Assembly (NCBI RefSeq): GCF_000019665.1
Contig: NC_010794.1
Location: 1,798,001-1,862,000, forward strand
DNA length: 64,000 nucleotides
Reading direction: 5' to 3'
Origin: Methylacidiphilum infernorum V4
GTDB taxonomy: Bacteria > Verrucomicrobiota > Verrucomicrobiia > Methylacidiphilales > Methylacidiphilaceae
The translations under genes were made by a program, and so were the position numbers. Below the pieces are notes generated by a model that was not told the origin of the DNA, did not search any database, and worked only from the letters and a program-made list of their open reading frames with translations. Position 1 is the stretch's first letter; each line of letters starts with the position of its first letter. Positions 1-64,000 of the stretch are shown piece after piece.

Positions 1-1
1 C

Positions 2-1870
2 TACACCGTGGGCATGTATGGAACCAATTTCTGGAACTTGGATTTGGGAGGGCCGATCAAAAACAACCTAGCTTACCGGCTTGATTATTTTGGTCAAGAT
101 GGCTCTTCTTACTATAACTACTACTACGGATCTTATTTAAGAAGGGAGTCGGGTTTCATAGCCCTCAGCTATCAGCCCTACGAGAATTTCTCGATCGATT
201 ATAATGCGGAGATCGATTCCAACAGCCTTAATCCACCCGCAGGACTTAACCGCCCTACCCAGCAGCTCATCAACAATAGATTGTACCTGACGGGTCCCTT
301 TGCGGGTTGGTACGATCAAAACGGCATATTTCATAGCGGGATCGGCACTTCCCCACCCGGTGAGGGTTATGCGGTAAACTGGGGACCGCTTGTATCGATT
401 GATCCAAGAACCAATCTTTTAAACAATCCCATCAACAGCACCGAACAACTTTACGCGGTTTCCCAGCTCATTGAAACCCTAAAAATTTCCTCCAATTTCA
501 AGATTGTCAACAACTCGATGTTTGAATATTACAGCACTTTTATCGATCAAATGATCCCCGGAGACTTTTGGTCGGTGCTTCCCGCAGGATACAATTTTGA
601 CGACAGGATGGAATGCCTGGGAAATTTCTCAACTTCCTTGGGGAACCTTTCGATAGACAACAACTTTGATGGTGGGGTTGAAATTCGTTATTACAGCGAT
701 AGGGAATACTCCGGGGTTTGGCACTCTCCCATTAACACTTGGGATCTAACCAAGCCTCTGCTGGATAACGATTTTTCTCCCCTCGTTTCCTACAGCCAGG
801 CCCTGCTCTTCTCAAACCCTTATCTTACCGACATTCCCGTTCCGGGATATCCCGGCTTTTACTTTAACTCCCATAATTTTTTATCCACCGCTTCCACATT
901 CTATAAACTTTCTCCCTTTTATCAGCATAAAATGGACTTAACTAAAAAATTGAACATCGTTGTCGGCGCCCGTTCCGATCTTTATATCGTCCATGCTTCT
1001 AGTCCGCCTGGCACTCCTGCTCCCCTTTTCCTGGAAAACAACATGACCGCGATCCTTCCCCAAGTATACACCGGGGTTGTTTACGACCCTTTTTCTTGGA
1101 TGAATACCCATTTTAGTTATTTTTTCGGCCAGAACCCCTTCCCAAGCGCCTATGGAAGTTTCGCTCCCGATTTTACTGCCACCTATTACCATCTGACCAA
1201 CCAATATTTCGAGATCGGAACAAATTTCACGCTCTACAAGGATAAGCTGTCCGTGAGCGTTTCGGGATTTTACCAGGATGGATTCATCCCCGCCTACGTC
1301 CTTCCGGAAGGCTCGGTAGCCACAACCCAGGCTTATTTAAAAGGTGGACAGCTTCAGGCCACCTGGAACCCCATACACAATTTATCTTTGAATGCAGGCT
1401 ATGCGTTTATCGACGCCCATGAAAACTGGACGGGTTCTCCTATAGGTCCTTTCACCACCCAGCCTTATCCCTCTAATGTAGCCAAACAACTCGGGTTGCA
1501 CGTCGATCCTTATGTTTTTCTGGCTCCTCTCGATTACCCCTTCATCGGTTTTCCAAGAAATTACGGTAACGCTACTTTGAGTTACCAGTCCAAGAAGGGT
1601 TATGGCTTTTCACTCTGGGCAATTATTCAAAGCGGGCAGTTTTTGAATTATGACTACACCGTAAGAATTCCTACTTGGTATACCCTCAATGCACGCCTTT
1701 TTTACACGACCTCCAAGTGGGAAATCAGCCTTTATTTTTATAACCTTACCGATGAAAAATATTGGGCCGCCGGAGCTCCCGGTTTTATCAGTGCAAGATC
1801 CTTCAATTACGATTTTATAACTCCCCAACTGCCCTTCTGGATCCAGGGAACTCTACGGATTTTCTTCTAG
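2..1870 (+). CDS. TonB-dependent receptor, C-terminal part (cut by window edge)
   Basis: The reading frame is open to the left edge, so the true start and probably the plug domain lie outside the window; the GTG at position 8 is not a credible start. The visible 620 residues are rich in aromatic residues and in alternating short strands typical of an outer-membrane beta-barrel. The protein ends in aromatic residues (LRIFF), the usual BAM recognition signal of such barrels. Motifs such as 'LYFYNLTDEKYWAAGAPGF' near the end match the last strands of TonB-dependent receptors, which import siderophores or other large ligands using energy from TonB/ExbBD. The substrate cannot be read from this part. 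The gene converges with the phosphoesterase gene, with only 10 bases between their stop codons. Confidence 0.8.
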   Translation, partial: YTVGMYGTNFWNLDLGGPIKNNLAYRLDYFGQDGSSYYNYYYGSYLRRESGFIALSYQPYENFSIDYNAEIDSNSLNPPAGLNRPTQQLINNRLYLTGPFAGWYDQNGIFHSGIGTSPPGEGYAVNWGPLVSIDPRTNLLNNPINSTEQLYAVSQLIETLKISSNFKIVNNSMFEYYSTFIDQMIPGDFWSVLPAGYNFDDRMECLGNFSTSLGNLSIDNNFDGGVEIRYYSDREYSGVWHSPINTWDLTKPLLDNDFSPLVSYSQALLFSNPYLTDIPVPGYPGFYFNSHNFLSTASTFYKLSPFYQHKMDLTKKLNIVVGARSDLYIVHASSPPGTPAPLFLENNMTAILPQVYTGVVYDPFSWMNTHFSYFFGQNPFPSAYGSFAPDFTATYYHLTNQYFEIGTNFTLYKDKLSVSVSGFYQDGFIPAYVLPEGSVATTQAYLKGGQLQATWNPIHNLSLNAGYAFIDAHENWTGSPIGPFTTQPYPSNVAKQLGLHVDPYVFLAPLDYPFIGFPRNYGNATLSYQSKKGYGFSLWAIIQSGQFLNYDYTVRIPTWYTLNARLFYTTSKWEISLYFYNLTDEKYWAAGAPGFISARSFNYDFITPQLPFWIQGTLRIFF

Positions 1871-1880
1871 CCGCCGCAGC

Positions 1881-3005
1881 TTATTCCTTGTGAAAAAACA
1901 AGTGGAGTAACATAATTTCAGATCTCTGCCCAACCCTCACGGGAGGGCCCCATGTCCCGGCTCCCCGCGTGACAACGATATGACTCAATCCTATTTTTCT
2001 ATAGCCGTAACTCAAAGGGAACAGCCTGTCCACGATATGGTTGATCGGCCAAAACTGACCTTGGTGCGTATGCCCACAAACCAAAAGGTCGACTTGCTCT
2101 CTTACCGCTTCGTCAATGGCCGTCGGCCTATGATCCATGACCAGTATAGGCTTGCTCCTATCGCAATTCTTGAGAATTTCTCTTAGCGTTTTTCTCTTTG
2201 CCTTCCCTTCGATTATTTCCACGGCCTGATCATCTCTTCCAACAACATAGAAAAAATCATCCACCCGTCTCGTTTCGTCCCTCAGAACGGCGATACCGCA
2301 ATTTTCAAGGAAAGAGGATAGACTGTCGGAATCGTAAAAACATTCATGGTTGCCTATACAACTATAAACGCCGTAGCCGGCCGAAAGGCTTTTGAAAAAA
2401 TGCTCAATCCCTTCTTTTTCCAACACCCTCTTGCTTCCATCAAGCAGATCCCCGGGAAGCAAAATAAGATCCGGATCTAGGGAAAGAATTTTTTTCAAAA
2501 TAATCGAAAGCCTTCTTTTGCCAATAGTTCCCCCGGCATGAATATCTGAAGCCACGACAACGCGCAGGGAACCAAGCGGACATTTTTTCTCTATGTGCAG
2601 CTCGATCTTTTTTATCTCGACGTTGAGGGCATTGAAATAACCCTTGAGTAAAACCCCTCCCACTGTTCCAATCATCCCTAGGGCTATGATCCAGGACCTA
2701 CCCGAAAAAAGAGAATGAAAAGAGCCCGGCGTAATTAACCAACCCATATCTACAAGGCATATCCCAACAAAAAGGTAGATAACCCCGGGAAGCCAAAGGC
2801 TTGAGATGGCCAAAAGGCCGTTGATCAAGGGCATGTAAAACCAATCCTTGAGGTAAGAAAAAAGAAAATACCCAAAAACGGCCCAGGCACAGATCAACAG
2901 GTAAGCTCCCTGGAAAAGCCATAGGTGGGGAAGAACCAAAAAACCCCTTAAAACAACATAACCACTCAGCCCATAATAAAGGGCCAAAAAGAACACCCTT
3001 CTCAT
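1881..3005 (-). CDS. Membrane-anchored metallophosphoesterase (YkuE-like)
   Basis: A 374-residue protein with about four hydrophobic segments in the first 130 residues, followed by a calcineurin-type phosphoesterase domain. The metal-binding motifs appear in order: SDIHAGG (DxH), GDLLDGS (GDxxD), GNHE, and the terminal VCGHTHQGQFWP. Relatives such as YkuE of Bacillus are Mn/Zn phosphoesterases thought to act at the membrane, some on UDP-sugar-lipid intermediates; the substrate here is unknown. The ATG at 3005 has no clear Shine-Dalgarno sequence, but it places the first membrane segment correctly. It is a single gene with a 333-base gap upstream. Confidence 0.85.
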   Translation of the reverse strand: MRRVFFLALYYGLSGYVVLRGFLVLPHLWLFQGAYLLICAWAVFGYFLFSYLKDWFYMPLINGLLAISSLWLPGVIYLFVGICLVDMGWLITPGSFHSLFSGRSWIIALGMIGTVGGVLLKGYFNALNVEIKKIELHIEKKCPLGSLRVVVASDIHAGGTIGKRRLSIILKKILSLDPDLILLPGDLLDGSKRVLEKEGIEHFFKSLSAGYGVYSCIGNHECFYDSDSLSSFLENCGIAVLRDETRRVDDFFYVVGRDDQAVEIIEGKAKRKTLREILKNCDRSKPILVMDHRPTAIDEAVREQVDLLVCGHTHQGQFWPINHIVDRLFPLSYGYRKIGLSHIVVTRGAGTWGPPVRVGQRSEIMLLHLFFHKE

Positions 3006-3338
3006 TTTTCAGCACAGCTCGCTCAAACTTTTTTCCGCCACCGCTCAAGCCGGAACTTTCTTCCCGGATGGTCCATTAATCTGCTCGCTCAGGACCCAAC
3101 CTACCGGCAAGCTGGAAACATTTTCCTTAAAAAAAGGTTTTTTCGTTGTTTAATTTTACTCCTTTTGTTGGCTTGCAACCGCTCTCCCGGAGTTGCTGTA
3201 AACGCTGGCAAAAGGATTGAATACGGCTTGCATGATGGATAAAAAAATACCGCTTTTAAACGCGTTTCAAAAAAAGGGAGGGAAATTTGCCTGTCACGGC
3301 GATCTTGGCCTTAAATCCTCTATTCAAAAAATCCGGGT
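3006..3338. other. Intergenic region, no gene recognised
   Basis: This 333-base stretch lies between the end of the doxX-like gene and the start of the phosphoesterase gene, both on the minus strand. It is A/T-rich with several homopolymer runs. I see no credible coding frame, RNA gene or strong terminator; it presumably holds the phosphoesterase promoter. The longer open frames that touch it are antisense to the neighbouring genes. Confidence 0.5.
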
Positions 3339-3806
3339 CTATAAATTCCTTTTGCCTACCATCATCTTATCTAGAGAAAAAGATCCTCCACCCCCAACAA
3401 GCAGGGCAAAAGCCGCTGCCCATAGGCAAAGTGCGTATTCCATTCCTCCCTCGTGGACAAAAAACGCTTTTCGATGCGCAACGAGGATGGCAACGGTCAT
3501 GATGATCATTAAATTTAAAGCTGCAAGACGGGTTGCCAAGCCCAGGAAAAGAAAAACCGCTCCCAACAATTCTCCCCACCCTGCAAGGGTTGCCCAGAGA
3601 ACGCCCGGCACCAGGTGGAACTTTTCGGCAAAACTGGTTGCCGTAGCTTCTAGTCCTTTTCCCCCAAACCATCCGAAAAGCTTCTGGGAACCGTGGGCAA
3701 AAAAGATGAGGCCCAAAACCATCCTCAGGGGGAAAAAAGCAAAGGTGGAAGAAGTTTGAAAAAGGCGATCAAGCAAAGTTGAAAACGCTCTCCTATTTTT
3801 TTTCAT
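3339..3806 (-). CDS. DoxX family membrane protein
   Basis: A 155-residue protein with about four hydrophobic segments. It contains the DoxX-family pattern '[22 protein letters not shown]' in two pieces: the [22 protein letters not shown] start and a later [18 protein letters not shown] segment. DoxX proteins are small inner-membrane proteins; one relative is a subunit of an archaeal thiosulfate:quinone oxidoreductase, but most members have no assigned reaction. The start codon lies inside the last codons of carB (14-base overlap), so it is translated from the carB transcript and is probably coupled to it. A link to carbamoyl phosphate synthesis is not implied. Confidence 0.85.
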
Positions 3807-6800
3807 CCGTTTTTTTCCTCGAATAATTCAATTCAACATGATAATGCTGCAAGGGTTTTACGTGCATCTCCTTGGATTGGAGAGACTTGATCGCTTCAAC
3901 GGTTGCCCGGGCAGCGGCCATAGTCGTCATAACAGGTATCTTGCTGTAAAGAGAAGTCGTTCTGATCCGAATTTCATCTTTTCTTGCCCAGGAACCCGAA
4001 GGAGTATTGATCACAAGGGAAATTTCTCCGTTTTTAATCATGTCGAGAACATTGGGTCTGCCTTCAGACAATTTATAAAGCTTCGTACATCTTACCCCTG
4101 CTTCATTGAGAGCCCTCGCCGTCCCCTCGGTTGCAACGATTTCAAACCCCAGATCGACAAGAGATCTTGCAATCTCCACCCCCTCCTTTTTATCCTGGTC
4201 ACGAACGCTCAAGAAAACTTTTCCCTTGAGGGGCAACGGAGCATTCAAGGCAATCTGGGTTTTGGCATAAGCTATCCCCAGGTCATCATCTATTCCCATC
4301 ACTTCACCGGTTGATTTCATTTCCGGTCCAAGGAGGATATCGACCCCGGGGAACCGATCAAAAGGGAATACCGCTTCTTTGACACAGTAATAAGCCGGGA
4401 CGATTTCTTTACCCACGTATCCCAATTCCTTGAGCTTTTTACCCATTATGACTTGAGCAGCTAGCTTGGCCAGGGGAACACCTATAGATTTGCTTATAAA
4501 GGGCACAGTGCGTGAAGCCCGAGGATTAACTTCAAGGACGTAAAGATTGTTCTTTTGGACGGCGAATTGGACGTTCATCAATCCCACGACGTTCAACTCC
4601 CTGGCCAGCAGGAAAACCGTCCTGCGGATCTCTTCCTTGATATTTTCTGAAAGGCTAAAAGGGGGAAGGACGCAAGCGCTATCCCCGGAATGGACTCCCG
4701 CCAGTTCAATATGTTCCAGGATAGCTCCAATAAAGATATCCTCACCGTCACTCACGCAATCGATATCCACCTCGATGGCATCTTCCAAGAAATGATCAAC
4801 TAAAATAGGTTTCTCCGGTGCAGCTTCGATCGCCTCTTCCACAAACCGAACAAGATCGCTTTCGGTATAAACGATATGCATCGCCCTGCCTCCCAAGACG
4901 TAAGAAGGACGCAAGAGCAGGGGAAAGCCGATTTTTTTTGCCGCTAACAGCGATTCTTGAACGCCGGTGATGATTAAGCTCTGGGGTTGTCGTAACCCAA
5001 GCTTGGATACCAGCTGGGAAAAAAGCCTCCTATCTTCGGCCGTTTCAATGGATTCAACCGAAGTCCCCAAGATTCTCACCCCAGCTTTTTTCAAGGGGAT
5101 GGCCAAGTTCAGGGGAGTTTGACCACCAAACTGGATGATCAATCCATGGGCTTTTGTTTTTTCATAAACCTGGATAACGTCTTCGGCTGTCAAGGGTTCG
5201 AAAAAGAGAAAGTCGGAACTGTCGTAATCGGTGGAAACCGTCTCCGGATTAGAATTGATCATTATGGTTTTATATCCAAGCTGCCTTAAAGCCATTAGGG
5301 CATGAACACAACAATAATCAAATTCAATGCCTTGCCCTATCCTGTTCGGTCCGGCACCCAAAATAATTATCTTTGGGTCATCCTGCTTGGGTTCGAGTTC
5401 GCTTATGCCCGGTTCATAGGTAGAATAATAATATGGGGTATAGGCTTCAAATTCGGCAGCACAGGTATCCACCAGCCGATAAGTGGGCAGGCAATTTTCC
5501 TTTTTCCTTAAAGCCCTTATTTCTTCTTCTGGAAGATTCCAAAAATGGGCAAGCTGCTTGTCGGAAAACCCGTTCATCTTGGCTTCAACTAACAAGGCAG
5601 GATCCTTGGATTGTTTCAAGATTGCTTCCTCCTGGACAAGCTCTTCGATCTGGCTCAAAAACCAAGGATCTATCCCACTTAACGAAGCTATCGTTTCTAC
5701 ATCCATCCCCGCACGAAATGCATGACGGATGTAAAAAATTCGTTCAGCCCTTGGAGTAAGGAGAAAATGGCGAATCTGTTCCAGGGGCAAAATTTGGTCA
5801 TGCCCATGGGTTCCTCCCGAAAGCCCATGAGCGCCGACTTCGAGTGACCGCAAGGCTTTCTGCAAGGACTCCTTGAACGTTCTTCCTATAGCCATCACCT
5901 CTCCAACGCTCTTCATCGAGGAGGAAAGAGTAGGATCGGCTTCCGGAAATTTTTCAAAAGTAAACCTAGGGATTTTAACGACGACATAATCTATAGCGGG
6001 CTCAAAACAAGCCAGGGTTTTCCGGGTAATATCATTTGCAATTTCATCCAGGGTATAGCCAACGGCCAATTTGGCAGCAATTTTAGCTATGGGGAATCCC
6101 GTGGCTTTCGATGCTAAGGCTGAAGAACGGGAAACCCTCGGGTTCATTTCAATCACCACCATTCTTCCGGTTTTTGGATCCACGGCAAATTGAATATTAG
6201 ACCCTCCGGTCTCGACCCCGATCTGCCTGATCACCGTAAAGGCCCAATCACGCATCCTTTGATACTCCTCATCGGTAAGGGTTTGGGCCGGAGCAACGGT
6301 GATGCTGTCTCCCGTATGGACTCCCATTGGATCCATGTTTTCGATCGAACAGATCACCACGCAACTATCTTTACGATCCCTCATGACCTCCATTTCAAAT
6401 TCTTTCCAACCCAACAAGCCCTCCTCAATTAAAATCTCTCCAATAGGTGAAACACCCAGCCCCCGAATCACCCCTGCTTCAAACTCTTCCCGGTTGTAGG
6501 CAATGCTTCCCCCCTGGCCCCCCAGGGTAAACGCGGGCCTGATAATGAGAGGAAACTGATTGATTTGGGCAGCCACCTCCCTAGCTTCTTCCATGTTCCG
6601 GGCAATCCCCGAGCGCGGAATATCCAGGCCGACTTTTATCATTTCTTCCTTGAAAAGCTGCCTGTCTTCGGCTTTTTTAATGGCCTCTATTTTTGCCCCC
6701 AACATTTCTATACCCAAAGCATCCAAGATTCCCCTTTGGGCAAGCTCTACCCCCATGTTTAGAGCGGTTTGTCCTCCTAAAGTGGGCAGCAGGGCATCGG

Positions 6801-7047
6801 GCTTTTCCTCTTTGATAATCTTTTCAAGAATATCCGCAGTAATAGGCTCAATATAGGTCTTGTCTGAAAACTCAGGGTCCGTCATGATCGTCGCCGGGTT
6901 ACTGTTAATGAGGATGACCCTGTAGCCATCCTCTTTTAAAGCCTTGCAGGCTTGAACACCGGAATAATCAAACTCCGCGGCTTGCCCAATCACGATAGGG
7001 CCGCTGCCAATGACCAAAATGGATTCTATATCTGTTCTTTTACCCAT
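3793..7047 (-). CDS. carB: Carbamoyl-phosphate synthase large chain
   Basis: This enzyme makes carbamoyl phosphate from glutamine-derived ammonia, bicarbonate and two ATP, for pyrimidine and arginine synthesis. The two homologous halves each begin with a nucleotide-binding signature: '[20 protein letters not shown]' at the N-terminus and '[20 protein letters not shown]' near residue 560. Each half has an ATP-grasp fold, and the last ~140 residues form the MGS-like allosteric domain. The length, 1084 residues, is standard. An upstream in-frame TTG at 7089 would add 14 residues that do not match the family. The ATG at 7047 gives the conserved '[17 protein letters not shown]' start, so I chose it. 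The small subunit gene carA is not in the window. The doxX-like gene overlaps its 3' end. Confidence 0.97.
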
Positions 7048-7140
7048 TGTTTTTTTCCACGGGGAGTATAGCCAGGGCTTTTTGTCCAATTAAACAAGAA
7101 CGAACAAGTCGATCCCGTTGCCAGGTTAGATACAAACCGC

Positions 7141-7159
7141 TGAGTGAAAAATTCACTCA
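7141..7159. other. Perfect 8-bp stem-loop at the mqnC stop codon
   Basis: TGAGTGAA (7141-7148) and TTCACTCA (7152-7159) form a perfect 8-bp stem with a 3-base loop. The minus-strand copy contains the mqnC stop codon. Neither strand has a T-run immediately after it, so it is not a standard intrinsic terminator. It could stabilise the mRNA end or pause the polymerase between mqnC and carB. Confidence 0.35.
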
Positions 7160-8266
7160 ATTTAAAAGTTGATAGCCATTATTTCTTCTTCTCGGTTGAA
7201 AACCACTTCGACTTATCGCTTCTTCAATTTCCTCAACAGTTGTCCTGTAAGTGGTTCCCGCCGCAGAAACAACATTTTCTTCCATCATCACGCTTCCAAA
7301 ATCATTCGCACCGTAATAGAGGGCAACCTGTCCCACTTCCACCCCCTGGGTGACCCAGGAAGACTGGATGTTTTCTATATTATCGAGAAATATCCGTGAT
7401 AAAGCCTGCATCCTCAAGTACTCCGAAGGACCCTTTTTTTCGGCTTTAAGCTTCGTATTATCGGGTTGGAATGTCCAACATATAAAAGCGGTAAATCCAC
7501 CCGTTTCCTCCTGCAGATCCCTGATTTTTTCAAGGTGTTCCAGCCGATCTTCAAGCTGTTCGACATGCCCAAACATCATTGTTGCGCTCGATCTCAAACC
7601 TAACCGGTGGGCAATTCTCATCACTCCCAGCCATTCTGCAGAAGAACATTTGAGGGGAGCGATTTTTTTCCTGACGCTATCCACGAGGATCTCTCCCCCT
7701 CCCCCCGGGATGGATCCTAAGCCCGCCTTCATAAACCGCTTAATGACCTCTTCGACGGAAAGATCAAAAAGCTTGGAAAAGTGGAGAAATTCGGGTGGGG
7801 AAAAACCATGGATATTAATGTGGGGAAATTTTTCATGAATGGAATGCAGGAGGTTGAGATAATATTCAATGCCAAGCTTGGGATGATGGCCACCTTGGAG
7901 CAAGATTTGAACGCCTCCAAGGGCATCCAGTTCCCTGATTTTTTCTTCAATCTGTTCGACCGAAAGAACGTAATGGTCGGGATCTCTTTCCGTCCGGTAA
8001 AATGCGCAAAATTTGCAATAGGTATTACAGACATTGGTATAATTAATATTTCTGTCTATGATATAGGTAACGATTTCAGCTCCTTTTCCCCCATAAGCTG
8101 AAGCTTTGATCTTCTGTCTCCTTAAATCGGCCAGCAGCCCCAGTTCGGCTAAAGGAAGAAAATAAAGATCCCTGGCTTCTTCGACGGTAAACCTTTCAAA
8201 ATTTTCTATCTTTTTCCTGGCGTATTCCAATAAGCTTTTTGAATTCGTATTTCCGATTATATTCAT
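7157..8266 (-). CDS. mqnC: Cyclic dehypoxanthinyl futalosine synthase
   Basis: This radical SAM enzyme cyclises dehypoxanthine futalosine in the futalosine route to menaquinone. The cluster-binding motif CNTYCKFCAFYR (CxxxCxxC) is near residue 75. 'LQGGHHPKLG' and 'SIPGGGGEIL' are typical of MqnC, rather than of the related aminofutalosine synthase MqnE. The length is about 369 residues, as expected. A TTG at 8272 is possible, but the ATG at 8266 overlaps the mqnA stop in the common ATGA arrangement, so I prefer it. Translational coupling to mqnA is likely. It is the last gene of the tgt-yajC-secDF-mqnA-mqnC run. Confidence 0.93.
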   Translation of the reverse strand: MNIIGNTNSKSLLEYARKKIENFERFTVEEARDLYFLPLAELGLLADLRRQKIKASAYGGKGAEIVTYIIDRNINYTNVCNTYCKFCAFYRTERDPDHYVLSVEQIEEKIRELDALGGVQILLQGGHHPKLGIEYYLNLLHSIHEKFPHINIHGFSPPEFLHFSKLFDLSVEEVIKRFMKAGLGSIPGGGGEILVDSVRKKIAPLKCSSAEWLGVMRIAHRLGLRSSATMMFGHVEQLEDRLEHLEKIRDLQEETGGFTAFICWTFQPDNTKLKAEKKGPSEYLRMQALSRIFLDNIENIQSSWVTQGVEVGQVALYYGANDFGSVMMEENVVSAAGTTYRTTVEEIEEAISRSGFQPRRRNNGYQLLN

Positions 8267-8997
8267 ACCCAATAAAAAGGGAAGGATCGATCAATTATTT
8301 CTATTTTTATCAAATTTTTTAAAAATTCTTCAATGCCCATTTTTTCTTTTTCTCCCACTTCATAGCGAATGTAATGGGTAAGATAATGAAGTTGATGGCT
8401 GTCTGCAGCTATTTTTTCTCTTGCAGAGAGTCCCTTCTCTTTAGTTTTTGTTAAAAGCTCTTTTATCTCTTCTCTACTCCACTTTCCGACCGGACCAAAC
8501 GTCCAAAGGGCAAAAACAAAAGGCAGACCCGTCAACTTTTTCCAAGCTCCACCCAGATCGATCACTGGGTGTTCGGGATGGCTTTTCCGGTAGTTGATGG
8601 CTTTATCTCCAATCAAAAGGAAACCGTCGGCGGGTTCATCATAGGAAACAAACCGGATCTTTTTCCCATAGAAACACTCTAAGATAACCCGCAGAAGCAA
8701 TACCGAACTTCGACTTTCCGGGTCAACGGTTACGGATCGAATGAGCTCAAGAGGCTTTTTAGGCACCAAAATGACGCTATAGACATCTCCATCGGCAACA
8801 ATACCCATCCCGTCAATAAAAAAACTCCATTTCTCGATGAGAGAAGCGCCAACAGGACACAAGGCGACATCGAGTTCTCCCCTTTTAAGCATCAGGGATA
8901 GATCTACCGGAGAGCCGTAAATAACCTGCTTTTCGATGCCATAGATCAAGGGCCTGGCGTTAAGATAGGGAACGCAACCTATTCGAGCATTGATCAT
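8263..8997 (-). CDS. mqnA: Chorismate dehydratase
   Basis: MqnA converts chorismate to 3-[(1-carboxyvinyl)oxy]benzoate, the first step of the futalosine pathway to menaquinone. The 244-residue protein begins with the family signature 'GCVPYLNARPLIYGIE' and has the later segment 'GDKAINYRKSHPEHPVIDLG' (split here) of the solute-binding-like fold, followed by 'LPFVFALWTF'. The length and ATG start fit the family. It overlaps mqnC by 4 bases and follows secDF by 27 bases. The presence of mqnA and mqnC indicates that the organism uses menaquinone, consistent with the ACIII quinol oxidoreductase encoded about 23 kb away. Confidence 0.93.
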   Translation of the reverse strand: MINARIGCVPYLNARPLIYGIEKQVIYGSPVDLSLMLKRGELDVALCPVGASLIEKWSFFIDGMGIVADGDVYSVILVPKKPLELIRSVTVDPESRSSVLLLRVILECFYGKKIRFVSYDEPADGFLLIGDKAINYRKSHPEHPVIDLGGAWKKLTGLPFVFALWTFGPVGKWSREEIKELLTKTKEKGLSAREKIAADSHQLHYLTHYIRYEVGEKEKMGIEEFLKNLIKIEIIDRSFPFYWV

Positions 8998-9024
8998 AAA
9001 GCCAGGATCAAAAAATAAGAGAGG

Positions 9025-11322
9025 TTAAACAGCTTGGGTGGGGATGGATATTTTCTTTCTTTTCTTTTCAGCTAACCCATGGAACCAGTAAAGCAAGGCT
9101 GGGGTAATCAAGTGGGAAGAAAACATGCCTGCCAATACGCCGATCAGGATGGCCAAGGCAAAAACAGAAATAACGAAGCCCCCCAAGATGAGCATAGAAA
9201 TGGTCGCCAAAACGACCGTTCCCCCGGTCATGATCGTTCGGGCAAGGGTTTTGTTAATGCCCTCGTTTATAATTTCCTTAAAGGAAAGATTTGCTCCCTT
9301 GAACTTTAATGTTTCACGGATCCTGTCGGAAATGACGATTTTTTCGTTAATGGAATAACCGAGAATAGTCAAGAAAGCTCCAATCAAATACATGTCAAAC
9401 TCTTTACCCAAAAGGGCCATAATGCCGATGGCCAGCAACACGTCATGCAGTTGGCCCAGTGCAGCAGCCAACGCAAAAGACCACTCGTAGCGTAAAGACA
9501 CGTAAATAAGAATGGCTAAAAGACCTAGAGATAGGGCCAAGCCGGCACGATGTTTCAATTCATCTCCAACCACCGGCCCCACGCTATCCATTCTCGAAAG
9601 GCTAAAACCGGCTTGAGGGAACTTTTCCTTGAGAACGTTTACACTCTTCTCACCCTCTCCATAACGGACTTGGTAAACGAGCTGGTTGCCCTCCCTACTA
9701 TACTGAAGCAGGCTAGGATGTATTTTTTCTTCCTCCAAAGCTTGCCTGACTTTGGCTACGGGCACAGCCTGCTTATAAGCAACGGTAAGGGAATCCCCAC
9801 CAGAAAAATCAACTCCCAGAAGTTCTCCGCTCCTCAGGAAAAAGGTAGCGATCCCAACTGCTAAAAGGATGGCGGCAGCGGGAACGGTTATCCAACTCCA
9901 TTTAATAAAGTCAAAATTGGGCTTATGCAGAAACTTCATCATGGAAAGCTTTCTCAGCATCCCCCAAGACAAGAGCCATTCAAACAAGTTCCTGCTGAAC
10001 ACAAGGGCTGCAAAAAGATTAGCCACGATGCCCAAAACCAAGGTCACGGCAAACCCCTGGAGAGGACCACTTCCCAGTTCCATGAGGATGATCGAAGGAA
10101 TGATCAAGCTCACATTGGAATCGAAAATGGCGCTAAAGGCCTTGTTAAAACCGATAAAAATCGCATTTTTGACATTTACCCCTACTTCGAGTTCGTCTCG
10201 AATCCGTTCGTAAATAAGAACGTTGGCATCGACGGCCATCCCGATAGTCAAAATAATGCCCGCTATACCCGGGAGGGTAAGGGTAAAATGAAATTGGGCA
10301 AGCAAGCCCAAGAGCAGGAGCAGGTTGACAAGAAGGGCTACCACGGCGACGATTCCGGCAAGCCTGTAATAAAAAACCATGAAGAGAACAACGGAGGCAA
10401 ATGCCGCTAAAGCAGCATTAATTCCACTGATGATCGAGTCTTTCCCCAAGGAAGGATCGACTCCCCTTTCCTCCAAGATCTTGACAGGGGTTTCCAGCGG
10501 ATTTTCAAGAACGCTGGCAAGATCCTCCGCCTCTTTTGGAGTCATATTACCTCCAGAAATAACCGCATTTTTAAAAATGGCCGTTTGAATGACCGGGGCG
10601 CTCTTGACTTCACCATCCAACACGATGGCTAATCTTTTGCCGATATTGTTCGATGTGATTTCTCCAAATCGCTTGGCCCCGGCTTCATTAAATTCGATCA
10701 CCACCGTCGGCCGGCCTACTTCATCAAAGCCTCGAAAAGCACGCCGGACATACTTGCCGCCCATCTCTTCTCTTTTCCGGACCAAAATCAAGCTCTCTGA
10801 CTTGCCTTCCTTTGACTCAGCCTGGGAAAAGGGGAGAATCTCGTAGCCTAAAGGTATTTTTTCCTGGCCGGACTGGATAGCCGCCAGCAGCTTATCCGTA
10901 TCGGGATGAACAAGGCGGAATTCCAACTTGGCTACCTTGGAAAGCTGTTCTTTTGCCGCCGCTTTTTCAGATTCGGATAACCCGGGAATCTGGACGCTGA
11001 TGCGCCTTTTACCCATCGGTTGTATGATCGGCTCAGAAAGCCCAAATTTATCTATTCTTTTGCGGATCACCCCGATGGCCTGGTCAAGCGCCCCGGCCGA
11101 GGGTTCACCTTGCAGTTCCAGCAGGAAAGCCGTTCCTCCCTTGAGATCCAATCCAAGCTTTATTTTCTCTGCAGGAGGAAAAAGGGAAAAAACAGCATTG
11201 ATGAGGATGAAAAAGCTGCAAGCCAAACCCACCCATCTTTTTGTCCTATCATCGGAGGCGGTAAAATACCAGATGAGAGTAACAAGGAATAAAAGGGCTG
11301 TAGAAAAGGAAACAAATAACAT
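9025..11322 (-). CDS. secDF: Protein translocase subunit SecDF (fused SecD-SecF)
   Basis: A 765-residue fusion of SecD and SecF, the RND-type pair that uses the proton gradient to help pull secreted proteins through SecYEG. The SecD half starts with one membrane segment and the signature 'KLGLDLKGGTAFLLEL', then has a periplasmic domain of about 220 residues and five more segments containing 'TIGMAVDANVLIYERIRDEL'. The SecF half starts near residue 475 with its own segment and 'LLGVDFSGGDSLTV', and ends with 'GYSINEKIVISDRIRETL' and 'TGGTVVLATIS'. The fusion replaces the two separate genes of many bacteria. It sits directly downstream of yajC and tgt, a widely conserved order. Confidence 0.96.
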   Translation of the reverse strand: MLFVSFSTALLFLVTLIWYFTASDDRTKRWVGLACSFFILINAVFSLFPPAEKIKLGLDLKGGTAFLLELQGEPSAGALDQAIGVIRKRIDKFGLSEPIIQPMGKRRISVQIPGLSESEKAAAKEQLSKVAKLEFRLVHPDTDKLLAAIQSGQEKIPLGYEILPFSQAESKEGKSESLILVRKREEMGGKYVRRAFRGFDEVGRPTVVIEFNEAGAKRFGEITSNNIGKRLAIVLDGEVKSAPVIQTAIFKNAVISGGNMTPKEAEDLASVLENPLETPVKILEERGVDPSLGKDSIISGINAALAAFASVVLFMVFYYRLAGIVAVVALLVNLLLLLGLLAQFHFTLTLPGIAGIILTIGMAVDANVLIYERIRDELEVGVNVKNAIFIGFNKAFSAIFDSNVSLIIPSIILMELGSGPLQGFAVTLVLGIVANLFAALVFSRNLFEWLLSWGMLRKLSMMKFLHKPNFDFIKWSWITVPAAAILLAVGIATFFLRSGELLGVDFSGGDSLTVAYKQAVPVAKVRQALEEEKIHPSLLQYSREGNQLVYQVRYGEGEKSVNVLKEKFPQAGFSLSRMDSVGPVVGDELKHRAGLALSLGLLAILIYVSLRYEWSFALAAALGQLHDVLLAIGIMALLGKEFDMYLIGAFLTILGYSINEKIVISDRIRETLKFKGANLSFKEIINEGINKTLARTIMTGGTVVLATISMLILGGFVISVFALAILIGVLAGMFSSHLITPALLYWFHGLAEKKRKKISIPTQAV

Positions 11323-11407
11323 TTTATCCCTAACGATCTTTTAAGTTTGACACCCTCCCTTATTACTTAAACAGTTGTCCTTGCAAAGCCTTCCGGCAAG
11401 TGTTTTC

Positions 11408-11821
11408 TCACGAACTTTTCCCTTTAGCCTCTTTGGAATCTTTCGTTTCTTTGGGCTCTTCCTTGACGGTCTTAGTCACCGTGGTCAAAGCGCTTTTAAG
11501 CACCTCTATCTTGACATTTTCAGCTACGCGAATAACCACGGTTTTCTCCTTGACATTCGTCACTACACCCAGAATACCCCCGGAAGTGATGACCCTGTCG
11601 CCTGTTTCGAGGCTTGCAATAAGCTTTTCCTGCTCTTTTTTCTGTTTTTGCTGGGGTCGAATGAGCAGGAAATAGAAGATTCCAAAAATAAGAATCGTCG
11701 TTATGAAAAAGGTCATCGGTGGAGGACCTTCGGGAGCTTGTTGAGCTACCCCGCCTCGACCGCGAGGTTGAGGGGGAGGAGGTGGAGCCATACTAAACCA
11801 AAACTCAGTTCCTGTTTTCAT
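11408..11821 (-). CDS. yajC: Preprotein translocase subunit YajC
   Basis: A small SecDF-associated membrane protein. One hydrophobic segment (about residues 37-53) is followed by the typical 'LLIRPQQKQKKEQEKL' and 'LETGDRVITSGGILGVV' motifs. The tail is a lysine/glutamate-rich stretch. Unusual for the family are about 35 residues rich in proline and glycine before the membrane segment. A short AGGA sequence precedes the ATG. It lies between tgt and secDF. Confidence 0.93.
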   Translation of the reverse strand: MKTGTEFWFSMAPPPPPQPRGRGGVAQQAPEGPPPMTFFITTILIFGIFYFLLIRPQQKQKKEQEKLIASLETGDRVITSGGILGVVTNVKEKTVVIRVAENVKIEVLKSALTTVTKTVKEEPKETKDSKEAKGKSS

Positions 11822-11837
11822 AATTTTTTTTCCTCGT

Positions 11838-12974
11838 CTATTTTGTTACCTTTTTATCTTTCCATCGAGCTAAAAAATCAACCCATTGCCCATGGGCGAG
11901 AAATGATCTTATTTCTTTCATCAATCGATTGTAAAATAAGAGGTTATGCATTGACAAAAGCATAATGCCAAGAATTTCTTTTGATTTTAACAGATGATGG
12001 ATATAGCCTCTACTAAATTTTCGACAAGCATAGCAAGAACAACGGCTATCCAAGGGGGATCCATCTTTTCTGAAACGCGCATTTTTGATGTGGATAATTC
12101 CCTCTTCGACATAAGCTGAACCATGCCGAGCCAACCGGGTGGGTAAAACACAATCAAAAAGATCTATCCCTAAATCCACCATCTGGACGATCTGCCAAGG
12201 TTGTCCCATGCCCATGACATACTTTGGAGCTTTTTCATCCAAAAAAGAAGATACCGTTTTTACGACCGCTAAACTTTCCTCATGGGGTTCTCCGACGCTT
12301 AAGCCCCCGATTGCATAGCCGTCAAAACCGATCTTCATGAGCTCCTCTGAACAATATAACCTCAATCTTTCATCCGTCCCACCCTGGATGATCCCAAATA
12401 GAGAATATGAAGCAGAGGGCTTAGAGAACAGTTTCTCTTGCTGCTGCATCCAAGTTTCTTTTCCCCTTTTAGCCCATTGGATCGTCCGGCGGGTTGCCTC
12501 CAAAAGATCTTTTTCTTTGGATGGCCAAGGAGGACAGTGATCAAGGCTCATGACGATGTCCGAACCGAGTTCCATCTGGGCATGAATGGCACTTTCAGGT
12601 GTCAGCATGAGGAAAGAGCCGTCCACAGGCGATTTAAAACGCACCCCCTCGGGAAAAATCTTGCAAAAAGGCGATAAACTAAAAACCTGGAACCCCCCGC
12701 TGTCGGTAAGAATAGCCCCATTCCACCCCATGAACTGATGCAGTCCTCCAAATTCTTTGATCACGGAAATTCCCGGCCGAAAAAGAAGGTGATAAGCATT
12801 AGCCAAAATCAACTTTATGCCCTCTTCTTCAAGGTCCTTGGGAAAAATGGCTTTCACCGTGGCGGATGTTCCCACGGGCATAAAACAGGGAGTTTCTACA
12901 ACTCCATGCGGCGTCAATAACCTGCCTAACCTAGCCCTCGATCCCCCTGATTTTTGAATCACTTCAAATTTCAT
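11838..12974 (-). CDS. tgt: Queuine tRNA-ribosyltransferase
   Basis: Tgt exchanges guanine-34 of GUN-anticodon tRNAs for preQ1 in the queuosine pathway. The 378-residue protein shows 'TPCFMPVGTSATVKAI', the substrate-binding 'LTDSGGFQVFSL', the 'GLSVGEPHEE' loop, 'YVMGMGQPWQIV' and the nucleophile region 'DLFDCVLPTRLARHG'. The zinc site CSCYACRKF (CxCxxC) is followed by a conserved histidine. It appears to be the first gene of the tgt-yajC-secDF-mqnA-mqnC run. The 219-base region between it and the divergent galT must hold both promoters; I see no confident -35/-10 pair in it. Confidence 0.95.
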   Translation of the reverse strand: MKFEVIQKSGGSRARLGRLLTPHGVVETPCFMPVGTSATVKAIFPKDLEEEGIKLILANAYHLLFRPGISVIKEFGGLHQFMGWNGAILTDSGGFQVFSLSPFCKIFPEGVRFKSPVDGSFLMLTPESAIHAQMELGSDIVMSLDHCPPWPSKEKDLLEATRRTIQWAKRGKETWMQQQEKLFSKPSASYSLFGIIQGGTDERLRLYCSEELMKIGFDGYAIGGLSVGEPHEESLAVVKTVSSFLDEKAPKYVMGMGQPWQIVQMVDLGIDLFDCVLPTRLARHGSAYVEEGIIHIKNARFRKDGSPLDSRCSCYACRKFSRGYIHHLLKSKEILGIMLLSMHNLLFYNRLMKEIRSFLAHGQWVDFLARWKDKKVTK

Positions 12975-13193
12975 GTTTTTCTCAGCCTTTCTACCGCCCT
13001 ATGCTTCCCGGTGGGCAAAGCCTTCCTTGCAAGACCGAATCTTAAGCTATACTTTTATTCTTGCTCATAATCCAATTCTGGGTACAAAAAAGAACTGAAT
13101 CGAGCAACAGGTACATAAAAAATCTATTGGATTAATCCGGTAGCAACCTTTGTTGGCTATTCATACAGAAATGATAAGAAGATATTTAATTTT

Positions 13194-14222
13194 ATGCCTG
13201 AACTGCGTAAAGATCCATTTGTCTCTAATCGGTGGATAATTTTTTCTCCAGAAAGAAAACAGAGACCAATAGAATACACCTTTAGGGATCATGAAGAGGG
13301 GAAAGAACCGTTTGATGTATTTTCTTGGGGAAAAGAAAAGCTTACCCCTCATGAAGTCTTTGCGTTAAGACCAAAAGGAGGTTCGGCAGACTCTCCGGGC
13401 TGGTCTGTACGCGTCGTCCCAAACAAGTATCCCGCACTGCGGATTGAAGGGGATCTCCAGGCTGAAGGTATAGGCCTTTTCGACCGGATGACCGGGATAG
13501 GAGCCCATGAAGTCATCATCGAAAATCCCAATCCAACCGTGGAACTCGAAGATCAAACCGTTGAAGGCATTGCCGGCGTACTCCAAGCCTACCGCCAGAG
13601 GATTCTCGACTTGCAACAAGATATCCGTTTCCGCTACATCCTCATTTTTAAAAACAAGGGCCAATTGGCGGGGGCAACCCTCAAGCACCCCCATTCTCAA
13701 CTCATTGCCTTGCCCGTGGTTCCAAGGGAAGTTAAAGAAATGATTATCCAAGCCCGAAAACATTACGATATAAAAGAAAGAGGCCTTTTTGCCGACGTTT
13801 TGCACGAGGAATTGCGTTCAGGGGAAAGGGTGATCATGGAAAATTCTTTTTTTGCTGCTTTTTGTCCATGGGCGAGCCGTTTCCCCTTTGAAAGTTGGAT
13901 TATGCCCAAATTTTCATCCTTGGATTTTTCTACCCTTGACGATAACCAGATCATGCTTTTGAGCGACATCCTTCAAAGCCTGCTCCGACGATTAAAAAAA
14001 GGATTACAGGATCCCGATTACAACATGGTGCTCCAAACCGCACCTCTCCGAAGTTCACGGCAAGACTATATGAGCGCTGTAGAAGTGGATTTCAGGTGGC
14101 ATATCGAAATATTACCCAGGATTTCATACCTCGCCGGTTTTGAACTGGGAAGCGAATTTTTTATCAACCCGGTCTATCCGGAAGAAGCGGCCGATTTTCT
14201 TAGACAAATACGAAAATTATAG
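13194..14222 (+). CDS. galT: Galactose-1-phosphate uridylyltransferase
   Basis: GalT transfers UMP between UDP-glucose and galactose 1-phosphate (Leloir pathway) through a uridylylated histidine. The active-site motif HPHSQ lies in 'GATLKHPHSQLIALP' around residue 165. The N-terminal 'LRKDPFVSNRWIIFSPER' and the C-terminal 'WHIEILPRISYLAGFELGS' are also family features. The length, 342 residues, is normal. The product could instead use ADP- or other NDP-hexoses, as some bacterial relatives do. It is followed after 35 bases by two GH57 genes, which suggests a role in alpha-glucan or sugar-phosphate turnover; no galactokinase or epimerase is nearby. Confidence 0.88.
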   Translation: MPELRKDPFVSNRWIIFSPERKQRPIEYTFRDHEEGKEPFDVFSWGKEKLTPHEVFALRPKGGSADSPGWSVRVVPNKYPALRIEGDLQAEGIGLFDRMTGIGAHEVIIENPNPTVELEDQTVEGIAGVLQAYRQRILDLQQDIRFRYILIFKNKGQLAGATLKHPHSQLIALPVVPREVKEMIIQARKHYDIKERGLFADVLHEELRSGERVIMENSFFAAFCPWASRFPFESWIMPKFSSLDFSTLDDNQIMLLSDILQSLLRRLKKGLQDPDYNMVLQTAPLRSSRQDYMSAVEVDFRWHIEILPRISYLAGFELGSEFFINPVYPEEAADFLRQIRKL

Positions 14223-14257
14223 TTTTTTATGCTAACAGCTAAAGGATTTTTATAGGT

Positions 14258-16420
14258 ATGAATATCCTCCTCCTCTGGCATATGCACCAACCCGAGTATA
14301 CCGATCATTCCAGCAATGTAGCCCTTATGCCTTGGGTAAGACTCCATGCCGTTCACGGTTATCTTGACATGGTGGAAATGGTGGGAAGATTTCCCGCTCT
14401 CAAAGCCATTTTTAACTTTAGCCCGGTTCTTTTAGACCAGATAGAAAAACTGGTCAAAAAAGAATCCAAGGATTTTATCGAAATCTTAACCCGGATACCC
14501 GCCGACGAACTCAACCAGGTCCAAAAACAAAAAATTTTAGAAAACTTCTTTAAAGCGAACTACGATACCCTCATACGCCCTATTCCCCGTTATTATGATC
14601 TTCTTAAAAGAAGAGGAAAAGTTGTTAATTTTGCCAAACTCGAAGAATTAACCTCTCTTTTTAGCACCCAAGATTACCTGGATATCCAAGTTTTCTATAA
14701 CCTGGTGTGGTGTGGTTATACAGCCCGCAAGCGTTATCCCCTGATAGAAGAATTGCGTAAACAAGGAGGTCATTATACCGAAGGGCAAAAAGAAGAACTG
14801 CTTGAAGTTCATCATGAGATTCTTGCCTCGATTATTCCCAGCTACAAGGCAGCCCTGGAGAGAGGCCAGATCGAAATAACGATTTCCCCCTACTACCATC
14901 CGATCCTGCCCCTCATCTACGACACCAACTTTGCACGAAGGTGTATGCCCAACGTCAGCTTGCCTTCACAGTTTAAAGCGCCTGAAGATGCCCTGAACCA
15001 ACTCAAGCAAGGGCAGGAAAAAATGAAAAGCGTTTTTGGACAACCGGCTCGGGGTGTTTGGCCCTCAGAAGGTTCGGTATGCCCCGAACTCATCCCTCTT
15101 TTTAAAGAAACCGGGTTCGATTATTTCTTCACCGACGAATCTATTCTTTTTCGCAGCCTTGAACTCGATCCTCATTGGAGAGGAAGGCATGAAGAGCACC
15201 TGCTTCTTTTTCAAGGTTGGCGCGTAGAACTACCGGAAAGCTCTATATTCGCCCTTTTCAGGGAACGACCTCTTTCGGACTTCATCGGCTTTAAGGCTTC
15301 CCAGAACGATCCAACCCAAGCTGCAAATTTCTTATTGCATAACCTAGAAAATACTTGCAAGTATATCGACCCCCGAAGAGGAGCTATTCTTCTAGCCCTT
15401 GACGGGGAAAATGCCTGGGAGGCTTTTCATGACGGAGGAGAAGCCTTCTTAAGCTATTTTTACCAAGGTCTTGTTAACCACCGCAATTTAAGAACGGTTC
15501 GGGCCAAAGATTATTTTGATGAAAATCCTCCCCTGAATACCGTTCATAAACTCTACACGGGTTCCTGGATCAATGCCGATTTTGATATTTGGATAGGGGA
15601 CAGTGAAGAAAACAAGGCCTGGGAATGGCTGGGTAAAACAAGAGAATTTTTAATCCATAAATCGGGACAAAAGAACGTGACCATTGAGCAGCTCGCCAAA
15701 AGTTGGAGTTGCCTTTATGCCGCGGAAGGAAGCGATTGGTTTTGGTGGTATGGACCTGATTTTTCTACCGACTCTGACCAGATTTTCGATGAGCTTTTTC
15801 GCACGCATCTCAAAAATGTCTATGGTTTTTTAGGGGTCACCCCTCCCCCTTATCTTGATCTTCCCATCAAGGTTCCCTCTCCTCCCGTTCCCTATGTTTG
15901 CCCAAGACTGTACATCAGCCCCAAACTCACGGGAAGATTAGAAAACTATTTCGATTGGGTCGGCTCAGGTTTCCTGGATATTTCCATTCAACAAACCGCC
16001 ATGTATCAATCTAACCGCATCGGCAAAAAACTCTTTTTTGGTTTTGATAAAAAACATTTTTACCTGAGGCTCGATTTAGCCGTAAAGCCCGATATCGTCG
16101 TCGTCGATTTCTTATCCCCCAAATGGCGTCGCATTGAATGCCAGGCCACAGGGGATCAACAATGGGAGAAGAAAATTGAAGCCATTGACCAAAGTGGATC
16201 TTTTCAACCCCTCCAGGGAACGGTTGAGGTTTTTTGGGATGATTTTTTCATCCTCTCCGCCGATATGGCTACCCTAGGGTGGGAAAAAAACGACCAAGTT
16301 AGTTTTTTTGTGAGAATACTTGACCGGAACCACCTCGGCTTGGAAAGATATCCTGAGAAAGGGACAATAGACTTTATTTTTCCTTCTGAAGATTTTGAAT
16401 TGCAACAATGGTTCATTTAA
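14258..16420 (+). CDS. Glycoside hydrolase family 57 protein (alpha-amylase/amylopullulanase-like)
   Basis: A 720-residue protein whose first ~450 residues form a GH57 catalytic domain. The conserved family regions are visible: 'LLWHMHQPEY' (HQP, region 1), 'ARGVWPSEGSV' with the probable catalytic glutamate (region 3), 'FDYFFTDES' (region 4), and 'LALDGENAWEAF'. No signal peptide is present, so it should act in the cytoplasm on glycogen-like alpha-glucan. The remaining ~270 residues look like accessory beta-sandwich domains with no function I can name. The last 13 bases overlap the next GH57 gene, so the two are co-translated. Substrate specificity cannot be fixed from sequence alone. Confidence 0.85.
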   Translation: MNILLLWHMHQPEYTDHSSNVALMPWVRLHAVHGYLDMVEMVGRFPALKAIFNFSPVLLDQIEKLVKKESKDFIEILTRIPADELNQVQKQKILENFFKANYDTLIRPIPRYYDLLKRRGKVVNFAKLEELTSLFSTQDYLDIQVFYNLVWCGYTARKRYPLIEELRKQGGHYTEGQKEELLEVHHEILASIIPSYKAALERGQIEITISPYYHPILPLIYDTNFARRCMPNVSLPSQFKAPEDALNQLKQGQEKMKSVFGQPARGVWPSEGSVCPELIPLFKETGFDYFFTDESILFRSLELDPHWRGRHEEHLLLFQGWRVELPESSIFALFRERPLSDFIGFKASQNDPTQAANFLLHNLENTCKYIDPRRGAILLALDGENAWEAFHDGGEAFLSYFYQGLVNHRNLRTVRAKDYFDENPPLNTVHKLYTGSWINADFDIWIGDSEENKAWEWLGKTREFLIHKSGQKNVTIEQLAKSWSCLYAAEGSDWFWWYGPDFSTDSDQIFDELFRTHLKNVYGFLGVTPPPYLDLPIKVPSPPVPYVCPRLYISPKLTGRLENYFDWVGSGFLDISIQQTAMYQSNRIGKKLFFGFDKKHFYLRLDLAVKPDIVVVDFLSPKWRRIECQATGDQQWEKKIEAIDQSGSFQPLQGTVEVFWDDFFILSADMATLGWEKNDQVSFFVRILDRNHLGLERYPEKGTIDFIFPSEDFELQQWFI

Positions 16421-18450
16421 AACAGGTCAACGTTCTCTGGATAGTCCATTTCCATCAACCGGTGGGGGTTTTCCCGGAAACCTATAAAAAATTTACCCAA
16501 AAGGCTACCCTTCCTTTTCTTTTCTCGGTAAAAAACCATCCCCAGGTTAAACTCTCTCTCCATTTCAGCGGCAACTACCTGGTCTACCTCCAAAAAGAAA
16601 GCCAGGAAGTCGTCGATCTCCTCCGAAAAATGGTCGAACAGGGCCAGGTTGAACTTCTAGGAGGAGGTTTTTATGAACCCATTTTGTGCTTTCTTTCCCA
16701 CGACGATGGCTTGCTGCAACTCAAAAAACTCCACCGGTTTTTATCCGACAATTTCGGCTTTTCTCCCAAGGGAGCCTGGCTTGCTGAATCTGTCTGGGAA
16801 CCTTACTTCGTTGAACTTCTTGCCCAATCCGGCTATCAATATACCCTTTTGGAAGACAGCCTTTTTGAAAATGCTGGACTAGCCCCTGCAGAAATCAGGC
16901 ATCCTTTCCTTACTCAATTCAACCGGCACTCTATTTATGTCTTCGCCTACCACTCTCTCTTTTCAAAAGAGATCCCTTTCAAAGAGATCAAGGATATCCA
17001 TTCTTCCTTTGTGCAGGTAAGCCATAGAGAGGGAACGCAGCTCGTCTGCATTGCCCAGAGTGGAGAACTTTACGGTTTCTGGCCGGATACCCGGGAACAG
17101 GTCTACCACAGGCATAGACTTGAAGATTGGTTGCGTTACCTGGACGAAAATTCAAGTTGGATTCAAACGCGTTTTCCTTCCGAGTTCATCGATGGTTACT
17201 GGCCCATCGTTTCCCTGCCTTCTGGAGGGAGAAAAGATCTCCAGCCTTTTTGTTTGCCTCACCGGGCTGCTTTAGATTTCGTTTCCGCTCAAAACGATCT
17301 CAAGCTGAGATTCGATGCCGACAGGTTCCTGAAGTATTTCAAGGGAGGGAACTGGTTGTCTTTTCTTTCCAAGTACCCTGAAGCCAATTACATCCATAAA
17401 AGAATGCTGCAGGTCAGCGAAAAAATCCGATCGCTACCCGGGAACCTCCGGGAAGATATTTATGACAGTCTCTTGGCAAGCCAGGGGCACACCGTTTACT
17501 GGCATGCTTATAAAGATGGTCTTTTTGGAAACTACATCCGTGACAACGCCTTTTACCATATCCTGAGCACCGAAAAGAAGATCATGGAAAAATCGGCCCA
17601 GCTTTTTCCCCCCATTGAGCAAGAAGATTTCGATGCAGATAAACACCCGGAAGTTTTTCTTCGCTCTCCTCTCTGCTCATTGTGCATCAAGCCTCTCTAT
17701 GGAGGTTCAATAACCGAATGGAATTTTTTACCCACCGCCTATAATCTTACCAATACCTTGAGACGACATCCCTCTTACTTCCCTGAACCCATACCACCTG
17801 AAATGTACGTGGAAGATTGGCACCAACGAACGGCTTTCTTGGATCACTTTGTCCCCCTAAGCACCTCTCCCTATGATTTCGTAGGCGGTTCTTTTGTGGA
17901 ATACGGGGATTTCGTCAATCAACCCTACAAAATAATCCACGTGGGCGAGATCGAAAAAGGCTATTCGGTCGTTCTTGAAAGAAAAGGGGGCTTGTATTTT
18001 ACAAATAACCAATTTAGCTTTACGACCAGGAAAGAATATCTCCTTACTCCCGGAGATGAACTCCACGTCCACTACACGATAACCAACGAAGACAACATCC
18101 CTATAGAACTTCTTTTTTGTTGTGAAATCAACTACTCCATCCTTTCCGTGGATTCATCCGACCGCTACATCTTGATCAATGGCAAGAAACTTAATCCCGG
18201 GATGATCTTTGAAGAACAGAAAGTGAGGGAATGGACGATCGTGGATAAAACCAGGCAGCTAGAGTGGTGGTGGTATTTAGCCGAGGGCCCCCTGGACATA
18301 TACCATTTCCCTTTATATACCGTATCGTATGAAAGGGGATTGTTTGGCAAAGATTACCAGGGATCTACGTTCGAAATTTTAAAACCTTTCCACCTTTATC
18401 CTAAAGAAAGGATGGAACTCAAAATAATTTCAAAATTTGTAAATTCCTAG
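16408..18450 (+). CDS. Glycoside hydrolase family 57, 4-alpha-glucanotransferase-like
   Basis: A 680-residue protein matching the Thermococcus-type 4-alpha-glucanotransferase architecture: a GH57 catalytic domain of about 300 residues, then the DUF1925- and DUF1926-type C-terminal modules. Key motifs are '[10 protein letters not shown]', '[16 protein letters not shown]' and '[10 protein letters not shown]', whose glutamate corresponds to the nucleophile of the 'WLTERVWEP' motif of the characterised enzyme. There is no signal peptide. The start is inside the end of the upstream GH57 gene. The enzyme would shuffle alpha-1,4-glucan chains in storage polysaccharide metabolism; a hydrolytic alpha-amylase activity is the main alternative. 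Confidence 0.85.
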
Positions 18451-18451
18451 A

Positions 18452-18907
18452 TTGAATTTTTTAAAAAAGTTTCGTAGCCTTCCTCACAAGGTGAAAAAAG
18501 TACTCATATTACTCATTTCCTGTTCATTTGTTTTTTTAGCTTGCTCAAATAAATCCAAGAAAATTGAAACGGAGGGTTCCAGAGGCGCTAAAGCGGGGAA
18601 ATTGCCTGAAAAAGCAAACGAGCCCCAGCCAAGCGGTACTTCTGGGACATCTGGCGAAAGCGTAGCCGGTAGCCCTTCGACATCGAATCCTCCTGCTTCT
18701 GGAGAATATAAGCCATGGGGGTCCTCGGGAAGCTCCTCCGGCCAACAAGCCGCAAGCAAGTATCCAAAAGGGATTTCAGTCCCAGGAAAACCGGGGTACG
18801 TGAAGAGCCCCTATGCACCGGATGCCGGGTTGGTCGATGTCAGGGGGTTCCCTCCAGGGACGGAGGTTAGGTGTCCCTATACAGGAAAAATCTTCGTCGT
18901 TCCTTAA
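18452..18907 (+). CDS. Small predicted lipoprotein with CPYTGK motif
   Basis: It begins at a TTG two bases after the stop of the GH57 gene; no ATG or GTG lies upstream in frame, so this start is inferred. The first 30 residues are a basic N-terminus and a hydrophobic stretch ending FVFLAC, an imperfect lipobox that suggests a lipid-anchored envelope protein. The middle (about residues 35-105) is low-complexity, rich in Ser, Gly, Pro and Thr. The last ~30 residues contain '[18 protein letters not shown]' and 'KIFVVP', a compact motif that looks conserved rather than linker-like. The function is unknown. Confidence 0.6.
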
Positions 18908-18925
18908 TCAAGGCAAGCCTTTGCC

Positions 18926-19223
18926 GGTCAACCGCCCGGCAGGGTTGGAACAGTTGATTAATCAGTTGATCTTTCCTGTATATTTTATCTTATACCGGCC
19001 TTCTTAACCGGCTCTACGGCGAGTTCGGCCGGAAGGCAGGCCTGCAGAGAAAAAGGTTCTGGCTTGGGTCGCAAGGCTTGGCTGCATCCGCCTCCGTGAA
19101 GCAGGAAGTCATCTTTGTTCCTGTTTGAGCAGCAATGAGTAAGCCTGACGGAACGGAAAACGACCTCTATCCTCCACGGGACGGATGCAGTTTTTTTCAG
19201 CTGGGCGGTTGACCTTTTTTTTT
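18926..19223 (+). ncRNA. Candidate structured RNA bounded by a 12-bp inverted repeat
   Basis: GGTCAACCGCCC (18926-18937) and GGGCGGTTGACC (19203-19214) are perfect 12-bp complements that would close a ~290-nt transcript, and nine T follow directly (19215-19223). Nested inside are CTGCATCCG (19082-19090) with CGGATGCAG (19182-19190), extended by CCGTG/CACGG (19094-19098 with 19175-19179) and followed by seven T (19191-19197). There is also a hairpin CAGGAA/TTCCTG (19102-19107, 19118-19123), and CCGGCC/GGCCGG further upstream. Signatures of RNase P RNA, tmRNA and SRP RNA are absent. An alternative is a miniature transposon with terminal inverted repeats. No protein-coding frame fits. Confidence 0.35.
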
Positions 19224-19240
19224 ATCGCAAAAGGACCTCC

Positions 19241-19271
19241 GGGTATAGGCATACCCCTCAAGTTTTTTTTT
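19241..19271 (+). terminator. Possible intrinsic terminator
   Basis: GGGTAT and ATACCC (19241-19246, 19251-19256) form a 6-bp stem with a 4-base loop, followed six bases later by a run of eight T. It would end plus-strand transcription coming from the GH57/lipoprotein operon or from the candidate RNA. Confidence 0.45.
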
Positions 19272-19361
19272 AAGGCATTAAAGAAAATATCCCTTTTTTC
19301 TGTTGCGAAGCCATCTTTCTTCCAAACCGACCAACCCGGAATTTACTCTCTTACTGTTTAG

Positions 19362-19706
19362 ACTTGCTATCAAAAACGGCCGCAATTATGCGCAGAGTTT
19401 TCTTCCTGCCCTGAAGTGTCTTGCCGAAGACATGCATATCCGAGAGAGGTCACTTTCCCCGCTATACCCGGAGCAATTCCGGATGCAACGCTACAATTGC
19501 TTGCTGCGGACTCGCCACGGCTATGGTAGTTGCGGTTGTAAGCCCCTTAAGCTTGCGCGCCGAATCCAGGTAACGGCCGTGGAGTGTCCCGCATTGCGGG
19601 CAAGTCCAATCGCAAGCCTCAAGCGTTCATCCCTTGCCTGTGCTCATCGCCCTTTCCATAATTATTATTATACATTCATGCGCAGGCTATACTAGAATTT
19701 AGCTCC
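19362..19706 (-). mobile_element. Decayed IS607-type element, deletion derivative
   Basis: This ~345-base segment is a shortened copy of the element at about 40777-41348. Its low-coordinate end, starting TGCTATCAAAAACG, matches the other copy at about 38 of 47 positions by eye. Its high-coordinate end, 19689-19706 ending TTAGCTCC, matches at 16 of 18. Both ends are therefore kept while the middle is lost, like a non-autonomous miniature element. Inside, on the minus strand, a start resembling the other copy (MERAMSTGKG) runs into a stop. Confidence 0.7.
19500..19659 (-). pseudogene. Remnant of TnpA start joined to TnpB zinc ribbon
   Basis: On the minus strand an ATG at 19659 opens a short frame, MERAMSTGKG, that ends in TGA (19627-19629). 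The same frame then continues as 'TLEACDWTCPQCGTLHGRY' and 'KLKGLTTATTIAVASP'. This parallels '[19 protein letters not shown]' and '[16 protein letters not shown]' of the intact chimeric gene at 40787-41296. Only the second CxxC of the zinc ribbon is kept, and the RuvC-III aspartate motif DRD has become GRY. It is a dead fragment. Confidence 0.65.
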
Positions 19707-19753
19707 CTAAAGGCATACAGACCCCTAGCCGGCGAACCCTGGCAAAACAAGGG

Positions 19754-19791
19754 GAAAAAAATCGAGGGAAGGAGGAGTTTTTTAAACCTCC
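19754..19791 (-). terminator. Weak candidate terminator after the cox operon
   Basis: On the minus strand GGAGG (from 19791) and CCTCC (to 19771) can pair around a 12-base loop containing complementary TTT and AAA. A run of seven T (19755-19761) follows nine bases later. It lies just downstream of the DUF5069 gene. The spacing to the T-run is longer than usual. Confidence 0.3.
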
Positions 19792-19821
19792 AGGAAGATT
19801 GGGCGGATAGGAGAAGATTTT

Positions 19822-20265
19822 TCAAGGTTGCCCACCGAAACTGGCATAATCGTCGAGATCAAGCAGATCAAACCAACTTGAAATATCCCTCCGGTGTGGA
19901 GCCATTTTTTGAAGGGTTTCCATAAAAAACTTTTGAGATTCCAAGTCTGTAGGACCACTATTTTGCTGGAACTGTGACCAGTTTTCTATTTGCCAAGCGG
20001 GCAACGAAGAAAGCTTTAAAATCTCTTCCAGGACTTCCCTATCTGACCGGGATCGGGACAGGATATCCAAAAATTGCTTTTCCCCTATGCCAATAAAAGA
20101 AAAAAGCCTTTGATCCATCGGGCAATTAAACTTGTATTCACCAACTTTTCCCGCGAGGAAGGCTCTTCCTTTATCAATCGCCCGGGGCAAAAGGACAAAA
20201 CCTCCCAGTTTTACCCTAGGGCTGCGGGGAGGATGTTGAGTCAGGTCGTAGGGATCGTAGGCCAT
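19822..20265 (-). CDS. DUF5069 domain-containing protein
   Basis: A 147-residue soluble protein. The N-terminal block 'PRSPRVKLGGFVLLPRAIDK' followed by 'GRAFLAGKVGEYKFNCPMDQ' is the DUF5069 signature, a family common in Verrucomicrobia and Planctomycetes. No catalytic motif or function is known. It begins 58 bases after coxB on the same strand and may be the last gene of the respiratory operon. The ATG start matches the family N-terminus. Confidence 0.85.
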   Translation of the reverse strand: MAYDPYDLTQHPPRSPRVKLGGFVLLPRAIDKGRAFLAGKVGEYKFNCPMDQRLFSFIGIGEKQFLDILSRSRSDREVLEEILKLSSLPAWQIENWSQFQQNSGPTDLESQKFFMETLQKMAPHRRDISSWFDLLDLDDYASFGGQP

Positions 20266-20323
20266 AGGTCATAGCTGGACATCCACCCAAAAAGAATGTT
20301 GAAAAAGGTTTTTTAAGGCGTTC

Positions 20324-21124
20324 TTAGGGATGGGCTACTTCGGCAACAACCTTTTTGTCCGCAGGGCCGTTAACTGCATTCATTTCAGCCATCTGCTTAA
20401 GCCAACTGTTATATTCTTCAGGGGATTCAACAACCAAGTAGCCTTTCATGGCAAAATGACCGACTCCACAAAGCTGACCGCAGGCAATCTCAAACCGGCC
20501 CGTTTTAATCGGCGTAAACCACAAGGGAATGGTCAACCCGGGGATGGCGTCTCTTTGTATACGCATCTGGATAATATAAAAATTGTGGACGACATCTTTA
20601 GATCCGATCTGGACTAAAAGAGGCTTCCCCACGGGAGCATGCATTTCATTCATGGTCACGATATCATCCTTCGATGCGGGATCAGTTTTATCCAATCCAA
20701 TGGGATTCATCGGATCGATCAAGTAATTGTCTCTTCTCCCCAGTTTCCCATCCGCTCCTGGATAATGGAAGAGCCATCCAAATTGTTGAGCTATGGCTTC
20801 CACGACGATCGCCTCGGAGACGGAGGGAGGATTTAAAACCCTCTTTCCCCATAAGGGGATTGAAAAGCCAAAAAGCAAGACCATTTCGACAAAGATTACC
20901 CCCCATTCCAGGTGCTTAGGCCAATCCGCTTTCAGTCCTTCGTAACTGGCGTTGGGATTTCTTTTCTTTGAAAATTTAAAAAGAGAGTACACGAAAAAAG
21001 AGGACCAGATCATAAAAAGGATGAGCATAAACCAAAGAATCAATTCTAGGAATTGATCAACCTGGTGTCCATGTTCGGCAGCATTGGGAGAAATCCCCGT
21101 CAGTTCGAGTAAAAGTGCAATCAT
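20324..21124 (-). CDS. coxB: Cytochrome c oxidase subunit II
   Basis: CoxB accepts electrons from a c-type cytochrome through the binuclear CuA centre. The 266-residue protein has two membrane segments (about residues 25-50 and 70-90) and a periplasmic cupredoxin domain. The CuA motif 'CGQLCGVGHFAMKG' (CxxxCxxxHxxM) is near the C-terminus, and 'HNFYIIQMRIQRDAIPG' carries the first CuA histidine. It ends after the cupredoxin domain, so no cytochrome c is fused to it as in caa3 enzymes. Separate cytochromes encoded just upstream could donate electrons instead. Unusually, it is at the far end of the operon, separated from coxA and coxC by four small genes. Confidence 0.95.
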   Translation of the reverse strand: MIALLLELTGISPNAAEHGHQVDQFLELILWFMLILFMIWSSFFVYSLFKFSKKRNPNASYEGLKADWPKHLEWGVIFVEMVLLFGFSIPLWGKRVLNPPSVSEAIVVEAIAQQFGWLFHYPGADGKLGRRDNYLIDPMNPIGLDKTDPASKDDIVTMNEMHAPVGKPLLVQIGSKDVVHNFYIIQMRIQRDAIPGLTIPLWFTPIKTGRFEIACGQLCGVGHFAMKGYLVVESPEEYNSWLKQMAEMNAVNGPADKKVVAEVAHP

Positions 21125-21154
21125 AATGCCTCTCTCTATTCTTTCTTAAGCCTG

Positions 21155-21427
21155 TTATACATTGAGTTCTACATTGGACTCTTCGGTTTTTTCAGCTTGA
21201 AGAGGACTATTTTCGTTATTCAAAGCGGCCTCCTTGCGGCTTATTTTTACAAAAAAGGAAATGAACAGTCCAAAGACCAGCCCAAGCAAGGCCAGTAACA
21301 CAAGGACAGCCGGCAACATTCCTTTTGTCGCATTAGAATTGGGAAGAGAACATATCCCGCAAGAAAAGGCTTTATCCATGATCGATGAAAGCCCTAATAA
21401 CAAGAAACTATACAACCCGATTTTCAT
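21155..21427 (-). CDS. Small single-pass membrane protein in the oxidase operon
   Basis: A 90-residue protein with a signal-like hydrophobic N-terminus (residues 3-20), a CGIC motif at about residues 23-26, a second hydrophobic segment (about 38-61) and a polar acidic tail. I do not recognise a family. The CxxC right after the first segment could be a metal or disulfide site facing the periplasm. It starts 53 bases after the preceding small gene and ends 30 bases before coxB, so it is very likely co-transcribed. It may be an accessory subunit or assembly factor of the oxidase; this is inference from position. Confidence 0.6.
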   Translation of the reverse strand: MKIGLYSFLLLGLSSIMDKAFSCGICSLPNSNATKGMLPAVLVLLALLGLVFGLFISFFVKISRKEAALNNENSPLQAEKTEESNVELNV

Positions 21428-21480
21428 AACCGCTCCTTTTTAAGTTTTCTTTTTTGTATTCTTCCCTCCCTTTTTCTACC

Positions 21481-21798
21481 TTACTTTCTCCACAGCTTTT
21501 CCTCTTCGTTTTCCTCTTCTTGCAAGTTTAAAAACTGCGCGTAGTCGGGGGGCGGCTCCTTGGTTTTTCTAACCAAGTAATAAATAAAACCGCCCAAGGA
21601 CAGCCATATCAAGAGAACAAAGAAAGCCAAGAAAAACCCTACCCAATCCTCCCTCTGGATCGTCACAGTCGTCCCGGTCAATGAAAATATTTCCTTGTCA
21701 TGATTCCACGACTGGATAAGAAAAAGGAGAAGGATGACGGCCATCCCCACAGCACCCAACTTTCCATTCCTTTTCGGCTTTTCTTCCGTTTTTTTCAT
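21481..21798 (-). CDS. Small two-pass membrane protein in the oxidase operon
   Basis: A 105-residue protein: basic N-terminus, hydrophobic segment near residues 15-28, a short polar loop, a second hydrophobic segment near 50-75 and a highly acidic tail (QEEENEEEKLWRK). No family is recognised. It begins four bases after the stop of the upstream 68-residue gene, so translation is probably coupled. The position among cox genes suggests an oxidase accessory role. Confidence 0.6.
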   Translation of the reverse strand: MKKTEEKPKRNGKLGAVGMAVILLLFLIQSWNHDKEIFSLTGTTVTIQREDWVGFFLAFFVLLIWLSLGGFIYYLVRKTKEPPPDYAQFLNLQEEENEEEKLWRK

Positions 21799-21802
21799 GA
21801 CT

Positions 21803-22009
21803 TCAAGAAATTTTCAACTTCTTCATCTTGAAAATAAACCATATCCCATACACAACGGCTAAAATCCCAAAAAGAAAAGATCCTCCCCCCAACCAGAGAT
21901 AGAGAACCTCATGACTGCCTACATAGCTATAAAGGGCCCACGCACCAAAAGTCAGGAACAAAAGCGTGGCCAAGGTGATAAAAACCAGGTGAAATTGCCT
22001 CAGTGACAT
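21803..22009 (-). CDS. Very small two-pass membrane protein in the oxidase operon
   Basis: A 68-residue protein made almost entirely of two hydrophobic segments (about residues 8-28 and 36-58), ending in a basic tail. A GGAG-like sequence precedes the ATG. It is 12 bases downstream of the subunit IV gene. No family recognised; small accessory subunits of this shape are common in bacterial heme-copper oxidases, but that assignment is inferred only from context. Confidence 0.55.
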   Translation of the reverse strand: MSLRQFHLVFITLATLLFLTFGAWALYSYVGSHEVLYLWLGGGSFLFGILAVVYGIWFIFKMKKLKIS

Positions 22010-22021
22010 ATTTTCTCCTTT

Positions 22022-22327
22022 TTATTTTCCAATAGAATCGAAATACGAAGCAACCAATAATAAAAATAAAGCCAAGACAAAAAGCACTGCAAGGCCTATA
22101 AGTTGATGGATCGTCTTTTTTTCCCAAAACATGTGCATCAGGATACCCAAGGCTAAAAGGGCCTGGACCCCTGCAATAATCAGTCCAGCCGCTATGTTCC
22201 CTCCGCCTAAATGAAGATAGGAGACCGCCACGTTGACTATCGCTAAAACAACCAAAAAGCCAAAAACGATAAAATAGGACTTAATTCGCTTTTTTTCCTC
22301 GTGTATTTCTTCACTCATGGAACTCAA
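22022..22327 (-). CDS. Cytochrome c oxidase subunit IV family protein
   Basis: A 101-residue protein with three hydrophobic segments and the 'LLALGILMHMFWEKKTI' pattern typical of the small fourth subunit (CoxD/CyoD-like) of bacterial heme-copper oxidases. The 'FLVVLAIVNVAVSYLHLGGG' segment lies before it. The subunit is thought to stabilise the CuB site region and has no cofactor. It is located 38 bases after coxC. Confidence 0.82.
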   Translation of the reverse strand: MSSMSEEIHEEKKRIKSYFIVFGFLVVLAIVNVAVSYLHLGGGNIAAGLIIAGVQALLALGILMHMFWEKKTIHQLIGLAVLFVLALFLLLVASYFDSIGK

Positions 22328-22365
22328 GCTCCTTTATATTTAATCTCTGCTTCTTATTTTCATCC

Positions 22366-23157
22366 CTAAAAGAGATAAAGGGTGGGGAAAAGAAAGATCC
22401 ATACCAGATCGACAAAATGCCAGAAAAGACCGGCAACCTCCACCCTGTTTGCCAAGTGTTCCGGATTGGTGCGGTAAAGGGAAGCACCCGGCCCCCAGAA
22501 ATAGCCCAAAACGAGAAGCCCCCCGAGAATGTGGAGGGCATGGATGCCCGTCATCGTAAAATAAGTGGCTAAATAAGTATTGTACTTGGGCACAAAGTTC
22601 GACCACCAACGGATCTCGCTCTTGGGAATCTCCAAGACCTTCTCTTCAGCCTCGGGCTTGGAAAATATGGATTTAAGCTGGTAAATAAAATCTCCGGCAT
22701 TTTCAGGATCAGGTTTGATTTTCAAAACATCCGAGCGGACGGCTTCTTCTTCGCTCATGGCTAGGTGACCCGTTATTTCCTGGCCGGTTTTAAGAATAAC
22801 CCCATAGTGATGAAACTTATCCTTGTATTCTACCGATTTGACACTGAGAAACAAAACGCCACAAAAAAGGGTAACCCCTAACCACTGCCTATATTTAGCA
22901 AATTCCCGCATTTTCAGTGAAGCCCATGCCAAGACCATGGTGATACTTGAACTAATAAGCACCATTATATTAAAAAGCCCCATCGGCACATTGAGGATAT
23001 GGTGGGGCCAATGCGATGCTCCAAGCCTTAAAAATATATAGGCTGAAAAGAGCCCTCCAAAAAGCATGACTTCCGATGCCAAGAACAACCATATGCCGAC
23101 CTTTGCATTATAAAGGCCGGTATCAGGCCTTGCTGTAACTGTATAAGGAATCTCCAT
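22366..23157 (-). CDS. coxC: Cytochrome c oxidase subunit III
   Basis: A 263-residue seven-helix subunit III homologue, without cofactors, which supports proton uptake and stability of the oxidase. Recognisable parts are 'KVGIWLFLASEVMLFGGLF', 'SVEYKDKFHHYGV', and 'TMTGIHALHILGGLLVLGYF', with the terminal 'YWHFVD'-like segment here reading 'GLFWHFVDLVWIFLF'. An unusually long hydrophilic loop, about residues 118-192, separates the central helices; canonical proteins have only a short loop there. The gene lies between coxA (45 bases) and the subunit IV gene. Confidence 0.93.
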   Translation of the reverse strand: MEIPYTVTARPDTGLYNAKVGIWLFLASEVMLFGGLFSAYIFLRLGASHWPHHILNVPMGLFNIMVLISSSITMVLAWASLKMREFAKYRQWLGVTLFCGVLFLSVKSVEYKDKFHHYGVILKTGQEITGHLAMSEEEAVRSDVLKIKPDPENAGDFIYQLKSIFSKPEAEEKVLEIPKSEIRWWSNFVPKYNTYLATYFTMTGIHALHILGGLLVLGYFWGPGASLYRTNPEHLANRVEVAGLFWHFVDLVWIFLFPTLYLF

Positions 23158-23202
23158 TCCGCAATCCTCTCGTTTTTCTTTTTGTCTATATCTCTTTTAT
23201 TC

Positions 23203-25050
23203 TTAAGAAGGAAGCTGGGATAATTTTCCTTCTTTTTTTAATCTTTCCTCTGGTTCCCATTGCGGTAAATAATCCTGTTTGTACCCCGGGACACTATACT
23301 CATAGGGATCCCGATAAACCGCTACCGGATGCAGAAAATTGCCGTGCCCGGGAGGCGTAGGAGTAGCCCACTCAAGGGTAGTCGCCTGCCAAGGATTATC
23401 ATCGGTTACCTTTTTCCCTGCCCACAAGCTCCAGAAGAAATTGATAATAAAGGGGATCTGGGCAACCGCTAAAGCCCAAGCCGAAAAGCTCATCACGTTG
23501 TTCAGCCAAAGTACATTCTGGGCCATCTGCCAGCCCGCACCTCCATCATACCACCTCCTATGAACCCCGGCAAAACCTTGAACGAGCATGGGAAAGAATA
23601 TCCCGTTAAAGAAAATGACCGTCGGCCAAAAATGGAGTTTGCCTAAGAATTCGTTCATGGTCCTGCCCGTGGCTTTTGGAAACCAGTAATAAATACCTGC
23701 AAAAAGGGCGAGCAGGGAGGCCGGAGCCATCATGTAATGGAAATGACCAATGACGTAATAAGTATCATGCAGCACAACGTCGGAGGCCGTCCAACCCAGG
23801 GGTAATCCCGTCAAGCCTCCTATTCCAAACATGGGAAGCCATGCCAGGGCAAAAAGCATCGGGACATTAAATCGGATAGAAGCCCCCCACAGGGAGAGGA
23901 GGAGAACCGTGCCCAAAAGAACGGATGGGATGGAGATGATGGTCGTAAAAATCTGGAAAAATGAAGTAACGGCCTGGCCCATTCCCGTCATGTACATGTG
24001 GTGAGCCCAAACGACCATGGATAGAAAGCCGATAGCCAGGAGTGAATAAACAAAAACCTTGTAGCTCCAGAGTGGTTTGCGGGTATTGTTGGCAAAGATC
24101 TCACCCACGATCCCCATGGTAGGCAGAATCTGAACGTAAACTTCCGGATGTCCTAAAAACCAGAAAAGATGTTGCCAAAGGATGGAAGATCCCCCTCCGC
24201 TGATATCCGCATGCTTGCCGTTGACAATCAATCCTTCAGGAGAAAAGAAACTCGTTCCAAAAAGTCGATCCATCAGTTGCATAATCGCCGCCGATTCCAA
24301 GGGAGGAAAAGCCAGGAGCAATAGAAAAGCCGTAACGAGTTCACTCCAAACAAAAACGGGTAACCTCATCCAGCTTAGCCCCTTGGTTCTCAATTGAATA
24401 ATGGTCGTAATGATGTTGACGGATCCCAGCAAACTCCCGGTAATGTTAAAGGCCATCCCGATGAGCCACAAGGTTTGTCCGTTGAAAATGGGGTGAAAAC
24501 CCGGCCCCATATCCGCAAAATCGGCAAGCGGGGTATAGGATGTCCATCCCGACTTCGCCGCCCCCCCGGGAACAAAAAAACTCACCATCATGATGACAAC
24601 CCCGACGAAAAACAGCCAAAAGCTGGCCATGTTCAGCCTAGGGAAAGCCATGTCGGGAGCACCGATCTGAAGGGGAACGACAAAATTGCCAAATCCAGCA
24701 AAAAGAGCCGGTACAAGCGCCATGAAAATCATCATCGTTCCATGCATGGCTCCAAAAGAATTATACAACTGGGGTGTCATTACCCCCCCGGGAGCCATGG
24801 ATGACCCAAGGAGTTTCTCCAGTACAGGCCCGAAAACGGGTATCGGTTTGCCGGGGAAAGAAAGCTGCCAGCGCATCAATACCATGAGGAAAAATGCAAA
24901 TAGGGCCACGAAAAGAGAAGTAACCATGTATTGGTAGCCGATCATCTTGTGATCGGTGGAAAAAACATACTTTCTTATCCAAGGAATTTCCTCGTGTTCC
25001 TCATGAAGGCCATGGGCTGCAGGTGAAGTCATCGACATTTCAGAATCCAT
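23203..25050 (-). CDS. coxA: Cytochrome c oxidase subunit I (A1-type heme-copper oxidase)
   Basis: The catalytic subunit that reduces O2 at the heme a3-CuB site and pumps protons. The 615-residue protein has about 12 helices. Ligands are visible: the low-spin heme histidine in 'GAMHGTMMIFM', the 'FLGHPEVY' motif (CuB histidine, the A1-type glutamate and the cross-linked tyrosine), 'VWAHHMY' (two CuB histidines), and 'IGHFHYMM' (heme a3 and heme a). The acidic and asparagine residues of the D-channel region, 'GFGNFVVPLQIGAPDMAFPRLN' (read in two parts), are present. It starts a second cluster of cox genes, 132 bases after the cytochrome c gene. Confidence 0.97.
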   Translation of the reverse strand: MDSEMSMTSPAAHGLHEEHEEIPWIRKYVFSTDHKMIGYQYMVTSLFVALFAFFLMVLMRWQLSFPGKPIPVFGPVLEKLLGSSMAPGGVMTPQLYNSFGAMHGTMMIFMALVPALFAGFGNFVVPLQIGAPDMAFPRLNMASFWLFFVGVVIMMVSFFVPGGAAKSGWTSYTPLADFADMGPGFHPIFNGQTLWLIGMAFNITGSLLGSVNIITTIIQLRTKGLSWMRLPVFVWSELVTAFLLLLAFPPLESAAIMQLMDRLFGTSFFSPEGLIVNGKHADISGGGSSILWQHLFWFLGHPEVYVQILPTMGIVGEIFANNTRKPLWSYKVFVYSLLAIGFLSMVVWAHHMYMTGMGQAVTSFFQIFTTIISIPSVLLGTVLLLSLWGASIRFNVPMLFALAWLPMFGIGGLTGLPLGWTASDVVLHDTYYVIGHFHYMMAPASLLALFAGIYYWFPKATGRTMNEFLGKLHFWPTVIFFNGIFFPMLVQGFAGVHRRWYDGGAGWQMAQNVLWLNNVMSFSAWALAVAQIPFIINFFWSLWAGKKVTDDNPWQATTLEWATPTPPGHGNFLHPVAVYRDPYEYSVPGYKQDYLPQWEPEERLKKEGKLSQLPS

Positions 25051-25182
25051 AGTGTACTCCCGTTATATTGTTATAACATGTAATTTATTTTTTAAAGTTT
25101 TTAAATCAAGAGGTAATTTGTGATCCTTTTTCCAATTAATAAAATTAATTTAATTGAAATTGCAACGCCATTTTGAACTGTT
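25051..25182 (-). promoter_or_regulatory. Possible coxA promoter region with a short palindrome
   Basis: This is the longest gap in the respiratory cluster (132 bases, strongly A/T-rich). It contains the perfect 10-bp palindrome TGTTATAACA at 25069-25078, about 20 bases upstream of the coxA start codon. Such a position could be an operator or part of an extra promoter driving coxA onwards; the sequence alone does not decide. Confidence 0.25.
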
Positions 25183-25827
25183 TTAATTTCCTACTTGAGA
25201 AAGCTCCTCGACGGTCCATGACCCCTCTTTTTTCCCATATTTTTCCCTGAGTTGCTTGACCTCCATCTCCTCGACCTTATCCGCATGATTGCCCCAGGAG
25301 TTGCGTATGTAAGTCATCACCGCTGCCAATTTCGCATCATTCAAAGCCGTTTTCCATCCCGGCATCACCCCGTTATAGCTTGAGCCGTTGATCTTTAACT
25401 GCCCGGAAAGCCCGTTCAGTAAAATGGCTCCTAGCCTAGACTTGCTGCCTACGACATATTCGGAGTTTGCAAGGGGTGGATATTGACCGGGCATACCCAT
25501 GCCATTTTGCTGGTGGCAAGCCGAACACATCGCTTGGTATTGTTCCCGGCCTATTTCCATGGGATCGGTCTTGGCTTCGGCGGTGGTTGTTTTGGGCTCC
25601 TCCTTGGGTTTCTCCTTGGCCACATAGCCCCAAAACAAGTTTCCGGAGTCAAAAACATTGTTCTGCCATCTCCCCGTTTCAAACACCAAGATATAAAGGG
25701 AGAGTAGAAAAGCCAGAAAAGAGAAAAGCAAAAACCACCGAGGGACTTTATCTTGTCGGCTTTTTGCTGGGTCTCCTTCCCTCGTTCCACTACCTATAAT
25801 TTGAGTATTTTCTTCCCTTTCATTCAT
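25183..25827 (-). CDS. Membrane-anchored monoheme cytochrome c
   Basis: A 214-residue protein with an N-terminal cytoplasmic tail, one membrane segment (about residues 30-50), a charged linker and a class I cytochrome c domain. The heme motif CSACH is at about residue 100, followed by 'QQNGMGMPGQYPPLANSEYV' and a distal methionine in 'YNGVMPGW'. It overlaps the CcoO-like gene by 4 bases (ATGA) and precedes coxA. It would sit in the periplasm facing CoxB, and could carry electrons to CuA, since CoxB lacks its own heme domain. That role is inferred from position. Confidence 0.88.
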   Translation of the reverse strand: MNEREENTQIIGSGTREGDPAKSRQDKVPRWFLLFSFLAFLLSLYILVFETGRWQNNVFDSGNLFWGYVAKEKPKEEPKTTTAEAKTDPMEIGREQYQAMCSACHQQNGMGMPGQYPPLANSEYVVGSKSRLGAILLNGLSGQLKINGSSYNGVMPGWKTALNDAKLAAVMTYIRNSWGNHADKVEEMEVKQLREKYGKKEGSWTVEELSQVGN

Positions 25828-26441
25828 GGTTTTTTTGCCTGGGTTTCGATCGCATAGGTCCTATCAAGGGAAAGTAAGTAAGCGACAAGGGCGATAGCTT
25901 CGGGGGAGGGTAAAACCTGGAGCTCGCTGGGAACGCCAGGGGTCAATTCCTGGGGCAGTGCTTCAGGATTCCTTTTGCCTTCTGCCCTGACCTTGCGAAA
26001 AAGATATCGATAGGGAGGCATGATGGTGCCAGGGAATATTTTGTCGGGATTATAAAGAAGAATATAAAACCAATGAGGGTCTTTCCTTCTTGTTCCAATA
26101 TTGGAAAGGTCAGAGCCCATTCTCACTATGCCTAGAAAAGGATTGCGTTCATGATAATAATCCACGGGCAGTGTCCTGCGACTTCCCCATCCCCTTGCAA
26201 TGTCTGAACCCATATTTGCCGGCCTGACCACTTGGGTATGACAACCCGAACAGCCGTTGGCTCCATAAATTCTTTGACCCGTTTTAACGAGTCCGAAATC
26301 GGGCGGAGGGGTTTCTTCTCCGCGGGGAGGAGTGTCCAAAACCTGGTTGGGAACAATCACGTAGACGATCCAGCCCAATATAAAGCAGCTTAAAATCCCC
26401 AACATCCAAAGAAACTGTCTAGCCATCGACTTTAATCCCAT
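25824..26441 (-). CDS. CcoO-like membrane cytochrome c
   Basis: A 205-residue single-pass membrane protein with one heme motif, 'GANGCSGCHTQVVRP', and the downstream 'PFLGIVRMGSDLSNIGTRRK', 'PHWFYILLYNP' and 'IMPPYRYLF' that characterise CcoO, the monoheme subunit of cbb3 oxidases. The distal ligand is probably the methionine of IMPPY. An alternative start is the ATG at 26426, five codons later; neither has a clear Shine-Dalgarno. It directly follows the CcoN-like gene, just as ccoO follows ccoN. Since that CcoN-like partner lacks its metal sites, this cytochrome probably works in electron transfer rather than in a separate cbb3 oxidase. Confidence 0.88.
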   Translation of the reverse strand: MGLKSMARQFLWMLGILSCFILGWIVYVIVPNQVLDTPPRGEETPPPDFGLVKTGQRIYGANGCSGCHTQVVRPANMGSDIARGWGSRRTLPVDYYHERNPFLGIVRMGSDLSNIGTRRKDPHWFYILLYNPDKIFPGTIMPPYRYLFRKVRAEGKRNPEALPQELTPGVPSELQVLPSPEAIALVAYLLSLDRTYAIETQAKKP

Positions 26442-26472
26442 TCTTCAGTTTATAAAGATTCAGTCAGTTGAT

Positions 26473-27885
26473 TTATCCCCCTTTTTGCTCTCCCTCCTCC
26501 ACGGGCATCACAGCCATCAGCAGCAATAGAAAACAATAGGTCAGCTGCGAAAACAAGATTAGGGTGGCGGACATCCCCGCTCCTCTTAGGTAAGGCAATA
26601 CCGATTCAATAACTTGTGCAATCGGCAATTGGACATCTTGAAATTCAAAGCTCTGGACAAGTCCACCCAGGCATAAAAATACAAAGAGGAAGGTCATACC
26701 GTAGATGTTCGCCCAAAATGTAACCTTCAGGAGAGTTTCAGAAATCCACGGTTTTTGAAAAAAACTTGTAAAAAGGCCATGGGCCATCGCAAGTAATGCA
26801 AAAGAATAAAATCCATAGAGAAAGAGCACAAGAAAAGCTATTTCTACAAAACTAAAATGGGTAAATCGACTGACCAAGGGAAACGAAAGAAGTCCATCAC
26901 CCAAGACGGCGATGATAAAGCAGTAAAGGGCAATTAAATAATATCTCGATACTATAGGGGTAGAATGCACTTTCAGGGCTTCTTTAAGTTGCTGCCGCAG
27001 ATCAATGGTTATAGCCGTCGCGCCGACTAGAGCCAAAATCCTCGAAGCAATTCCCAATCCTACCATCCAGAGGGGAAAAGGACCACCGACAAGATGCGAA
27101 GCGCAAGCGAAATTCGAAAAAAAGAAAAACGCAACCAGCCCTCCCCAGGAAAGCCGCGAGGGGCGGAATTCCGCCCGCACCCTTTCAACGTAATCATAGA
27201 GCATCGCCAAGCCTACGGGGGCCAACCAGAGATGCAAAAACCCTTCATTAAACCACCACTCCATGCTTGCAAAAGAAACCCCTCGAATCACATCCCAATG
27301 AAAAAAGGCAAAAAGGCTGCCAATTGCCCAAGGGAACCAGAGTAAAGCAACGAGGAGATAGCAACCCGAAATTTTTCTTAAAAAAAGGCCTAAACCTAAC
27401 CCCTCCCTAACCAACCCATAAACCATGAAGAGGTAATTCAAAAGAAGTAAGAATAGAACAAAATCGGGCCAACCCGCCCACGAAAGAGAAGGGATATCCC
27501 CGGTCAGTACGGCCATCATACCGATAAAAAGGGACAGATTCCAAAAAATGGCCGAGGAAAGGAAGTAACCCTTTTCTCGAAAAGGGCTGCCTCCACTGCT
27601 GCCCACCAGATAAAGGCTAAAAGCCAGTCCTCCATTCATTCCCCATCCATAAGAAAAAACGAGAAAAGAAGCCAACTCTATGCGTCCAAAGGTCAGCCAT
27701 CCCCACGATCCAAGAAGGCTTGGAATCATGATCTTTCCCGCTCCAAGGAGGGCAAAACCCATGGATACCAGGAGCCAAAAAAAGGAGGCCATGAGCAGGA
27801 AGATAACGGCGCTCATAAAAGAGCTTCCGGAGGATATCTCTCCCTGCCCCTCTTTTTGTGCCACGAGCGATTTTAAAGAATTCAT
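26473..27885 (-). CDS. CcoN-like heme-copper oxidase homologue lacking cofactor ligands
   Basis: A 470-residue integral membrane protein with about 12 hydrophobic segments. Four stretches align without gaps to remembered CcoN (cbb3 subunit I) sequences, but the ligands differ. In 'LTFGRIELASFL' the low-spin heme histidine is Ser73. In 'WWFNEGFLHLW' the CuB histidine of WWYGHN is Glu214. In 'NFACASHLVGG' the HH pair is Ser263-His264. In 'RFTHFSFVEIAFLVLF' the HVH heme pair is Phe351 and Val353. Only one of six ligands survives, so O2 reduction is not possible by the usual chemistry. It is followed by a CcoO-like gene, so it may act as the membrane scaffold of that cytochrome within an ACIII-oxidase assembly. 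Confidence 0.75.
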   Translation of the reverse strand: MNSLKSLVAQKEGQGEISSGSSFMSAVIFLLMASFFWLLVSMGFALLGAGKIMIPSLLGSWGWLTFGRIELASFLVFSYGWGMNGGLAFSLYLVGSSGGSPFREKGYFLSSAIFWNLSLFIGMMAVLTGDIPSLSWAGWPDFVLFLLLLNYLFMVYGLVREGLGLGLFLRKISGCYLLVALLWFPWAIGSLFAFFHWDVIRGVSFASMEWWFNEGFLHLWLAPVGLAMLYDYVERVRAEFRPSRLSWGGLVAFFFFSNFACASHLVGGPFPLWMVGLGIASRILALVGATAITIDLRQQLKEALKVHSTPIVSRYYLIALYCFIIAVLGDGLLSFPLVSRFTHFSFVEIAFLVLFLYGFYSFALLAMAHGLFTSFFQKPWISETLLKVTFWANIYGMTFLFVFLCLGGLVQSFEFQDVQLPIAQVIESVLPYLRGAGMSATLILFSQLTYCFLLLLMAVMPVEEGEQKGG

Positions 27886-27912
27886 GGTTCTTTTGACTTC
27901 ATTCCCTGCTTT

Positions 27913-28290
27913 TTATTTTGGTTCTTGAGGCCGAGGTATACCGGGCAAATAAACCCCTGAAGCTTTAGGAGTTTTTGCCTTGTATTCCTTAACTATGCTT
28001 ACCATGGCCTCTTCTATGGGGACATGGACGATCCCCTTTTCCTTGTCAATCCATCCGTAAGAGGAAAGTCTTTTCCTTGCTTCGAGCTGTTCTCCTACGC
28101 GGATTTGTCTTATCTGTTCTGCTTCTTTCAGTTCTTCTGTCTTTTGCTTATGGATGATCGAAAAGGCATAAAAAGAAGAAAATACAAAGCCGGATAAAAA
28201 AATACAAAGGAGGGTACCTCCCCACAGCGGATAGGAAGAAGACAATATTGTTTTTTGATTTTCTTTTTTCGTCTCTTCTTGGATATTCAT
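27913..28290 (-). CDS. Small single-pass membrane protein of the ACIII cluster
   Basis: A 125-residue protein with one hydrophobic segment (about residues 20-45), an amphipathic charged stretch likely to form a coiled coil (residues 47-75), and the C-terminal motif 'YGWIDKEKGIVHVPIEEAM'. That last motif resembles one seen in small proteins found beside ACIII and oxidase genes in other phyla, but I cannot name a family. It begins 11 bases after actF and ends 27 bases before the CcoN-like gene, so it is co-transcribed. It may be a linker or accessory subunit. Confidence 0.65.
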   Translation of the reverse strand: MNIQEETKKENQKTILSSSYPLWGGTLLCIFLSGFVFSSFYAFSIIHKQKTEELKEAEQIRQIRVGEQLEARKRLSSYGWIDKEKGIVHVPIEEAMVSIVKEYKAKTPKASGVYLPGIPRPQEPK

Positions 28291-28301
28291 GGTTCAAGTT
28301 A

Positions 28302-29504
28302 TCAATTATAAACTTCTATCGATTCCTGGAGTCTTGGATCATGAATTGGATAGAGGCAAACTTCAGCTGCCTTTTTGAGATAACCGGATAAAAATATAAG
28401 TCCCATGCCGATCAAGACGGACAGCTCCATCCAGCCAACCGCAAAATTTTGGCTCATTTCCATGGGCATCACAATCCAGTATAACTCTACTGCCTGCATA
28501 AAGAGCACCCAGCAAGCAACCAATCCCAAGAACTTTTCATTTTTTTTCGTGGACTGGGGAAGCAAAAAAAGAAAAGGCAGTGCAAATCTCCCCACAACCA
28601 ACAAAATAGAAACATAATACCAACCATCATTGTTTCTTCTTATAAAGAAATAAGTTTCCTCGGGAATATTGCCATACCAGATCAACATGTATTGACTGAA
28701 AGCCAGGTATGCCCATAGGGCGGTAAAAGCAAAAAGCAATTTCCCCAGTAAATGGTAATGTTCCTCGTTCATCTCTAAAAGATAGCCCCGCTTACGAAGA
28801 GAAAGCAGGATCAAAATCCAAAGGCTTAAGCTGGCCCCGGCTGCCCCACTGAAAAGGTAAAAAGCCCATACCGTTGAACTCCAACGAAAATCCAAGGACA
28901 TGGCCCAGTCAATGGCAAAAAAAGTGAAAAGAAAACCAAAAAACACCGCAACGGGATAGGCAAGTCGTTTCAATCTCAAGGAATGATAAGGATTGCCGTC
29001 TTCGTCCTGGACACAGGATAACCTGCGGAAAAACCAGCTTACAAAACCGAAAAAACAAAAATAAACGCAAGCCCTGAGGCAAAAAAAGGGAACGTTGAGA
29101 TAAGCGGATTTTTCCATGTAATCCTTGAGTTTTTGAATCTCCGGCCGCGTCCATTCATAAAGGGTATGCGAAGAAAAAATATCGAGAAAGATCGGCAGAG
29201 AGAAAAGGATGACCAAGGGAAAAAGAGAAGCTACGTTTTCTACTTGCCTCCTCAGCAAGGTGTCCCAACCTGCATTGGTGACATAATGAAGAAGGACCCA
29301 AAAAAAAGAGCCGACGCACAGTCCAAAATAAAACAAAAAAGAGAAAAGCCAGGCATGGAAAAATTCAGAGCTGTTTACAATCAACCCCAACAGGGAGGCC
29401 AAAAGAAGAACGATTCCCGAAATTCCAAAAGTCCATACGAACCTTTTAAGCTTCTCCCTAGGAAGCATGTTTTGATTAAGGGCATGAAGCCTGGAATTAT
29501 TCAC
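28302..29504 (-). CDS. actF: Alternative complex III subunit ActF
   Basis: ActF is an integral membrane subunit related to ActC, with about 10 helices and no cofactor. The visible pattern includes 'TFFAIDWAMSLDFRWSSTVW' in the middle, conserved in this family. A longer open frame extends to 29606, but the GTG at 29504 is preceded by AAAGGAGG at good spacing and overlaps the actE stop as GTGA, so translation very likely starts there, giving 400 residues. It ends the core actABCDEF order. Confidence 0.88.
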   Translation of the reverse strand: MNNSRLHALNQNMLPREKLKRFVWTFGISGIVLLLASLLGLIVNSSEFFHAWLFSFLFYFGLCVGSFFWVLLHYVTNAGWDTLLRRQVENVASLFPLVILFSLPIFLDIFSSHTLYEWTRPEIQKLKDYMEKSAYLNVPFFCLRACVYFCFFGFVSWFFRRLSCVQDEDGNPYHSLRLKRLAYPVAVFFGFLFTFFAIDWAMSLDFRWSSTVWAFYLFSGAAGASLSLWILILLSLRKRGYLLEMNEEHYHLLGKLLFAFTALWAYLAFSQYMLIWYGNIPEETYFFIRRNNDGWYYVSILLVVGRFALPFLFLLPQSTKKNEKFLGLVACWVLFMQAVELYWIVMPMEMSQNFAVGWMELSVLIGMGLIFLSGYLKKAAEVCLYPIHDPRLQESIEVYN

Positions 29505-30118
29505 GGATTTGCCTCCTTTAACAGCCGTTTTTGTTCTTCGGATAATTCTCCAAGAGGGACATTTTGACTTTTTTGCAAGGCCCTTATATAGGCCACTATA
29601 GCCCACCTCTCTTCAAGGGACAAATTGGCCCCATATCCCAACATCATCCCCTGTCCATGGGTAATGATATAAAAGAGCTGGCCATCGGGCATCTGCCGGG
29701 TATGATCTTGATGGTAGTTAGGAACACCAAAAAGATTGAAATGGGTAGCGATCCCATTGCCATAGCCGGCCAAACCATGACAGGCCGAACAATAAATCTC
29801 GAATCTCTCTTTGCCCATTCTCAGGGTATCCATCGAAACTTCGAGCGGAATACCCTCCCCCCATTGATCACCAATAATCCCTGTAGAAAAATAAGGGTTT
29901 TCAACGGGCTCTTCCCAGCACACCGTGCCCGCTACGGGCATTCTTGAAGCCCTTCCGTCAGGGAAAAACACGCTTGGGGCCTGCTCCTTGACCTTGAGTT
30001 GCCTGACCATATCAGGAAAAATTTCTAGGGGAGGACGCCGGCTTTTTGTTCCTCTCAATCCCGCCGTAGCTACCACAGTAATAACCAAAAGAAAGCAAAT
30101 AAAAAAGAAATTTCGCAT
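29501..30118 (-). CDS. actE: Alternative complex III cytochrome c subunit ActE
   Basis: A 205-residue protein with an N-terminal signal or anchor segment (residues 3-20) and a single heme motif, 'EIYCSACHGLAGYGNG'. 'GEGIPLEVSMDTLRMGKERF' before it and 'FYIITHGQGMMLGYG' after it, the latter with the distal methionine, are typical of ActE. ActE is the monoheme subunit that receives electrons from the pentaheme ActA in known ACIII enzymes. It overlaps actF by 4 bases. Confidence 0.9.
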   Translation of the reverse strand: MRNFFFICFLLVITVVATAGLRGTKSRRPPLEIFPDMVRQLKVKEQAPSVFFPDGRASRMPVAGTVCWEEPVENPYFSTGIIGDQWGEGIPLEVSMDTLRMGKERFEIYCSACHGLAGYGNGIATHFNLFGVPNYHQDHTRQMPDGQLFYIITHGQGMMLGYGANLSLEERWAIVAYIRALQKSQNVPLGELSEEQKRLLKEANP

Positions 30119-30136
30119 CGTCTTTCAATCGTTCGT

Positions 30137-30736
30137 TTATCTTGGAACCATCACCACCTCTTCAGCACCCAGCTCTTTTAACAGCAATCTTGTTTTCTCT
30201 TCTGAAAAAAGGGGATCGACGTTCTCCACAACCAAGAAAAACCGGTCATCCAACCCTTTTCGTGCAAGTTTTTCCCAATTCCATACCGATTTGTAAACCG
30301 AAGGCATGCCCGACAAAAGAAACACCCCCATAACCGTGCTAAAGGAGGCGAAAAGAATCGTCATCTCGATGAGCACGGGGACAAAAGCTTGAAATCCTAG
30401 ATAAGGTTTGCCTTGGACAACTAGGGGATAAAAAAGCCCTTGGAGATGACTGCTCAAGACTTCCTTAAAAAAAGCGGGTCTGGGAGCCGAAATGGTTGTT
30501 ACCATGACCAAGGCGATACTGAGTCCGATTACTCCTCCAATCAAGCTAAACAAAGAAACTTTTGATTTCCCAAGTCCCCTAGCCTCGGCCATGCCATGGA
30601 TGGGGAAGGGAGAATAGGCTTCCCAGCGGGTATATCCCAACTTTTTCAGTTCTAGAGCAGCAGCCTTCAACTTGGCGGCGGAGTCAAATTCCGCCCCCAG
30701 GCCGTAAATATCACCGGATAGCTGTTCATCCTTCAT
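30137..30736 (-). CDS. actD: Alternative complex III subunit ActD (DUF3341)
   Basis: ActD anchors the peripheral domain and has two membrane helices. Here they lie in 'VSLFSLIGGVIGLSIALVMV' and 'PVLIEMTILFASFSTVMGVF'. The N-terminal soluble part contains 'AAALELKKLGYTRWEAYSPF' and 'PIHGM', the DUF3341 signature. The frame opens at 30781, but the ATG at 30736 has a strong GGAGGAG sequence six bases upstream. It overlaps actC by 11 bases, so I start there (199 residues). Confidence 0.9.
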   Translation of the reverse strand: MKDEQLSGDIYGLGAEFDSAAKLKAAALELKKLGYTRWEAYSPFPIHGMAEARGLGKSKVSLFSLIGGVIGLSIALVMVTTISAPRPAFFKEVLSSHLQGLFYPLVVQGKPYLGFQAFVPVLIEMTILFASFSTVMGVFLLSGMPSVYKSVWNWEKLARKGLDDRFFLVVENVDPLFSEEKTRLLLKELGAEEVVMVPR

Positions 30737-32168
30737 AAACTCCTCCCCCAGGAGAATCCTTTTCCTTTCGTTCTTTTTCATAGACCAAAGTCTTCACTTC
30801 AGAAATGGCTATGACAGGGAAAAATCGTGTAAAAAGAAGAAACAATAAAAAGAAAAATCCCACCGTTCCTACAAACAGCCCAATGTCCACCCACGTGGGA
30901 TAATACATTCTCCAAGAACCGGGAAGAAAATCCCGGCTGAGAGCTGTAACGACAATGACAAAACGCTCGGCCCACATCCCCACATTGATCATCAGGGAGA
31001 GGATAAATACCGTCCACGGACTTAAGCGGATCCTTTTCAACCAAAAAAGTTGGGGCAAAAGAACATTAAAACCAAACATCAAAAAATAGGCGATCCCGTA
31101 AGGTCCAAAAATACGGTTCCAAAAAACATAGCGTTCGTAGACATTGGAGCTATACCACGCAGTGAAAAGCTCTATGATATAGGAATATCCAACCATAGAG
31201 CCGGTAGCCAACATGACCCGGGCCATGTTATCGATATGCTTGGGAGTGATGAGATCTTTAAGCTGTGGATACAATGCCCTGAGAGGAATTAACAAGGTAG
31301 CAATCATGGCAAAGCCGCTAAAGATAGCTCCCGTAATAAAATCGGGGGGAAAAATGGTTTCATGCCAACCGGGAAGAATGGTGGTTGCAAAATCCGTGGA
31401 GACCACGGAAGCCACGGAAACAACCAAGACGGTCGCAATGCCGCCAAGACACAAATAACCCAGTTCATAATTATGCCACTGGGCGGCCGATCCACTCCAT
31501 CCCCAGCATAGAACATGATAAAGTCTCTTTTTCCACCGTTTTTCAGCTCTATCTCGCAAGACAGCGATATCGGGAATAAGCCCAAAGTACCAGAACAAGC
31601 AGGAAACGGTAAAATAAGTGCCGACAGCAAATTCATCCCAGAGCAAAGCGGCCCTGAAATTTTGCCAGACCGCATAGGATTCAGGTACCGGAACAAGGTA
31701 CCAGAACATCCACTGCCTACCTATGTGAAAGAGAGGGAATACCGCTGCGCAAAGGACCGAGAAGATAGTCATCGCCTCTGCTGCCCTATTGATCGAATTT
31801 CTCCACTTCTGCCGGGTAAGCAACAAGATGGCCGAGATCAGGGTTCCCGCATGGCCGATTTCAATCCAAAAAACAAAATTGAGAATGGCCAATCCCCAAA
31901 ACACCGGGCTATTCAGTCCCCATACCCCAAGACCGGTACTGATAAAATAAACGATCGTTACGGGTAGAAAAAGCGAAAGAACGAGGGCAATGATAAGGGC
32001 TATCCACCACTGCGGCTTGGCCGGCTCCTCAACAATAGAACAGACCGCGTCGGTTATCCAACCGTAATTTCTGTCGTTTAAAACAAGAGGCTCTCTTTTG
32101 AGTTCCTGGAGTACTCGCTCTTTCTGTTCTTCGGTCAACCGGCCCGGTAAAGTCGATTTGCTTATCAT
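30726..32168 (-). CDS. actC: Alternative complex III subunit ActC (NrfD/PsrC family)
   Basis: A 480-residue integral membrane protein of about 10 helices. It contains 'FWIEIGHAGTLISAILLLTR' with the conserved histidine near the quinol site, 'NSINRAAEAMTIFSVLCAAV', 'WDEFAVGTYFTVSCLFWYFG' and 'SYIIELFTAWYSSN', all typical of ActC. In solved ACIII structures ActC holds the quinol-binding pocket next to the iron-sulfur protein ActB. The start codon overlaps the actB stop as ATGA. Confidence 0.93.
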   Translation of the reverse strand: MISKSTLPGRLTEEQKERVLQELKREPLVLNDRNYGWITDAVCSIVEEPAKPQWWIALIIALVLSLFLPVTIVYFISTGLGVWGLNSPVFWGLAILNFVFWIEIGHAGTLISAILLLTRQKWRNSINRAAEAMTIFSVLCAAVFPLFHIGRQWMFWYLVPVPESYAVWQNFRAALLWDEFAVGTYFTVSCLFWYFGLIPDIAVLRDRAEKRWKKRLYHVLCWGWSGSAAQWHNYELGYLCLGGIATVLVVSVASVVSTDFATTILPGWHETIFPPDFITGAIFSGFAMIATLLIPLRALYPQLKDLITPKHIDNMARVMLATGSMVGYSYIIELFTAWYSSNVYERYVFWNRIFGPYGIAYFLMFGFNVLLPQLFWLKRIRLSPWTVFILSLMINVGMWAERFVIVVTALSRDFLPGSWRMYYPTWVDIGLFVGTVGFFFLLFLLFTRFFPVIAISEVKTLVYEKERKEKDSPGGGVYEG

Positions 32169-35100
32169 AGCTTTTCTTTTTCTCCATCACCGTTTCTAGA
32201 CACCATCGAAGGATTGGGATTGTTGATCCTTGCCAAATAAGTAATCCTTGGCCTCGTGTTTAACTCTTCCAAGATGCGAAAAGCTCTCTCATTCTTTTTC
32301 CATTTTGATACCGAACTCTGCGGATCGGCCAAATTGCCAAATATGATGGCTTCGGCGGGACAAGCAGCTTGGCAGGCGGTTTTAACCCTATCTGTAGGAA
32401 TCGGCTGGGGTAAAGATCCCTTGGCTTTCGCCAAAACCGCAATCTTGGCTTCTTCAATGCGTTGCACGCAAAAAGTACACTTCTCCATCACCCCCCTCAT
32501 TCTCACCGTAACATTGGGATTTCTTTGAAGTTGTATCGTCAAAGGAGAGCCTTGGTCTCCAAAAGGACCAAGATATAAATTACCTATTTCAAAAGGACCT
32601 ATTTTCTTTTTCTTGAGAACATCCCGCTTATTGTAATCAAAGAAATTGAATCTCCTCACCTTGTAAGGACAGTTGGCAGCACAGGCTCTTGTGCCGATAC
32701 AGCGGTTATAAACCATGACATTGAGTCCATCTTTACTATGAACCGTGGCATACACGGGGCAAACCGCCTCGCAAGGAGCATTCTCACATTGCTGGCAGAG
32801 CATAGGTTCAAAATAGAGCTGGGATCCTTCTTCATGGCCTTGGAAATAACTGTCTATCCTTATCCACTGCATAATCCGTCCACGCATAACCTGCCCCTTT
32901 CCCACGATCGGGATGTTGTTTTCGCTCTGGCAGGCAACAACACAGCTATTGCAGCCCACGCAGCTTCCCAAGTCGATCACCATCCCCCATTGATAAGGTC
33001 CACCCCACACTCCCCCGGTGTAAGCGGGTCCCTTCTCACGCTTATCCGAGTAGGGGTTTTGATATATGGACACCTCGGGAATGGCATCGGCTTCTCTCTT
33101 AGAGGCAAAATCGGGATGCTTGCGGTAATAATCCAGCGAAGCGATCTTGAATATCTCCCTCTCATGCATCTGCTGATGCTCCTGGGATTTAGCTAAAGGG
33201 TAAAAGAGGTTTGTCTTTTGAATCGTCAGGCCCTGGATCCACCAAAAATTTCGGCTTTGGGTTAAAGGATAAGCATTAAAACCAGCCCCTGCGGCCACTC
33301 TCAATTCTTGTTTTCTTCCGTAGCCGAGGGCAATGGATAGGGAATTGTCAGCATGGCCGGGAACAACAAGGACAGCCGCTTCGATCCATTTGTTTCCAGA
33401 CCCTATGCGCACCACTTCCGCTTTCTTTGAATCCTCGCTGCGCCCGTTTATTCCATAACGTTTAGCGGTGCCAGGACTCAGCAAAAGGGCGTTATCCCAA
33501 CATATCTTGGTTACAGCATCAGGCAGCTCCTGCAGCCAGCTGTTATTGGCCAAGCTTCCCTCATCCACTTTGGGACAAGGATAGAAAACAAGTTCCAATA
33601 CATCCGCATTGGATCCTTCGGTTTTACGGCCCTGGGCAAGCTCTTGGAGGATATCCCACTTGGGGAGAGAAGATACGGCAACAGGAGCAGACTCTTTATG
33701 GTACCCATCATGCAAAAGCCTTCTCCAACTGACATCCTTATCCGATGTCGCGGCGGGAAAAAGTTTAAAAAAAGTGTCCCGAACAAGCTGCAGGCCTACA
33801 GGCAGCGGAACAAAGGGTGGAGAACCCGCTACCTGGGGTTGGGCAATCATGGAAGGAGAAGAAGGTTCCGGCTCTTCGATAGCCTCCCACATCCCATTCA
33901 TGAAGGCCATAAGTTCCAATAAGCCGATGGAACCGAAGAGAGGTTCTATTAAAGGCTGCTGGCTGACATAAATGCCTTTTGAAGTTCTCGAATCTCCCCA
34001 CGATTCCAAGTAGTGGTTTAATGGAACATGCCAATCCGCGCAGGCGGCGGTTTCGTCATACAAAAGCCCAAAATGGATAACCGAAGGCAGGCTCCGCTGC
34101 AACCTAGGCCATTCCAGATCCCCGGGAGCATTATACACCGGGTTGGTCCCGATAATGACAAGCTCCTTTATCTCCTCTTTTTTTATCATTTCGCAAAGCT
34201 CTTCAAGGGATGCCCCCTCGGATTCGATCCCCGGAATGAAATGGATCGCTTTTCTTTGTCCAAAAGCCTCGTTGAGAGCAAAAACAATAATTTGCTCTCG
34301 GAGGGAGGCCATTCTATTGATAACGACAAGGGGAGCTTGAGCCGCATGCAGATCCCTAGCCAGCTCTTTTATCCACCGGGTTCGCTCCTCGCCCCAACCG
34401 GCGGGTAAACCAAAAGAAGCAACAAGGGGCTTCAGGCTGTCATATCCTCCTTGCTGGACCAAAAAATAACATAGAGAGAGCAAAAAGGATTCGAAATCGG
34501 AAACCTTCAAGGCAAGCCGGTGATCGGCCATGGAACCGGTAACGGTCAGTCGATTTTCAACGACGTAAAGACGGCTCATCAATCCATTCTTATCCTTGAG
34601 TTTCCTGGACCGGGCAAATCCACGAATGGATTCCACTCCTTCTTCACCCGCACAAAAATCGCATCCGAGGGAAAGAATCACATCGGCCTTCTCCCAATGA
34701 AAAACAGGAAAGAGAGAGGTGCCGTAAAAAAGTTTTAAGGCTTCATTTCTCCGGGCATTGCCGACAGGATCGTAAAATACAAAAGTCGATCGGGGACATT
34801 TTTCAACAAAATCCGCTTTAAGCCGATCGAAAGTAGGTGAAATAATCGGGACAGAAAGTATAGCCAACCCCGCTCCTTTTCGGTCGATATACTGCTGCAT
34901 TCTTTCTCTGAAAAAGGAGATGAACTCTTTTTTAGAAACCGTTTCCCCTTTTCGAATAATCCTTCCATCCCGATCAGGATCATAAAGATCAAGAATGGAA
35001 GCCTGGGTTTGCGTGCTTACGCCGTAGTCAGAAAAATGGGGGTTGGGATGAATGTGGGTGGGTCTGCCTTCATGCGATTCGACGAGAAGCGGCTCGGCCC

Positions 35101-35302
35101 CGTTACGGGTTTGCCTGGAGGTAGCATAAAAAGTGGCTTTCCCCGGAATAACCCACTCTGGACTATTGGTATAAGGAACGAGAAAAGCCTCGGGCCTGCG
35201 GCATCCCCCCGCGGTGATCGTCCCTGTGGCCATAGCGGCAGCGGATATGGTTTTTAAAAAAGTTCTCCGGTTCATTTTTCCCTTTCCTTTCAGCTCATCC
35301 AT
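32165..35302 (-). CDS. actB: Alternative complex III iron-sulfur subunit ActB
   Basis: A ~1045-residue fusion of a molybdopterin-oxidoreductase-like domain (without visible cofactor-binding signatures) and a C-terminal ferredoxin-like domain. The cluster motifs are CVGCNSCVVACQ, CQQCENAPCEAVCP, CIGTRACAANCP and CTFCVQRIEEA with CQAACPAEA, for several [4Fe-4S] and [3Fe-4S] centres. The N-terminus has a twin-arginine signal, NRRTFLKTIS, so it is exported folded. The frame opens at 35386, but the ATG at 35302 has an excellent GGAGGGGAG upstream and puts the Tat motif near the start, so I chose it. It oxidises quinol together with ActC and passes electrons to ActA. Confidence 0.94.
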   Translation of the reverse strand: MDELKGKGKMNRRTFLKTISAAAMATGTITAGGCRRPEAFLVPYTNSPEWVIPGKATFYATSRQTRNGAEPLLVESHEGRPTHIHPNPHFSDYGVSTQTQASILDLYDPDRDGRIIRKGETVSKKEFISFFRERMQQYIDRKGAGLAILSVPIISPTFDRLKADFVEKCPRSTFVFYDPVGNARRNEALKLFYGTSLFPVFHWEKADVILSLGCDFCAGEEGVESIRGFARSRKLKDKNGLMSRLYVVENRLTVTGSMADHRLALKVSDFESFLLSLCYFLVQQGGYDSLKPLVASFGLPAGWGEERTRWIKELARDLHAAQAPLVVINRMASLREQIIVFALNEAFGQRKAIHFIPGIESEGASLEELCEMIKKEEIKELVIIGTNPVYNAPGDLEWPRLQRSLPSVIHFGLLYDETAACADWHVPLNHYLESWGDSRTSKGIYVSQQPLIEPLFGSIGLLELMAFMNGMWEAIEEPEPSSPSMIAQPQVAGSPPFVPLPVGLQLVRDTFFKLFPAATSDKDVSWRRLLHDGYHKESAPVAVSSLPKWDILQELAQGRKTEGSNADVLELVFYPCPKVDEGSLANNSWLQELPDAVTKICWDNALLLSPGTAKRYGINGRSEDSKKAEVVRIGSGNKWIEAAVLVVPGHADNSLSIALGYGRKQELRVAAGAGFNAYPLTQSRNFWWIQGLTIQKTNLFYPLAKSQEHQQMHEREIFKIASLDYYRKHPDFASKREADAIPEVSIYQNPYSDKREKGPAYTGGVWGGPYQWGMVIDLGSCVGCNSCVVACQSENNIPIVGKGQVMRGRIMQWIRIDSYFQGHEEGSQLYFEPMLCQQCENAPCEAVCPVYATVHSKDGLNVMVYNRCIGTRACAANCPYKVRRFNFFDYNKRDVLKKKKIGPFEIGNLYLGPFGDQGSPLTIQLQRNPNVTVRMRGVMEKCTFCVQRIEEAKIAVLAKAKGSLPQPIPTDRVKTACQAACPAEAIIFGNLADPQSSVSKWKKNERAFRILEELNTRPRITYLARINNPNPSMVSRNGDGEKEKL

Positions 35303-35364
35303 GCTCCTCTCCCCTCCAAATATAGATTGATAAGAAATTATCCATCTCCTTAAATTACACGTTA

Positions 35365-36021
35365 TTACCTGTGGCAAGCATCGCAATTTTCCGGTGGATG
35401 TATTCCTCTTTCTTTTACCAGCGTTTTACCCATCTTGATTTGCTCTTTTCCTTCATCCTCCGGCCTCCAGTCCATATCGAATACCTTGTCTTGAGGTCTC
35501 ACAAAATACTCGGGATTTCTATGGCAATCCAGGCACCAGCTCATGCTCAAGGGCTTGTCATGGTAGACTTCCTTCATGCGGTTGACCTTTCCATGGCAGC
35601 TGACGCAGCTTACGCCCCTGTTGACGTGAGCGGAATGATCAAAATAAACGTAATCGGGAAGCTGGTGGATTCGCACCCATTTTATAGGCTTGCCCATTTC
35701 CCAGCTCTCTCTCAATGGAGCTAGTTTAGGGCTATCCATCTTGATCTGCCGATGACAGTTCATGCAGGTTTGGGTTGTAGGCAAGTTAGAAAAACCGCTT
35801 TTCTCTACATAACTATGGCAAAACCGGCAATCCAGGCCGAGCTGACTTGTATGCAAAGCATGATCGAAGGGAATAGGCTGGGTAGGCATATATCCAACCC
35901 GGGAATATTTAGGAGTAAAATAATAGCTGATGGCCAGGACAAAGAGAAATCCCAGGACCACGATACCCAAGACTATCTTAGGAGGCAAATCGTTGGAAGA
36001 ACGGCTGAAAAGGTTACCCAT
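35365..36021 (-). CDS. actA: Alternative complex III pentaheme cytochrome c subunit ActA
   Basis: A 218-residue protein with one N-terminal membrane anchor and five heme motifs: CRFCH, CMNCH, CVSCH, CLDCH and the terminal CDACH. This matches the pentaheme ActA that heads ACIII operons. It contains 'QPIPFDHALHTSQLGLDC' and 'YVYFDHSAHVNRGVSC', which carry distal histidines. It is the first gene of the respiratory cluster. The 142-base region between it and the tRNA gene must hold the main promoter; I see no clear Shine-Dalgarno before the ATG. Confidence 0.95.
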   Translation of the reverse strand: MGNLFSRSSNDLPPKIVLGIVVLGFLFVLAISYYFTPKYSRVGYMPTQPIPFDHALHTSQLGLDCRFCHSYVEKSGFSNLPTTQTCMNCHRQIKMDSPKLAPLRESWEMGKPIKWVRIHQLPDYVYFDHSAHVNRGVSCVSCHGKVNRMKEVYHDKPLSMSWCLDCHRNPEYFVRPQDKVFDMDWRPEDEGKEQIKMGKTLVKERGIHPPENCDACHR

Positions 36022-36163
36022 TTATAAAATAATTCGATCAAATTCTATAAGCTTTTATAATACTTCTATTTTTAAAGTGATCTTATTAAAAAGAAAAAGA
36101 AAAAAGAAAAGAGGTTGTGATTTTTTCATTACTTATCATTCAATTAAAGCAATAACGAGGAAT

Positions 36164-36235
36164 TGGCAGGGGAGAGGATCGAACTCTCGACCTAAGGCTT
36201 ATGAAACCTCCGCTCTACCACTGAGCTACCCTGCC
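36164..36235 (-). tRNA. tRNA-Met (CAU)
   Basis: On the minus strand a cloverleaf runs from G at 36235 to the discriminator A at 36164. The acceptor stem GGCAGGG pairs with CCCTGCC, the D-arm is GCTCAGTGGTAGAGC, and the T-arm is GAGAGTTCGATCCTCTC. The anticodon loop TTCATAA gives CAU. The TAGCTCAG start resembles elongator tRNA-Met more than initiator tRNA; a tRNA-Ile2 with lysidine is not fully excluded. The anticodon stem has two G-U type pairs. CCA is not encoded. Confidence 0.93.
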
Positions 36236-36401
36236 ATTAAATGGGCTCATTTTTGGTGCGATTTTCTTTCCATGATGAAGCAAAAAGTATCCTCTTTCAA
36301 CATCTATTTAAAAAGACCCTGCTTATCCCGGTAAAGCTGAAATACCATTCCTTAGAAAAATACTTTTCTTCAAAGCCTGCTGCTGCCATATTAATTTTTT
36401 C

Positions 36402-36475
36402 CGGGCTGTAGCGCAGTCTGGTAGCGCGCTTGGTTCGGGACCAAGAGGTCCAGGGTTCAAATCCCTGCAGCCCGA
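36402..36475 (+). tRNA. tRNA-Pro (CGG)
   Basis: The cloverleaf runs from C at 36402 to the discriminator A at 36475: acceptor CGGGCTG/CAGCCCG, D-arm GCGCAGTCTGGTAGCGC, anticodon stem CTTGG/CCAAG with loop TTCGGGA (anticodon CGG at 36436-36438), and T-arm CAGGGTTCAAATCCCTG. CCA is not encoded. The pgeF-like start codon follows 16 bases after the tRNA. Confidence 0.96.
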
Positions 36476-36491
36476 TTTTTTTAAAAATGAA

Positions 36492-37133
36492 ATGATTACC
36501 TTGCAATGGGAATTTTTCCCGGCTCTTTCCTTTCCCACTCTCAAGCACGGGCTGTCTCTTCGTTATCCCAGGGACCCCGATCACCCTCAAACGGAGGAAC
36601 CCCTACTGAGAAATTCCTTGGGAGGTATTGGACTTCATGCCTCTATCCCCATCGCCCGAGCCGGTCAACCTCATGGAGAAGCCGTAGCGGTATTAAAAGA
36701 CAAAACGGAGCTTTATTTCCCTCAAGCCGACGGCCTTTTAACCGCCCTTCCCCACGTTCTCCTGGCCATTCGGATTGCCGATTGTGCCGCTTTATACTTG
36801 TTTGATCCGAGGAACTCGGCCATCGGACTCGTCCATTCCGGCAAAAAAGGAACGCAACTAAGGATTGCAACAAAAGCGGTCCTAGAAATGAAAAAAAACT
36901 TTGAGTCCAATCCATCCGATCTGATCGTTCAAATAAGTCCCTGCATCCGTTTCCCCCATTACGAAGTCGATTTTGTTTCCGATATCATCGATCAGCTTAA
37001 ATCCTGCGGAGTGGAAAAAATCTTTGACTCGGGAAAATGCACGGCTTGCCAGCTGGAACGCTACTTTTCCTATCGCGCTGAAAAGGGGAACACGGGAAGA
37101 ATGTGGGCTGTCCTCGGCCTTTTTCCCCAATAA
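36492..37133 (+). CDS. PgeF/YfiH-type laccase-domain protein
   Basis: A 213-residue protein of the family formerly called multicopper polyphenol oxidase. Members act as purine nucleoside phosphorylases/adenosine deaminases, and some edit peptidoglycan precursors. The three zinc ligands can be seen: a histidine in 'AGQPHGEAV', a cysteine in 'RIADCAALYLFD', and a histidine in 'IGLVHSGKKGT'. 'ISPCIRFPHYEVD' matches the later GPxIxxxxYEV motif. It is shorter than usual at the N-terminus. The gene begins right after tRNA-Pro and is convergent with the next gene, with two bases between stops. Confidence 0.8.
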   Translation: MITLQWEFFPALSFPTLKHGLSLRYPRDPDHPQTEEPLLRNSLGGIGLHASIPIARAGQPHGEAVAVLKDKTELYFPQADGLLTALPHVLLAIRIADCAALYLFDPRNSAIGLVHSGKKGTQLRIATKAVLEMKKNFESNPSDLIVQISPCIRFPHYEVDFVSDIIDQLKSCGVEKIFDSGKCTACQLERYFSYRAEKGNTGRMWAVLGLFPQ

Positions 37134-37135
37134 AT

Positions 37136-37510
37136 TCAATCAAGAAGTCCGGCTTTCTTCATTTCCGACTCGATCTTTTTGGCCTCCTCTTTTCTCTCTT
37201 TTTCTTTTTTGGCCTTCCAGGCTTCGTAGGATTTCCCGTCGGCAGCGTCCCTTCCACTAAAACTCAATGCGGCTATCTCTTCAAAAGGAATGATCCTAGG
37301 GCTATCTTCCCCGGCAACGAGCATTTCAACAAAGTAAGGAAATCTATCCAGTTGCCTATTAAAAAGATACCCTGCCAGGGTTTTGCCACCTCTCAGTTGA
37401 ACCGTAACATCACCCCGATAATCGAAGGCGGCCTCCAGCACTTCTTTTTTATGAACATCATCTTTAAACACAAAGCTTAATCCACTCCAACTTTTTTTCC
37501 CTTCTTCCAT
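37136..37510 (-). CDS. Conserved hypothetical small protein
   Basis: A 124-residue soluble protein. The N-terminal two thirds look like a small beta-rich fold, with a 'VTVQLRGGKTLAGYLFNRQL' stretch resembling an Sm-like or PilZ-like barrel, but this is uncertain. The C-terminal ~40 residues, starting 'RDAADGKSYEAW', form a lysine/glutamate-rich helix. No function is recognised. It starts 42 bases downstream of hpnH on the same strand, so it may belong to hopanoid or membrane metabolism. Confidence 0.65.
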   Translation of the reverse strand: MEEGKKSWSGLSFVFKDDVHKKEVLEAAFDYRGDVTVQLRGGKTLAGYLFNRQLDRFPYFVEMLVAGEDSPRIIPFEEIAALSFSGRDAADGKSYEAWKAKKEKERKEEAKKIESEMKKAGLLD

Positions 37511-37552
37511 ACAAGCTCAACCTCGTGAAAGAATTCCCATGGATGTCTCCCC

Positions 37553-38557
37553 TTAAGATAACGAGGCTTTGACCGTTTTAACAAAACCTTTCCAAGAGCC
37601 AAACGTATCGTTTACCGCCGTAGCTTCATAACCTGAATGCACCATGCAGTTGGCGCACTTTGGATTCCCACTCCTATATCCATATTTCTCCCATGGCGTG
37701 TTCTCGATGAGCTCCTTAAAGCTTTTCACATAACCATCCTGGAGAAGATAGCAAGGTTTCTGCCAGCCAAAGATATTATAGGTCGGATTTCCCCAGGGTG
37801 TACAATCATATTCGATGTTACCCTGCAGAAATTCCAGGAAAAGGGGAGAAAGATTGAATTTCCAGCTTTTTTTTCTTTCTTTTAAAATCTGCCTGAAAAG
37901 TTCTCTCGTATTATTCCTCTGGAGAAAATGTTCCTGGTCGGGAGCTTTTTGGTAGCTGTAACCGGGTGAGACCATTATGCCTTCGATCCCTAGATTCATG
38001 GCTTCGTCAAAGAAAGCTCTAACCCTTTGGGGATCAACTCCATCAAATAAAGTGCAGTTAATCGTGACCCTAAAGCCCCTCTTCACCGCCTCTCTAATCC
38101 CTTCAACAGCCGTTTCATAAACTCCTTCACGGCAAACCGATTCATCATGTTCTTCCTTCAGTCCATCCAGATGGATACTAAACGTCAAATACTTGCTCGG
38201 CTTGAATAAATCGATCCTTTTTCGTAAAAGAATCGCGTTGGTACAAAGATAAATGTATTTTTTTCTTTCGATGAGCCCGGCAACGATCCGGTCTATTTCC
38301 TTGTGCACGAGCGGTTCTCCACCCGCTATGCTCACAATGGGAGCTCCACATTCTTCTGCAGCCTTCCAGCACTGTTCGGGCGTCAGCCTTCGGTTTAATA
38401 TGTGGTCGGGATACTGAATTTTTCCACAACCGGCACAGGCGAGATTGCATCGAAAAAGAGGTTCCAGCATGAGGACAAGAGGATATCTTTTTTCCCCCCT
38501 GAGCTTTTTACTCAAGACATAACTCGCCACCGTCCAGATTTGAGATAAGGGCACCAT
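37553..38557 (-). CDS. hpnH: Adenosyl-hopene transferase HpnH (radical SAM)
   Basis: HpnH joins a 5'-deoxyadenosyl radical to diploptene, the first step in making extended (C35) hopanoids. The 334-residue protein begins with the family sequence '[19 protein letters not shown]', followed by the radical SAM motif CNLACAGC and '[18 protein letters not shown]'. The C-terminal half contains '[21 protein letters not shown]' in pieces and '[21 protein letters not shown]' with extra cysteines. The length matches the family. The ATG at 38557 is clear. Extended hopanoids are consistent with an acid- or heat-exposed membrane. Confidence 0.95.
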
Positions 38558-38682
38558 AGTGAACAGGGAGAATAAAAAAGAACGGGGAAAAAGTCAACTC
38601 ATTAGTATTTTTTTCTATAAAAATATTAAGACAACGCCTTAATTCTTTTCTAGAAAATGCCCCGTAAGAAGAAGATCAAGGA

Positions 38683-38964
38683 TTAAACACCGCCCTTGCT
38701 TGATTCTTCTTTCTCGGTAATTCTAGGCACCGTTCCCTCAGGAGTGGGAAATGGGCTACCCTTGGAAACAGGCTCCTCCGTTTGGACCTTGCTTGCCTCC
38801 CTAACCTCTTTTTCGAATTCTTCTTTCGCTTTATGAAATTCACCCAGGGCTTTACCCAATCCCCTTGCCAGCTCTGGTAATTTTTTTGCTCCGAAAAGAA
38901 GAAAAACGACCACAAAGATCCAAAACCATTCCGAGCCCGATGGTAATCCAAATGCAAAGATCAT
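38683..38964 (-). CDS. tatA: Sec-independent translocase protein TatA/TatB type
   Basis: A 93-residue protein with a short N-terminal membrane segment (residues 13-24), the hinge 'FGAKKLPELARGLGKALGEF' and an amphipathic helix, then a polar tail. This is the TatA/E layout; it forms the pore for folded, twin-arginine proteins such as the ActB subunit encoded nearby. TatB is possible but less likely, given the FGAKKLPEL motif. It lies 54 bases after ispG on the same strand. Confidence 0.88.
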   Translation of the reverse strand: MIFAFGLPSGSEWFWIFVVVFLLFGAKKLPELARGLGKALGEFHKAKEEFEKEVREASKVQTEEPVSKGSPFPTPEGTVPRITEKEESSKGGV

Positions 38965-39018
38965 GAAAAAAACTTAACAGAAAAAAAAAAGTTATCAATC
39001 AAACAAAATTTTTTCAGA

Positions 39019-40773
39019 TTAACTTGCAGAATCCATCCATTTTCCTTCTTTCTTGATGAGATCGATGAGGGCATCCACGGCCTCAGCCTCGGGGATGTTA
39101 AACCGAACGGGCTTCTTCCCCACGTAAAGATTAACTTTCCCCGGAGCTCCACCCACGTAGCCAAAATCCGCATCAGCCATTTCTCCAGGACCGTTAACGA
39201 TGCAGCCCATGACGGCAATCTTGATCCCCTTGAGATGACCCGTGGCTTTCTTGATCCGAGCCGTCGTTGTCTGGAGGTCAAAAAGCGTTCTTCCACAAGA
39301 GGGGCAAGCCACGTACTCGGTCTTGACCGTCCGATTACCCGCCGCTTGCAAAATAGCATAAGAGAGAACCAAGCCGTAAGATGGATCAGGATCGCGCCTG
39401 AGCAATATCGCATCCCCTATGCCATCGCACAAGAGGGAGCCAAGATGAAGACTCGAAGCAATCAGGTTTTTTTCTCTATCCCCCAAGCCCTGGTCCCTTA
39501 AGGGGAAAAACGTATCCTTCAAAAGTATGGGCCAAGAGGGATCCAGCAGGGAGGCCAGGGCTCTAAAAGCATACAGGGGAGGATAAGGGCAACCGTCTTT
39601 GATCGTCACCAGCCGGGCAGGTTTATCCCTAAGAGCAAGGATAGAATCGATATCGTCGAGATCGAGTTCAACGATTGCAGAAGGATCATAGGGAAATTCA
39701 GCTACAAAATCTTTCCCCGGGGGACGGCTTTTAAGATATTCATAGTGGGATGAGGGGACGGCCACCCGCACCGGCTCATCTCCGCCTATAGCTATACCCA
39801 AGTCGATTTTTGTCGTTGGCCGCCTGTTGTATTCCAAGGGAGGGGAAAAGGAAAAGGAATTCAATCTCGGTGAAGGGGCTTGTGCCAATTCATCAACGAC
39901 AGAAAGGAGTTTTGCCGCCACGGGAATTTCATAAACGCTCTTTTCGGTAAGGGAAACCCGAATCGTATCCCCGATACCATCGGCAAGCAGGCTGCCTATT
40001 CCTATGGCGCTCTTGATTCGACCATCTTCTCCATCTCCAGCTTCCGTTACACCCACATGCACGGGATAATTCCAATCCTCCCCCAGCCTCTCCAGGGTCT
40101 GTATAAGCTTCCGGTAGGCAGAAATCATTATCCGGGGATTGGAAGCTTTCATCGAGAACACAAAATCATGAAAATCATGCTTCCTGCAGACCGCTGCGTA
40201 TTCCAGGGCACTCTCAACCATACCCTGCGGGGTATCTCCGAAGCGGTTCATGATTCTATCCGAAAGAGAGCCATGATTCGTCCCGATACGCAGGGCGATT
40301 TTTCTCTTCCTGCAAAGTTCAACAAGGGGTAAAAAGGCTTGTTCGATCCTCTGGAGCTCTTGATTGTATTCCTCATCGGTATAGGACCTGATGATAAATT
40401 TTTTTCGATCGGCAAAATTTCCCGGATTGATGCGCACTTTTTCAACCCACCGCGCCGCTTCCATTGCCGCTTCAGGTTTAAAATGGATGTCGGCAACCAG
40501 GGGGACGTCACAACCCCTATCGTTCAACCCCCGGCGTATAAACTCCAAGTTCGATGCGTCCTTCACCGTGGGGGCTGTTATCCTTACGATTTGACAACCA
40601 CTTTCCACGAGCTCCAGTGTTTCTTTTAAACAAGCGGTTGTATCCATCGTGTCTGAAGTCAGCATCGATTGAATGGCAACCGGGTTGCCTCCGCCCAATT
40701 TTACCTTGCCCACCGCTACTTCTCGTGCCTGCCTTCGTTTATAACTGCAAAAATGGGTTTTGTCCGTGAACAT
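39019..40773 (-). CDS. ispG: 4-hydroxy-3-methylbut-2-en-1-yl diphosphate synthase, long form
   Basis: IspG (GcpE) reduces methylerythritol cyclodiphosphate to HMBPP in the MEP isoprenoid pathway using a [4Fe-4S] cluster. The first ~260 residues are the TIM-barrel part ('GGGNPVAIQSMLTSDTMDTT', 'LVADIHFKP', 'KVRINPGNF'). A large middle insertion follows, as in chlamydial and plant enzymes. The cluster ligands are in 'ACPSCGRTLF' and 'MGCIVNGPGE', with the glutamate. Length is about 584 residues versus ~370 for the E. coli type. The frame opens at 40839, but the ATG at 40773 removes 22 residues encoded by the mobile element and is my choice. The 5' leader is thus the end of that element. Confidence 0.93.
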   Translation of the reverse strand: MFTDKTHFCSYKRRQAREVAVGKVKLGGGNPVAIQSMLTSDTMDTTACLKETLELVESGCQIVRITAPTVKDASNLEFIRRGLNDRGCDVPLVADIHFKPEAAMEAARWVEKVRINPGNFADRKKFIIRSYTDEEYNQELQRIEQAFLPLVELCRKRKIALRIGTNHGSLSDRIMNRFGDTPQGMVESALEYAAVCRKHDFHDFVFSMKASNPRIMISAYRKLIQTLERLGEDWNYPVHVGVTEAGDGEDGRIKSAIGIGSLLADGIGDTIRVSLTEKSVYEIPVAAKLLSVVDELAQAPSPRLNSFSFSPPLEYNRRPTTKIDLGIAIGGDEPVRVAVPSSHYEYLKSRPPGKDFVAEFPYDPSAIVELDLDDIDSILALRDKPARLVTIKDGCPYPPLYAFRALASLLDPSWPILLKDTFFPLRDQGLGDREKNLIASSLHLGSLLCDGIGDAILLRRDPDPSYGLVLSYAILQAAGNRTVKTEYVACPSCGRTLFDLQTTTARIKKATGHLKGIKIAVMGCIVNGPGEMADADFGYVGGAPGKVNLYVGKKPVRFNIPEAEAVDALIDLIKKEGKWMDSAS

Positions 40774-40776
40774 GTT

Positions 40777-41348
40777 TGGCCTGCTATCAAAAACGTGCAC
40801 AAAGGTGCGCACTGTTCTCTTCCTGCCCCGATTCCTCAACGGAATCGTCTCTGACAGGCGTAACTTTCCCGACTACGGCAGAGACCATCTCTGCCGCAGT
40901 GCCGCTGTTACCAGACGGACTCGCCACGGGTAGGGCAGTTGCGGTTGCCAGCCGTTTGAGGTTGAGCGCCGCGTTGAAGTCGCGGTCGTGGTGCGTGCCG
41001 CACTCGGGACACGTCCAGCTCCGATCCTTGAGCGTCAGCGCCTCGTTCTTCCACCCGCAAACCGAACACAGGCGACTGCTCGGATACCAGCGATCGGCGA
41101 TGATGAGCCGCGTCGGCTCGGACACCGCATGGCGCAGGCCGAGAAAATCACGAAGCTGTGATTCGGTGTAAAGCCTTCGGTTGCTGTCGGTCCGCGCCGC
41201 AGGAATTAGTCGGCCTTCACGCTCCCATCGCTGCAAGGTCTTGACCGAGACCCCCAGCAGCTTGGCCGCCCGGCCCGTGCTCATTGTGCTTTCCATTCCC
41301 TACGTAATACACCATTACGCACTATTTGCAATACTAAAGTTTAGCTCC
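40777..41348 (-). mobile_element. IS607-type element, internally deleted copy
   Basis: A ~570-base insertion, visibly richer in G+C than its neighbours, lying between rseP and ispG. Its two ends are shared with the smaller remnant at 19362-19706: TGCTATCAAAAACG at the low end and an ATACTA...TTAGCTCC block (41331-41348) at the high end. The exact boundaries are uncertain by a few bases. It contains one open frame that combines the beginning of TnpA with the end of TnpB. In full-length elements the low-coordinate end would encode the guide RNA scaffold used by TnpB. Confidence 0.75.
40787..41296 (-). CDS. Chimeric IS607 protein: TnpA-like HTH fused to TnpB zinc ribbon
   Basis: A 169-residue open frame. 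Residues 5-50 form a MerR-like helix-turn-helix, '[20 protein letters not shown]' with '[15 protein letters not shown]', as at the start of IS607 serine recombinases. It then passes directly into '[20 protein letters not shown]' and '[20 protein letters not shown]', the two CxxC pairs of the TnpB zinc ribbon and the RuvC-III DRDxNAAxN motif. The recombinase catalytic domain and the RuvC-I and -II parts of TnpB are absent. The frame is uninterrupted across the join, so a small DNA- or RNA-binding protein could be made. Neither transposition nor nuclease activity is expected. Confidence 0.75.
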
Positions 41349-41352
41349 TTTA

Positions 41353-42801
41353 TTACTTCGCACTTTCCAGGTGAGACCGAGAAGATGTCGCTTCCTCCTT
41401 GGAATGGAATTTTAATTCTGGAACATTTCCCTTCGATTTCCAAGGAATTTCTTGAACATCGAAAAAAGTCACATAAAGCATGTAGCCGATGAGGAGAGTA
41501 GCGAAGACGGTTTGAAGGGCTTCCAATAACTTTATGTTCAACGGCCTGCCTCTGATCCATTCTACGACTCCCAAAAGAATATGCCCCCCGTCAAGGACGG
41601 GAATCGGGAACAAATTTATAAGAGCCGCATTGACATTAAAGAGGACACTGAACCAAAGAGCCAGCCTCCATCCATGGGGACTTTCAAAGAGCATGTAATA
41701 AAACCGCATTATTCCTATCGGCCCGCTTAAGTGTTGGGGCTTGATGTCCGACTTGGGGGAAAGAACCGCCTGCAAAACATTAAACATCGCCGAAACGCTC
41801 GCTTTAAGCTGCTCTATAGGGCCAGGATGAGAAAGGGTCATCTGGCCGTTTAAATCCCACAGTAAACCGATACGGGGAACTTTTTCTCCTTCAGGATAGG
41901 TCGGCTTGATCCGCACCGTAAAAGTACGCCCTGCCCTTTTAATCAAAAAGGTCATTTCCTTCTGGGGGTGGGATGCAACATAGTCGTTCAATAGAAAGGG
42001 AGAATAAAGTTTTTGCCCATCGACTTCTAGAATCTGATCGTTTGGCTTTATGGATGCCGCTTCGGCAGGACTACCCGGGAAAACTTTGGCCACAGTAGGG
42101 GTTTGGGCAGGCATAATAAAAATCTGCCTCAAGCTTTTCCGCTGAAATGCCGATCTTTCCTCCTTTACAGGAACAACATCAAAGTGCAATATTTTCCCCT
42201 CTCTCTCTACTTCAACAGCGATCGTTGAACCTTCACTCCGAACGATGTTCCAAGTGACCGAATCGTTATCCATTCCTTGAAATCTCTGGACGGGATGTCC
42301 ATCAATTTTGAGAATTTTATCCCCCGCCCTTAATCCAGCACGATCTGCGGGAGAATCTTTGACCACGTAACCGATCACGGTGGTCAGTTCGCTTTCGCTC
42401 ACCGGCCTGCCCACAACGTAAACAACCAAGGCAAAGATAACCGCTAGAAGAAGGCTAAAAACGGGGCCGGCAAGAGCGACAATGATCTTGTCTTTCGGAG
42501 AAACAGCCGGCAGTTGCCTTCGAGAAGGCTCCCCTTCTCCTTCTTTATTATCCTCGTTAGGAATCATCTGGGGTAAGGCAACGAATCCTCCTGCAGGGAT
42601 CCAGCCTAGGCTGTAAGTTACTCCCCCTATTTCCTTTTTCCAAAGAGGATGGCCAAACCAAACTCCAAACCTTTCCACGACCAATCCCCTCCATCTAGCC
42701 GCTAAAAAATGGCCGAGCTCATGGACAACAATCATGACATTGAAAAGGAAGACCACCTCGAACAAGATGACCAGGAAATGAAGAAGCGATTGCAAGGACA
42801 T
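41353..42801 (-). CDS. rseP: Site-2 protease RseP (M50 metalloprotease)
   Basis: An intramembrane zinc protease that cleaves anti-sigma factors and signal peptide remnants. The zinc motif HELGH lies in the first membrane helix (about residue 30), and the third ligand is in 'NLFPIPVLDGGHILLG' near the C-terminus. Two PDZ domains are in between, around 'KDSPADRAGLRAGDKILKID' and 'FPGSPAEAASIKPNDQILEV'. An in-frame TTG at 42828 would add nine residues; I prefer the ATG at 42801. It follows dxr by about 30 bases, the common dxr-rseP order, and the mobile element interrupts the run before ispG. Confidence 0.93.
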   Translation of the reverse strand: MSLQSLLHFLVILFEVVFLFNVMIVVHELGHFLAARWRGLVVERFGVWFGHPLWKKEIGGVTYSLGWIPAGGFVALPQMIPNEDNKEGEGEPSRRQLPAVSPKDKIIVALAGPVFSLLLAVIFALVVYVVGRPVSESELTTVIGYVVKDSPADRAGLRAGDKILKIDGHPVQRFQGMDNDSVTWNIVRSEGSTIAVEVEREGKILHFDVVPVKEERSAFQRKSLRQIFIMPAQTPTVAKVFPGSPAEAASIKPNDQILEVDGQKLYSPFLLNDYVASHPQKEMTFLIKRAGRTFTVRIKPTYPEGEKVPRIGLLWDLNGQMTLSHPGPIEQLKASVSAMFNVLQAVLSPKSDIKPQHLSGPIGIMRFYYMLFESPHGWRLALWFSVLFNVNAALINLFPIPVLDGGHILLGVVEWIRGRPLNIKLLEALQTVFATLLIGYMLYVTFFDVQEIPWKSKGNVPELKFHSKEEATSSRSHLESAK

Positions 42802-42832
42802 GGAAATTATAAAAAAATTATCCCACAATGGA

Positions 42833-43993
42833 CTAAAGTCGAACTCTTTTTTTTATCCATTCTCGAGCAGCGACCCTAGATATCTTGTCCGCCTCGATTA
42901 TCTCTTCCAACTGGGGATCTGGAGTCTGCTTGTGGTTGTCAAGAACAGCGCCAACGCACTCCCAAATTTCGGAAAAAGATATTTTCCCCTCGAGAAAAGA
43001 TTCTACTGCCACTTCGTTGGCCGCATTCAAGGCGCAGGGATAAGTTCCCGCCGCTTCCCCGGCAAATCTCGCAAGATTAAGAGCGGGAAAACTCTTGTGA
43101 TCGGGAGCTTCAAAGGTTAAATCTCCTATTTCATAAAGGTTTAACGGTCTTACAGGACTGGGTAGCCTTTCAGGAAAAGTAAAAGAAAACTGGATAGGCA
43201 AACACATATCCGAATGGCTGAGCTGAGCCAATTGAGAGCCGTCGCAGAATTCTACCAGGGAATGAATGATACTTTGGGGATGGATAACCACCTCGATTTG
43301 AGAATAAGGGATAGAAAAAAGATGATGAGCTTCAATCATCTCAAGTCCCTTGTTAAATAGGGATGCCGAATCAATGGTAATTTTTTTTCCCATTTTCCAA
43401 GTCGGATGATTTAATGCCTCCTCAACGGTCACTTTCTTTAGCCTTTCAACGCTATAGCCTCGAAAGGGTCCTCCGGAGGCGGTAAGGATAATCCGTTTTA
43501 CAGAGCGTCTATCCTCGCCACGGATGCATTGAAAGACAGCGCTATGCTCGCTATCCACGGGGATAATCTGGACATCTTTCTCCCTGAGCCTCTTCATCAC
43601 CACGCAGCCGGCCATCACCAGGATTTCCTTGCTGGCCAAGGCGATGTGGATTCCCTTATCTATGGCTTTCAAAGTCGGCTCCAGTCCGGCCGTTCCTACA
43701 ATGGCCACAAGAAGGAGGTCCGCCTCCAGCTCTTCAACCAAAGCATTGAGGCTGCCCGGACCCCAAAACCCTTTCGAAGGGGAAAATTCATTAAACCACT
43801 CGGGTCGAGCGGGAGTATTCCACAAGGCAAAAGCACGAGGATTAAATTCCAGGCACTGTTTTCTCAGCAGTTCTGACTGAGATCCTGCTGCCAAACCTAC
43901 GATTTCAACCCGATCTGCAAGTTTCCTGGCTACCTCCAATGCATTACGGCCAATGGATCCGGTCGATCCCAGGATAATGACTTTTTTCCTCAT
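42833..43993 (-). CDS. dxr: 1-deoxy-D-xylulose 5-phosphate reductoisomerase
   Basis: Dxr makes 2-C-methyl-D-erythritol 4-phosphate with NADPH, the committed step of the MEP pathway. The N-terminal NADPH motif is 'ILGSTGSIGRNALEVARKL'. The metal and substrate residues are in 'IIPVDSEHSAVFQC', 'LTASGGPFRG' and 'MGKKITIDSASLFNKGLEMI'. The length, 386 residues, is standard. Together with ispG downstream it confirms use of the MEP route. Confidence 0.97.
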   Translation of the reverse strand: MRKKVIILGSTGSIGRNALEVARKLADRVEIVGLAAGSQSELLRKQCLEFNPRAFALWNTPARPEWFNEFSPSKGFWGPGSLNALVEELEADLLLVAIVGTAGLEPTLKAIDKGIHIALASKEILVMAGCVVMKRLREKDVQIIPVDSEHSAVFQCIRGEDRRSVKRIILTASGGPFRGYSVERLKKVTVEEALNHPTWKMGKKITIDSASLFNKGLEMIEAHHLFSIPYSQIEVVIHPQSIIHSLVEFCDGSQLAQLSHSDMCLPIQFSFTFPERLPSPVRPLNLYEIGDLTFEAPDHKSFPALNLARFAGEAAGTYPCALNAANEVAVESFLEGKISFSEIWECVGAVLDNHKQTPDPQLEEIIEADKISRVAAREWIKKRVRL

Positions 43994-44031
43994 GAATGCA
44001 GGAAAGGAAGGGAAGGATTCTTTTGGGGTGT

Positions 44032-44394
44032 CTAACTTGCCAAGTTCCCTTCCTTGGCTAATTTAAAAATTTGATCGAAGTCTTCTTGAGACCTCACCGC
44101 CAGCTCCGCCAGCATTTTTCTGTTCACCCCAATGCCGGCTTTCCTCAAAGCTTCCATGAACCGGCTATAGGTCATCCCCCTTTTTCTGCACGCCGCATTG
44201 ATCCTCTGGATCCATAGCGCGCGAAATTCCCTTTTTCTATTTTTCCTGTCTCTGTAGGACCAGTACCTTGCCTTGTAGAGGGCATCCTTAGCATATCTAA
44301 AGAGCTTGCTCCTTCTTCCACGAAACCCTCGTGCATCTCGTAGAAGCCTTTTCCGTCTTTTGCGCGATTGCGGCGCATTCGTTGCTCTAGCCAT
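44032..44394 (-). CDS. rplT: 50S ribosomal protein L20
   Basis: A 120-residue basic protein with the L20 pattern 'KRLLRDARGFRGRRSKLFRY' and 'WIQRINAACRKRGMTYSRFM'. It binds 23S rRNA early in 50S assembly and in many bacteria represses its own operon. GAGGAGA precedes the ATG. It is the last gene of infC-rpmI-rplT. Confidence 0.97.
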   Translation of the reverse strand: MARATNAPQSRKRRKRLLRDARGFRGRRSKLFRYAKDALYKARYWSYRDRKNRKREFRALWIQRINAACRKRGMTYSRFMEALRKAGIGVNRKMLAELAVRSQEDFDQIFKLAKEGNLAS

Positions 44395-44445
44395 ATCCGC
44401 TCTCTCCTCTCGTATTACGATAGCATCTCAAAAAAAGTTCCAATT

Positions 44446-44655
44446 TTAAGAAAAGGGCAGGCTTTCAACAATTTTCTTTCTATCGGAGTCATCTACAACT
44501 TTTACAGAGCCGATTCGTCTCATCCTTTTCCTGTTTTTAGAAGAAGCCAGGTGTCTTCTCCCCGATCCACGATAGAGAATCTTTCCCTTTGCTGAAACTT
44601 TAAATCTTTTGGCTACCGCCTTTTTTGTTTTCCTTCTTGGAATAGGTTTAGGCAT
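44446..44655 (-). CDS. rpmI: 50S ribosomal protein L35
   Basis: A 69-residue basic protein with 'KTKKAVAKRFKVSAKGKILY' and 'GSGRRHLASSKNRKRMRR', typical of L35. It overlaps the 3' end of infC by 8 bases, implying coupled translation. Confidence 0.95.
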   Translation of the reverse strand: MPKPIPRRKTKKAVAKRFKVSAKGKILYRGSGRRHLASSKNRKRMRRIGSVKVVDDSDRKKIVESLPFS

Positions 44656-45301
44656 CTTTGTTCCCCTCTTTGCTGGTGTTTTCTTTTTCCTTTTGTTTTT
44701 CCCTATTTTCTTCCCTTATTCTCGTTGTTTCCGTTTCCGGAAGGTTATATTTTAGCAACCTTTTGTTTGCCGGTAAAGGAGTAAAAGTAAGGGAAATATT
44801 CCTTCCTGCAAGTTTGGGTTCCTGGTCCGTTTGCCCAACGTGGGCTAATTCTTTGATCAATCGATTCATCAAGTTCAGGGCTAAATCCTGATGGGTTATT
44901 TCTCTTCCCCTCAGGAAAAGGTTGAACTTGACTTTCATTCCCTTGGCCATGAAGGCTTCCGCCTGCTTGAGCTTGATAAGGAAATCATGCTCGTTGATAT
45001 TGACATGAAGCTGGATTTCTTTGAGCTTGGTTGCCCCTTTTTTTGAATCTTTTTCCTTCTTGGACAAGGAATATTTGAACTTTCCATAATCGAGAATCTT
45101 GCAAACGGGAGGGTGAGCATGCGGAGAAACCTCCACAAGATCCAGTCCTTGTTGTTGGGCTCTTTGCTGGGCTTCTTGAATAGGAAGGACACCCAAAGAC
45201 TTCCCCGTTGAATCGATGACAAGAACCTCTTTTGCTCGAATAGCGTTATTAATCCGAACAAAGGTTTTTTTATTGGAGTGAAAACGGGATGAAGGATGCA
45301 C
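44648..45301 (-). CDS. infC: Translation initiation factor IF-3
   Basis: IF-3 keeps ribosomal subunits apart and checks the initiator tRNA. The 217-residue protein has the N-domain pattern 'VRINNAIRAKEVLVIDSTGK', a linker, and the C-domain 'KEIQLHVNINEHDFLIKLKQ', with an extra Glu/Lys-rich tail of ~25 residues. The start is uncertain: GTG at 45301 lies 14 bases after the thrS stop and has no clear Shine-Dalgarno. Many infC genes use rare start codons as part of autoregulation, so a different non-ATG codon is possible. Confidence 0.93.
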   Translation of the reverse strand: MHPSSRFHSNKKTFVRINNAIRAKEVLVIDSTGKSLGVLPIQEAQQRAQQQGLDLVEVSPHAHPPVCKILDYGKFKYSLSKKEKDSKKGATKLKEIQLHVNINEHDFLIKLKQAEAFMAKGMKVKFNLFLRGREITHQDLALNLMNRLIKELAHVGQTDQEPKLAGRNISLTFTPLPANKRLLKYNLPETETTRIREENREKQKEKENTSKEGNKDA

Positions 45302-45315
45302 AGGAAGATCGGATC

Positions 45316-47151
45316 TTAGACTCTACGCTCTTTATATTCAGCGGTTATCAGAGAAATAAAGGTATCCAGAGACATTTCTCCTATATTTCCTTTTTTCGAA
45401 GTTCTTACCGAAACTCTAGACATTTGTTCTTCTTTTTTACCAACGATTAGCATATAAGGCACTTTTTGAAGTTGTGCAACACGAATTTTTGCTCCAAGGG
45501 TATCATTTTTTCTATCAAGACTAACTCTAAACCGGTTTTGTTGCAATATTTCTTTGATCTTTTCCCCATAAGCGATCAAGCCGTCAGAAACGGGAATGAC
45601 ACGAACCTGTTCCGGCGCCAGCCAAAGAGGAAAATGCCCTTCATAATGCTCAATCAAAATCGCAAGAAATCGTTCAAGGGAACCGAAAGGGGCCCTATGG
45701 ATGATCACTGGTGCGTGGAGTTGGCCGTCTTCTCCCACATACGAAAGAGAAAAACGGGCAGGGAGGTTGTAGTCTAATTGGACCGTTCCCAATTGCCACG
45801 ATCTTCCTATGGCATCCTTGACGAGAAAATCCACTTTTGGACCATAAAAAGCCGCTTCCCCGGGTTCTTCGACAAAATCTATACCACTCTTGGCGGCTGC
45901 GCGGCGTAAACCTTCTTCTGCCTTTTTCCAGCTTTCAGGACTGCCCACGTATTTTTCTTTCTCTTCTCCTCTCAATCCCAATCTGGCTTTAGTGTCCAAA
46001 AGACCCACTTTTTGGATGACTACTTTAACCAGATCCAGGCAATCCATCAGCTCCCCTTCTACCTGGCTTTCCGTGCAGAAAATGTGGGCATCATCCTGAG
46101 TAAATCCTCTCACGCGGGTAAGCCCCGAAAGCTCGCCCGATTTTTCAAACCTGTACACCGTCCCAAACTCGGCTATGCGCACGGGCAAATCCCTGTAAGA
46201 CCTCGGTTTTGAATCAAAAATCCGAATATGCATCGGGCAGTTCATCGGTTTTAGAAGATAACCTCCAACTTCTCCCTTTTCCAAGCGATTGGCCAGCTCT
46301 GCACAACTGCCGGTTTTATCTTCAAAAGCCTTGAGCTCATCCGGATCAAGGATAGGCGGGAATTGGGATTCCCGGTAATAGGGATAATGGCCGGAAGTCC
46401 TAAAAAGATCGAGTGAGCCTATATGAGGAGTATAGACCAGTTGATAGCCCCTTTGGAGAAGCTCTTCGGTCAAAAAATTTTGAAGCTCTCTTCTGATGAC
46501 CGCCCCTTTAGGAAGCCAAAGGGGTAGTCCAGCTCCTACTCTTTCATCGATGAGGAAAAGTTCAAGTTCTTTTCCTATCTTGCGATGATCTCTTTTTTTA
46601 GCCTGCTCAAGCTGCTTTAAGTGATCTTCGAGCTCTTTTGCAGTGAAAAAAGCCGTCCCGTAAATGCGCTGCAGTTGCGGGTTTTTTTCATCCCCCTTGT
46701 AGTATGCGCTGGAAACGTGCGTCAGCTTAAAGCTCTTGATCGATCCGGTGTCTTCAACGTGGGGCCCGGCACAAAGATCGATAAACGAACCATTTTGGTA
46801 AAGAGTAATGGGTTCATTTTCGGGAATCGATTCGAGGATATCGAGTTTATATCGACTCGGGATTTTCCTTTCCGATAAGGCTCCCAGCCTTCCTTTAAGC
46901 CCCAGCTGCCTGGCTTCTTCCCTAGAGACCTCGATCCTTTTGAAGGGTTGCTTTTCGGAAATAATTCTCTTCATCCTTTCTTCTATGGCCGGAAAATCCT
47001 GGGGACTAATACGATGATCGAGTTCAACATCATAATAAAAGCCTTCTTCAACAGGAGGCCCTGCGGCCAATTGTGCCTCGGGCCATATTTCTAATAGGGC
47101 TGCAGCTAAAACGTGAGCCGCGGAGTGGCGCAACTTTTCAAGTTCGTTCAT
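45316..47151 (-). CDS. thrS: Threonyl-tRNA synthetase lacking the TGS domain
   Basis: ThrRS charges tRNA-Thr. The editing domain starts almost at residue 8 with 'LRHSAAHVLAAALLEIWPEA', so the N-terminal TGS domain (~60 residues) of standard enzymes is missing. The editing site continues in 'SAYYKGDEKNPQLQRIYGTA'. The class II core has zinc ligands in 'MNCPMHIRIF', 'FTQDDAHIFC' and 'IIHRAPFGSLERF', and the C-terminal anticodon-binding domain is complete. No ATG lies upstream in frame before the stop, and I see no T-box in the 116 bases upstream. It precedes infC by 14 bases. Confidence 0.94.
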   Translation of the reverse strand: MNELEKLRHSAAHVLAAALLEIWPEAQLAAGPPVEEGFYYDVELDHRISPQDFPAIEERMKRIISEKQPFKRIEVSREEARQLGLKGRLGALSERKIPSRYKLDILESIPENEPITLYQNGSFIDLCAGPHVEDTGSIKSFKLTHVSSAYYKGDEKNPQLQRIYGTAFFTAKELEDHLKQLEQAKKRDHRKIGKELELFLIDERVGAGLPLWLPKGAVIRRELQNFLTEELLQRGYQLVYTPHIGSLDLFRTSGHYPYYRESQFPPILDPDELKAFEDKTGSCAELANRLEKGEVGGYLLKPMNCPMHIRIFDSKPRSYRDLPVRIAEFGTVYRFEKSGELSGLTRVRGFTQDDAHIFCTESQVEGELMDCLDLVKVVIQKVGLLDTKARLGLRGEEKEKYVGSPESWKKAEEGLRRAAAKSGIDFVEEPGEAAFYGPKVDFLVKDAIGRSWQLGTVQLDYNLPARFSLSYVGEDGQLHAPVIIHRAPFGSLERFLAILIEHYEGHFPLWLAPEQVRVIPVSDGLIAYGEKIKEILQQNRFRVSLDRKNDTLGAKIRVAQLQKVPYMLIVGKKEEQMSRVSVRTSKKGNIGEMSLDTFISLITAEYKERRV

Positions 47152-47267
47152 TCTTCAGCGTTTATCCTTCCTTTGGAACATTTTCCTTTTATCGCAGGCA
47201 AAGTCAAAAAAAAGACTCCAAAATCCACCGTTTCTTTAAAAAAACAAAATCGTCCTTTCCCCCTCCT

Positions 47268-48107
47268 TTAACGGTTGGCGGCGATGGACTCTTTTGAAGT
47301 TTTTAAAATCCCTCTTTTTTTCATATACAATAAAACAAAAGCCAAGAGGAGTGTAAATAGAGAAAGAAGTTGGCCTTGGGTCGCAAAGCCAAAATAATAG
47401 CCGATATGGAGATCGGGTTCTCTAAAACATTCTCCAATGATTCTCAGCAAGCTATAACTGAAAAGAAAACCTATAGAAACCGCCCCTGCCGTCCCCTTAC
47501 GGAAACGGAGGTAAGTCAAGATTCCAAAAAGCACCACTCCTTCGAGAAGGGCTTCGTAAAGCTGGGAGGGATGCCTGGGCACAACCTGCCCATCAACCAA
47601 GGGAGCATCGGGGAACACGACCCCCCAAGGAAGGGTCGTGGGCCTACCCCAAAGTTCTCCATTGATGAAGTTGGCAACTCTTCCAAAAAAAATGCCGATT
47701 GGGGCACACCACACGGCCGCATCGGCGATCTGGAAAAAAGGCTTTTTCCACTTCCAAGACGCCCAAAAAAGAACGATTAAAACCCCCAAAATACCTCCAT
47801 GGCTGGACATTCCCCCTCTCCATATTTCAAACACCGACCAGGGCTCTTTTAGAGTATGAAAGAAGTCATAAAGAAGACAATAGCCTAGACGGCCCCCGAT
47901 CATCACCCCACCCAGCGCTATCCAGAATACAAGATCGTCTAGCTGCCTTACGGAAAGCTCCAGCCACCCCCGCTTTCTCTGCCATCTCATGCCTAACCAC
48001 AGAAAGACAAATCCAAGAACGTAGGCAAGGCCATAATAGCGAATGCCGAAGCCAGCCGAAAATTGGATGAGAAAAGGACTGAGGTGATGGACAAAATAGG
48101 CGATCAT
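47268..48107 (-). CDS. lgt: Prolipoprotein diacylglyceryl transferase
   Basis: Lgt attaches diacylglycerol to the lipobox cysteine of prolipoproteins. The 279-residue membrane protein has about seven helices, the signature 'GRVANFINGELWGRPTTLPW' with essential Arg and Asn residues, and 'RHPSQLYEALLEG'. 'RGGMSSHGGILGVL' contains the conserved HGG motif. The ATG at 48107 is clear. The next gene upstream is divergent. Confidence 0.95.
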   Translation of the reverse strand: MIAYFVHHLSPFLIQFSAGFGIRYYGLAYVLGFVFLWLGMRWQRKRGWLELSVRQLDDLVFWIALGGVMIGGRLGYCLLYDFFHTLKEPWSVFEIWRGGMSSHGGILGVLIVLFWASWKWKKPFFQIADAAVWCAPIGIFFGRVANFINGELWGRPTTLPWGVVFPDAPLVDGQVVPRHPSQLYEALLEGVVLFGILTYLRFRKGTAGAVSIGFLFSYSLLRIIGECFREPDLHIGYYFGFATQGQLLSLFTLLLAFVLLYMKKRGILKTSKESIAANR

Positions 48108-48304
48108 CAGGCTTTCGAAAAACAGTTACAGGGTAAAAACAAAAATCATTTTTGAAAAAGTTTTGACTTCCCTTCTCTTTTATTACTAAAATCGTTCAAA
48201 ATAAGCAATTAAAAGCCTATTGTATATCCGACTCAAGCCAGCGAAGAGTTGAGCAGTCAAAACGGTGGAAAATGATTATTAAAAGAAAACAAGGAGGTTA
48301 TCCC

Positions 48305-48502
48305 ATGAAAACTATAGCCAAGCTATCTGTCTTGATAATGTCTTTGGGTATTGCCTTTGGTCCCCTTTACAGCTTTGCCAAACCTAAAGCTGAACAGGTC
48401 CAAGACGAAACCAAGCCTGAGAAAAAGTCCAAGAAACATCATAAAAAAGAGAAAAAAGAGGAGAAAAAAGAACAAAGTTCTTCCAATCTCCCTTCTCGCT
48501 GA
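48305..48502 (+). CDS. Tiny secreted lysine/glutamate-rich protein
   Basis: A 65-residue protein with a perfect AAGGAGG eight bases before the ATG. The first ~23 residues are a signal peptide ending SFAKP (Sec cleavage likely after SFA). The mature ~40 residues are almost all Lys, Glu, Gln and His (KKSKKHHKKEKKEEKKEQ), a charged disordered segment. No family is known. It may bind nucleic acid, metal or the envelope surface, but nothing in the sequence proves this. Confidence 0.6.
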   Translation: MKTIAKLSVLIMSLGIAFGPLYSFAKPKAEQVQDETKPEKKSKKHHKKEKKEEKKEQSSSNLPSR

Positions 48503-48631
48503 TCCCTTGGCTTCATTCCAATCGGCCGGGTGATCCTTATCGACTGAACTGCTTTTTCTCTTCGCTGGTTCGAGTGGAACATCAATGGCCAAGCCGTTTT
48601 TTTCCTTCTCCCGCTTAAAAAACAAAAGGCC

Positions 48632-50224
48632 TTAAGCTTGCTCTTCGGTTTTTTTTAGCAGCCAGTATTCTATGCTATCGAAGAGAGCCAACCAGGACGC
48701 CTCGACTATGTCGTGCGAAACCCCAACGGTCGACCAGTTCCTTTTGCCATCGGTTGACTCCACCCAAACGCGTATCGAGGAGGCTGTGCCCTCCTTCGAA
48801 TCCACGATCCTTACTTTATAGTCTTCCAAGCGGACTTGACTGATTTCAGGATAAAACTTGGCCAATGCTTCGCGCAATGCCCTATCAAGAGCATGAACGG
48901 GACCGTCACCTTCTGCAACGGTATAAATTCTTTCCCCTCGTATAGACAACTTGACCGTAGCTTCACAAACCTTGTAATTCTTTGCAGGGAGTTGACGGAT
49001 CGATACATGATATTCCATCAAGTTGAAAAAGGGGGGATAGGGAGAAAGGGTTTTCTTGAGAAGAAGGGCAAAAGAGGCTTCCGCCGATTCGAATTCATAT
49101 CCCTTGGCTTCCAGCTCCTTGATTTTATTCAGAATGCGCTGGATGTTGGGATTGTTCTCTTCCAGGGCTATGCCTAGCTCTTTGGCTTTAAGAATAATAT
49201 TGGACCGACCGGAAAGTTCCCCGATTAAAATTCTGCGGGTATTCCCCACGGCCAAAGGATCGATATGTTCATAACTGCTGAGTGCTTTCTGCAAGGCATT
49301 GACATGCGTCCCCCCTTTATGGGCAAAAGCGGACTTGCCTACAAACGGAGCCCGGGGATTGGGCCTGACGTTGGCTATTTCATCGATGAACAGGGACAAC
49401 TCCCGCAATTCCTTGAGTTTTCCGTGAGGGAGCACTCTCCTGCCCATCTTGAGTTCAAGATTGGCAATAACCGAAATAAGATTACAATTTCCCGTTCTTT
49501 CTCCGTAGCCGTTAATCGTTCCCTGGACTTGCAGAGCTCCCGCTTCTATGGCTACAAGAGCATTAGCAACGGCCAACTCTCCGTCATTATGCGTATGAAT
49601 GCCTACAGGGGTTCTGCACCGAGAGAGGACTTCGGCCGTTATATTTCCTATTTCCCAGGGCAAAGATCCCCCGTTGGTATCGCACAGGACGATGAAATCC
49701 GCCCCTGATTCCTCGGCTGCGTTGATACACTCCAGGGCATAGCCCTTGTCCGCTTTAAAACCATCGAAAAAATGCTCGGCATCGAATATAACCTCTCGGC
49801 CATGAGATTTTAAAAACTTTATCGAATCCCGGATCATGGCCAGGTTTTCTTCGGCCGTGGTCTTTAAAACCTCAAGAACGTGGAAAAGCCAGCTCTTACC
49901 GAAAAGGGTAACTACCGGGCTTTGGGCTTGAAGCAGCAACTGTATTTGCGGGTCTTCTTCCACGCCCAGGTGAGCCTTTCGAGTGCTCCCAAATGCGGCA
50001 ATCTTGGCTTGCTTCAACTCCAAGTCTTTCAAGTGGTTAAAAAAAGCAAAATCTTTAGGATTACTTCCCGGCCATCCCCCTTCAATGTACTGTATCCCAA
50101 ATTCATCCAGCCTTTTGGCTATCCGCAGCTTGTCGGACAAGGAAAAGTGGATGGCTTCGCCTTGAGTACCATCCCTTAGGGTTGTATCATAAAGAAACAG
50201 TTGGCTCTTTTTACCCGTTTGCAT
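48632..50224 (-). CDS. cimA: (R)-citramalate synthase
   Basis: CimA condenses pyruvate with acetyl-CoA to citramalate, giving a threonine-independent route to 2-oxobutyrate and isoleucine. The 530-residue protein belongs to the DRE-TIM metallolyase group: 'YDTTLRDGTQGEAIHFS' (catalytic Arg-Asp), 'GIHTHNDGELAVANAL' with the metal-binding HxH, and 'INGYGERTGNCNL'. 'GGWPGSNPKD' is typical of CimA rather than of 2-isopropylmalate synthase. The last ~140 residues form the LeuA-type regulatory domain. The gene is convergent with the tiny secreted protein gene; 129 bases between them hold only a weak hairpin. Confidence 0.93.
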   Translation of the reverse strand: MQTGKKSQLFLYDTTLRDGTQGEAIHFSLSDKLRIAKRLDEFGIQYIEGGWPGSNPKDFAFFNHLKDLELKQAKIAAFGSTRKAHLGVEEDPQIQLLLQAQSPVVTLFGKSWLFHVLEVLKTTAEENLAMIRDSIKFLKSHGREVIFDAEHFFDGFKADKGYALECINAAEESGADFIVLCDTNGGSLPWEIGNITAEVLSRCRTPVGIHTHNDGELAVANALVAIEAGALQVQGTINGYGERTGNCNLISVIANLELKMGRRVLPHGKLKELRELSLFIDEIANVRPNPRAPFVGKSAFAHKGGTHVNALQKALSSYEHIDPLAVGNTRRILIGELSGRSNIILKAKELGIALEENNPNIQRILNKIKELEAKGYEFESAEASFALLLKKTLSPYPPFFNLMEYHVSIRQLPAKNYKVCEATVKLSIRGERIYTVAEGDGPVHALDRALREALAKFYPEISQVRLEDYKVRIVDSKEGTASSIRVWVESTDGKRNWSTVGVSHDIVEASWLALFDSIEYWLLKKTEEQA

Positions 50225-50314
50225 GGTAGGAAAAATAACCTTCTCATAAATTGTGGAGAAATCAAATAGGATTTGATCTAGACATTCTCAATAAAAAAAA
50301 GATAAATTAAAAAA

Positions 50315-50662
50315 ATGCAAATTCAGATTTCATCCCCGACCGTGAAGCTGACCGATGCCCTTTACAATCACATCGAATCGAAATTTGAAAAATTGACCCG
50401 AATCAACGAACGGATCCTATCAGCCCAAGTCAATATTCACCACGAACCGGCAAAAGCGGACATCAGCCATCAAGCTTTTGCCATAAAAGCAAGGTTATAT
50501 ATACCGGGTAAAGACATCGTTGCCGAAGATCGCGGCCATGACCTCTATCAAGCCGTTGATCTTATAGTGGATCGGCTGGCCCGGCAACTGCGGAAAAGAA
50601 AAACCGATCTTACCGATAAATCCCGAGACACTTCAAGGGAATTTAAAGAAAAAGAAAAATAA
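50315..50662 (+). CDS. hpf: Ribosome hibernation-promoting factor / sigma-54 modulation protein
   Basis: A 115-residue protein of the HPF/RaiA (YfiA) family. The conserved pattern 'LTDALYNHIESKFEKLTRIN' at the N-terminus and 'EDRGHDLYQAVDLIVDRLAR' near the end mark the beta-alpha-beta fold that binds the 30S decoding site and stops idle ribosomes. It is the short form, without the C-terminal dimerisation domain. It is divergent from cimA. Confidence 0.9.
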   Translation: MQIQISSPTVKLTDALYNHIESKFEKLTRINERILSAQVNIHHEPAKADISHQAFAIKARLYIPGKDIVAEDRGHDLYQAVDLIVDRLARQLRKRKTDLTDKSRDTSREFKEKEK

Positions 50663-50777
50663 CCGTTTTATTCTTTTTGCAAGCCGATCACCCCCCTACC
50701 CTAAGGACGAATCCCCCTGTATGGCTCATGGCAGGTTCAGTGCGCTCTCTTTCCCTTGAGGAGGAAATCCTGCGAGG

Positions 50778-50857
50778 ATTTGTAAGGGTAGGGGCAAAGA
50801 AAATACTTTTTAGGTGCATTTGTAAGGGTAGGGGCAAAGAAAATACTTTTTAGGTGC
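50778..50857. repeat. Exact 40-bp tandem duplication
   Basis: Two identical 40-base units (50778-50817 and 50818-50857), each beginning ATTTGTAAGGGTAGGGG and ending TTTTTAGGTGC, lie head to tail. The second unit contains the last two codons and the stop of the M3 peptidase gene; the first is therefore a duplicated copy of that gene end plus its 3' flank. Confidence 0.9.
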
Positions 50858-52586
50858 TAAACCGCAACCATTCCTCCCTGGCCGCTTCGATCAAGGGCCT
50901 CAAGGTTTGCGCACTGAAATCGAAAGGCAAGCCTGCAAGCTGAAAAAGTTCCCTGAGCGGCTTCGATCCCCCTAGGGACAACGCGTAAAGGTAACGTTCA
51001 AGTGCCGTTTTTAAATCTTTTTTGGCCTCGATCCAAAAGGCTAACGCTCCCATTTGAGCAATCCCATATTCGATGTAATAAAAGGGAATCTCAAAAATAT
51101 GAAGCTGGCGGTGCCATAAATAGCGCCTGGCTTCTTCATAACCTTCCCAATCCACTATTCCTCCAAAGCGGTCAACAAGGCTTTCCCAGATATCCGCCCT
51201 TTTCTCTCTACTTTGATCGGAACTGGTATAAAGCTTTTGCTGGAAGCTATCCACCGTCGCCATCCAGGGGAAAAAGAGAATAATCCCCTCAAAAAGCTTC
51301 CTGTTTGCTCTTTTGAGTTCTTTATTCGAATAAAACTCGTCTAAAAACGAAGAAGCGAAAAGTTCCATGGACATGGAAGCAACTTCGCAAAACTCCAAGG
51401 GAGCCGATCGATAATCGTAAAGGAACTGATCTCTAGAGGCAAGGGAATGAATGGCATGGCCCGATTCATGGAGTAGAGTTTCCAAGTCTCGATGCGTTCC
51501 TACGGCATTCATGAATATGAAAGGAAGGCGAGCCAAAGGGAGCGTGCTTTGATAGCCTCCCGGAGCTTTCCCCTTGCGGTTTTCCAAATCAATCAACCTT
51601 TTCTCTCCCAAGGTTTGATAAAAATTCCACAGTTTTAGGTCCATTCTTTTGAAAATCTTTCCCACTTTTTCAAACAGTTCTTCTGCCGTATGAAAGGGTT
51701 TCAAAGGGGGTTCACCTTCCGGGTCCACGGCTAGATCCCAAGGTCTCAACCTATCTAAACCCAGCGCCCGTTTCCTGGCGTCTTGTATTTCTCTTTGCAC
51801 GGGAACTACCGTCTGTTCTATCGCTTCGGCCAATTTTAAACAATCTTCCGGGGTGTAATCGAAGCGGCGATATTTCTCGAAAACGTAGCTGCGGTAGTTG
51901 TCGAACCCCGCTGAAGCGGCAATTTGAGAGCGAAGAGCAAGGAGCTTGTCGAAAAGCTCTTCAAAAATGTCTTTTTTTTCCAATCGTTTCTGGGCGATGA
52001 TCTCCCATACTTTTTTCCTCTTTTCCCTATCCTGGTCTTCAAGAAAAGGGCTCAATTGAACCAGTGTATACTCTTTGCCTTCGTATTCGGCCGCAAGCCC
52101 CCCGGAAATCTTCTGGTATTGTTGACAGAGCTTTTCTTCTTCGACTTCGCGGGCAACATTTTCTTGGCTATATGTAGCCAACTGGCTCAAGACAGACCTT
52201 TTGAAAACCGCGTAAGAACCGTCAAGACTGTTAAAAAAGGGGTTGGAAACAAGCTTTTGTAAAAGGGCCATTTGCCTGGGCTTTCTCAGCGGTTCCACCA
52301 CCGTAACGATGTAGAGATAGCTTTTTTCTCTCTCTTCATCGTCCGTCTGGCAGGTCATCGCGATATAGCGCTTGGTCCTTTCCTCGTCGAGGGCTTCTCT
52401 TAATTCATCGTAAAAACCGATCCACCTTTTAAGATCTTCCAAGCCCCGGACATTTTGAAGCTCCTGTTCCAGCCTATCAAACAATGCGCAAAGGGTGTTT
52501 TCTTCCAGGATATCTTTGCCCGGTTCAAGAAATTGCAGGGGTTTATAGGGAGAAAAAGAAAAGCTGATCTCGGCGGTTTCGTTCAT
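50850..52586 (-). CDS. pepF: M3 family oligoendopeptidase (PepF-like)
   Basis: A cytoplasmic zinc metallopeptidase of ~578 residues that degrades peptides released by other proteases. The zinc motif is HESGH in 'LLHESGHAIHSLASRD', with the downstream glutamate in 'LEFCEVASMSMELFASSFLD'. The N-terminal part is the usual alpha-helical PepF region. A TTG at 52592 would add two residues; the ATG at 52586 is preferred. It starts seven bases after the upstream glycosyltransferase stop, so the genes are likely co-transcribed. Confidence 0.92.
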   Translation of the reverse strand: MNETAEISFSFSPYKPLQFLEPGKDILEENTLCALFDRLEQELQNVRGLEDLKRWIGFYDELREALDEERTKRYIAMTCQTDDEEREKSYLYIVTVVEPLRKPRQMALLQKLVSNPFFNSLDGSYAVFKRSVLSQLATYSQENVAREVEEEKLCQQYQKISGGLAAEYEGKEYTLVQLSPFLEDQDREKRKKVWEIIAQKRLEKKDIFEELFDKLLALRSQIAASAGFDNYRSYVFEKYRRFDYTPEDCLKLAEAIEQTVVPVQREIQDARKRALGLDRLRPWDLAVDPEGEPPLKPFHTAEELFEKVGKIFKRMDLKLWNFYQTLGEKRLIDLENRKGKAPGGYQSTLPLARLPFIFMNAVGTHRDLETLLHESGHAIHSLASRDQFLYDYRSAPLEFCEVASMSMELFASSFLDEFYSNKELKRANRKLFEGIILFFPWMATVDSFQQKLYTSSDQSREKRADIWESLVDRFGGIVDWEGYEEARRYLWHRQLHIFEIPFYYIEYGIAQMGALAFWIEAKKDLKTALERYLYALSLGGSKPLRELFQLAGLPFDFSAQTLRPLIEAAREEWLRFST

Positions 52587-52592
52587 ATTCAA

Positions 52593-55010
52593 TTAGGTAT
52601 CTTCGATTTGAAACATATTCCAGAAATTTTGAAAAGCCGTATTCCAACTTCTTTCTTCTCTTACCTTTTCCGCCCATTGCCTCTTCAGTTCCCATGACGG
52701 GGGGTTGTCAAGATAAGAAGAAATGGCCTGGGCCCAGGCTTTCAGATCCTTTGCCTTGCATATCTTTCCCATTCCAAGCTTTCTTACCAGCTCGGAAGGC
52801 CCTCCCACGTCTGAAACTATGGCAGGAACCCCCGAAGCCATGGCTTCAAGAACCACGTTGCCAAAAGTATCCGTTGTACTGGGGAAAACAAAGAGAAAAG
52901 CCGAGGCATAAGCTTTACTCAGCTCAAGGCCGGTGAGCACCCCGGTAAAAATAGCTTCAGGAATCAGCCTTTGCAATTCTTCTCTAAAAGGGCCTTCCCC
53001 GACAAATGCCAAAGAAAATCTCTTGCCCATTCCCCACAAGTAATGAGAGAGATCGGCCAAAAAAGCCAGCTCTTTTTCCTTTGAAATCCTTCCTACATAA
53101 AGAATAACGGGTAAACTCGATCCATATTTTTTCCAAAACGCCTGGTCCGCATAAGAGGGGCTAAACATGTCCACATCCACCCCGCGGGGAAAGAGAGCCA
53201 GCTTTTCAGCAGGAATTCCTCTTTGAACCCAGCACCGCTTATAATACTCGGTATTGACGAGAATTTTATCTAACTGGCCATAGAACCATTCCATGTATTT
53301 CCAGGTCAATGTTTCCATCCAGGAATCATCACTTAAGAACCGGGCATACTGGGGAAAATCGGTATGGTAGATTCCCATCAGGGGAATCCGAAGTATCTTG
53401 CCGGCCAAAAGGGCGCTGAGCCCCACCGGACCCGGAGTGCTGATCACCAGGTGGGAAAAATCTTCTTTCTTGATATAGTCCATTATTTCTAAAAAGGGGG
53501 GAAAACTTAACTTCTGGAGCTTGTACTCGGGAATTTCAAATTCCCCCACCGGTTCGAAATTTTGTACGGGAATATCCAGCTCTTTTAATTGGCTTCTCGA
53601 GATCACCAACTTCAAGTGGGCACCCCTTTTGTACGCCGTTTTGGCCATCGCCTGGATTGTCCGGGCCACCCCGTTGACGTCATCGATGGTGTCCGTAAAC
53701 CAGGCTACCTTGATTTCCGAAAGCTCCCTGGGAAGGTAACCCAAGTAGCGGTGGGCCAATCCTCTCAAAAAAGTTTTATCGGTAGCCTGGTCAAAAAAAG
53801 ACCATAAATAAGGCACAACGGCAAGTCCCAACGGCAGGAAACCCGAGAGGGACTGGAAAGCATCGATGTAATCCCCTTTTTCGAGTCGAGAGACGAACTG
53901 GAGAAACAGCCTATAAGAAAGTTCGTTTACAATTTTGGAAGCTATACGGAAGGAACGGTTAATGGGCTTTTCGGTTGAATGGACGATGGCATCCAGCATC
54001 TGCTTCGTTTTCGCATCGGTCAAAAAATGGATAAACTGCTTCGTCAGCGTTGATCCCTCTGCTATTCCCATGTAATTAAACGCCTGGCCCGTGCGGATCG
54101 CTTCGGCAAAATGTCCTACTTTTTCGGCAAAAGAAAAAGCCGTGGGATTTTGCCCTTTGACAAATCTTTCGGCGATCTTTCCTACAAGATCGGCTGTCAA
54201 GGGGGCTTTCTGCTTCAACCGACTCTGTGTGAATTTAAAAAAAGTATTATAAAAACCGATGGAAGTTTTCAAAGGATCTCCCATCTCCCCTTGGACTTTG
54301 CCCTGTCCCCTAAAAAGGGAGTTAAAAAATTCTTCAACCGTTGCTCCTCCTTTGACTTCCGTCCATGCCGAACCCACTGAAAGCCCCCCATGATCGTTAG
54401 AACCCCCTACAAATATCTTTTCATGCGCCCTATCTCCTTGAGGCGCTAAACCTTGCCTATGGGCAAATTCCTCGATCAGTCCTGGAGTCAACATGCCCAG
54501 GCAGAGGGAAAGGATTTTTTGGGAAAGAGGTTCCAAGGCCCCGTTACAAACCTCAAATCCCTTGAAAAGGAGGATCATTTTCTCGAAATGATCCGCCGTC
54601 AATTTCGAATTTACACTCTTCAAGGGATGAGCCACCGCATGGGGTATGTTTTTTTCAACCAGGTAGCGGGCAAGATCGAAAACATTCAAAGAAAGTTCTT
54701 TTAAGGCAGCAAAATCACGATGATCAAAGTGCCATATCAAAAGATGGATTTCACAGCCGTCAGGGAAAAAAGTGGACAATTCCACTCCTAGAAAAACATC
54801 GGGATATTTTTCCATCAACTCCAGGCACCCCTCAATCCGGTTGTGATCCGTAATGGTTTTCCACCGCATCCCCTTGGCTTGAAGCTTGTCATAAAGCTCT
54901 TGGGGAGGGGTACAGCTTTGGGGAAAACCGATACGGCGCAGGACCCACTCCGAAGGCCTGTCCGAATAACTCGAATGAAGATGAAGATCAACTTTTGACC
55001 AGGACTCCAT
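52593..55010 (-). CDS. PHP-domain / GT4 glycosyltransferase fusion
   Basis: An ~805-residue two-domain protein. Residues 1 to ~240 resemble PHP metal-dependent phosphoesterases: DLHLHSSYSD near the start, 'ITDHNRIEG', 'GVELSTFFPDGCEIHLLIWH' and 'GGSNDHGGL'. Residues ~433-805 are a GT-B glycosyltransferase of family GT4: 'WFTDTIDDVNGVARTI', 'YVGRISKEKEL' and the donor-binding 'TDTFGNVVLEAMASG', where the first glutamate of the usual E-x7-E is Asp. The donor and acceptor are unknown; relatives make glycolipids. The frame opens at 55088, but the ATG at 55010 (GGAG upstream) gives the proper domain start. It overlaps the deacetylase-like gene by 23 bases. Confidence 0.85.
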   Translation of the reverse strand: MESWSKVDLHLHSSYSDRPSEWVLRRIGFPQSCTPPQELYDKLQAKGMRWKTITDHNRIEGCLELMEKYPDVFLGVELSTFFPDGCEIHLLIWHFDHRDFAALKELSLNVFDLARYLVEKNIPHAVAHPLKSVNSKLTADHFEKMILLFKGFEVCNGALEPLSQKILSLCLGMLTPGLIEEFAHRQGLAPQGDRAHEKIFVGGSNDHGGLSVGSAWTEVKGGATVEEFFNSLFRGQGKVQGEMGDPLKTSIGFYNTFFKFTQSRLKQKAPLTADLVGKIAERFVKGQNPTAFSFAEKVGHFAEAIRTGQAFNYMGIAEGSTLTKQFIHFLTDAKTKQMLDAIVHSTEKPINRSFRIASKIVNELSYRLFLQFVSRLEKGDYIDAFQSLSGFLPLGLAVVPYLWSFFDQATDKTFLRGLAHRYLGYLPRELSEIKVAWFTDTIDDVNGVARTIQAMAKTAYKRGAHLKLVISRSQLKELDIPVQNFEPVGEFEIPEYKLQKLSFPPFLEIMDYIKKEDFSHLVISTPGPVGLSALLAGKILRIPLMGIYHTDFPQYARFLSDDSWMETLTWKYMEWFYGQLDKILVNTEYYKRCWVQRGIPAEKLALFPRGVDVDMFSPSYADQAFWKKYGSSLPVILYVGRISKEKELAFLADLSHYLWGMGKRFSLAFVGEGPFREELQRLIPEAIFTGVLTGLELSKAYASAFLFVFPSTTDTFGNVVLEAMASGVPAIVSDVGGPSELVRKLGMGKICKAKDLKAWAQAISSYLDNPPSWELKRQWAEKVREERSWNTAFQNFWNMFQIEDT

Positions 55011-55737
55011 AAGTTTCCGACTCCATTCCCCTATCCAGGAAATTCTTGACGAACCTCTCAAGCTGCTCCCACAAGGAGCGATAATCACTATCCTCGGGAT
55101 GAACGGCTACTCTTACATGACCTTTTCCTTTCCCGAGCGCCCTGCTCTTCAGCCAACTGTTCCATGCCCGAGAGATCATCCTCCTCCACGCCGACCTATT
55201 CGACCAGCAAAGGGAAAATGAATAAATAGAGGAAGGGGTTGAGTTTTCAAGTAAAATAATGCGATCAATTGCTGCCGTATAACGAAATCCCGCTTTGCGA
55301 AGCCAATGGAGCAGGGGCGGCTCATAGAGCCATCCTGGAGCGATAAATCCCTTCGTGGGCCATCCCAATTGCCCGAAGAGCTTCTTGGCTTGACCAATCC
55401 GCCTTAAGGCTTCTCTTTCTCCAATATCAAGGAACTCGGCTTCGCCTTGGGTGTAAAACCGCGTCCAAAAAAGTTGAGAAAGCTTTTCTTTGCTGCCCAG
55501 CCGATCATGATAAAAACCATGAATGATCGGCTCGTCCCCACGGCTCAGCCGATCGCCTACCCATGCACGAAACCCCTCGTCTTCCTCGATGGATTTCTGG
55601 TGGTGATAAAAAGGGATGATCAGCAGCCCTGTCTTTTTAACTCCCCAAGACAAAAGCTGCTCTCTTTGTTTTTCAATTTTAGCTCTATTCAGAGGATGCA
55701 CGTCATGGAGAGTGACAAAAAGAAATTTTTCAGTCAT
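54988..55737 (-). CDS. DUF2334 polysaccharide deacetylase-like protein
   Basis: A 249-residue protein with a deacetylase-like (beta/alpha)7 fold pattern: 'FVTLHDVHPLN' near the N-terminus with the probable metal Asp, 'IIHGFYHDRLG' with an HGxxH motif, and 'GFIAPGWLYEPPLLHWLRKA' later. These match the DUF2334 branch. It may remove acetyl groups from an envelope or storage glycan, but no substrate is evident. It overlaps the PHP-GT gene by 23 bases and is 26 bases after the acetyltransferase gene, so all four genes of this cluster form one operon. Confidence 0.82.
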   Translation of the reverse strand: MTEKFLFVTLHDVHPLNRAKIEKQREQLLSWGVKKTGLLIIPFYHHQKSIEEDEGFRAWVGDRLSRGDEPIIHGFYHDRLGSKEKLSQLFWTRFYTQGEAEFLDIGEREALRRIGQAKKLFGQLGWPTKGFIAPGWLYEPPLLHWLRKAGFRYTAAIDRIILLENSTPSSIYSFSLCWSNRSAWRRMISRAWNSWLKSRALGKGKGHVRVAVHPEDSDYRSLWEQLERFVKNFLDRGMESETYGVLVKS

Positions 55738-55763
55738 GCGCTTTTCCCCAAAACAACCTTATT

Positions 55764-56501
55764 TTACTTGGAATAAAGCAAGGGGGTTTTTTTTAAATCC
55801 TTGACCACGGTAAAAAGAAAAACCTTTGATGGGTAATGTTCTTTGTACTTGGTGATTTCTACGCTGTTCAACACCTCGAATCCAAATCGGCTAAATAAAG
55901 CCGGTTTTCTCCTTTCTCCAAAAACGACGATTTGTCCATAAACTTGGCTATATCCTCTTGAAATCAGGTAAGAAAGAAAGCTGTCAATGAGTCTCCTGGT
56001 TGTCGTGGGGCTTTTCACCTTGGGTAAGAGGTTAATGTGAAAATGCGGGCAATTTTTTGGAGCCGGAGGAGTTTGTTTCAGGCCCGAAAAAATCAGCCAG
56101 CGGATGTATTTTTTGGACGCCGGCTTATAAGGTTTAAAGAAATAGCGGTAGAAGAGTTTCATCAGCAACAAGGGGCCGTTCAAAAGATCAAAACAAAGCT
56201 TCATTCTAGGCTTGCAACAACCGATGAGATAACCGCCGACCTCTCCGCCCAATTCGCAAACAAAAGCCGATTCCGGCTCCATGTCCGTGTAGTAGCGGGT
56301 AAGAAAATCGGCAAAAAGTTCCCTATCCTCAAAAACGGGATCGATCGGCTTACCGAGAAAGCCGGTATCCGCGCATATCCTTCGGATCGCTTCCCTGTCC
56401 TTGGGGCAATACTTTCGAATAACCGGCTCTTGGTCCTTTTTTCCCTCGAGGATGACTTTCCGGTTCTCATTAAGGTCCATCGACACCGCGTTTTTGTGCA
56501 T
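55764..56501 (-). CDS. GNAT-family acetyltransferase
   Basis: A 245-residue protein. The N-terminal 'VIRKYCPKDREAIRRICADTGFLG' (read in two parts), the 'PESAFVCELGGEVGGYLIGC' strand, and 'RRLIDSFLSYLISRGYSQVY' followed by 'FSRFGFEVLN' fit the GNAT acetyl-CoA fold. A central insert of ~50 residues is unusual. The start is uncertain between 56501 and the ATG at 56480. It overlaps the upstream GT4 gene, and may acetylate the product or an intermediate of this glycoconjugate operon. Confidence 0.7.
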   Translation of the reverse strand: MHKNAVSMDLNENRKVILEGKKDQEPVIRKYCPKDREAIRRICADTGFLGKPIDPVFEDRELFADFLTRYYTDMEPESAFVCELGGEVGGYLIGCCKPRMKLCFDLLNGPLLLMKLFYRYFFKPYKPASKKYIRWLIFSGLKQTPPAPKNCPHFHINLLPKVKSPTTTRRLIDSFLSYLISRGYSQVYGQIVVFGERRKPALFSRFGFEVLNSVEITKYKEHYPSKVFLFTVVKDLKKTPLLYSK

Positions 56502-57696
56502 ATTCTAAAACAGCCTCCTTGCATTCATCCCGGCCTTCTTTACCCATCGCCTTTAGGTAATATCCCCACAATCTTTCGAAAACCTGGCCCCATCCATACT
56601 TGGCTCTCACTTTCCTGGATAACTCTAGGCCCAATTCTCTAAGATCGGTTTGCCGAAAATTCCTTATTGCCTCTGCAAAAGCTCGGGGGCAATTTTTCCT
56701 CGGCCAGTATTCCAATCCTCCCTCTATCTGCTCGTCCATGTTTGTCCCATGTACTCCGATGACAGGACATCCACAAGATTGGCTTTCAATCGTTACCAGG
56801 CCAAAGGTCTCCACGATTCCAGGATGAACGAACAGGTCGGCGCTCCGGTAGCTGCGGGCAAGATCCTCCTTGGAATCAAGGTAGGGAATCCAGGCGATTC
56901 GGCCGAGTTTTTTCTTCAAATCCAATACAAGGCTCCTGAGGGGGCCATCCCCAATGATGAGAAGCCAGTAATTGTTCCCAGGCTCTTCTTCCAGGAGGCA
57001 TCGAAAAGTCTCCAGGAGCAAAACAAGATTTTTTTCCTTTGAAAGTCTTCCCACGTAAAGAAGTAAAAAAGCATCGGGGGGAATGGCTAAAAACTTTCTC
57101 CAGCTTTCGTCTTTCGGTCCCGGACTGAAATTTTCTGTATCCACCCCCAAGGGGAGAGGGACGGCATTATCCAATCCCCAGTTTTTGAGCAATCCGCAAA
57201 GCTTGTAAGAGGGAACAACCGTTAACCGGAACTTTGAGAAAAGGCTGATAATATAGCCCTTGGCCATGTTTCTAAACGCCGTTTCCGCAAGCTTACCCCC
57301 GTAACGGGAAAAAGTCCTCAAGTAAGCCTCGGGAAAATGGCTATGATAAAAGCCGACAACGGGGATTTTCAGTCTCCTGGCTTTCCTTAAGATAAACCAA
57401 GCCAACTGGTAAGGATCTCCGACTTCAATAATGTCCGGATTAATCTCATCGATGAGCAAAGACAAGGTTTTTAAATTCAACATGACTCTATACCGGGAAG
57501 TTTTATCTAGCCTAGGGGATTTGATGGTTATCGTGTGCACCGACTTATCGGACAGATGTTGGTTTTTTTCCCCGGGAACGATTAAAAAATGCTCATCTTT
57601 AGCGAGCCTGCGCACGTAATCCTGTTTCTCAGAGAGGTACCGTTTTACCCCACCGCTACAAGGAGAATAAAACTGGGTTATATCGCATATTTTCAT
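56470..57696 (-). CDS. GT4 family glycosyltransferase
   Basis: A ~408-residue GT-B enzyme. 'MKICDITQFYSPCSGGVKRY' is the typical N-terminal nucleotide-sugar-glycosyltransferase start. 'LYVGRLSKEKNLVLLL', 'LFVHPGIVETFGLVTIESQS' (full E-x7-E pattern) and 'CGCPVIGVHG' follow. The frame is open to 57909, but the family begins at the ATG at 57696, which has AGGAAG upstream; the preceding 71 residues look non-homologous. It is the first gene of the four-gene glycoconjugate operon. Mannosyl- or glucosyltransfer to a lipid or glycan is likely; the donor is not determined. Confidence 0.88.
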   Translation of the reverse strand: MKICDITQFYSPCSGGVKRYLSEKQDYVRRLAKDEHFLIVPGEKNQHLSDKSVHTITIKSPRLDKTSRYRVMLNLKTLSLLIDEINPDIIEVGDPYQLAWFILRKARRLKIPVVGFYHSHFPEAYLRTFSRYGGKLAETAFRNMAKGYIISLFSKFRLTVVPSYKLCGLLKNWGLDNAVPLPLGVDTENFSPGPKDESWRKFLAIPPDAFLLLYVGRLSKEKNLVLLLETFRCLLEEEPGNNYWLLIIGDGPLRSLVLDLKKKLGRIAWIPYLDSKEDLARSYRSADLFVHPGIVETFGLVTIESQSCGCPVIGVHGTNMDEQIEGGLEYWPRKNCPRAFAEAIRNFRQTDLRELGLELSRKVRAKYGWGQVFERLWGYYLKAMGKEGRDECKEAVLEYAQKRGVDGP

Positions 57697-58022
57697 CTTC
57701 GTCTTTGGCTTCCTCTCTCTTTCCCCTTTCCCCAAGGATTTTTTCCCTCTTTTTATTTTAAGGGAAAGGGCGGTCGCATCCAGGAAGAAATTCCCTATAA
57801 TAATAGCTTGAGAAAAAATATTTTCCATAAGATAGCCTATGTTTTGATCATTTTGATTTATAAAGCTGGGCCGTCCCCGTCCAAAAGATCCCTTTCTATC
57901 TCCTCCCAAAGGAAGAATCTTTTTTTCTTTCCTTTTTCAATCCCTATTATTTTGGTCATCTTCCTGCTTTCCGGGTTAAAAATTTACGGTTGTTTTTCTT
58001 CCCCTTGACTGGTAAGAGAAAA
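57697..58022. other. Divergent intergenic region
   Basis: This 326-base stretch lies between the divergent GT4 gene and the outer-membrane protein gene. Open frames extend into it from both genes (to 57909 on the minus strand and 57990 on the plus), but family alignments do not support them. It is A/T-rich with many homopolymers. I see no RNA gene and no confident promoter pair. Confidence 0.45.
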
Positions 58023-59471
58023 GTGTTGCTTAGAGCATTTTTGAGTTTTCCTAACGGCCCCTTAGGAAACAGGTTTTTCTATTTCTGTTTTTCACTTTCT
58101 AAGAAAATCATCCTTTGGGTCTGTTTCATGGGGGTTGCCGTCAAGACGACGAGGGCTGTAGATCTCCAACAAGAAAGCATAGCCGAACTTCAAAAGGCGC
58201 TTGAAGAAGGAGGAATTGCCGTGGAGAGTAGGCCTCCGGCTATCGCTCTTTCCGGATATATAGACAGCAGCTATACCTACAACTTCATTTCGGCTCATTC
58301 GGGCAAAACGGCAGCCCAAACCGCACAAATTCCAACGCGAATGGACAGCGATGGCATTGCCGGTGGAGGATGGAATCTCAACCAAGTTTACCTGGTGATT
58401 GAAAAACCCCTTTCGGAAATTAACGATTGGCAATCAGGATTCAGGGCCGATCTCATGGTCGGAGAAGATGCGGCTTCCATGGGCATGCCGGACAACATTG
58501 TAGGGCTCTCTACCCCCAACAGCAATGGTTTAGCCTTAAACATCTCTTCATTTCTTTTGGCGCAGGCCTATGCCCAGTTTAGGGTGCCTGTAGGCAACGG
58601 GCTGGACCTTAAAATGGGCAAATTTATGTCTCCTTTTGCTTTTGAAGTCATGGAAAGACCGGCCAATGTGAACTTTTCCTACGGGCTTATTTTTTCAAAT
58701 CTCATTCCCGAGATTCTCGTGGGTGCCGAAGCGGTTTATCCTTTTTCCAACTCGCTGGAACTGACATTGGGCATTACCGATGGAGGGTTTAACACGGCCA
58801 GGGGAGGATTTCCTTTTTTTGGCGAAGTGAACAACGAGCCTTTTTCTTCCCTTTTTCTCGGTTCCTTGCGCTACGAAACACCAAGGAAAAATGCCCTTGT
58901 TACTACTTCGGTTCTTTTTGGCCCTGACGGGGCCGATCCCCCGGGCTTCGGCTTATATCCAGGTTTTGCCGGTGAGGGTGTATTCAGGGAAAGCCCGTAT
59001 AACCGTTCCGCCCCCTTTGTTCTTGGGGATATCTATGGATCTTGGATTCCTCAAGTCAGCAAGGACAGGCTCCTTGTTGCCTTAGAGCTTACAGGGGGCT
59101 TCTACAACGGCGGGGTTGCCCTACCTACAGATCCTTTAAGTTCAAGGGCATCGGCCAATTGGTATGGGGCGAGTTTCTGGATGAAATACCAGCTTACAGC
59201 TCTCTTGAGCATCGCTTTTAGGCAGGATTGGATTGAAGGATCAAACAACGAAATTCTCTATCAACATGTGGGACGCACCGACATATGGAGTTCGACCCTC
59301 ACGTTCCGCATCGACCTTTGGGAAAACATGATGCTCAGAGCCGAGGGAAGAATGGATTGGGGTAAAGATGTTGTGGGCGCCATTCTTGCCCCATTGGGAC
59401 TCCCCTCGGTTCCCGTATCCTCCGGGCCCGCTTTTTTCGCCGCCATCGAAGCCGCCTATGCCTTTTGGTAA
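58023..59471 (+). CDS. Outer-membrane beta-barrel protein (porin-like)
   Basis: About 480 residues. A hydrophobic signal segment (around KKIILWVCFMGVAV) ends in TTRAVD, a likely signal peptidase I site. The mature part starts with a short heptad-like stretch (ESIAELQKALEEGGIAVESR), as in porins with a coiled-coil N-terminus. 'ALSGYIDSSYTYNF' follows, and many alternating strands end in 'AAIEAAYAFW' with the aromatic terminal residue. This resembles the OmpL-like putative porin-2 barrels. The start is uncertain: GTG 58023 with GGTAAGAG upstream, TTG 57990, or ATG 58128 (which would remove most of the signal peptide). It lies in front of the oxidoreductase gene. Confidence 0.75.
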   Translation: MLLRAFLSFPNGPLGNRFFYFCFSLSKKIILWVCFMGVAVKTTRAVDLQQESIAELQKALEEGGIAVESRPPAIALSGYIDSSYTYNFISAHSGKTAAQTAQIPTRMDSDGIAGGGWNLNQVYLVIEKPLSEINDWQSGFRADLMVGEDAASMGMPDNIVGLSTPNSNGLALNISSFLLAQAYAQFRVPVGNGLDLKMGKFMSPFAFEVMERPANVNFSYGLIFSNLIPEILVGAEAVYPFSNSLELTLGITDGGFNTARGGFPFFGEVNNEPFSSLFLGSLRYETPRKNALVTTSVLFGPDGADPPGFGLYPGFAGEGVFRESPYNRSAPFVLGDIYGSWIPQVSKDRLLVALELTGGFYNGGVALPTDPLSSRASANWYGASFWMKYQLTALLSIAFRQDWIEGSNNEILYQHVGRTDIWSSTLTFRIDLWENMMLRAEGRMDWGKDVVGAILAPLGLPSVPVSSGPAFFAAIEAAYAFW

Positions 59472-59529
59472 AATAGGTTAACTTCTATTTGTTTGTTGGT
59501 TCTTACCCTTCCTTGGATTAGTTTTCTTT

Positions 59530-60522
59530 ATGAAAAACAAACAGATTATTCTTGTTAAAAAACCCGAGGGGATGATCGACGAGTCTCACTTTGCGGCTGT
59601 TTTTACCGATGTTCCTGCTCCAAAAGACGGGGAAGTGCTGGTCAAAAATCGTTACGTTTCGATCGATCCCTATTTAAGGCTTTTGACTGAAGAGCCGGCT
59701 ACCTTTAGCCGGGGAGTACAAGTGGGGAGCCGGATGGAAAGTTGGTCGGTAGGTGAAGTCCTGGAATCTAAAAGTGACGCCTTTAAGCCAAGTCAATTCG
59801 TCGTCGGTTACTTGGGATGGCAAGAATACGGCCTTTCCGAGGCTAGAGATTTAAGAAGGATCGATCCTTCCCTTGCTCCCCTACCCGCTTTTCTAGGGGT
59901 GTTAGGGATGCCCGGGATAACCGCTTATTTCGGGATATTCCGTTACGGGAAACCGCAGGCTGGACAGACCGTCCTCATTTCCGCGGCTTCTGGAACGGTA
60001 GGAATGACCGCTGGACAGTTAGCCAAGATGCATAGTTGCAGGGTTATCGGCATAGCCGAAACCGAGGAAAAATGCCGCTACCTGGTTGAGGAACTGCACT
60101 TCGATCGGGCAATTAATATTTCCCAGAGGAGTCTTATCGAAGGACTCAAGGAAGACGCCCCTGAAGGAATCGATCTTTATTACGACAACGTGGGAGGAGA
60201 AACGCTCGACAACGCCCTCTTATTCCTTAGAAAAAACAGCCGGGTGGTCATTTGCGGGATGATCTCTCAATACAACGTCAAGACTCCCTATGCTCTTAAA
60301 AATTTTGAAAGACTCCATTCGGCCCGGGCAACCCTCAAGGGATTTATCGTCGCCGACCTGATGAGCCAATGGCCGGAAGCCCTAAGCAAGCTGGAGAGAT
60401 GGGTAAAAGAAAAAAAACTCAAGCATAAAGAGAATATCTTCCATGGACTTGAAAACGCTCCCAAAGCCCTCCATTCCATTTTTACCGAAGCCCCCATAGG
60501 CAAAACGGTTGTTGAAGTATAA
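59530..60522 (+). CDS. NADP-dependent oxidoreductase (MDR superfamily, zinc-free)
   Basis: A 330-residue protein of the leukotriene-B4 dehydrogenase/alkenal reductase branch of the medium-chain dehydrogenases. Typical motifs are 'RYVSIDPYLR', 'LGVLGMPGITAYFGI', the nucleotide-binding 'ISAASGTVGMTAGQLAK' and 'LYYDNVGGETLD'. No zinc ligands are present. Relatives reduce alpha,beta-unsaturated aldehydes and ketones, often in detoxification. It converges with the maltokinase gene, with 14 bases between stops. Confidence 0.9.
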   Translation: MKNKQIILVKKPEGMIDESHFAAVFTDVPAPKDGEVLVKNRYVSIDPYLRLLTEEPATFSRGVQVGSRMESWSVGEVLESKSDAFKPSQFVVGYLGWQEYGLSEARDLRRIDPSLAPLPAFLGVLGMPGITAYFGIFRYGKPQAGQTVLISAASGTVGMTAGQLAKMHSCRVIGIAETEEKCRYLVEELHFDRAINISQRSLIEGLKEDAPEGIDLYYDNVGGETLDNALLFLRKNSRVVICGMISQYNVKTPYALKNFERLHSARATLKGFIVADLMSQWPEALSKLERWVKEKKLKHKENIFHGLENAPKALHSIFTEAPIGKTVVEV

Positions 60523-60536
60523 GCAAGAGCGCAACT

Positions 60537-62066
60537 TTAACGGATCAGTTCGAGCAACGCGCTGAGGGGAATTCCTACCCAAGAAGGCCTGCTTCCCAGC
60601 TCGTAGCCCACTTCATATACCGCCTTTTCGAGCAGGAAAAAATCCAGCAGCAGCCGGAAATTCTTTTCTTCGGTCGGCAATAGAATACTTCCCCGAGTCA
60701 TTCGCCTGTAAGCATCAAGAAAATTTTTAGAGACTTTTGAGTACCACAGCTCGGCAAGCTTCTTCAAAAAAAAGCCTTCTCTTTCTTTGCCTTCCGCAAA
60801 AGAGTAAGCCACGTAATGAAAAGACCTGAGCATTCCCGCCACGTCACGCAACCCGGGCCACTTGATTTTCCTTCTTGCCATAGCCCGGTTAGGTTCCCCC
60901 TCGAAATCGATAACCAGGTAATCTGATCCGGTCCACAACAGTTGACCCAGGTGATAATCTCCATGGATCCTGATTTTATGGACACATCCCGCTTCCAGCG
61001 CGCTGATTTTTTCCTCCAATCTTTTTCTTACCCGCTCCGTCAATGAACCGAAGGAAAGATTTTGCCGCGACAGCCAGGCATTGAACCAGGGATTGGAAGG
61101 AGCATTTGTCCACTTTTCCTTCATGATGCCAATCGATTCTTCGTAGAGAAAGTAAAGATCTTCTTTCTCTAGAGGTTGGGGTTCGAAAGAGGGGATTCCT
61201 TGGGCTCTACTCAAGGCCAAGTGAAGTCCGGCCGTTCTTTCTCCAATCAAAGCAGCATCTGGGCCAAAATAAGCCCCACCGGCCATTGCTGAGAACCCCG
61301 AACCGCCGGTCTCATCGTTTGGCTGCAACCGGGCTGCCCGGATGAATCGAGATAAAGCTTCTTGAGCCTTTTTCCAACCATTCTCCAGGCTAGGAACATA
61401 GCTGCTAAGAAGACCAAGAGTGTAGGATAGGCCTTCAATCCGGGCTTCGATTTTGCCCCTGTAGGCAGGCACATGGGAAAAGGAAGATCGTTCCGTAAGG
61501 AAAGAAAGAATTTCTGTCTCGGGGTTTTCTCCGGGTTCAAGCTTGCGGTAGAGCTTTAAAAAGAATTCCTGGCCCAAGATGTAGGCGCTGTTGGATTGGT
61601 CGGCGGCTAAAAATTGCCCCTGGAGACGGCTCAAAGTGTTTCGATCTAAAGAAAGCAGAAAAGGGGAACCATAACCCTGCATTTTCCCTTTTCCACCCTG
61701 GACTTCTCGTCCTTTCACGATCAACTCGAAAAGCAGTTGGCCCAGTTCAGCCCTAGCCGTAGCTTCCCTATAACTTAAGGAAGAGCGCTCATCAAAAAAC
61801 AGCCTCTCTTCGTTGCCGACCTCGGTCGAGCTTGTTTTCTCCAAGGGCAACGAATAGAGTTCAAGAAGGCCATCGTCATAATAGACTCTAACCAAAAGAA
61901 TGCTGAAGGCTGCCGAGGGGTGATCAAGGCAGAATTCCTCCTCGACGTCCACTTTGGTTATGGATTTAGACTTGGAAGCAAACCACCGGCAACGGGGCAG
62001 GTAAACTCGAAGAGCCTCCGTGAAGGCTTCTCGCTCAGGCGGAGTAAGCCAAAAAAAAGACCGCAT
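60537..62066 (-). CDS. Maltokinase (stand-alone)
   Basis: Mak phosphorylates maltose with ATP to maltose 1-phosphate, the substrate of GlgE. The 509-residue protein carries the aminoglycoside-phosphotransferase-like kinase motif 'IRIHGDYHLGQLLW', where the Asp is catalytic, and 'LVIDFEGEPNRA' as the metal-binding DFE. The N-terminal part begins 'YLPRCRWFASKSKSI', typical of maltokinases and of the TreS-Pep2 C-terminal domain. Here it is a separate gene rather than fused to trehalose synthase. It starts 32 bases after glgE. Confidence 0.9.
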   Translation of the reverse strand: MRSFFWLTPPEREAFTEALRVYLPRCRWFASKSKSITKVDVEEEFCLDHPSAAFSILLVRVYYDDGLLELYSLPLEKTSSTEVGNEERLFFDERSSLSYREATARAELGQLLFELIVKGREVQGGKGKMQGYGSPFLLSLDRNTLSRLQGQFLAADQSNSAYILGQEFFLKLYRKLEPGENPETEILSFLTERSSFSHVPAYRGKIEARIEGLSYTLGLLSSYVPSLENGWKKAQEALSRFIRAARLQPNDETGGSGFSAMAGGAYFGPDAALIGERTAGLHLALSRAQGIPSFEPQPLEKEDLYFLYEESIGIMKEKWTNAPSNPWFNAWLSRQNLSFGSLTERVRKRLEEKISALEAGCVHKIRIHGDYHLGQLLWTGSDYLVIDFEGEPNRAMARRKIKWPGLRDVAGMLRSFHYVAYSFAEGKEREGFFLKKLAELWYSKVSKNFLDAYRRMTRGSILLPTEEKNFRLLLDFFLLEKAVYEVGYELGSRPSWVGIPLSALLELIR

Positions 62067-62098
62067 GGGATTAATTTTAAAGCCTTCCGCTTTCCTTG

Positions 62099-64000
62099 TC
62101 AGGGAGAAAACGAACCATCCTGTGATAATTGGAAGAGGTGAGCGGGACAGGCTTCAGGATCGAGCTTCACAAAGTTCCATTCTCCATGCCAAGTGTAGGT
62201 CACATCCGCAAGAAGATCGGTCAGCTGGTAAGGCTTGGAAGGATCTAGTCCAACCGATTCAGGTTGGAAATGAATCCAACCCATCTCGGTATTTCTACTC
62301 ATGTTCACCACGATCAGGAGGGGATCTCCATGTCCCGGCAGTTCCTTGACATAGGCAAGCAGCCTTGGGTTATCCCCCTGAATAAAGCGGATGTTTTCCG
62401 TTCTCTGCAAGGCGGGATGGAGCTTCCGAATATGGTTGACCTTGGCAATGAATTCTTTTATGTTGCCGGGAGCATTCCAGTCCCAAGTTTTAATCTCGTA
62501 TTTTTCAGAATCCTTGTATTCTTCCTTCCCGGGTTCAAGGGGAATGTTGACGCAGAGTTCAAAGGCAGGGCCATAAATTCCATAATTGGAGCTGAGGGTG
62601 GCCGCAAGCACATGACGCATTTTAAAAACAGAGGGGGGAGCATACTGCAGATAGCCGGCAAGGATGTCCGGGGTGTTAGGCCAAAAATTGGGCCTAAAAA
62701 ACTCCACTACCGGGGGAGAGGTCAACTCTTCCATGTAAGCCTTGATCTCGGAGGCTTCAGATCTCCAGGTAAAATAGGTATAGCTTTGAGAAAACCCCCG
62801 CTTGGCTAAACCATAGAGCAACTTAGGCCGCGTAAAGGCTTCAGAAAGAAAGAGAGTATCGGGGTAATCCCTCTTGATTTCCCATATGACCCAGCGCCAG
62901 AACGCTAAAGGCTTGGTATGAGGATTGTCTACCCTGAAAATCTTGACTCCCTGGTTTATCCAAAAAACGAATATGCTCTTAAGTTCTTCCCATAAGGCTT
63001 GCCAATCTTCAGTCTCAAAATCAAAAGGGACAATATCTTCGTACTTCTTGGGGGGATTTTCAGCATATTGGACGGTCCCATCGGGTCTCCATTTAAACCA
63101 GGCAGGATGCTCAAGAAGGTAAGGATGATCGGGAGAACATTGAAAAGCGATGTCTAGGGCTACTTCTATACCGTAGTCGGCAGCCTTTTTGACGAAGTGC
63201 CGGAAATCTTCCAGGCTGCCTAGACTGGGATGAATGGATTTATGTCCTCCCTCTGCCGAACCAATAGCCCAAGGGCTACCCACATCTTCCGGTGAAGCGA
63301 TCAAGGCATTGTTTTTGCCTTTCCTGGCCTTTTTACCGATAGGATGGATGGGAGGCAGATACACCACGTCAAAACCCATCGCGGCGATGTCGGGAAGAAG
63401 TCTTTCGCATTCCTTGAATGTCCCATGCTTGCCGGGAACCGAACTCCAGGACCTCGGGAAAAATTCATACCAACTGCTAAATTGGGCTTTAGACCGTTCC
63501 ACGAAGATAAACAATGGAGATTCGGATTCAACTGATAAACTCCTATCCGGGTTCTTTTGAACGAGTTCCTCCAAGTAAGGATTTTTAATCAGCTGCAACC
63601 TTTGATGGAGGGAAAGTCGTTCATCCTTGAGACGGTCAATCCAGTCTTTTAACTCCTGACTGCGGCTAAACGCCCAATTTTTTTCGAGCAGCCCTATCCC
63701 GATGGATAATTCTACAGCGATATCCTTGTCATTTTCAGCCAACTTATGCAGCTTTTCCAACCAATTTTGAAAATGATCGATCCAACCGATGATCTTAACC
63801 TCGTATATCCCCAGCTTCTCCAAAGGAAAAGAGGCTTCCCATTCATCGTTGCCGAGCTCCTCCATGGAGATTTCAGTCCATTGGCTGTCGGCTATATGCC
63901 TGTAGGCGAGATGAACCGAAATCCTTTCATGCCCATCAGCAAAGACGTAAGCACGGACAACCATGGTTTGACCGATAACCCGCTTTAGAGGGAAATCAGA
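62099..64000 (-). CDS. glgE: GlgE: alpha-1,4-glucan:maltose-1-phosphate maltosyltransferase (5' end outside window)
   Basis: GlgE (GH13_3) transfers maltose from maltose 1-phosphate to alpha-glucan chains. The visible protein has the N-terminal beta domain with 'VFADGHERISVHL', the catalytic (beta/alpha)8 barrel with the probable nucleophile Asp in 'IFRVDNPHTKPLAFW' and the acid Glu in 'LFLSEAFTRPKLLY', and 'DIAFQCSPDHPYLLEHPAWF'. An ATG at 63964 is in frame, but the upstream codons read FPLKRVIGQT, matching the conserved GlgE segment before it. The true start therefore lies beyond the right edge. With Mak it forms the GlgE pathway of glycogen synthesis; TreS is not visible. Confidence 0.93.
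   Translation of the reverse strand, partial: SDFPLKRVIGQTMVVRAYVFADGHERISVHLAYRHIADSQWTEISMEELGNDEWEASFPLEKLGIYEVKIIGWIDHFQNWLEKLHKLAENDKDIAVELSIGIGLLEKNWAFSRSQELKDWIDRLKDERLSLHQRLQLIKNPYLEELVQKNPDRSLSVESESPLFIFVERSKAQFSSWYEFFPRSWSSVPGKHGTFKECERLLPDIAAMGFDVVYLPPIHPIGKKARKGKNNALIASPEDVGSPWAIGSAEGGHKSIHPSLGSLEDFRHFVKKAADYGIEVALDIAFQCSPDHPYLLEHPAWFKWRPDGTVQYAENPPKKYEDIVPFDFETEDWQALWEELKSIFVFWINQGVKIFRVDNPHTKPLAFWRWVIWEIKRDYPDTLFLSEAFTRPKLLYGLAKRGFSQSYTYFTWRSEASEIKAYMEELTSPPVVEFFRPNFWPNTPDILAGYLQYAPPSVFKMRHVLAATLSSNYGIYGPAFELCVNIPLEPGKEEYKDSEKYEIKTWDWNAPGNIKEFIAKVNHIRKLHPALQRTENIRFIQGDNPRLLAYVKELPGHGDPLLIVVNMSRNTEMGWIHFQPESVGLDPSKPYQLTDLLADVTYTWHGEWNFVKLDPEACPAHLFQLSQDGSFSP

Follow-up and report, generated by a model that had tools for sequence, protein, structure and literature searches.

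Organization of the Locus

The window, by which we mean the whole stretch of 64,000 nucleotides that was analyzed (Methylacidiphilum infernorum V4, NC_010794.1, positions 1,798,001 to 1,862,000), contains on its minus strand a run of genes in the order ActA-ActB-ActC-ActD-ActE-ActF-X125-NL-OL-PL-CoxA-CoxC-CoxD-two small proteins-CoxB. The upstream part encodes ACIII, with the multiheme cytochrome c ActA (35365..36021), the Fe-S/molybdopterin-like ActB (32165..35386), the NrfD-like ActC (30726..32168), ActD (30137..30781; PF11821, 157 bits), the mono-heme cytochrome c ActE (29501..30118) and ActF (28302..29495), whose start we placed after ActE, the listed open reading frame extending to 29606. 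The downstream part encodes an aa3-type oxidase, namely subunit I with intact ligand motifs (CoxA, 23203..25050), subunit III (CoxC, 22366..23157), subunit IV (CoxD, 22022..22327) and subunit II, in which the CuA motif residues were recognized by eye (CoxB, 20324..21124). Spacing is tight, from -56 to 31 nt between neighbors from ActA to PL, with 132 nt separating PL from CoxA.

Four genes lie between ActF and CoxA. X125 (27913..28290) is a small conserved protein of unknown function, with one transmembrane helix by eye; it is present in 56 of the 71 loci, carries the motif YGW(V/I)D...P(I/L)(D/E).AM and matches no Pfam family above cut-off. It is followed, after a gap of 27 nt (27886..27912), by NL (26473..27885), a protein of 470 amino acids and 12 transmembrane helices which open reading frame, homology and structure identify as a CcoN homolog without five of the six heme and CuB ligands. 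The preliminary description of this gene had given no strand; like its neighbors it is read from the minus strand. OL (25824..26441) is a CcoO-like mono-heme cytochrome c (FixO, 64 bits) with the heme motif CSGCH and axial Met141, and PL (25183..25827) is a CcoP-like cytochrome c (Cytochrom_C, 41 bits) with CSACH and axial Met155. PL has one heme, whereas CcoP often has two. The heme c motifs of both proteins are intact in the window.

The locus is not uniform among relatives. In some families (loci L095, L096, L110 and L118) a cytochrome c occupies the place of X125 between ActF and NL, while in one Methylacidiphilum (L061, 10223-17144) an insertion of approximately 7 kb separates ActF from X125. 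Genes for nos have been reported within the ACIII cluster of M. caldifontis IT6 (PMC11102522).

NL Has the CcoN Fold but Lacks Five of Six Ligands

NL is recognized by the Pfam COX1 family with 51 bits (cut-off 34.8), and its sole sequence match in the PDB is the cbb3 subunit I of 9g6b (E 1.4e-5). A profile of 63 family sequences matches Pseudomonas stutzeri CcoN (3mk7) with E 4e-67. The NCBIfam ccoN model TIGR00780 does not match the window NL; its cut-off of 583 is also missed by ligand-complete members of the family, which score about 220 bits. The AlphaFold model of NL (pLDDT 92.3) superimposes on 3mk7 with Z 47.6 over 442 residues at 2.2 A. All top structural matches are CcoN (Z 46.4-47.9, 2.2-2.5 A, 442-448 residues), with NorB (Z around 42) and A-type oxidases (around 35) ranking below.

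When aligned to 9g6b, Ser73 of NL (codon at 27667..27669) occupies the site of the first histidine of the low-spin heme b, and Glu214 (27244..27246) that of a CuB histidine. Ser263-His264 (27094..27099) correspond to the CuB His-His pair, and Phe351 (26833..26835) and Val353 (26827..26829) to the last His-x-His, that is, to the heme b3 ligand and the second ligand of the low-spin heme b, respectively. Only one of the six sites is thus a histidine. The ligand columns agree between the alignments of the family profile to 9g6b and 3mk7 and the larger family alignments. The preliminary description had named the same six residues by comparison with a CcoN sequence, and both residues and comparison held. 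Fold prediction and structural matching, which it had proposed as a check, returned the CcoN fold. It had not mentioned a seventh replacement: at the site of the TM7 tyrosine, which C-type oxidases have cross-linked to a CuB histidine, NL carries Ser257 (27115..27117). The G-P-x-P motif after TM7, specific to the family, is present (Gly268, Pro269, Pro271, and Trp273 beyond it). Sequencing error or a pseudogene can be ruled out by the open frame and by replacements common to five Methylacidiphilum genomes. In Methylacidiphilaceae, the CuB site corresponding to Glu214 is always Glu or Asp and His264 is retained in all members examined. Sequence and comparison thus establish NL as a CcoN homolog with the CcoN fold that has lost its ligands and the TM7 tyrosine.

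One Gene Cluster in Two Ligand States

Of 60 genomes of the order, 47 contain an NL homolog, as do 84 of 289 genomes of the phylum, where the weakest matches include ordinary fused cbb3 oxidases. The search covered order and phylum, plus one contig search whose only match was Methylacidiphilum sp. Yel, and no other phyla; around most of the better homologs we retrieved about 19 kb of sequence. In all 62 family loci the act genes lie upstream and OL directly downstream. All six histidines are present in 22 sampled loci, and at least one is lost in 41, the window included. The ACIII-linked NL cluster therefore exists in two states across the class Verrucomicrobiae, ligand-complete and ligand-poor; the ligand-poor state recurs within a widespread family and is not an isolated oddity. 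The replacement sets are diverse (SESHFV, ADAHQT, SSSLTT, QQRHQQ, AHSRRW, HSQKFI, AGSALF and others); in 10 ligand-poor loci none of the six sites is a histidine, and the set AGSALF (L098) is without any acidic residue.

The CxxCH of OL is intact in 41/41 ligand-poor loci; it reads CxYCH in every ligand-complete cluster and is relaxed in ligand-poor ones. The axial Met of PL is kept in 40 of the 41 ligand-poor loci, and that of OL in 28, being replaced in 13 by Cys (L074-L077, L127, L095, L096, L110), His (L104, L119, L125), Arg (L086) or Ala (L116). Such replacements would be likely to shift the redox potential of the heme, an inference from sequence alone.

The ligand-complete members are probably O2 reductases. 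This is supported by one genome (G060) in which no heme-copper oxidase gene was found other than a ligand-complete NL. Activity is unproven, and even ligand-complete NL lacks, at the position aligned to residues 329-330 of the window protein, a glutamate that cbb3 oxidases are said to require (PMC5492636). Possibly, the ligand-complete ACIII-linked CcoN corresponds to the "unknown group" that PMC5492636 cites from Muntyan et al. 2015. Two further loci (L126, 7786-9843; L120, 1591-3648) carry a second, ligand-poor NL-OL pair (AHGDLT and AHRDLT) away from ACIII, divergent from another oxidase subunit I gene with a frame of 778 amino acids.

Loss of ccoS and the TM7 Tyrosine

CcoS is needed for active cbb3 oxidase: mutants without it assemble the enzyme fully, yet it is inactive (PMC5742617). 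Matches to the Pfam family FixS/CcoS (PF03597) occur in 17 of 22 ligand-complete genomes, directly upstream of NL, versus 0 of 44 ligand-poor ones; none of 11 Methylacidiphilaceae genomes was matched. A local ccoS profile, built from the ligand-complete clusters and also recovering ccoS beside three fused cbb3 oxidases from outside the family, places the gene immediately before NL in 22/22 ligand-complete clusters and in 0/41 ligand-poor ones. In most of the latter the corresponding gap has shrunk to tens of bases, and in the window the 27 nt between X125 and NL were read directly. The TM7 tyrosine follows the same division (22/22 versus 0/41). Across a tree of ActB plus ActC, ccoS and ligand state change together in 10 of 10 independent contrasts (p 0.002). 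The joint loss of ligands, tyrosine and ccoS, of which ccoS too was absent from the preliminary description, is what would be expected if the heme-copper site were no longer built. FixG/CcoG was considered as a second maturation marker and dropped as uninformative on NL, since it lies near a separate oxidase gene, a ccoN-like frame of 770-860 amino acids that is probably a fused CcoNO.

Selection on NL

Between V4 and its nearest relative, dN/dS is 0.09 for NL, 0.07 for OL, 0.05 for PL and 0.012 for CoxA. The value for NL was obtained at dS 1.37; only this nearest comparison is usable, distant ones being saturated, and dS of PL is high even here. NL is 80% identical to its homolog in L061, and CoxA 98%. 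Ligand-poor lineages have mainly lost the ligands and residues at further positions that never vary in complete members, while structural residues and the G-P-x-P-x-W loop are retained in nearly all of them, and the frame is open in the ACIII clusters examined. The low dN/dS argues that NL is functional and not decaying. NL thus meets the criterion for a pseudoenzyme, the loss of catalytic residues under purifying selection.

How Many Times Were the Ligands Lost?

A tree of ActB plus ActC requires 12 changes of ligand state (11 without the outgroup row), 10-11 of them forced by supported branches, and the AU test rejects the placement of all ligand-poor rows in one clade (p 8e-7). With OL plus PL there are 8 changes, 5 of them forced. 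We conclude that ligand loss was repeated, at least 3 times and very likely 5 to 11. The trees themselves give no direction; we take the regain of six ligands, a tyrosine and ccoS as implausible. Repeated loss of the metals with retention of the protein means that the remaining task of NL is independent of them.

A rival history has few losses, with one old ligand-poor NL allele lacking ccoS spread by recombination or by the sorting of paralogs. In its favor, 37 of the 41 ligand-poor rows fall together in the NL gene tree (support 93), which forces no more than 3 changes, also after conserved columns are removed. However, the branches of the rows so grouped are long, the likelihood of the NL tree rises when the ligand-poor and complete members of family f12 are kept together, and the Act and OL plus PL trees speak against it. 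We regard this scenario as unlikely; it concerns the history of NL and not its function.

Other Oxidases and Published cbb3 Assignments

V4 has five genes of the COX1 family: two A-type, one B-type-like, NorB and NL; NorBC is encoded too. One of these genes (L004) was considered as a true CcoN and refuted, a NorC-like upstream gene and NorB-like motifs identifying it as NorB. With a ccoN profile, no match above 46 bits was obtained in 13 Methylacidiphilaceae genomes, real ccoN in control genomes scoring 224-642; no intact CcoN was found elsewhere in the methanotroph genomes searched.

Verrucomicrobial methanotrophs have been credited with a cbb3 oxidase (PMC6688271, PMC8498564, PMC11102522, PMC10205796), located beside ACIII according to the first three of these, and one of these papers (PMC6688271) links it to the high affinity for O2 seen in strains SolV and Kam1. 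In the genome which we take to be that of Kam1 in PMC6688271 (G028), NL (L010) is ligand-poor. Since the NL of Methylacidiphilaceae is ligand-poor and no other intact CcoN was found, our results contradict these assignments. High-affinity O2 reduction must then occur elsewhere, for example in aa3, ba3 or methane monooxygenase. More broadly, about two thirds of the ACIII-linked CcoN genes in our sample are mislabeled when called "cbb3 oxidase". An A-type oxidase is present in 43 of 43 ligand-poor genomes other than G040; it is also present in most ligand-complete genomes, and so this evidence is merely permissive.

The Probable Partners of NL

The preliminary description had placed NL with a CcoO-like cytochrome between ACIII and aa3 genes, which held, PL being an addition, and had suggested surveying act and cox genes around homologs. 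The act genes precede NL in every family locus examined; cox genes, by contrast, adjoin only 26 of 62, some loci being cut by contig ends. Broken down by state, cox genes adjoin 21 of 40 ligand-poor and 5 of 22 ligand-complete loci, and on these counts cox adjacency was rejected as a clean explanation of ligand loss. Within Methylacidiphilaceae, aa3 genes directly follow in all NL-bearing clusters retrieved.

Two natural experiments bear on the partners. In one genome of the same family (G008; L142, 10193-13097), X125 is followed by CoxC without NL, OL, PL or the clustered CoxA between them, while ActA-F and CoxC/D/B are retained. Methylacidithermus PQ17 has been named as an exception to the three-oxidase set (PMC8498564). 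Two genomes of a different family lack ACIII, have a bc1-type cytochrome b and carry ActE-NL-OL-PL or NL-OL-PL as leftovers (L143, 7619-10315; L144, 8013-10179). Their NL is ligand-less and either truncated or frame-split, assembly error not being excluded. Both situations fit a module working between ACIII and an oxidase. Equally, G008 has ACIII without the module, and so such a relay is not essential everywhere.

A Ligand-Poor Oxidase Subunit as a Proposed Scaffold

We propose that NL is a former catalytic subunit of a C-type (cbb3) oxidase that would no longer bind heme b, heme b3 or CuB and, as far as sequence can tell, would be unable to reduce O2. It may have been retained as a 12-helix membrane platform carrying OL and PL, the three still being attached to ACIII, as presumably they were when they formed a working ACIII-linked cbb3 oxidase. 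Electrons would then pass from the ACIII hemes (ActA/ActE) through those of OL and PL to the CuA site of the aa3 oxidase. That the O2 site of NL is lost is well supported, the absence of O2 reductase activity and of heme b being inferred from sequence. Attachment to ACIII, the direction of electron flow and aa3 as the acceptor are likewise inferences. For the reading as a whole, a cofactor-free scaffold for two c-type cytochromes relaying electrons from ACIII to aa3, we suggest a probability of about 0.62, without biochemistry or a structure of the complex to draw on. The tight operon, the heme motifs kept in OL and PL, purifying selection, the presence of A-type oxidases, G008 and the ACIII-less genomes all support it. 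Some observations count against it: aa3 genes do not always adjoin, so electrons could go elsewhere, G008 keeps ACIII while doing without the module, and the replaced axial Met in OL indicates an unequally conserved heme site. Of the preliminary description, the claim that an oxidase catalytic subunit gave rise to a cofactor-free protein finds support in the fold, in the loss of ligands, tyrosine and ccoS, in selection and in the partners; the scaffold role remains an inference.

A bolder reading starts from an ACIII-linked cbb3 oxidase whose catalytic subunit became, some ten separate times, a cofactor-free bridge between ACIII and aa3, a proposal for which we see the balance of evidence as tipping neither way. 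If true, a dead oxidase with two c-type cytochromes would wire ACIII to a living aa3 oxidase.

Among alternatives, the best survivor keeps the relay scaffold and changes the acceptor, to a ba3 oxidase, NorBC, nitrous oxide reductase or the cytochromes of methanol oxidation. In about half of the ligand-poor clusters cox genes do not adjoin, one Methylacidiphilum has the 7 kb insertion, a published strain has nos genes in its ACIII cluster (PMC11102522), and V4 has a B-type-like oxidase and NorBC. Nevertheless, the constant position of aa3 genes after NL in Methylacidiphilaceae and the joint disappearance of module and clustered CoxA in G008 make this scenario unlikely. Next, NL could be a leftover, kept solely as a membrane partner stabilizing OL and PL without any role in electron transfer. 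Its fast evolution relative to CoxA, its lineage-specific replacements and its truncated or frame-split form in relatives without ACIII would fit; against this stand the dN/dS of 0.09, the open frame in ACIII clusters and the conserved structural positions and G-P-x-P-x-W loop, and we find it very unlikely. There is equally little to recommend an NL turned into an H+ or Na+ conducting subunit through the emptied proton-channel region: the pocket replacements are polar and Glu/Asp is conserved at the CuB site in Methylacidiphilaceae, but replacements are lineage-specific, some sets lack an acidic residue and no shared new motif was found. Binding of heme or another metal through new ligands, to which the retained His264 of Methylacidiphilaceae might point, is also most improbable given the absence of ccoS, the lack of a common replacement set and the 10 ligand-poor loci without any histidine at the six sites.

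Comparison with Known Systems

In the open-access literature searched, no prior report was found of a retained, ligand-less family of heme-copper oxidase subunit I. Nitrospina was considered as a precedent and set aside, as it has an odd residue near CuB and not a loss of ligands. With CcoN (3mk7, 9g6b, 6xkw), NL shares the full-length fold, the N-O-P subunit set and detectable homology; it differs in that the ligands are gone save His264 and that the TM7 tyrosine and ccoS are missing. The ACIII-linked C-type oxidase cluster of verrucomicrobial methanotrophs and Opitutaceae (PMC8498564, citing Refojo 2010) is, in V4, the NL locus itself. It was published as a working cbb3 oxidase, whereas the Methylacidiphilaceae version is without an O2 site and only some other Verrucomicrobiae keep one. 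The ACIII-aa3 supercomplex of Flavobacterium johnsoniae (PMC8552683) likewise combines ACIII and aa3, with electrons passing via c-type hemes, and is not known to contain a CcoN-like subunit. Finally, NrfD-like membrane subunits such as ActC (PMC8076601) are, like the scaffold we propose, cofactor-free and connect redox partners to the membrane but, unlike NL, are not of heme-copper oxidase descent.
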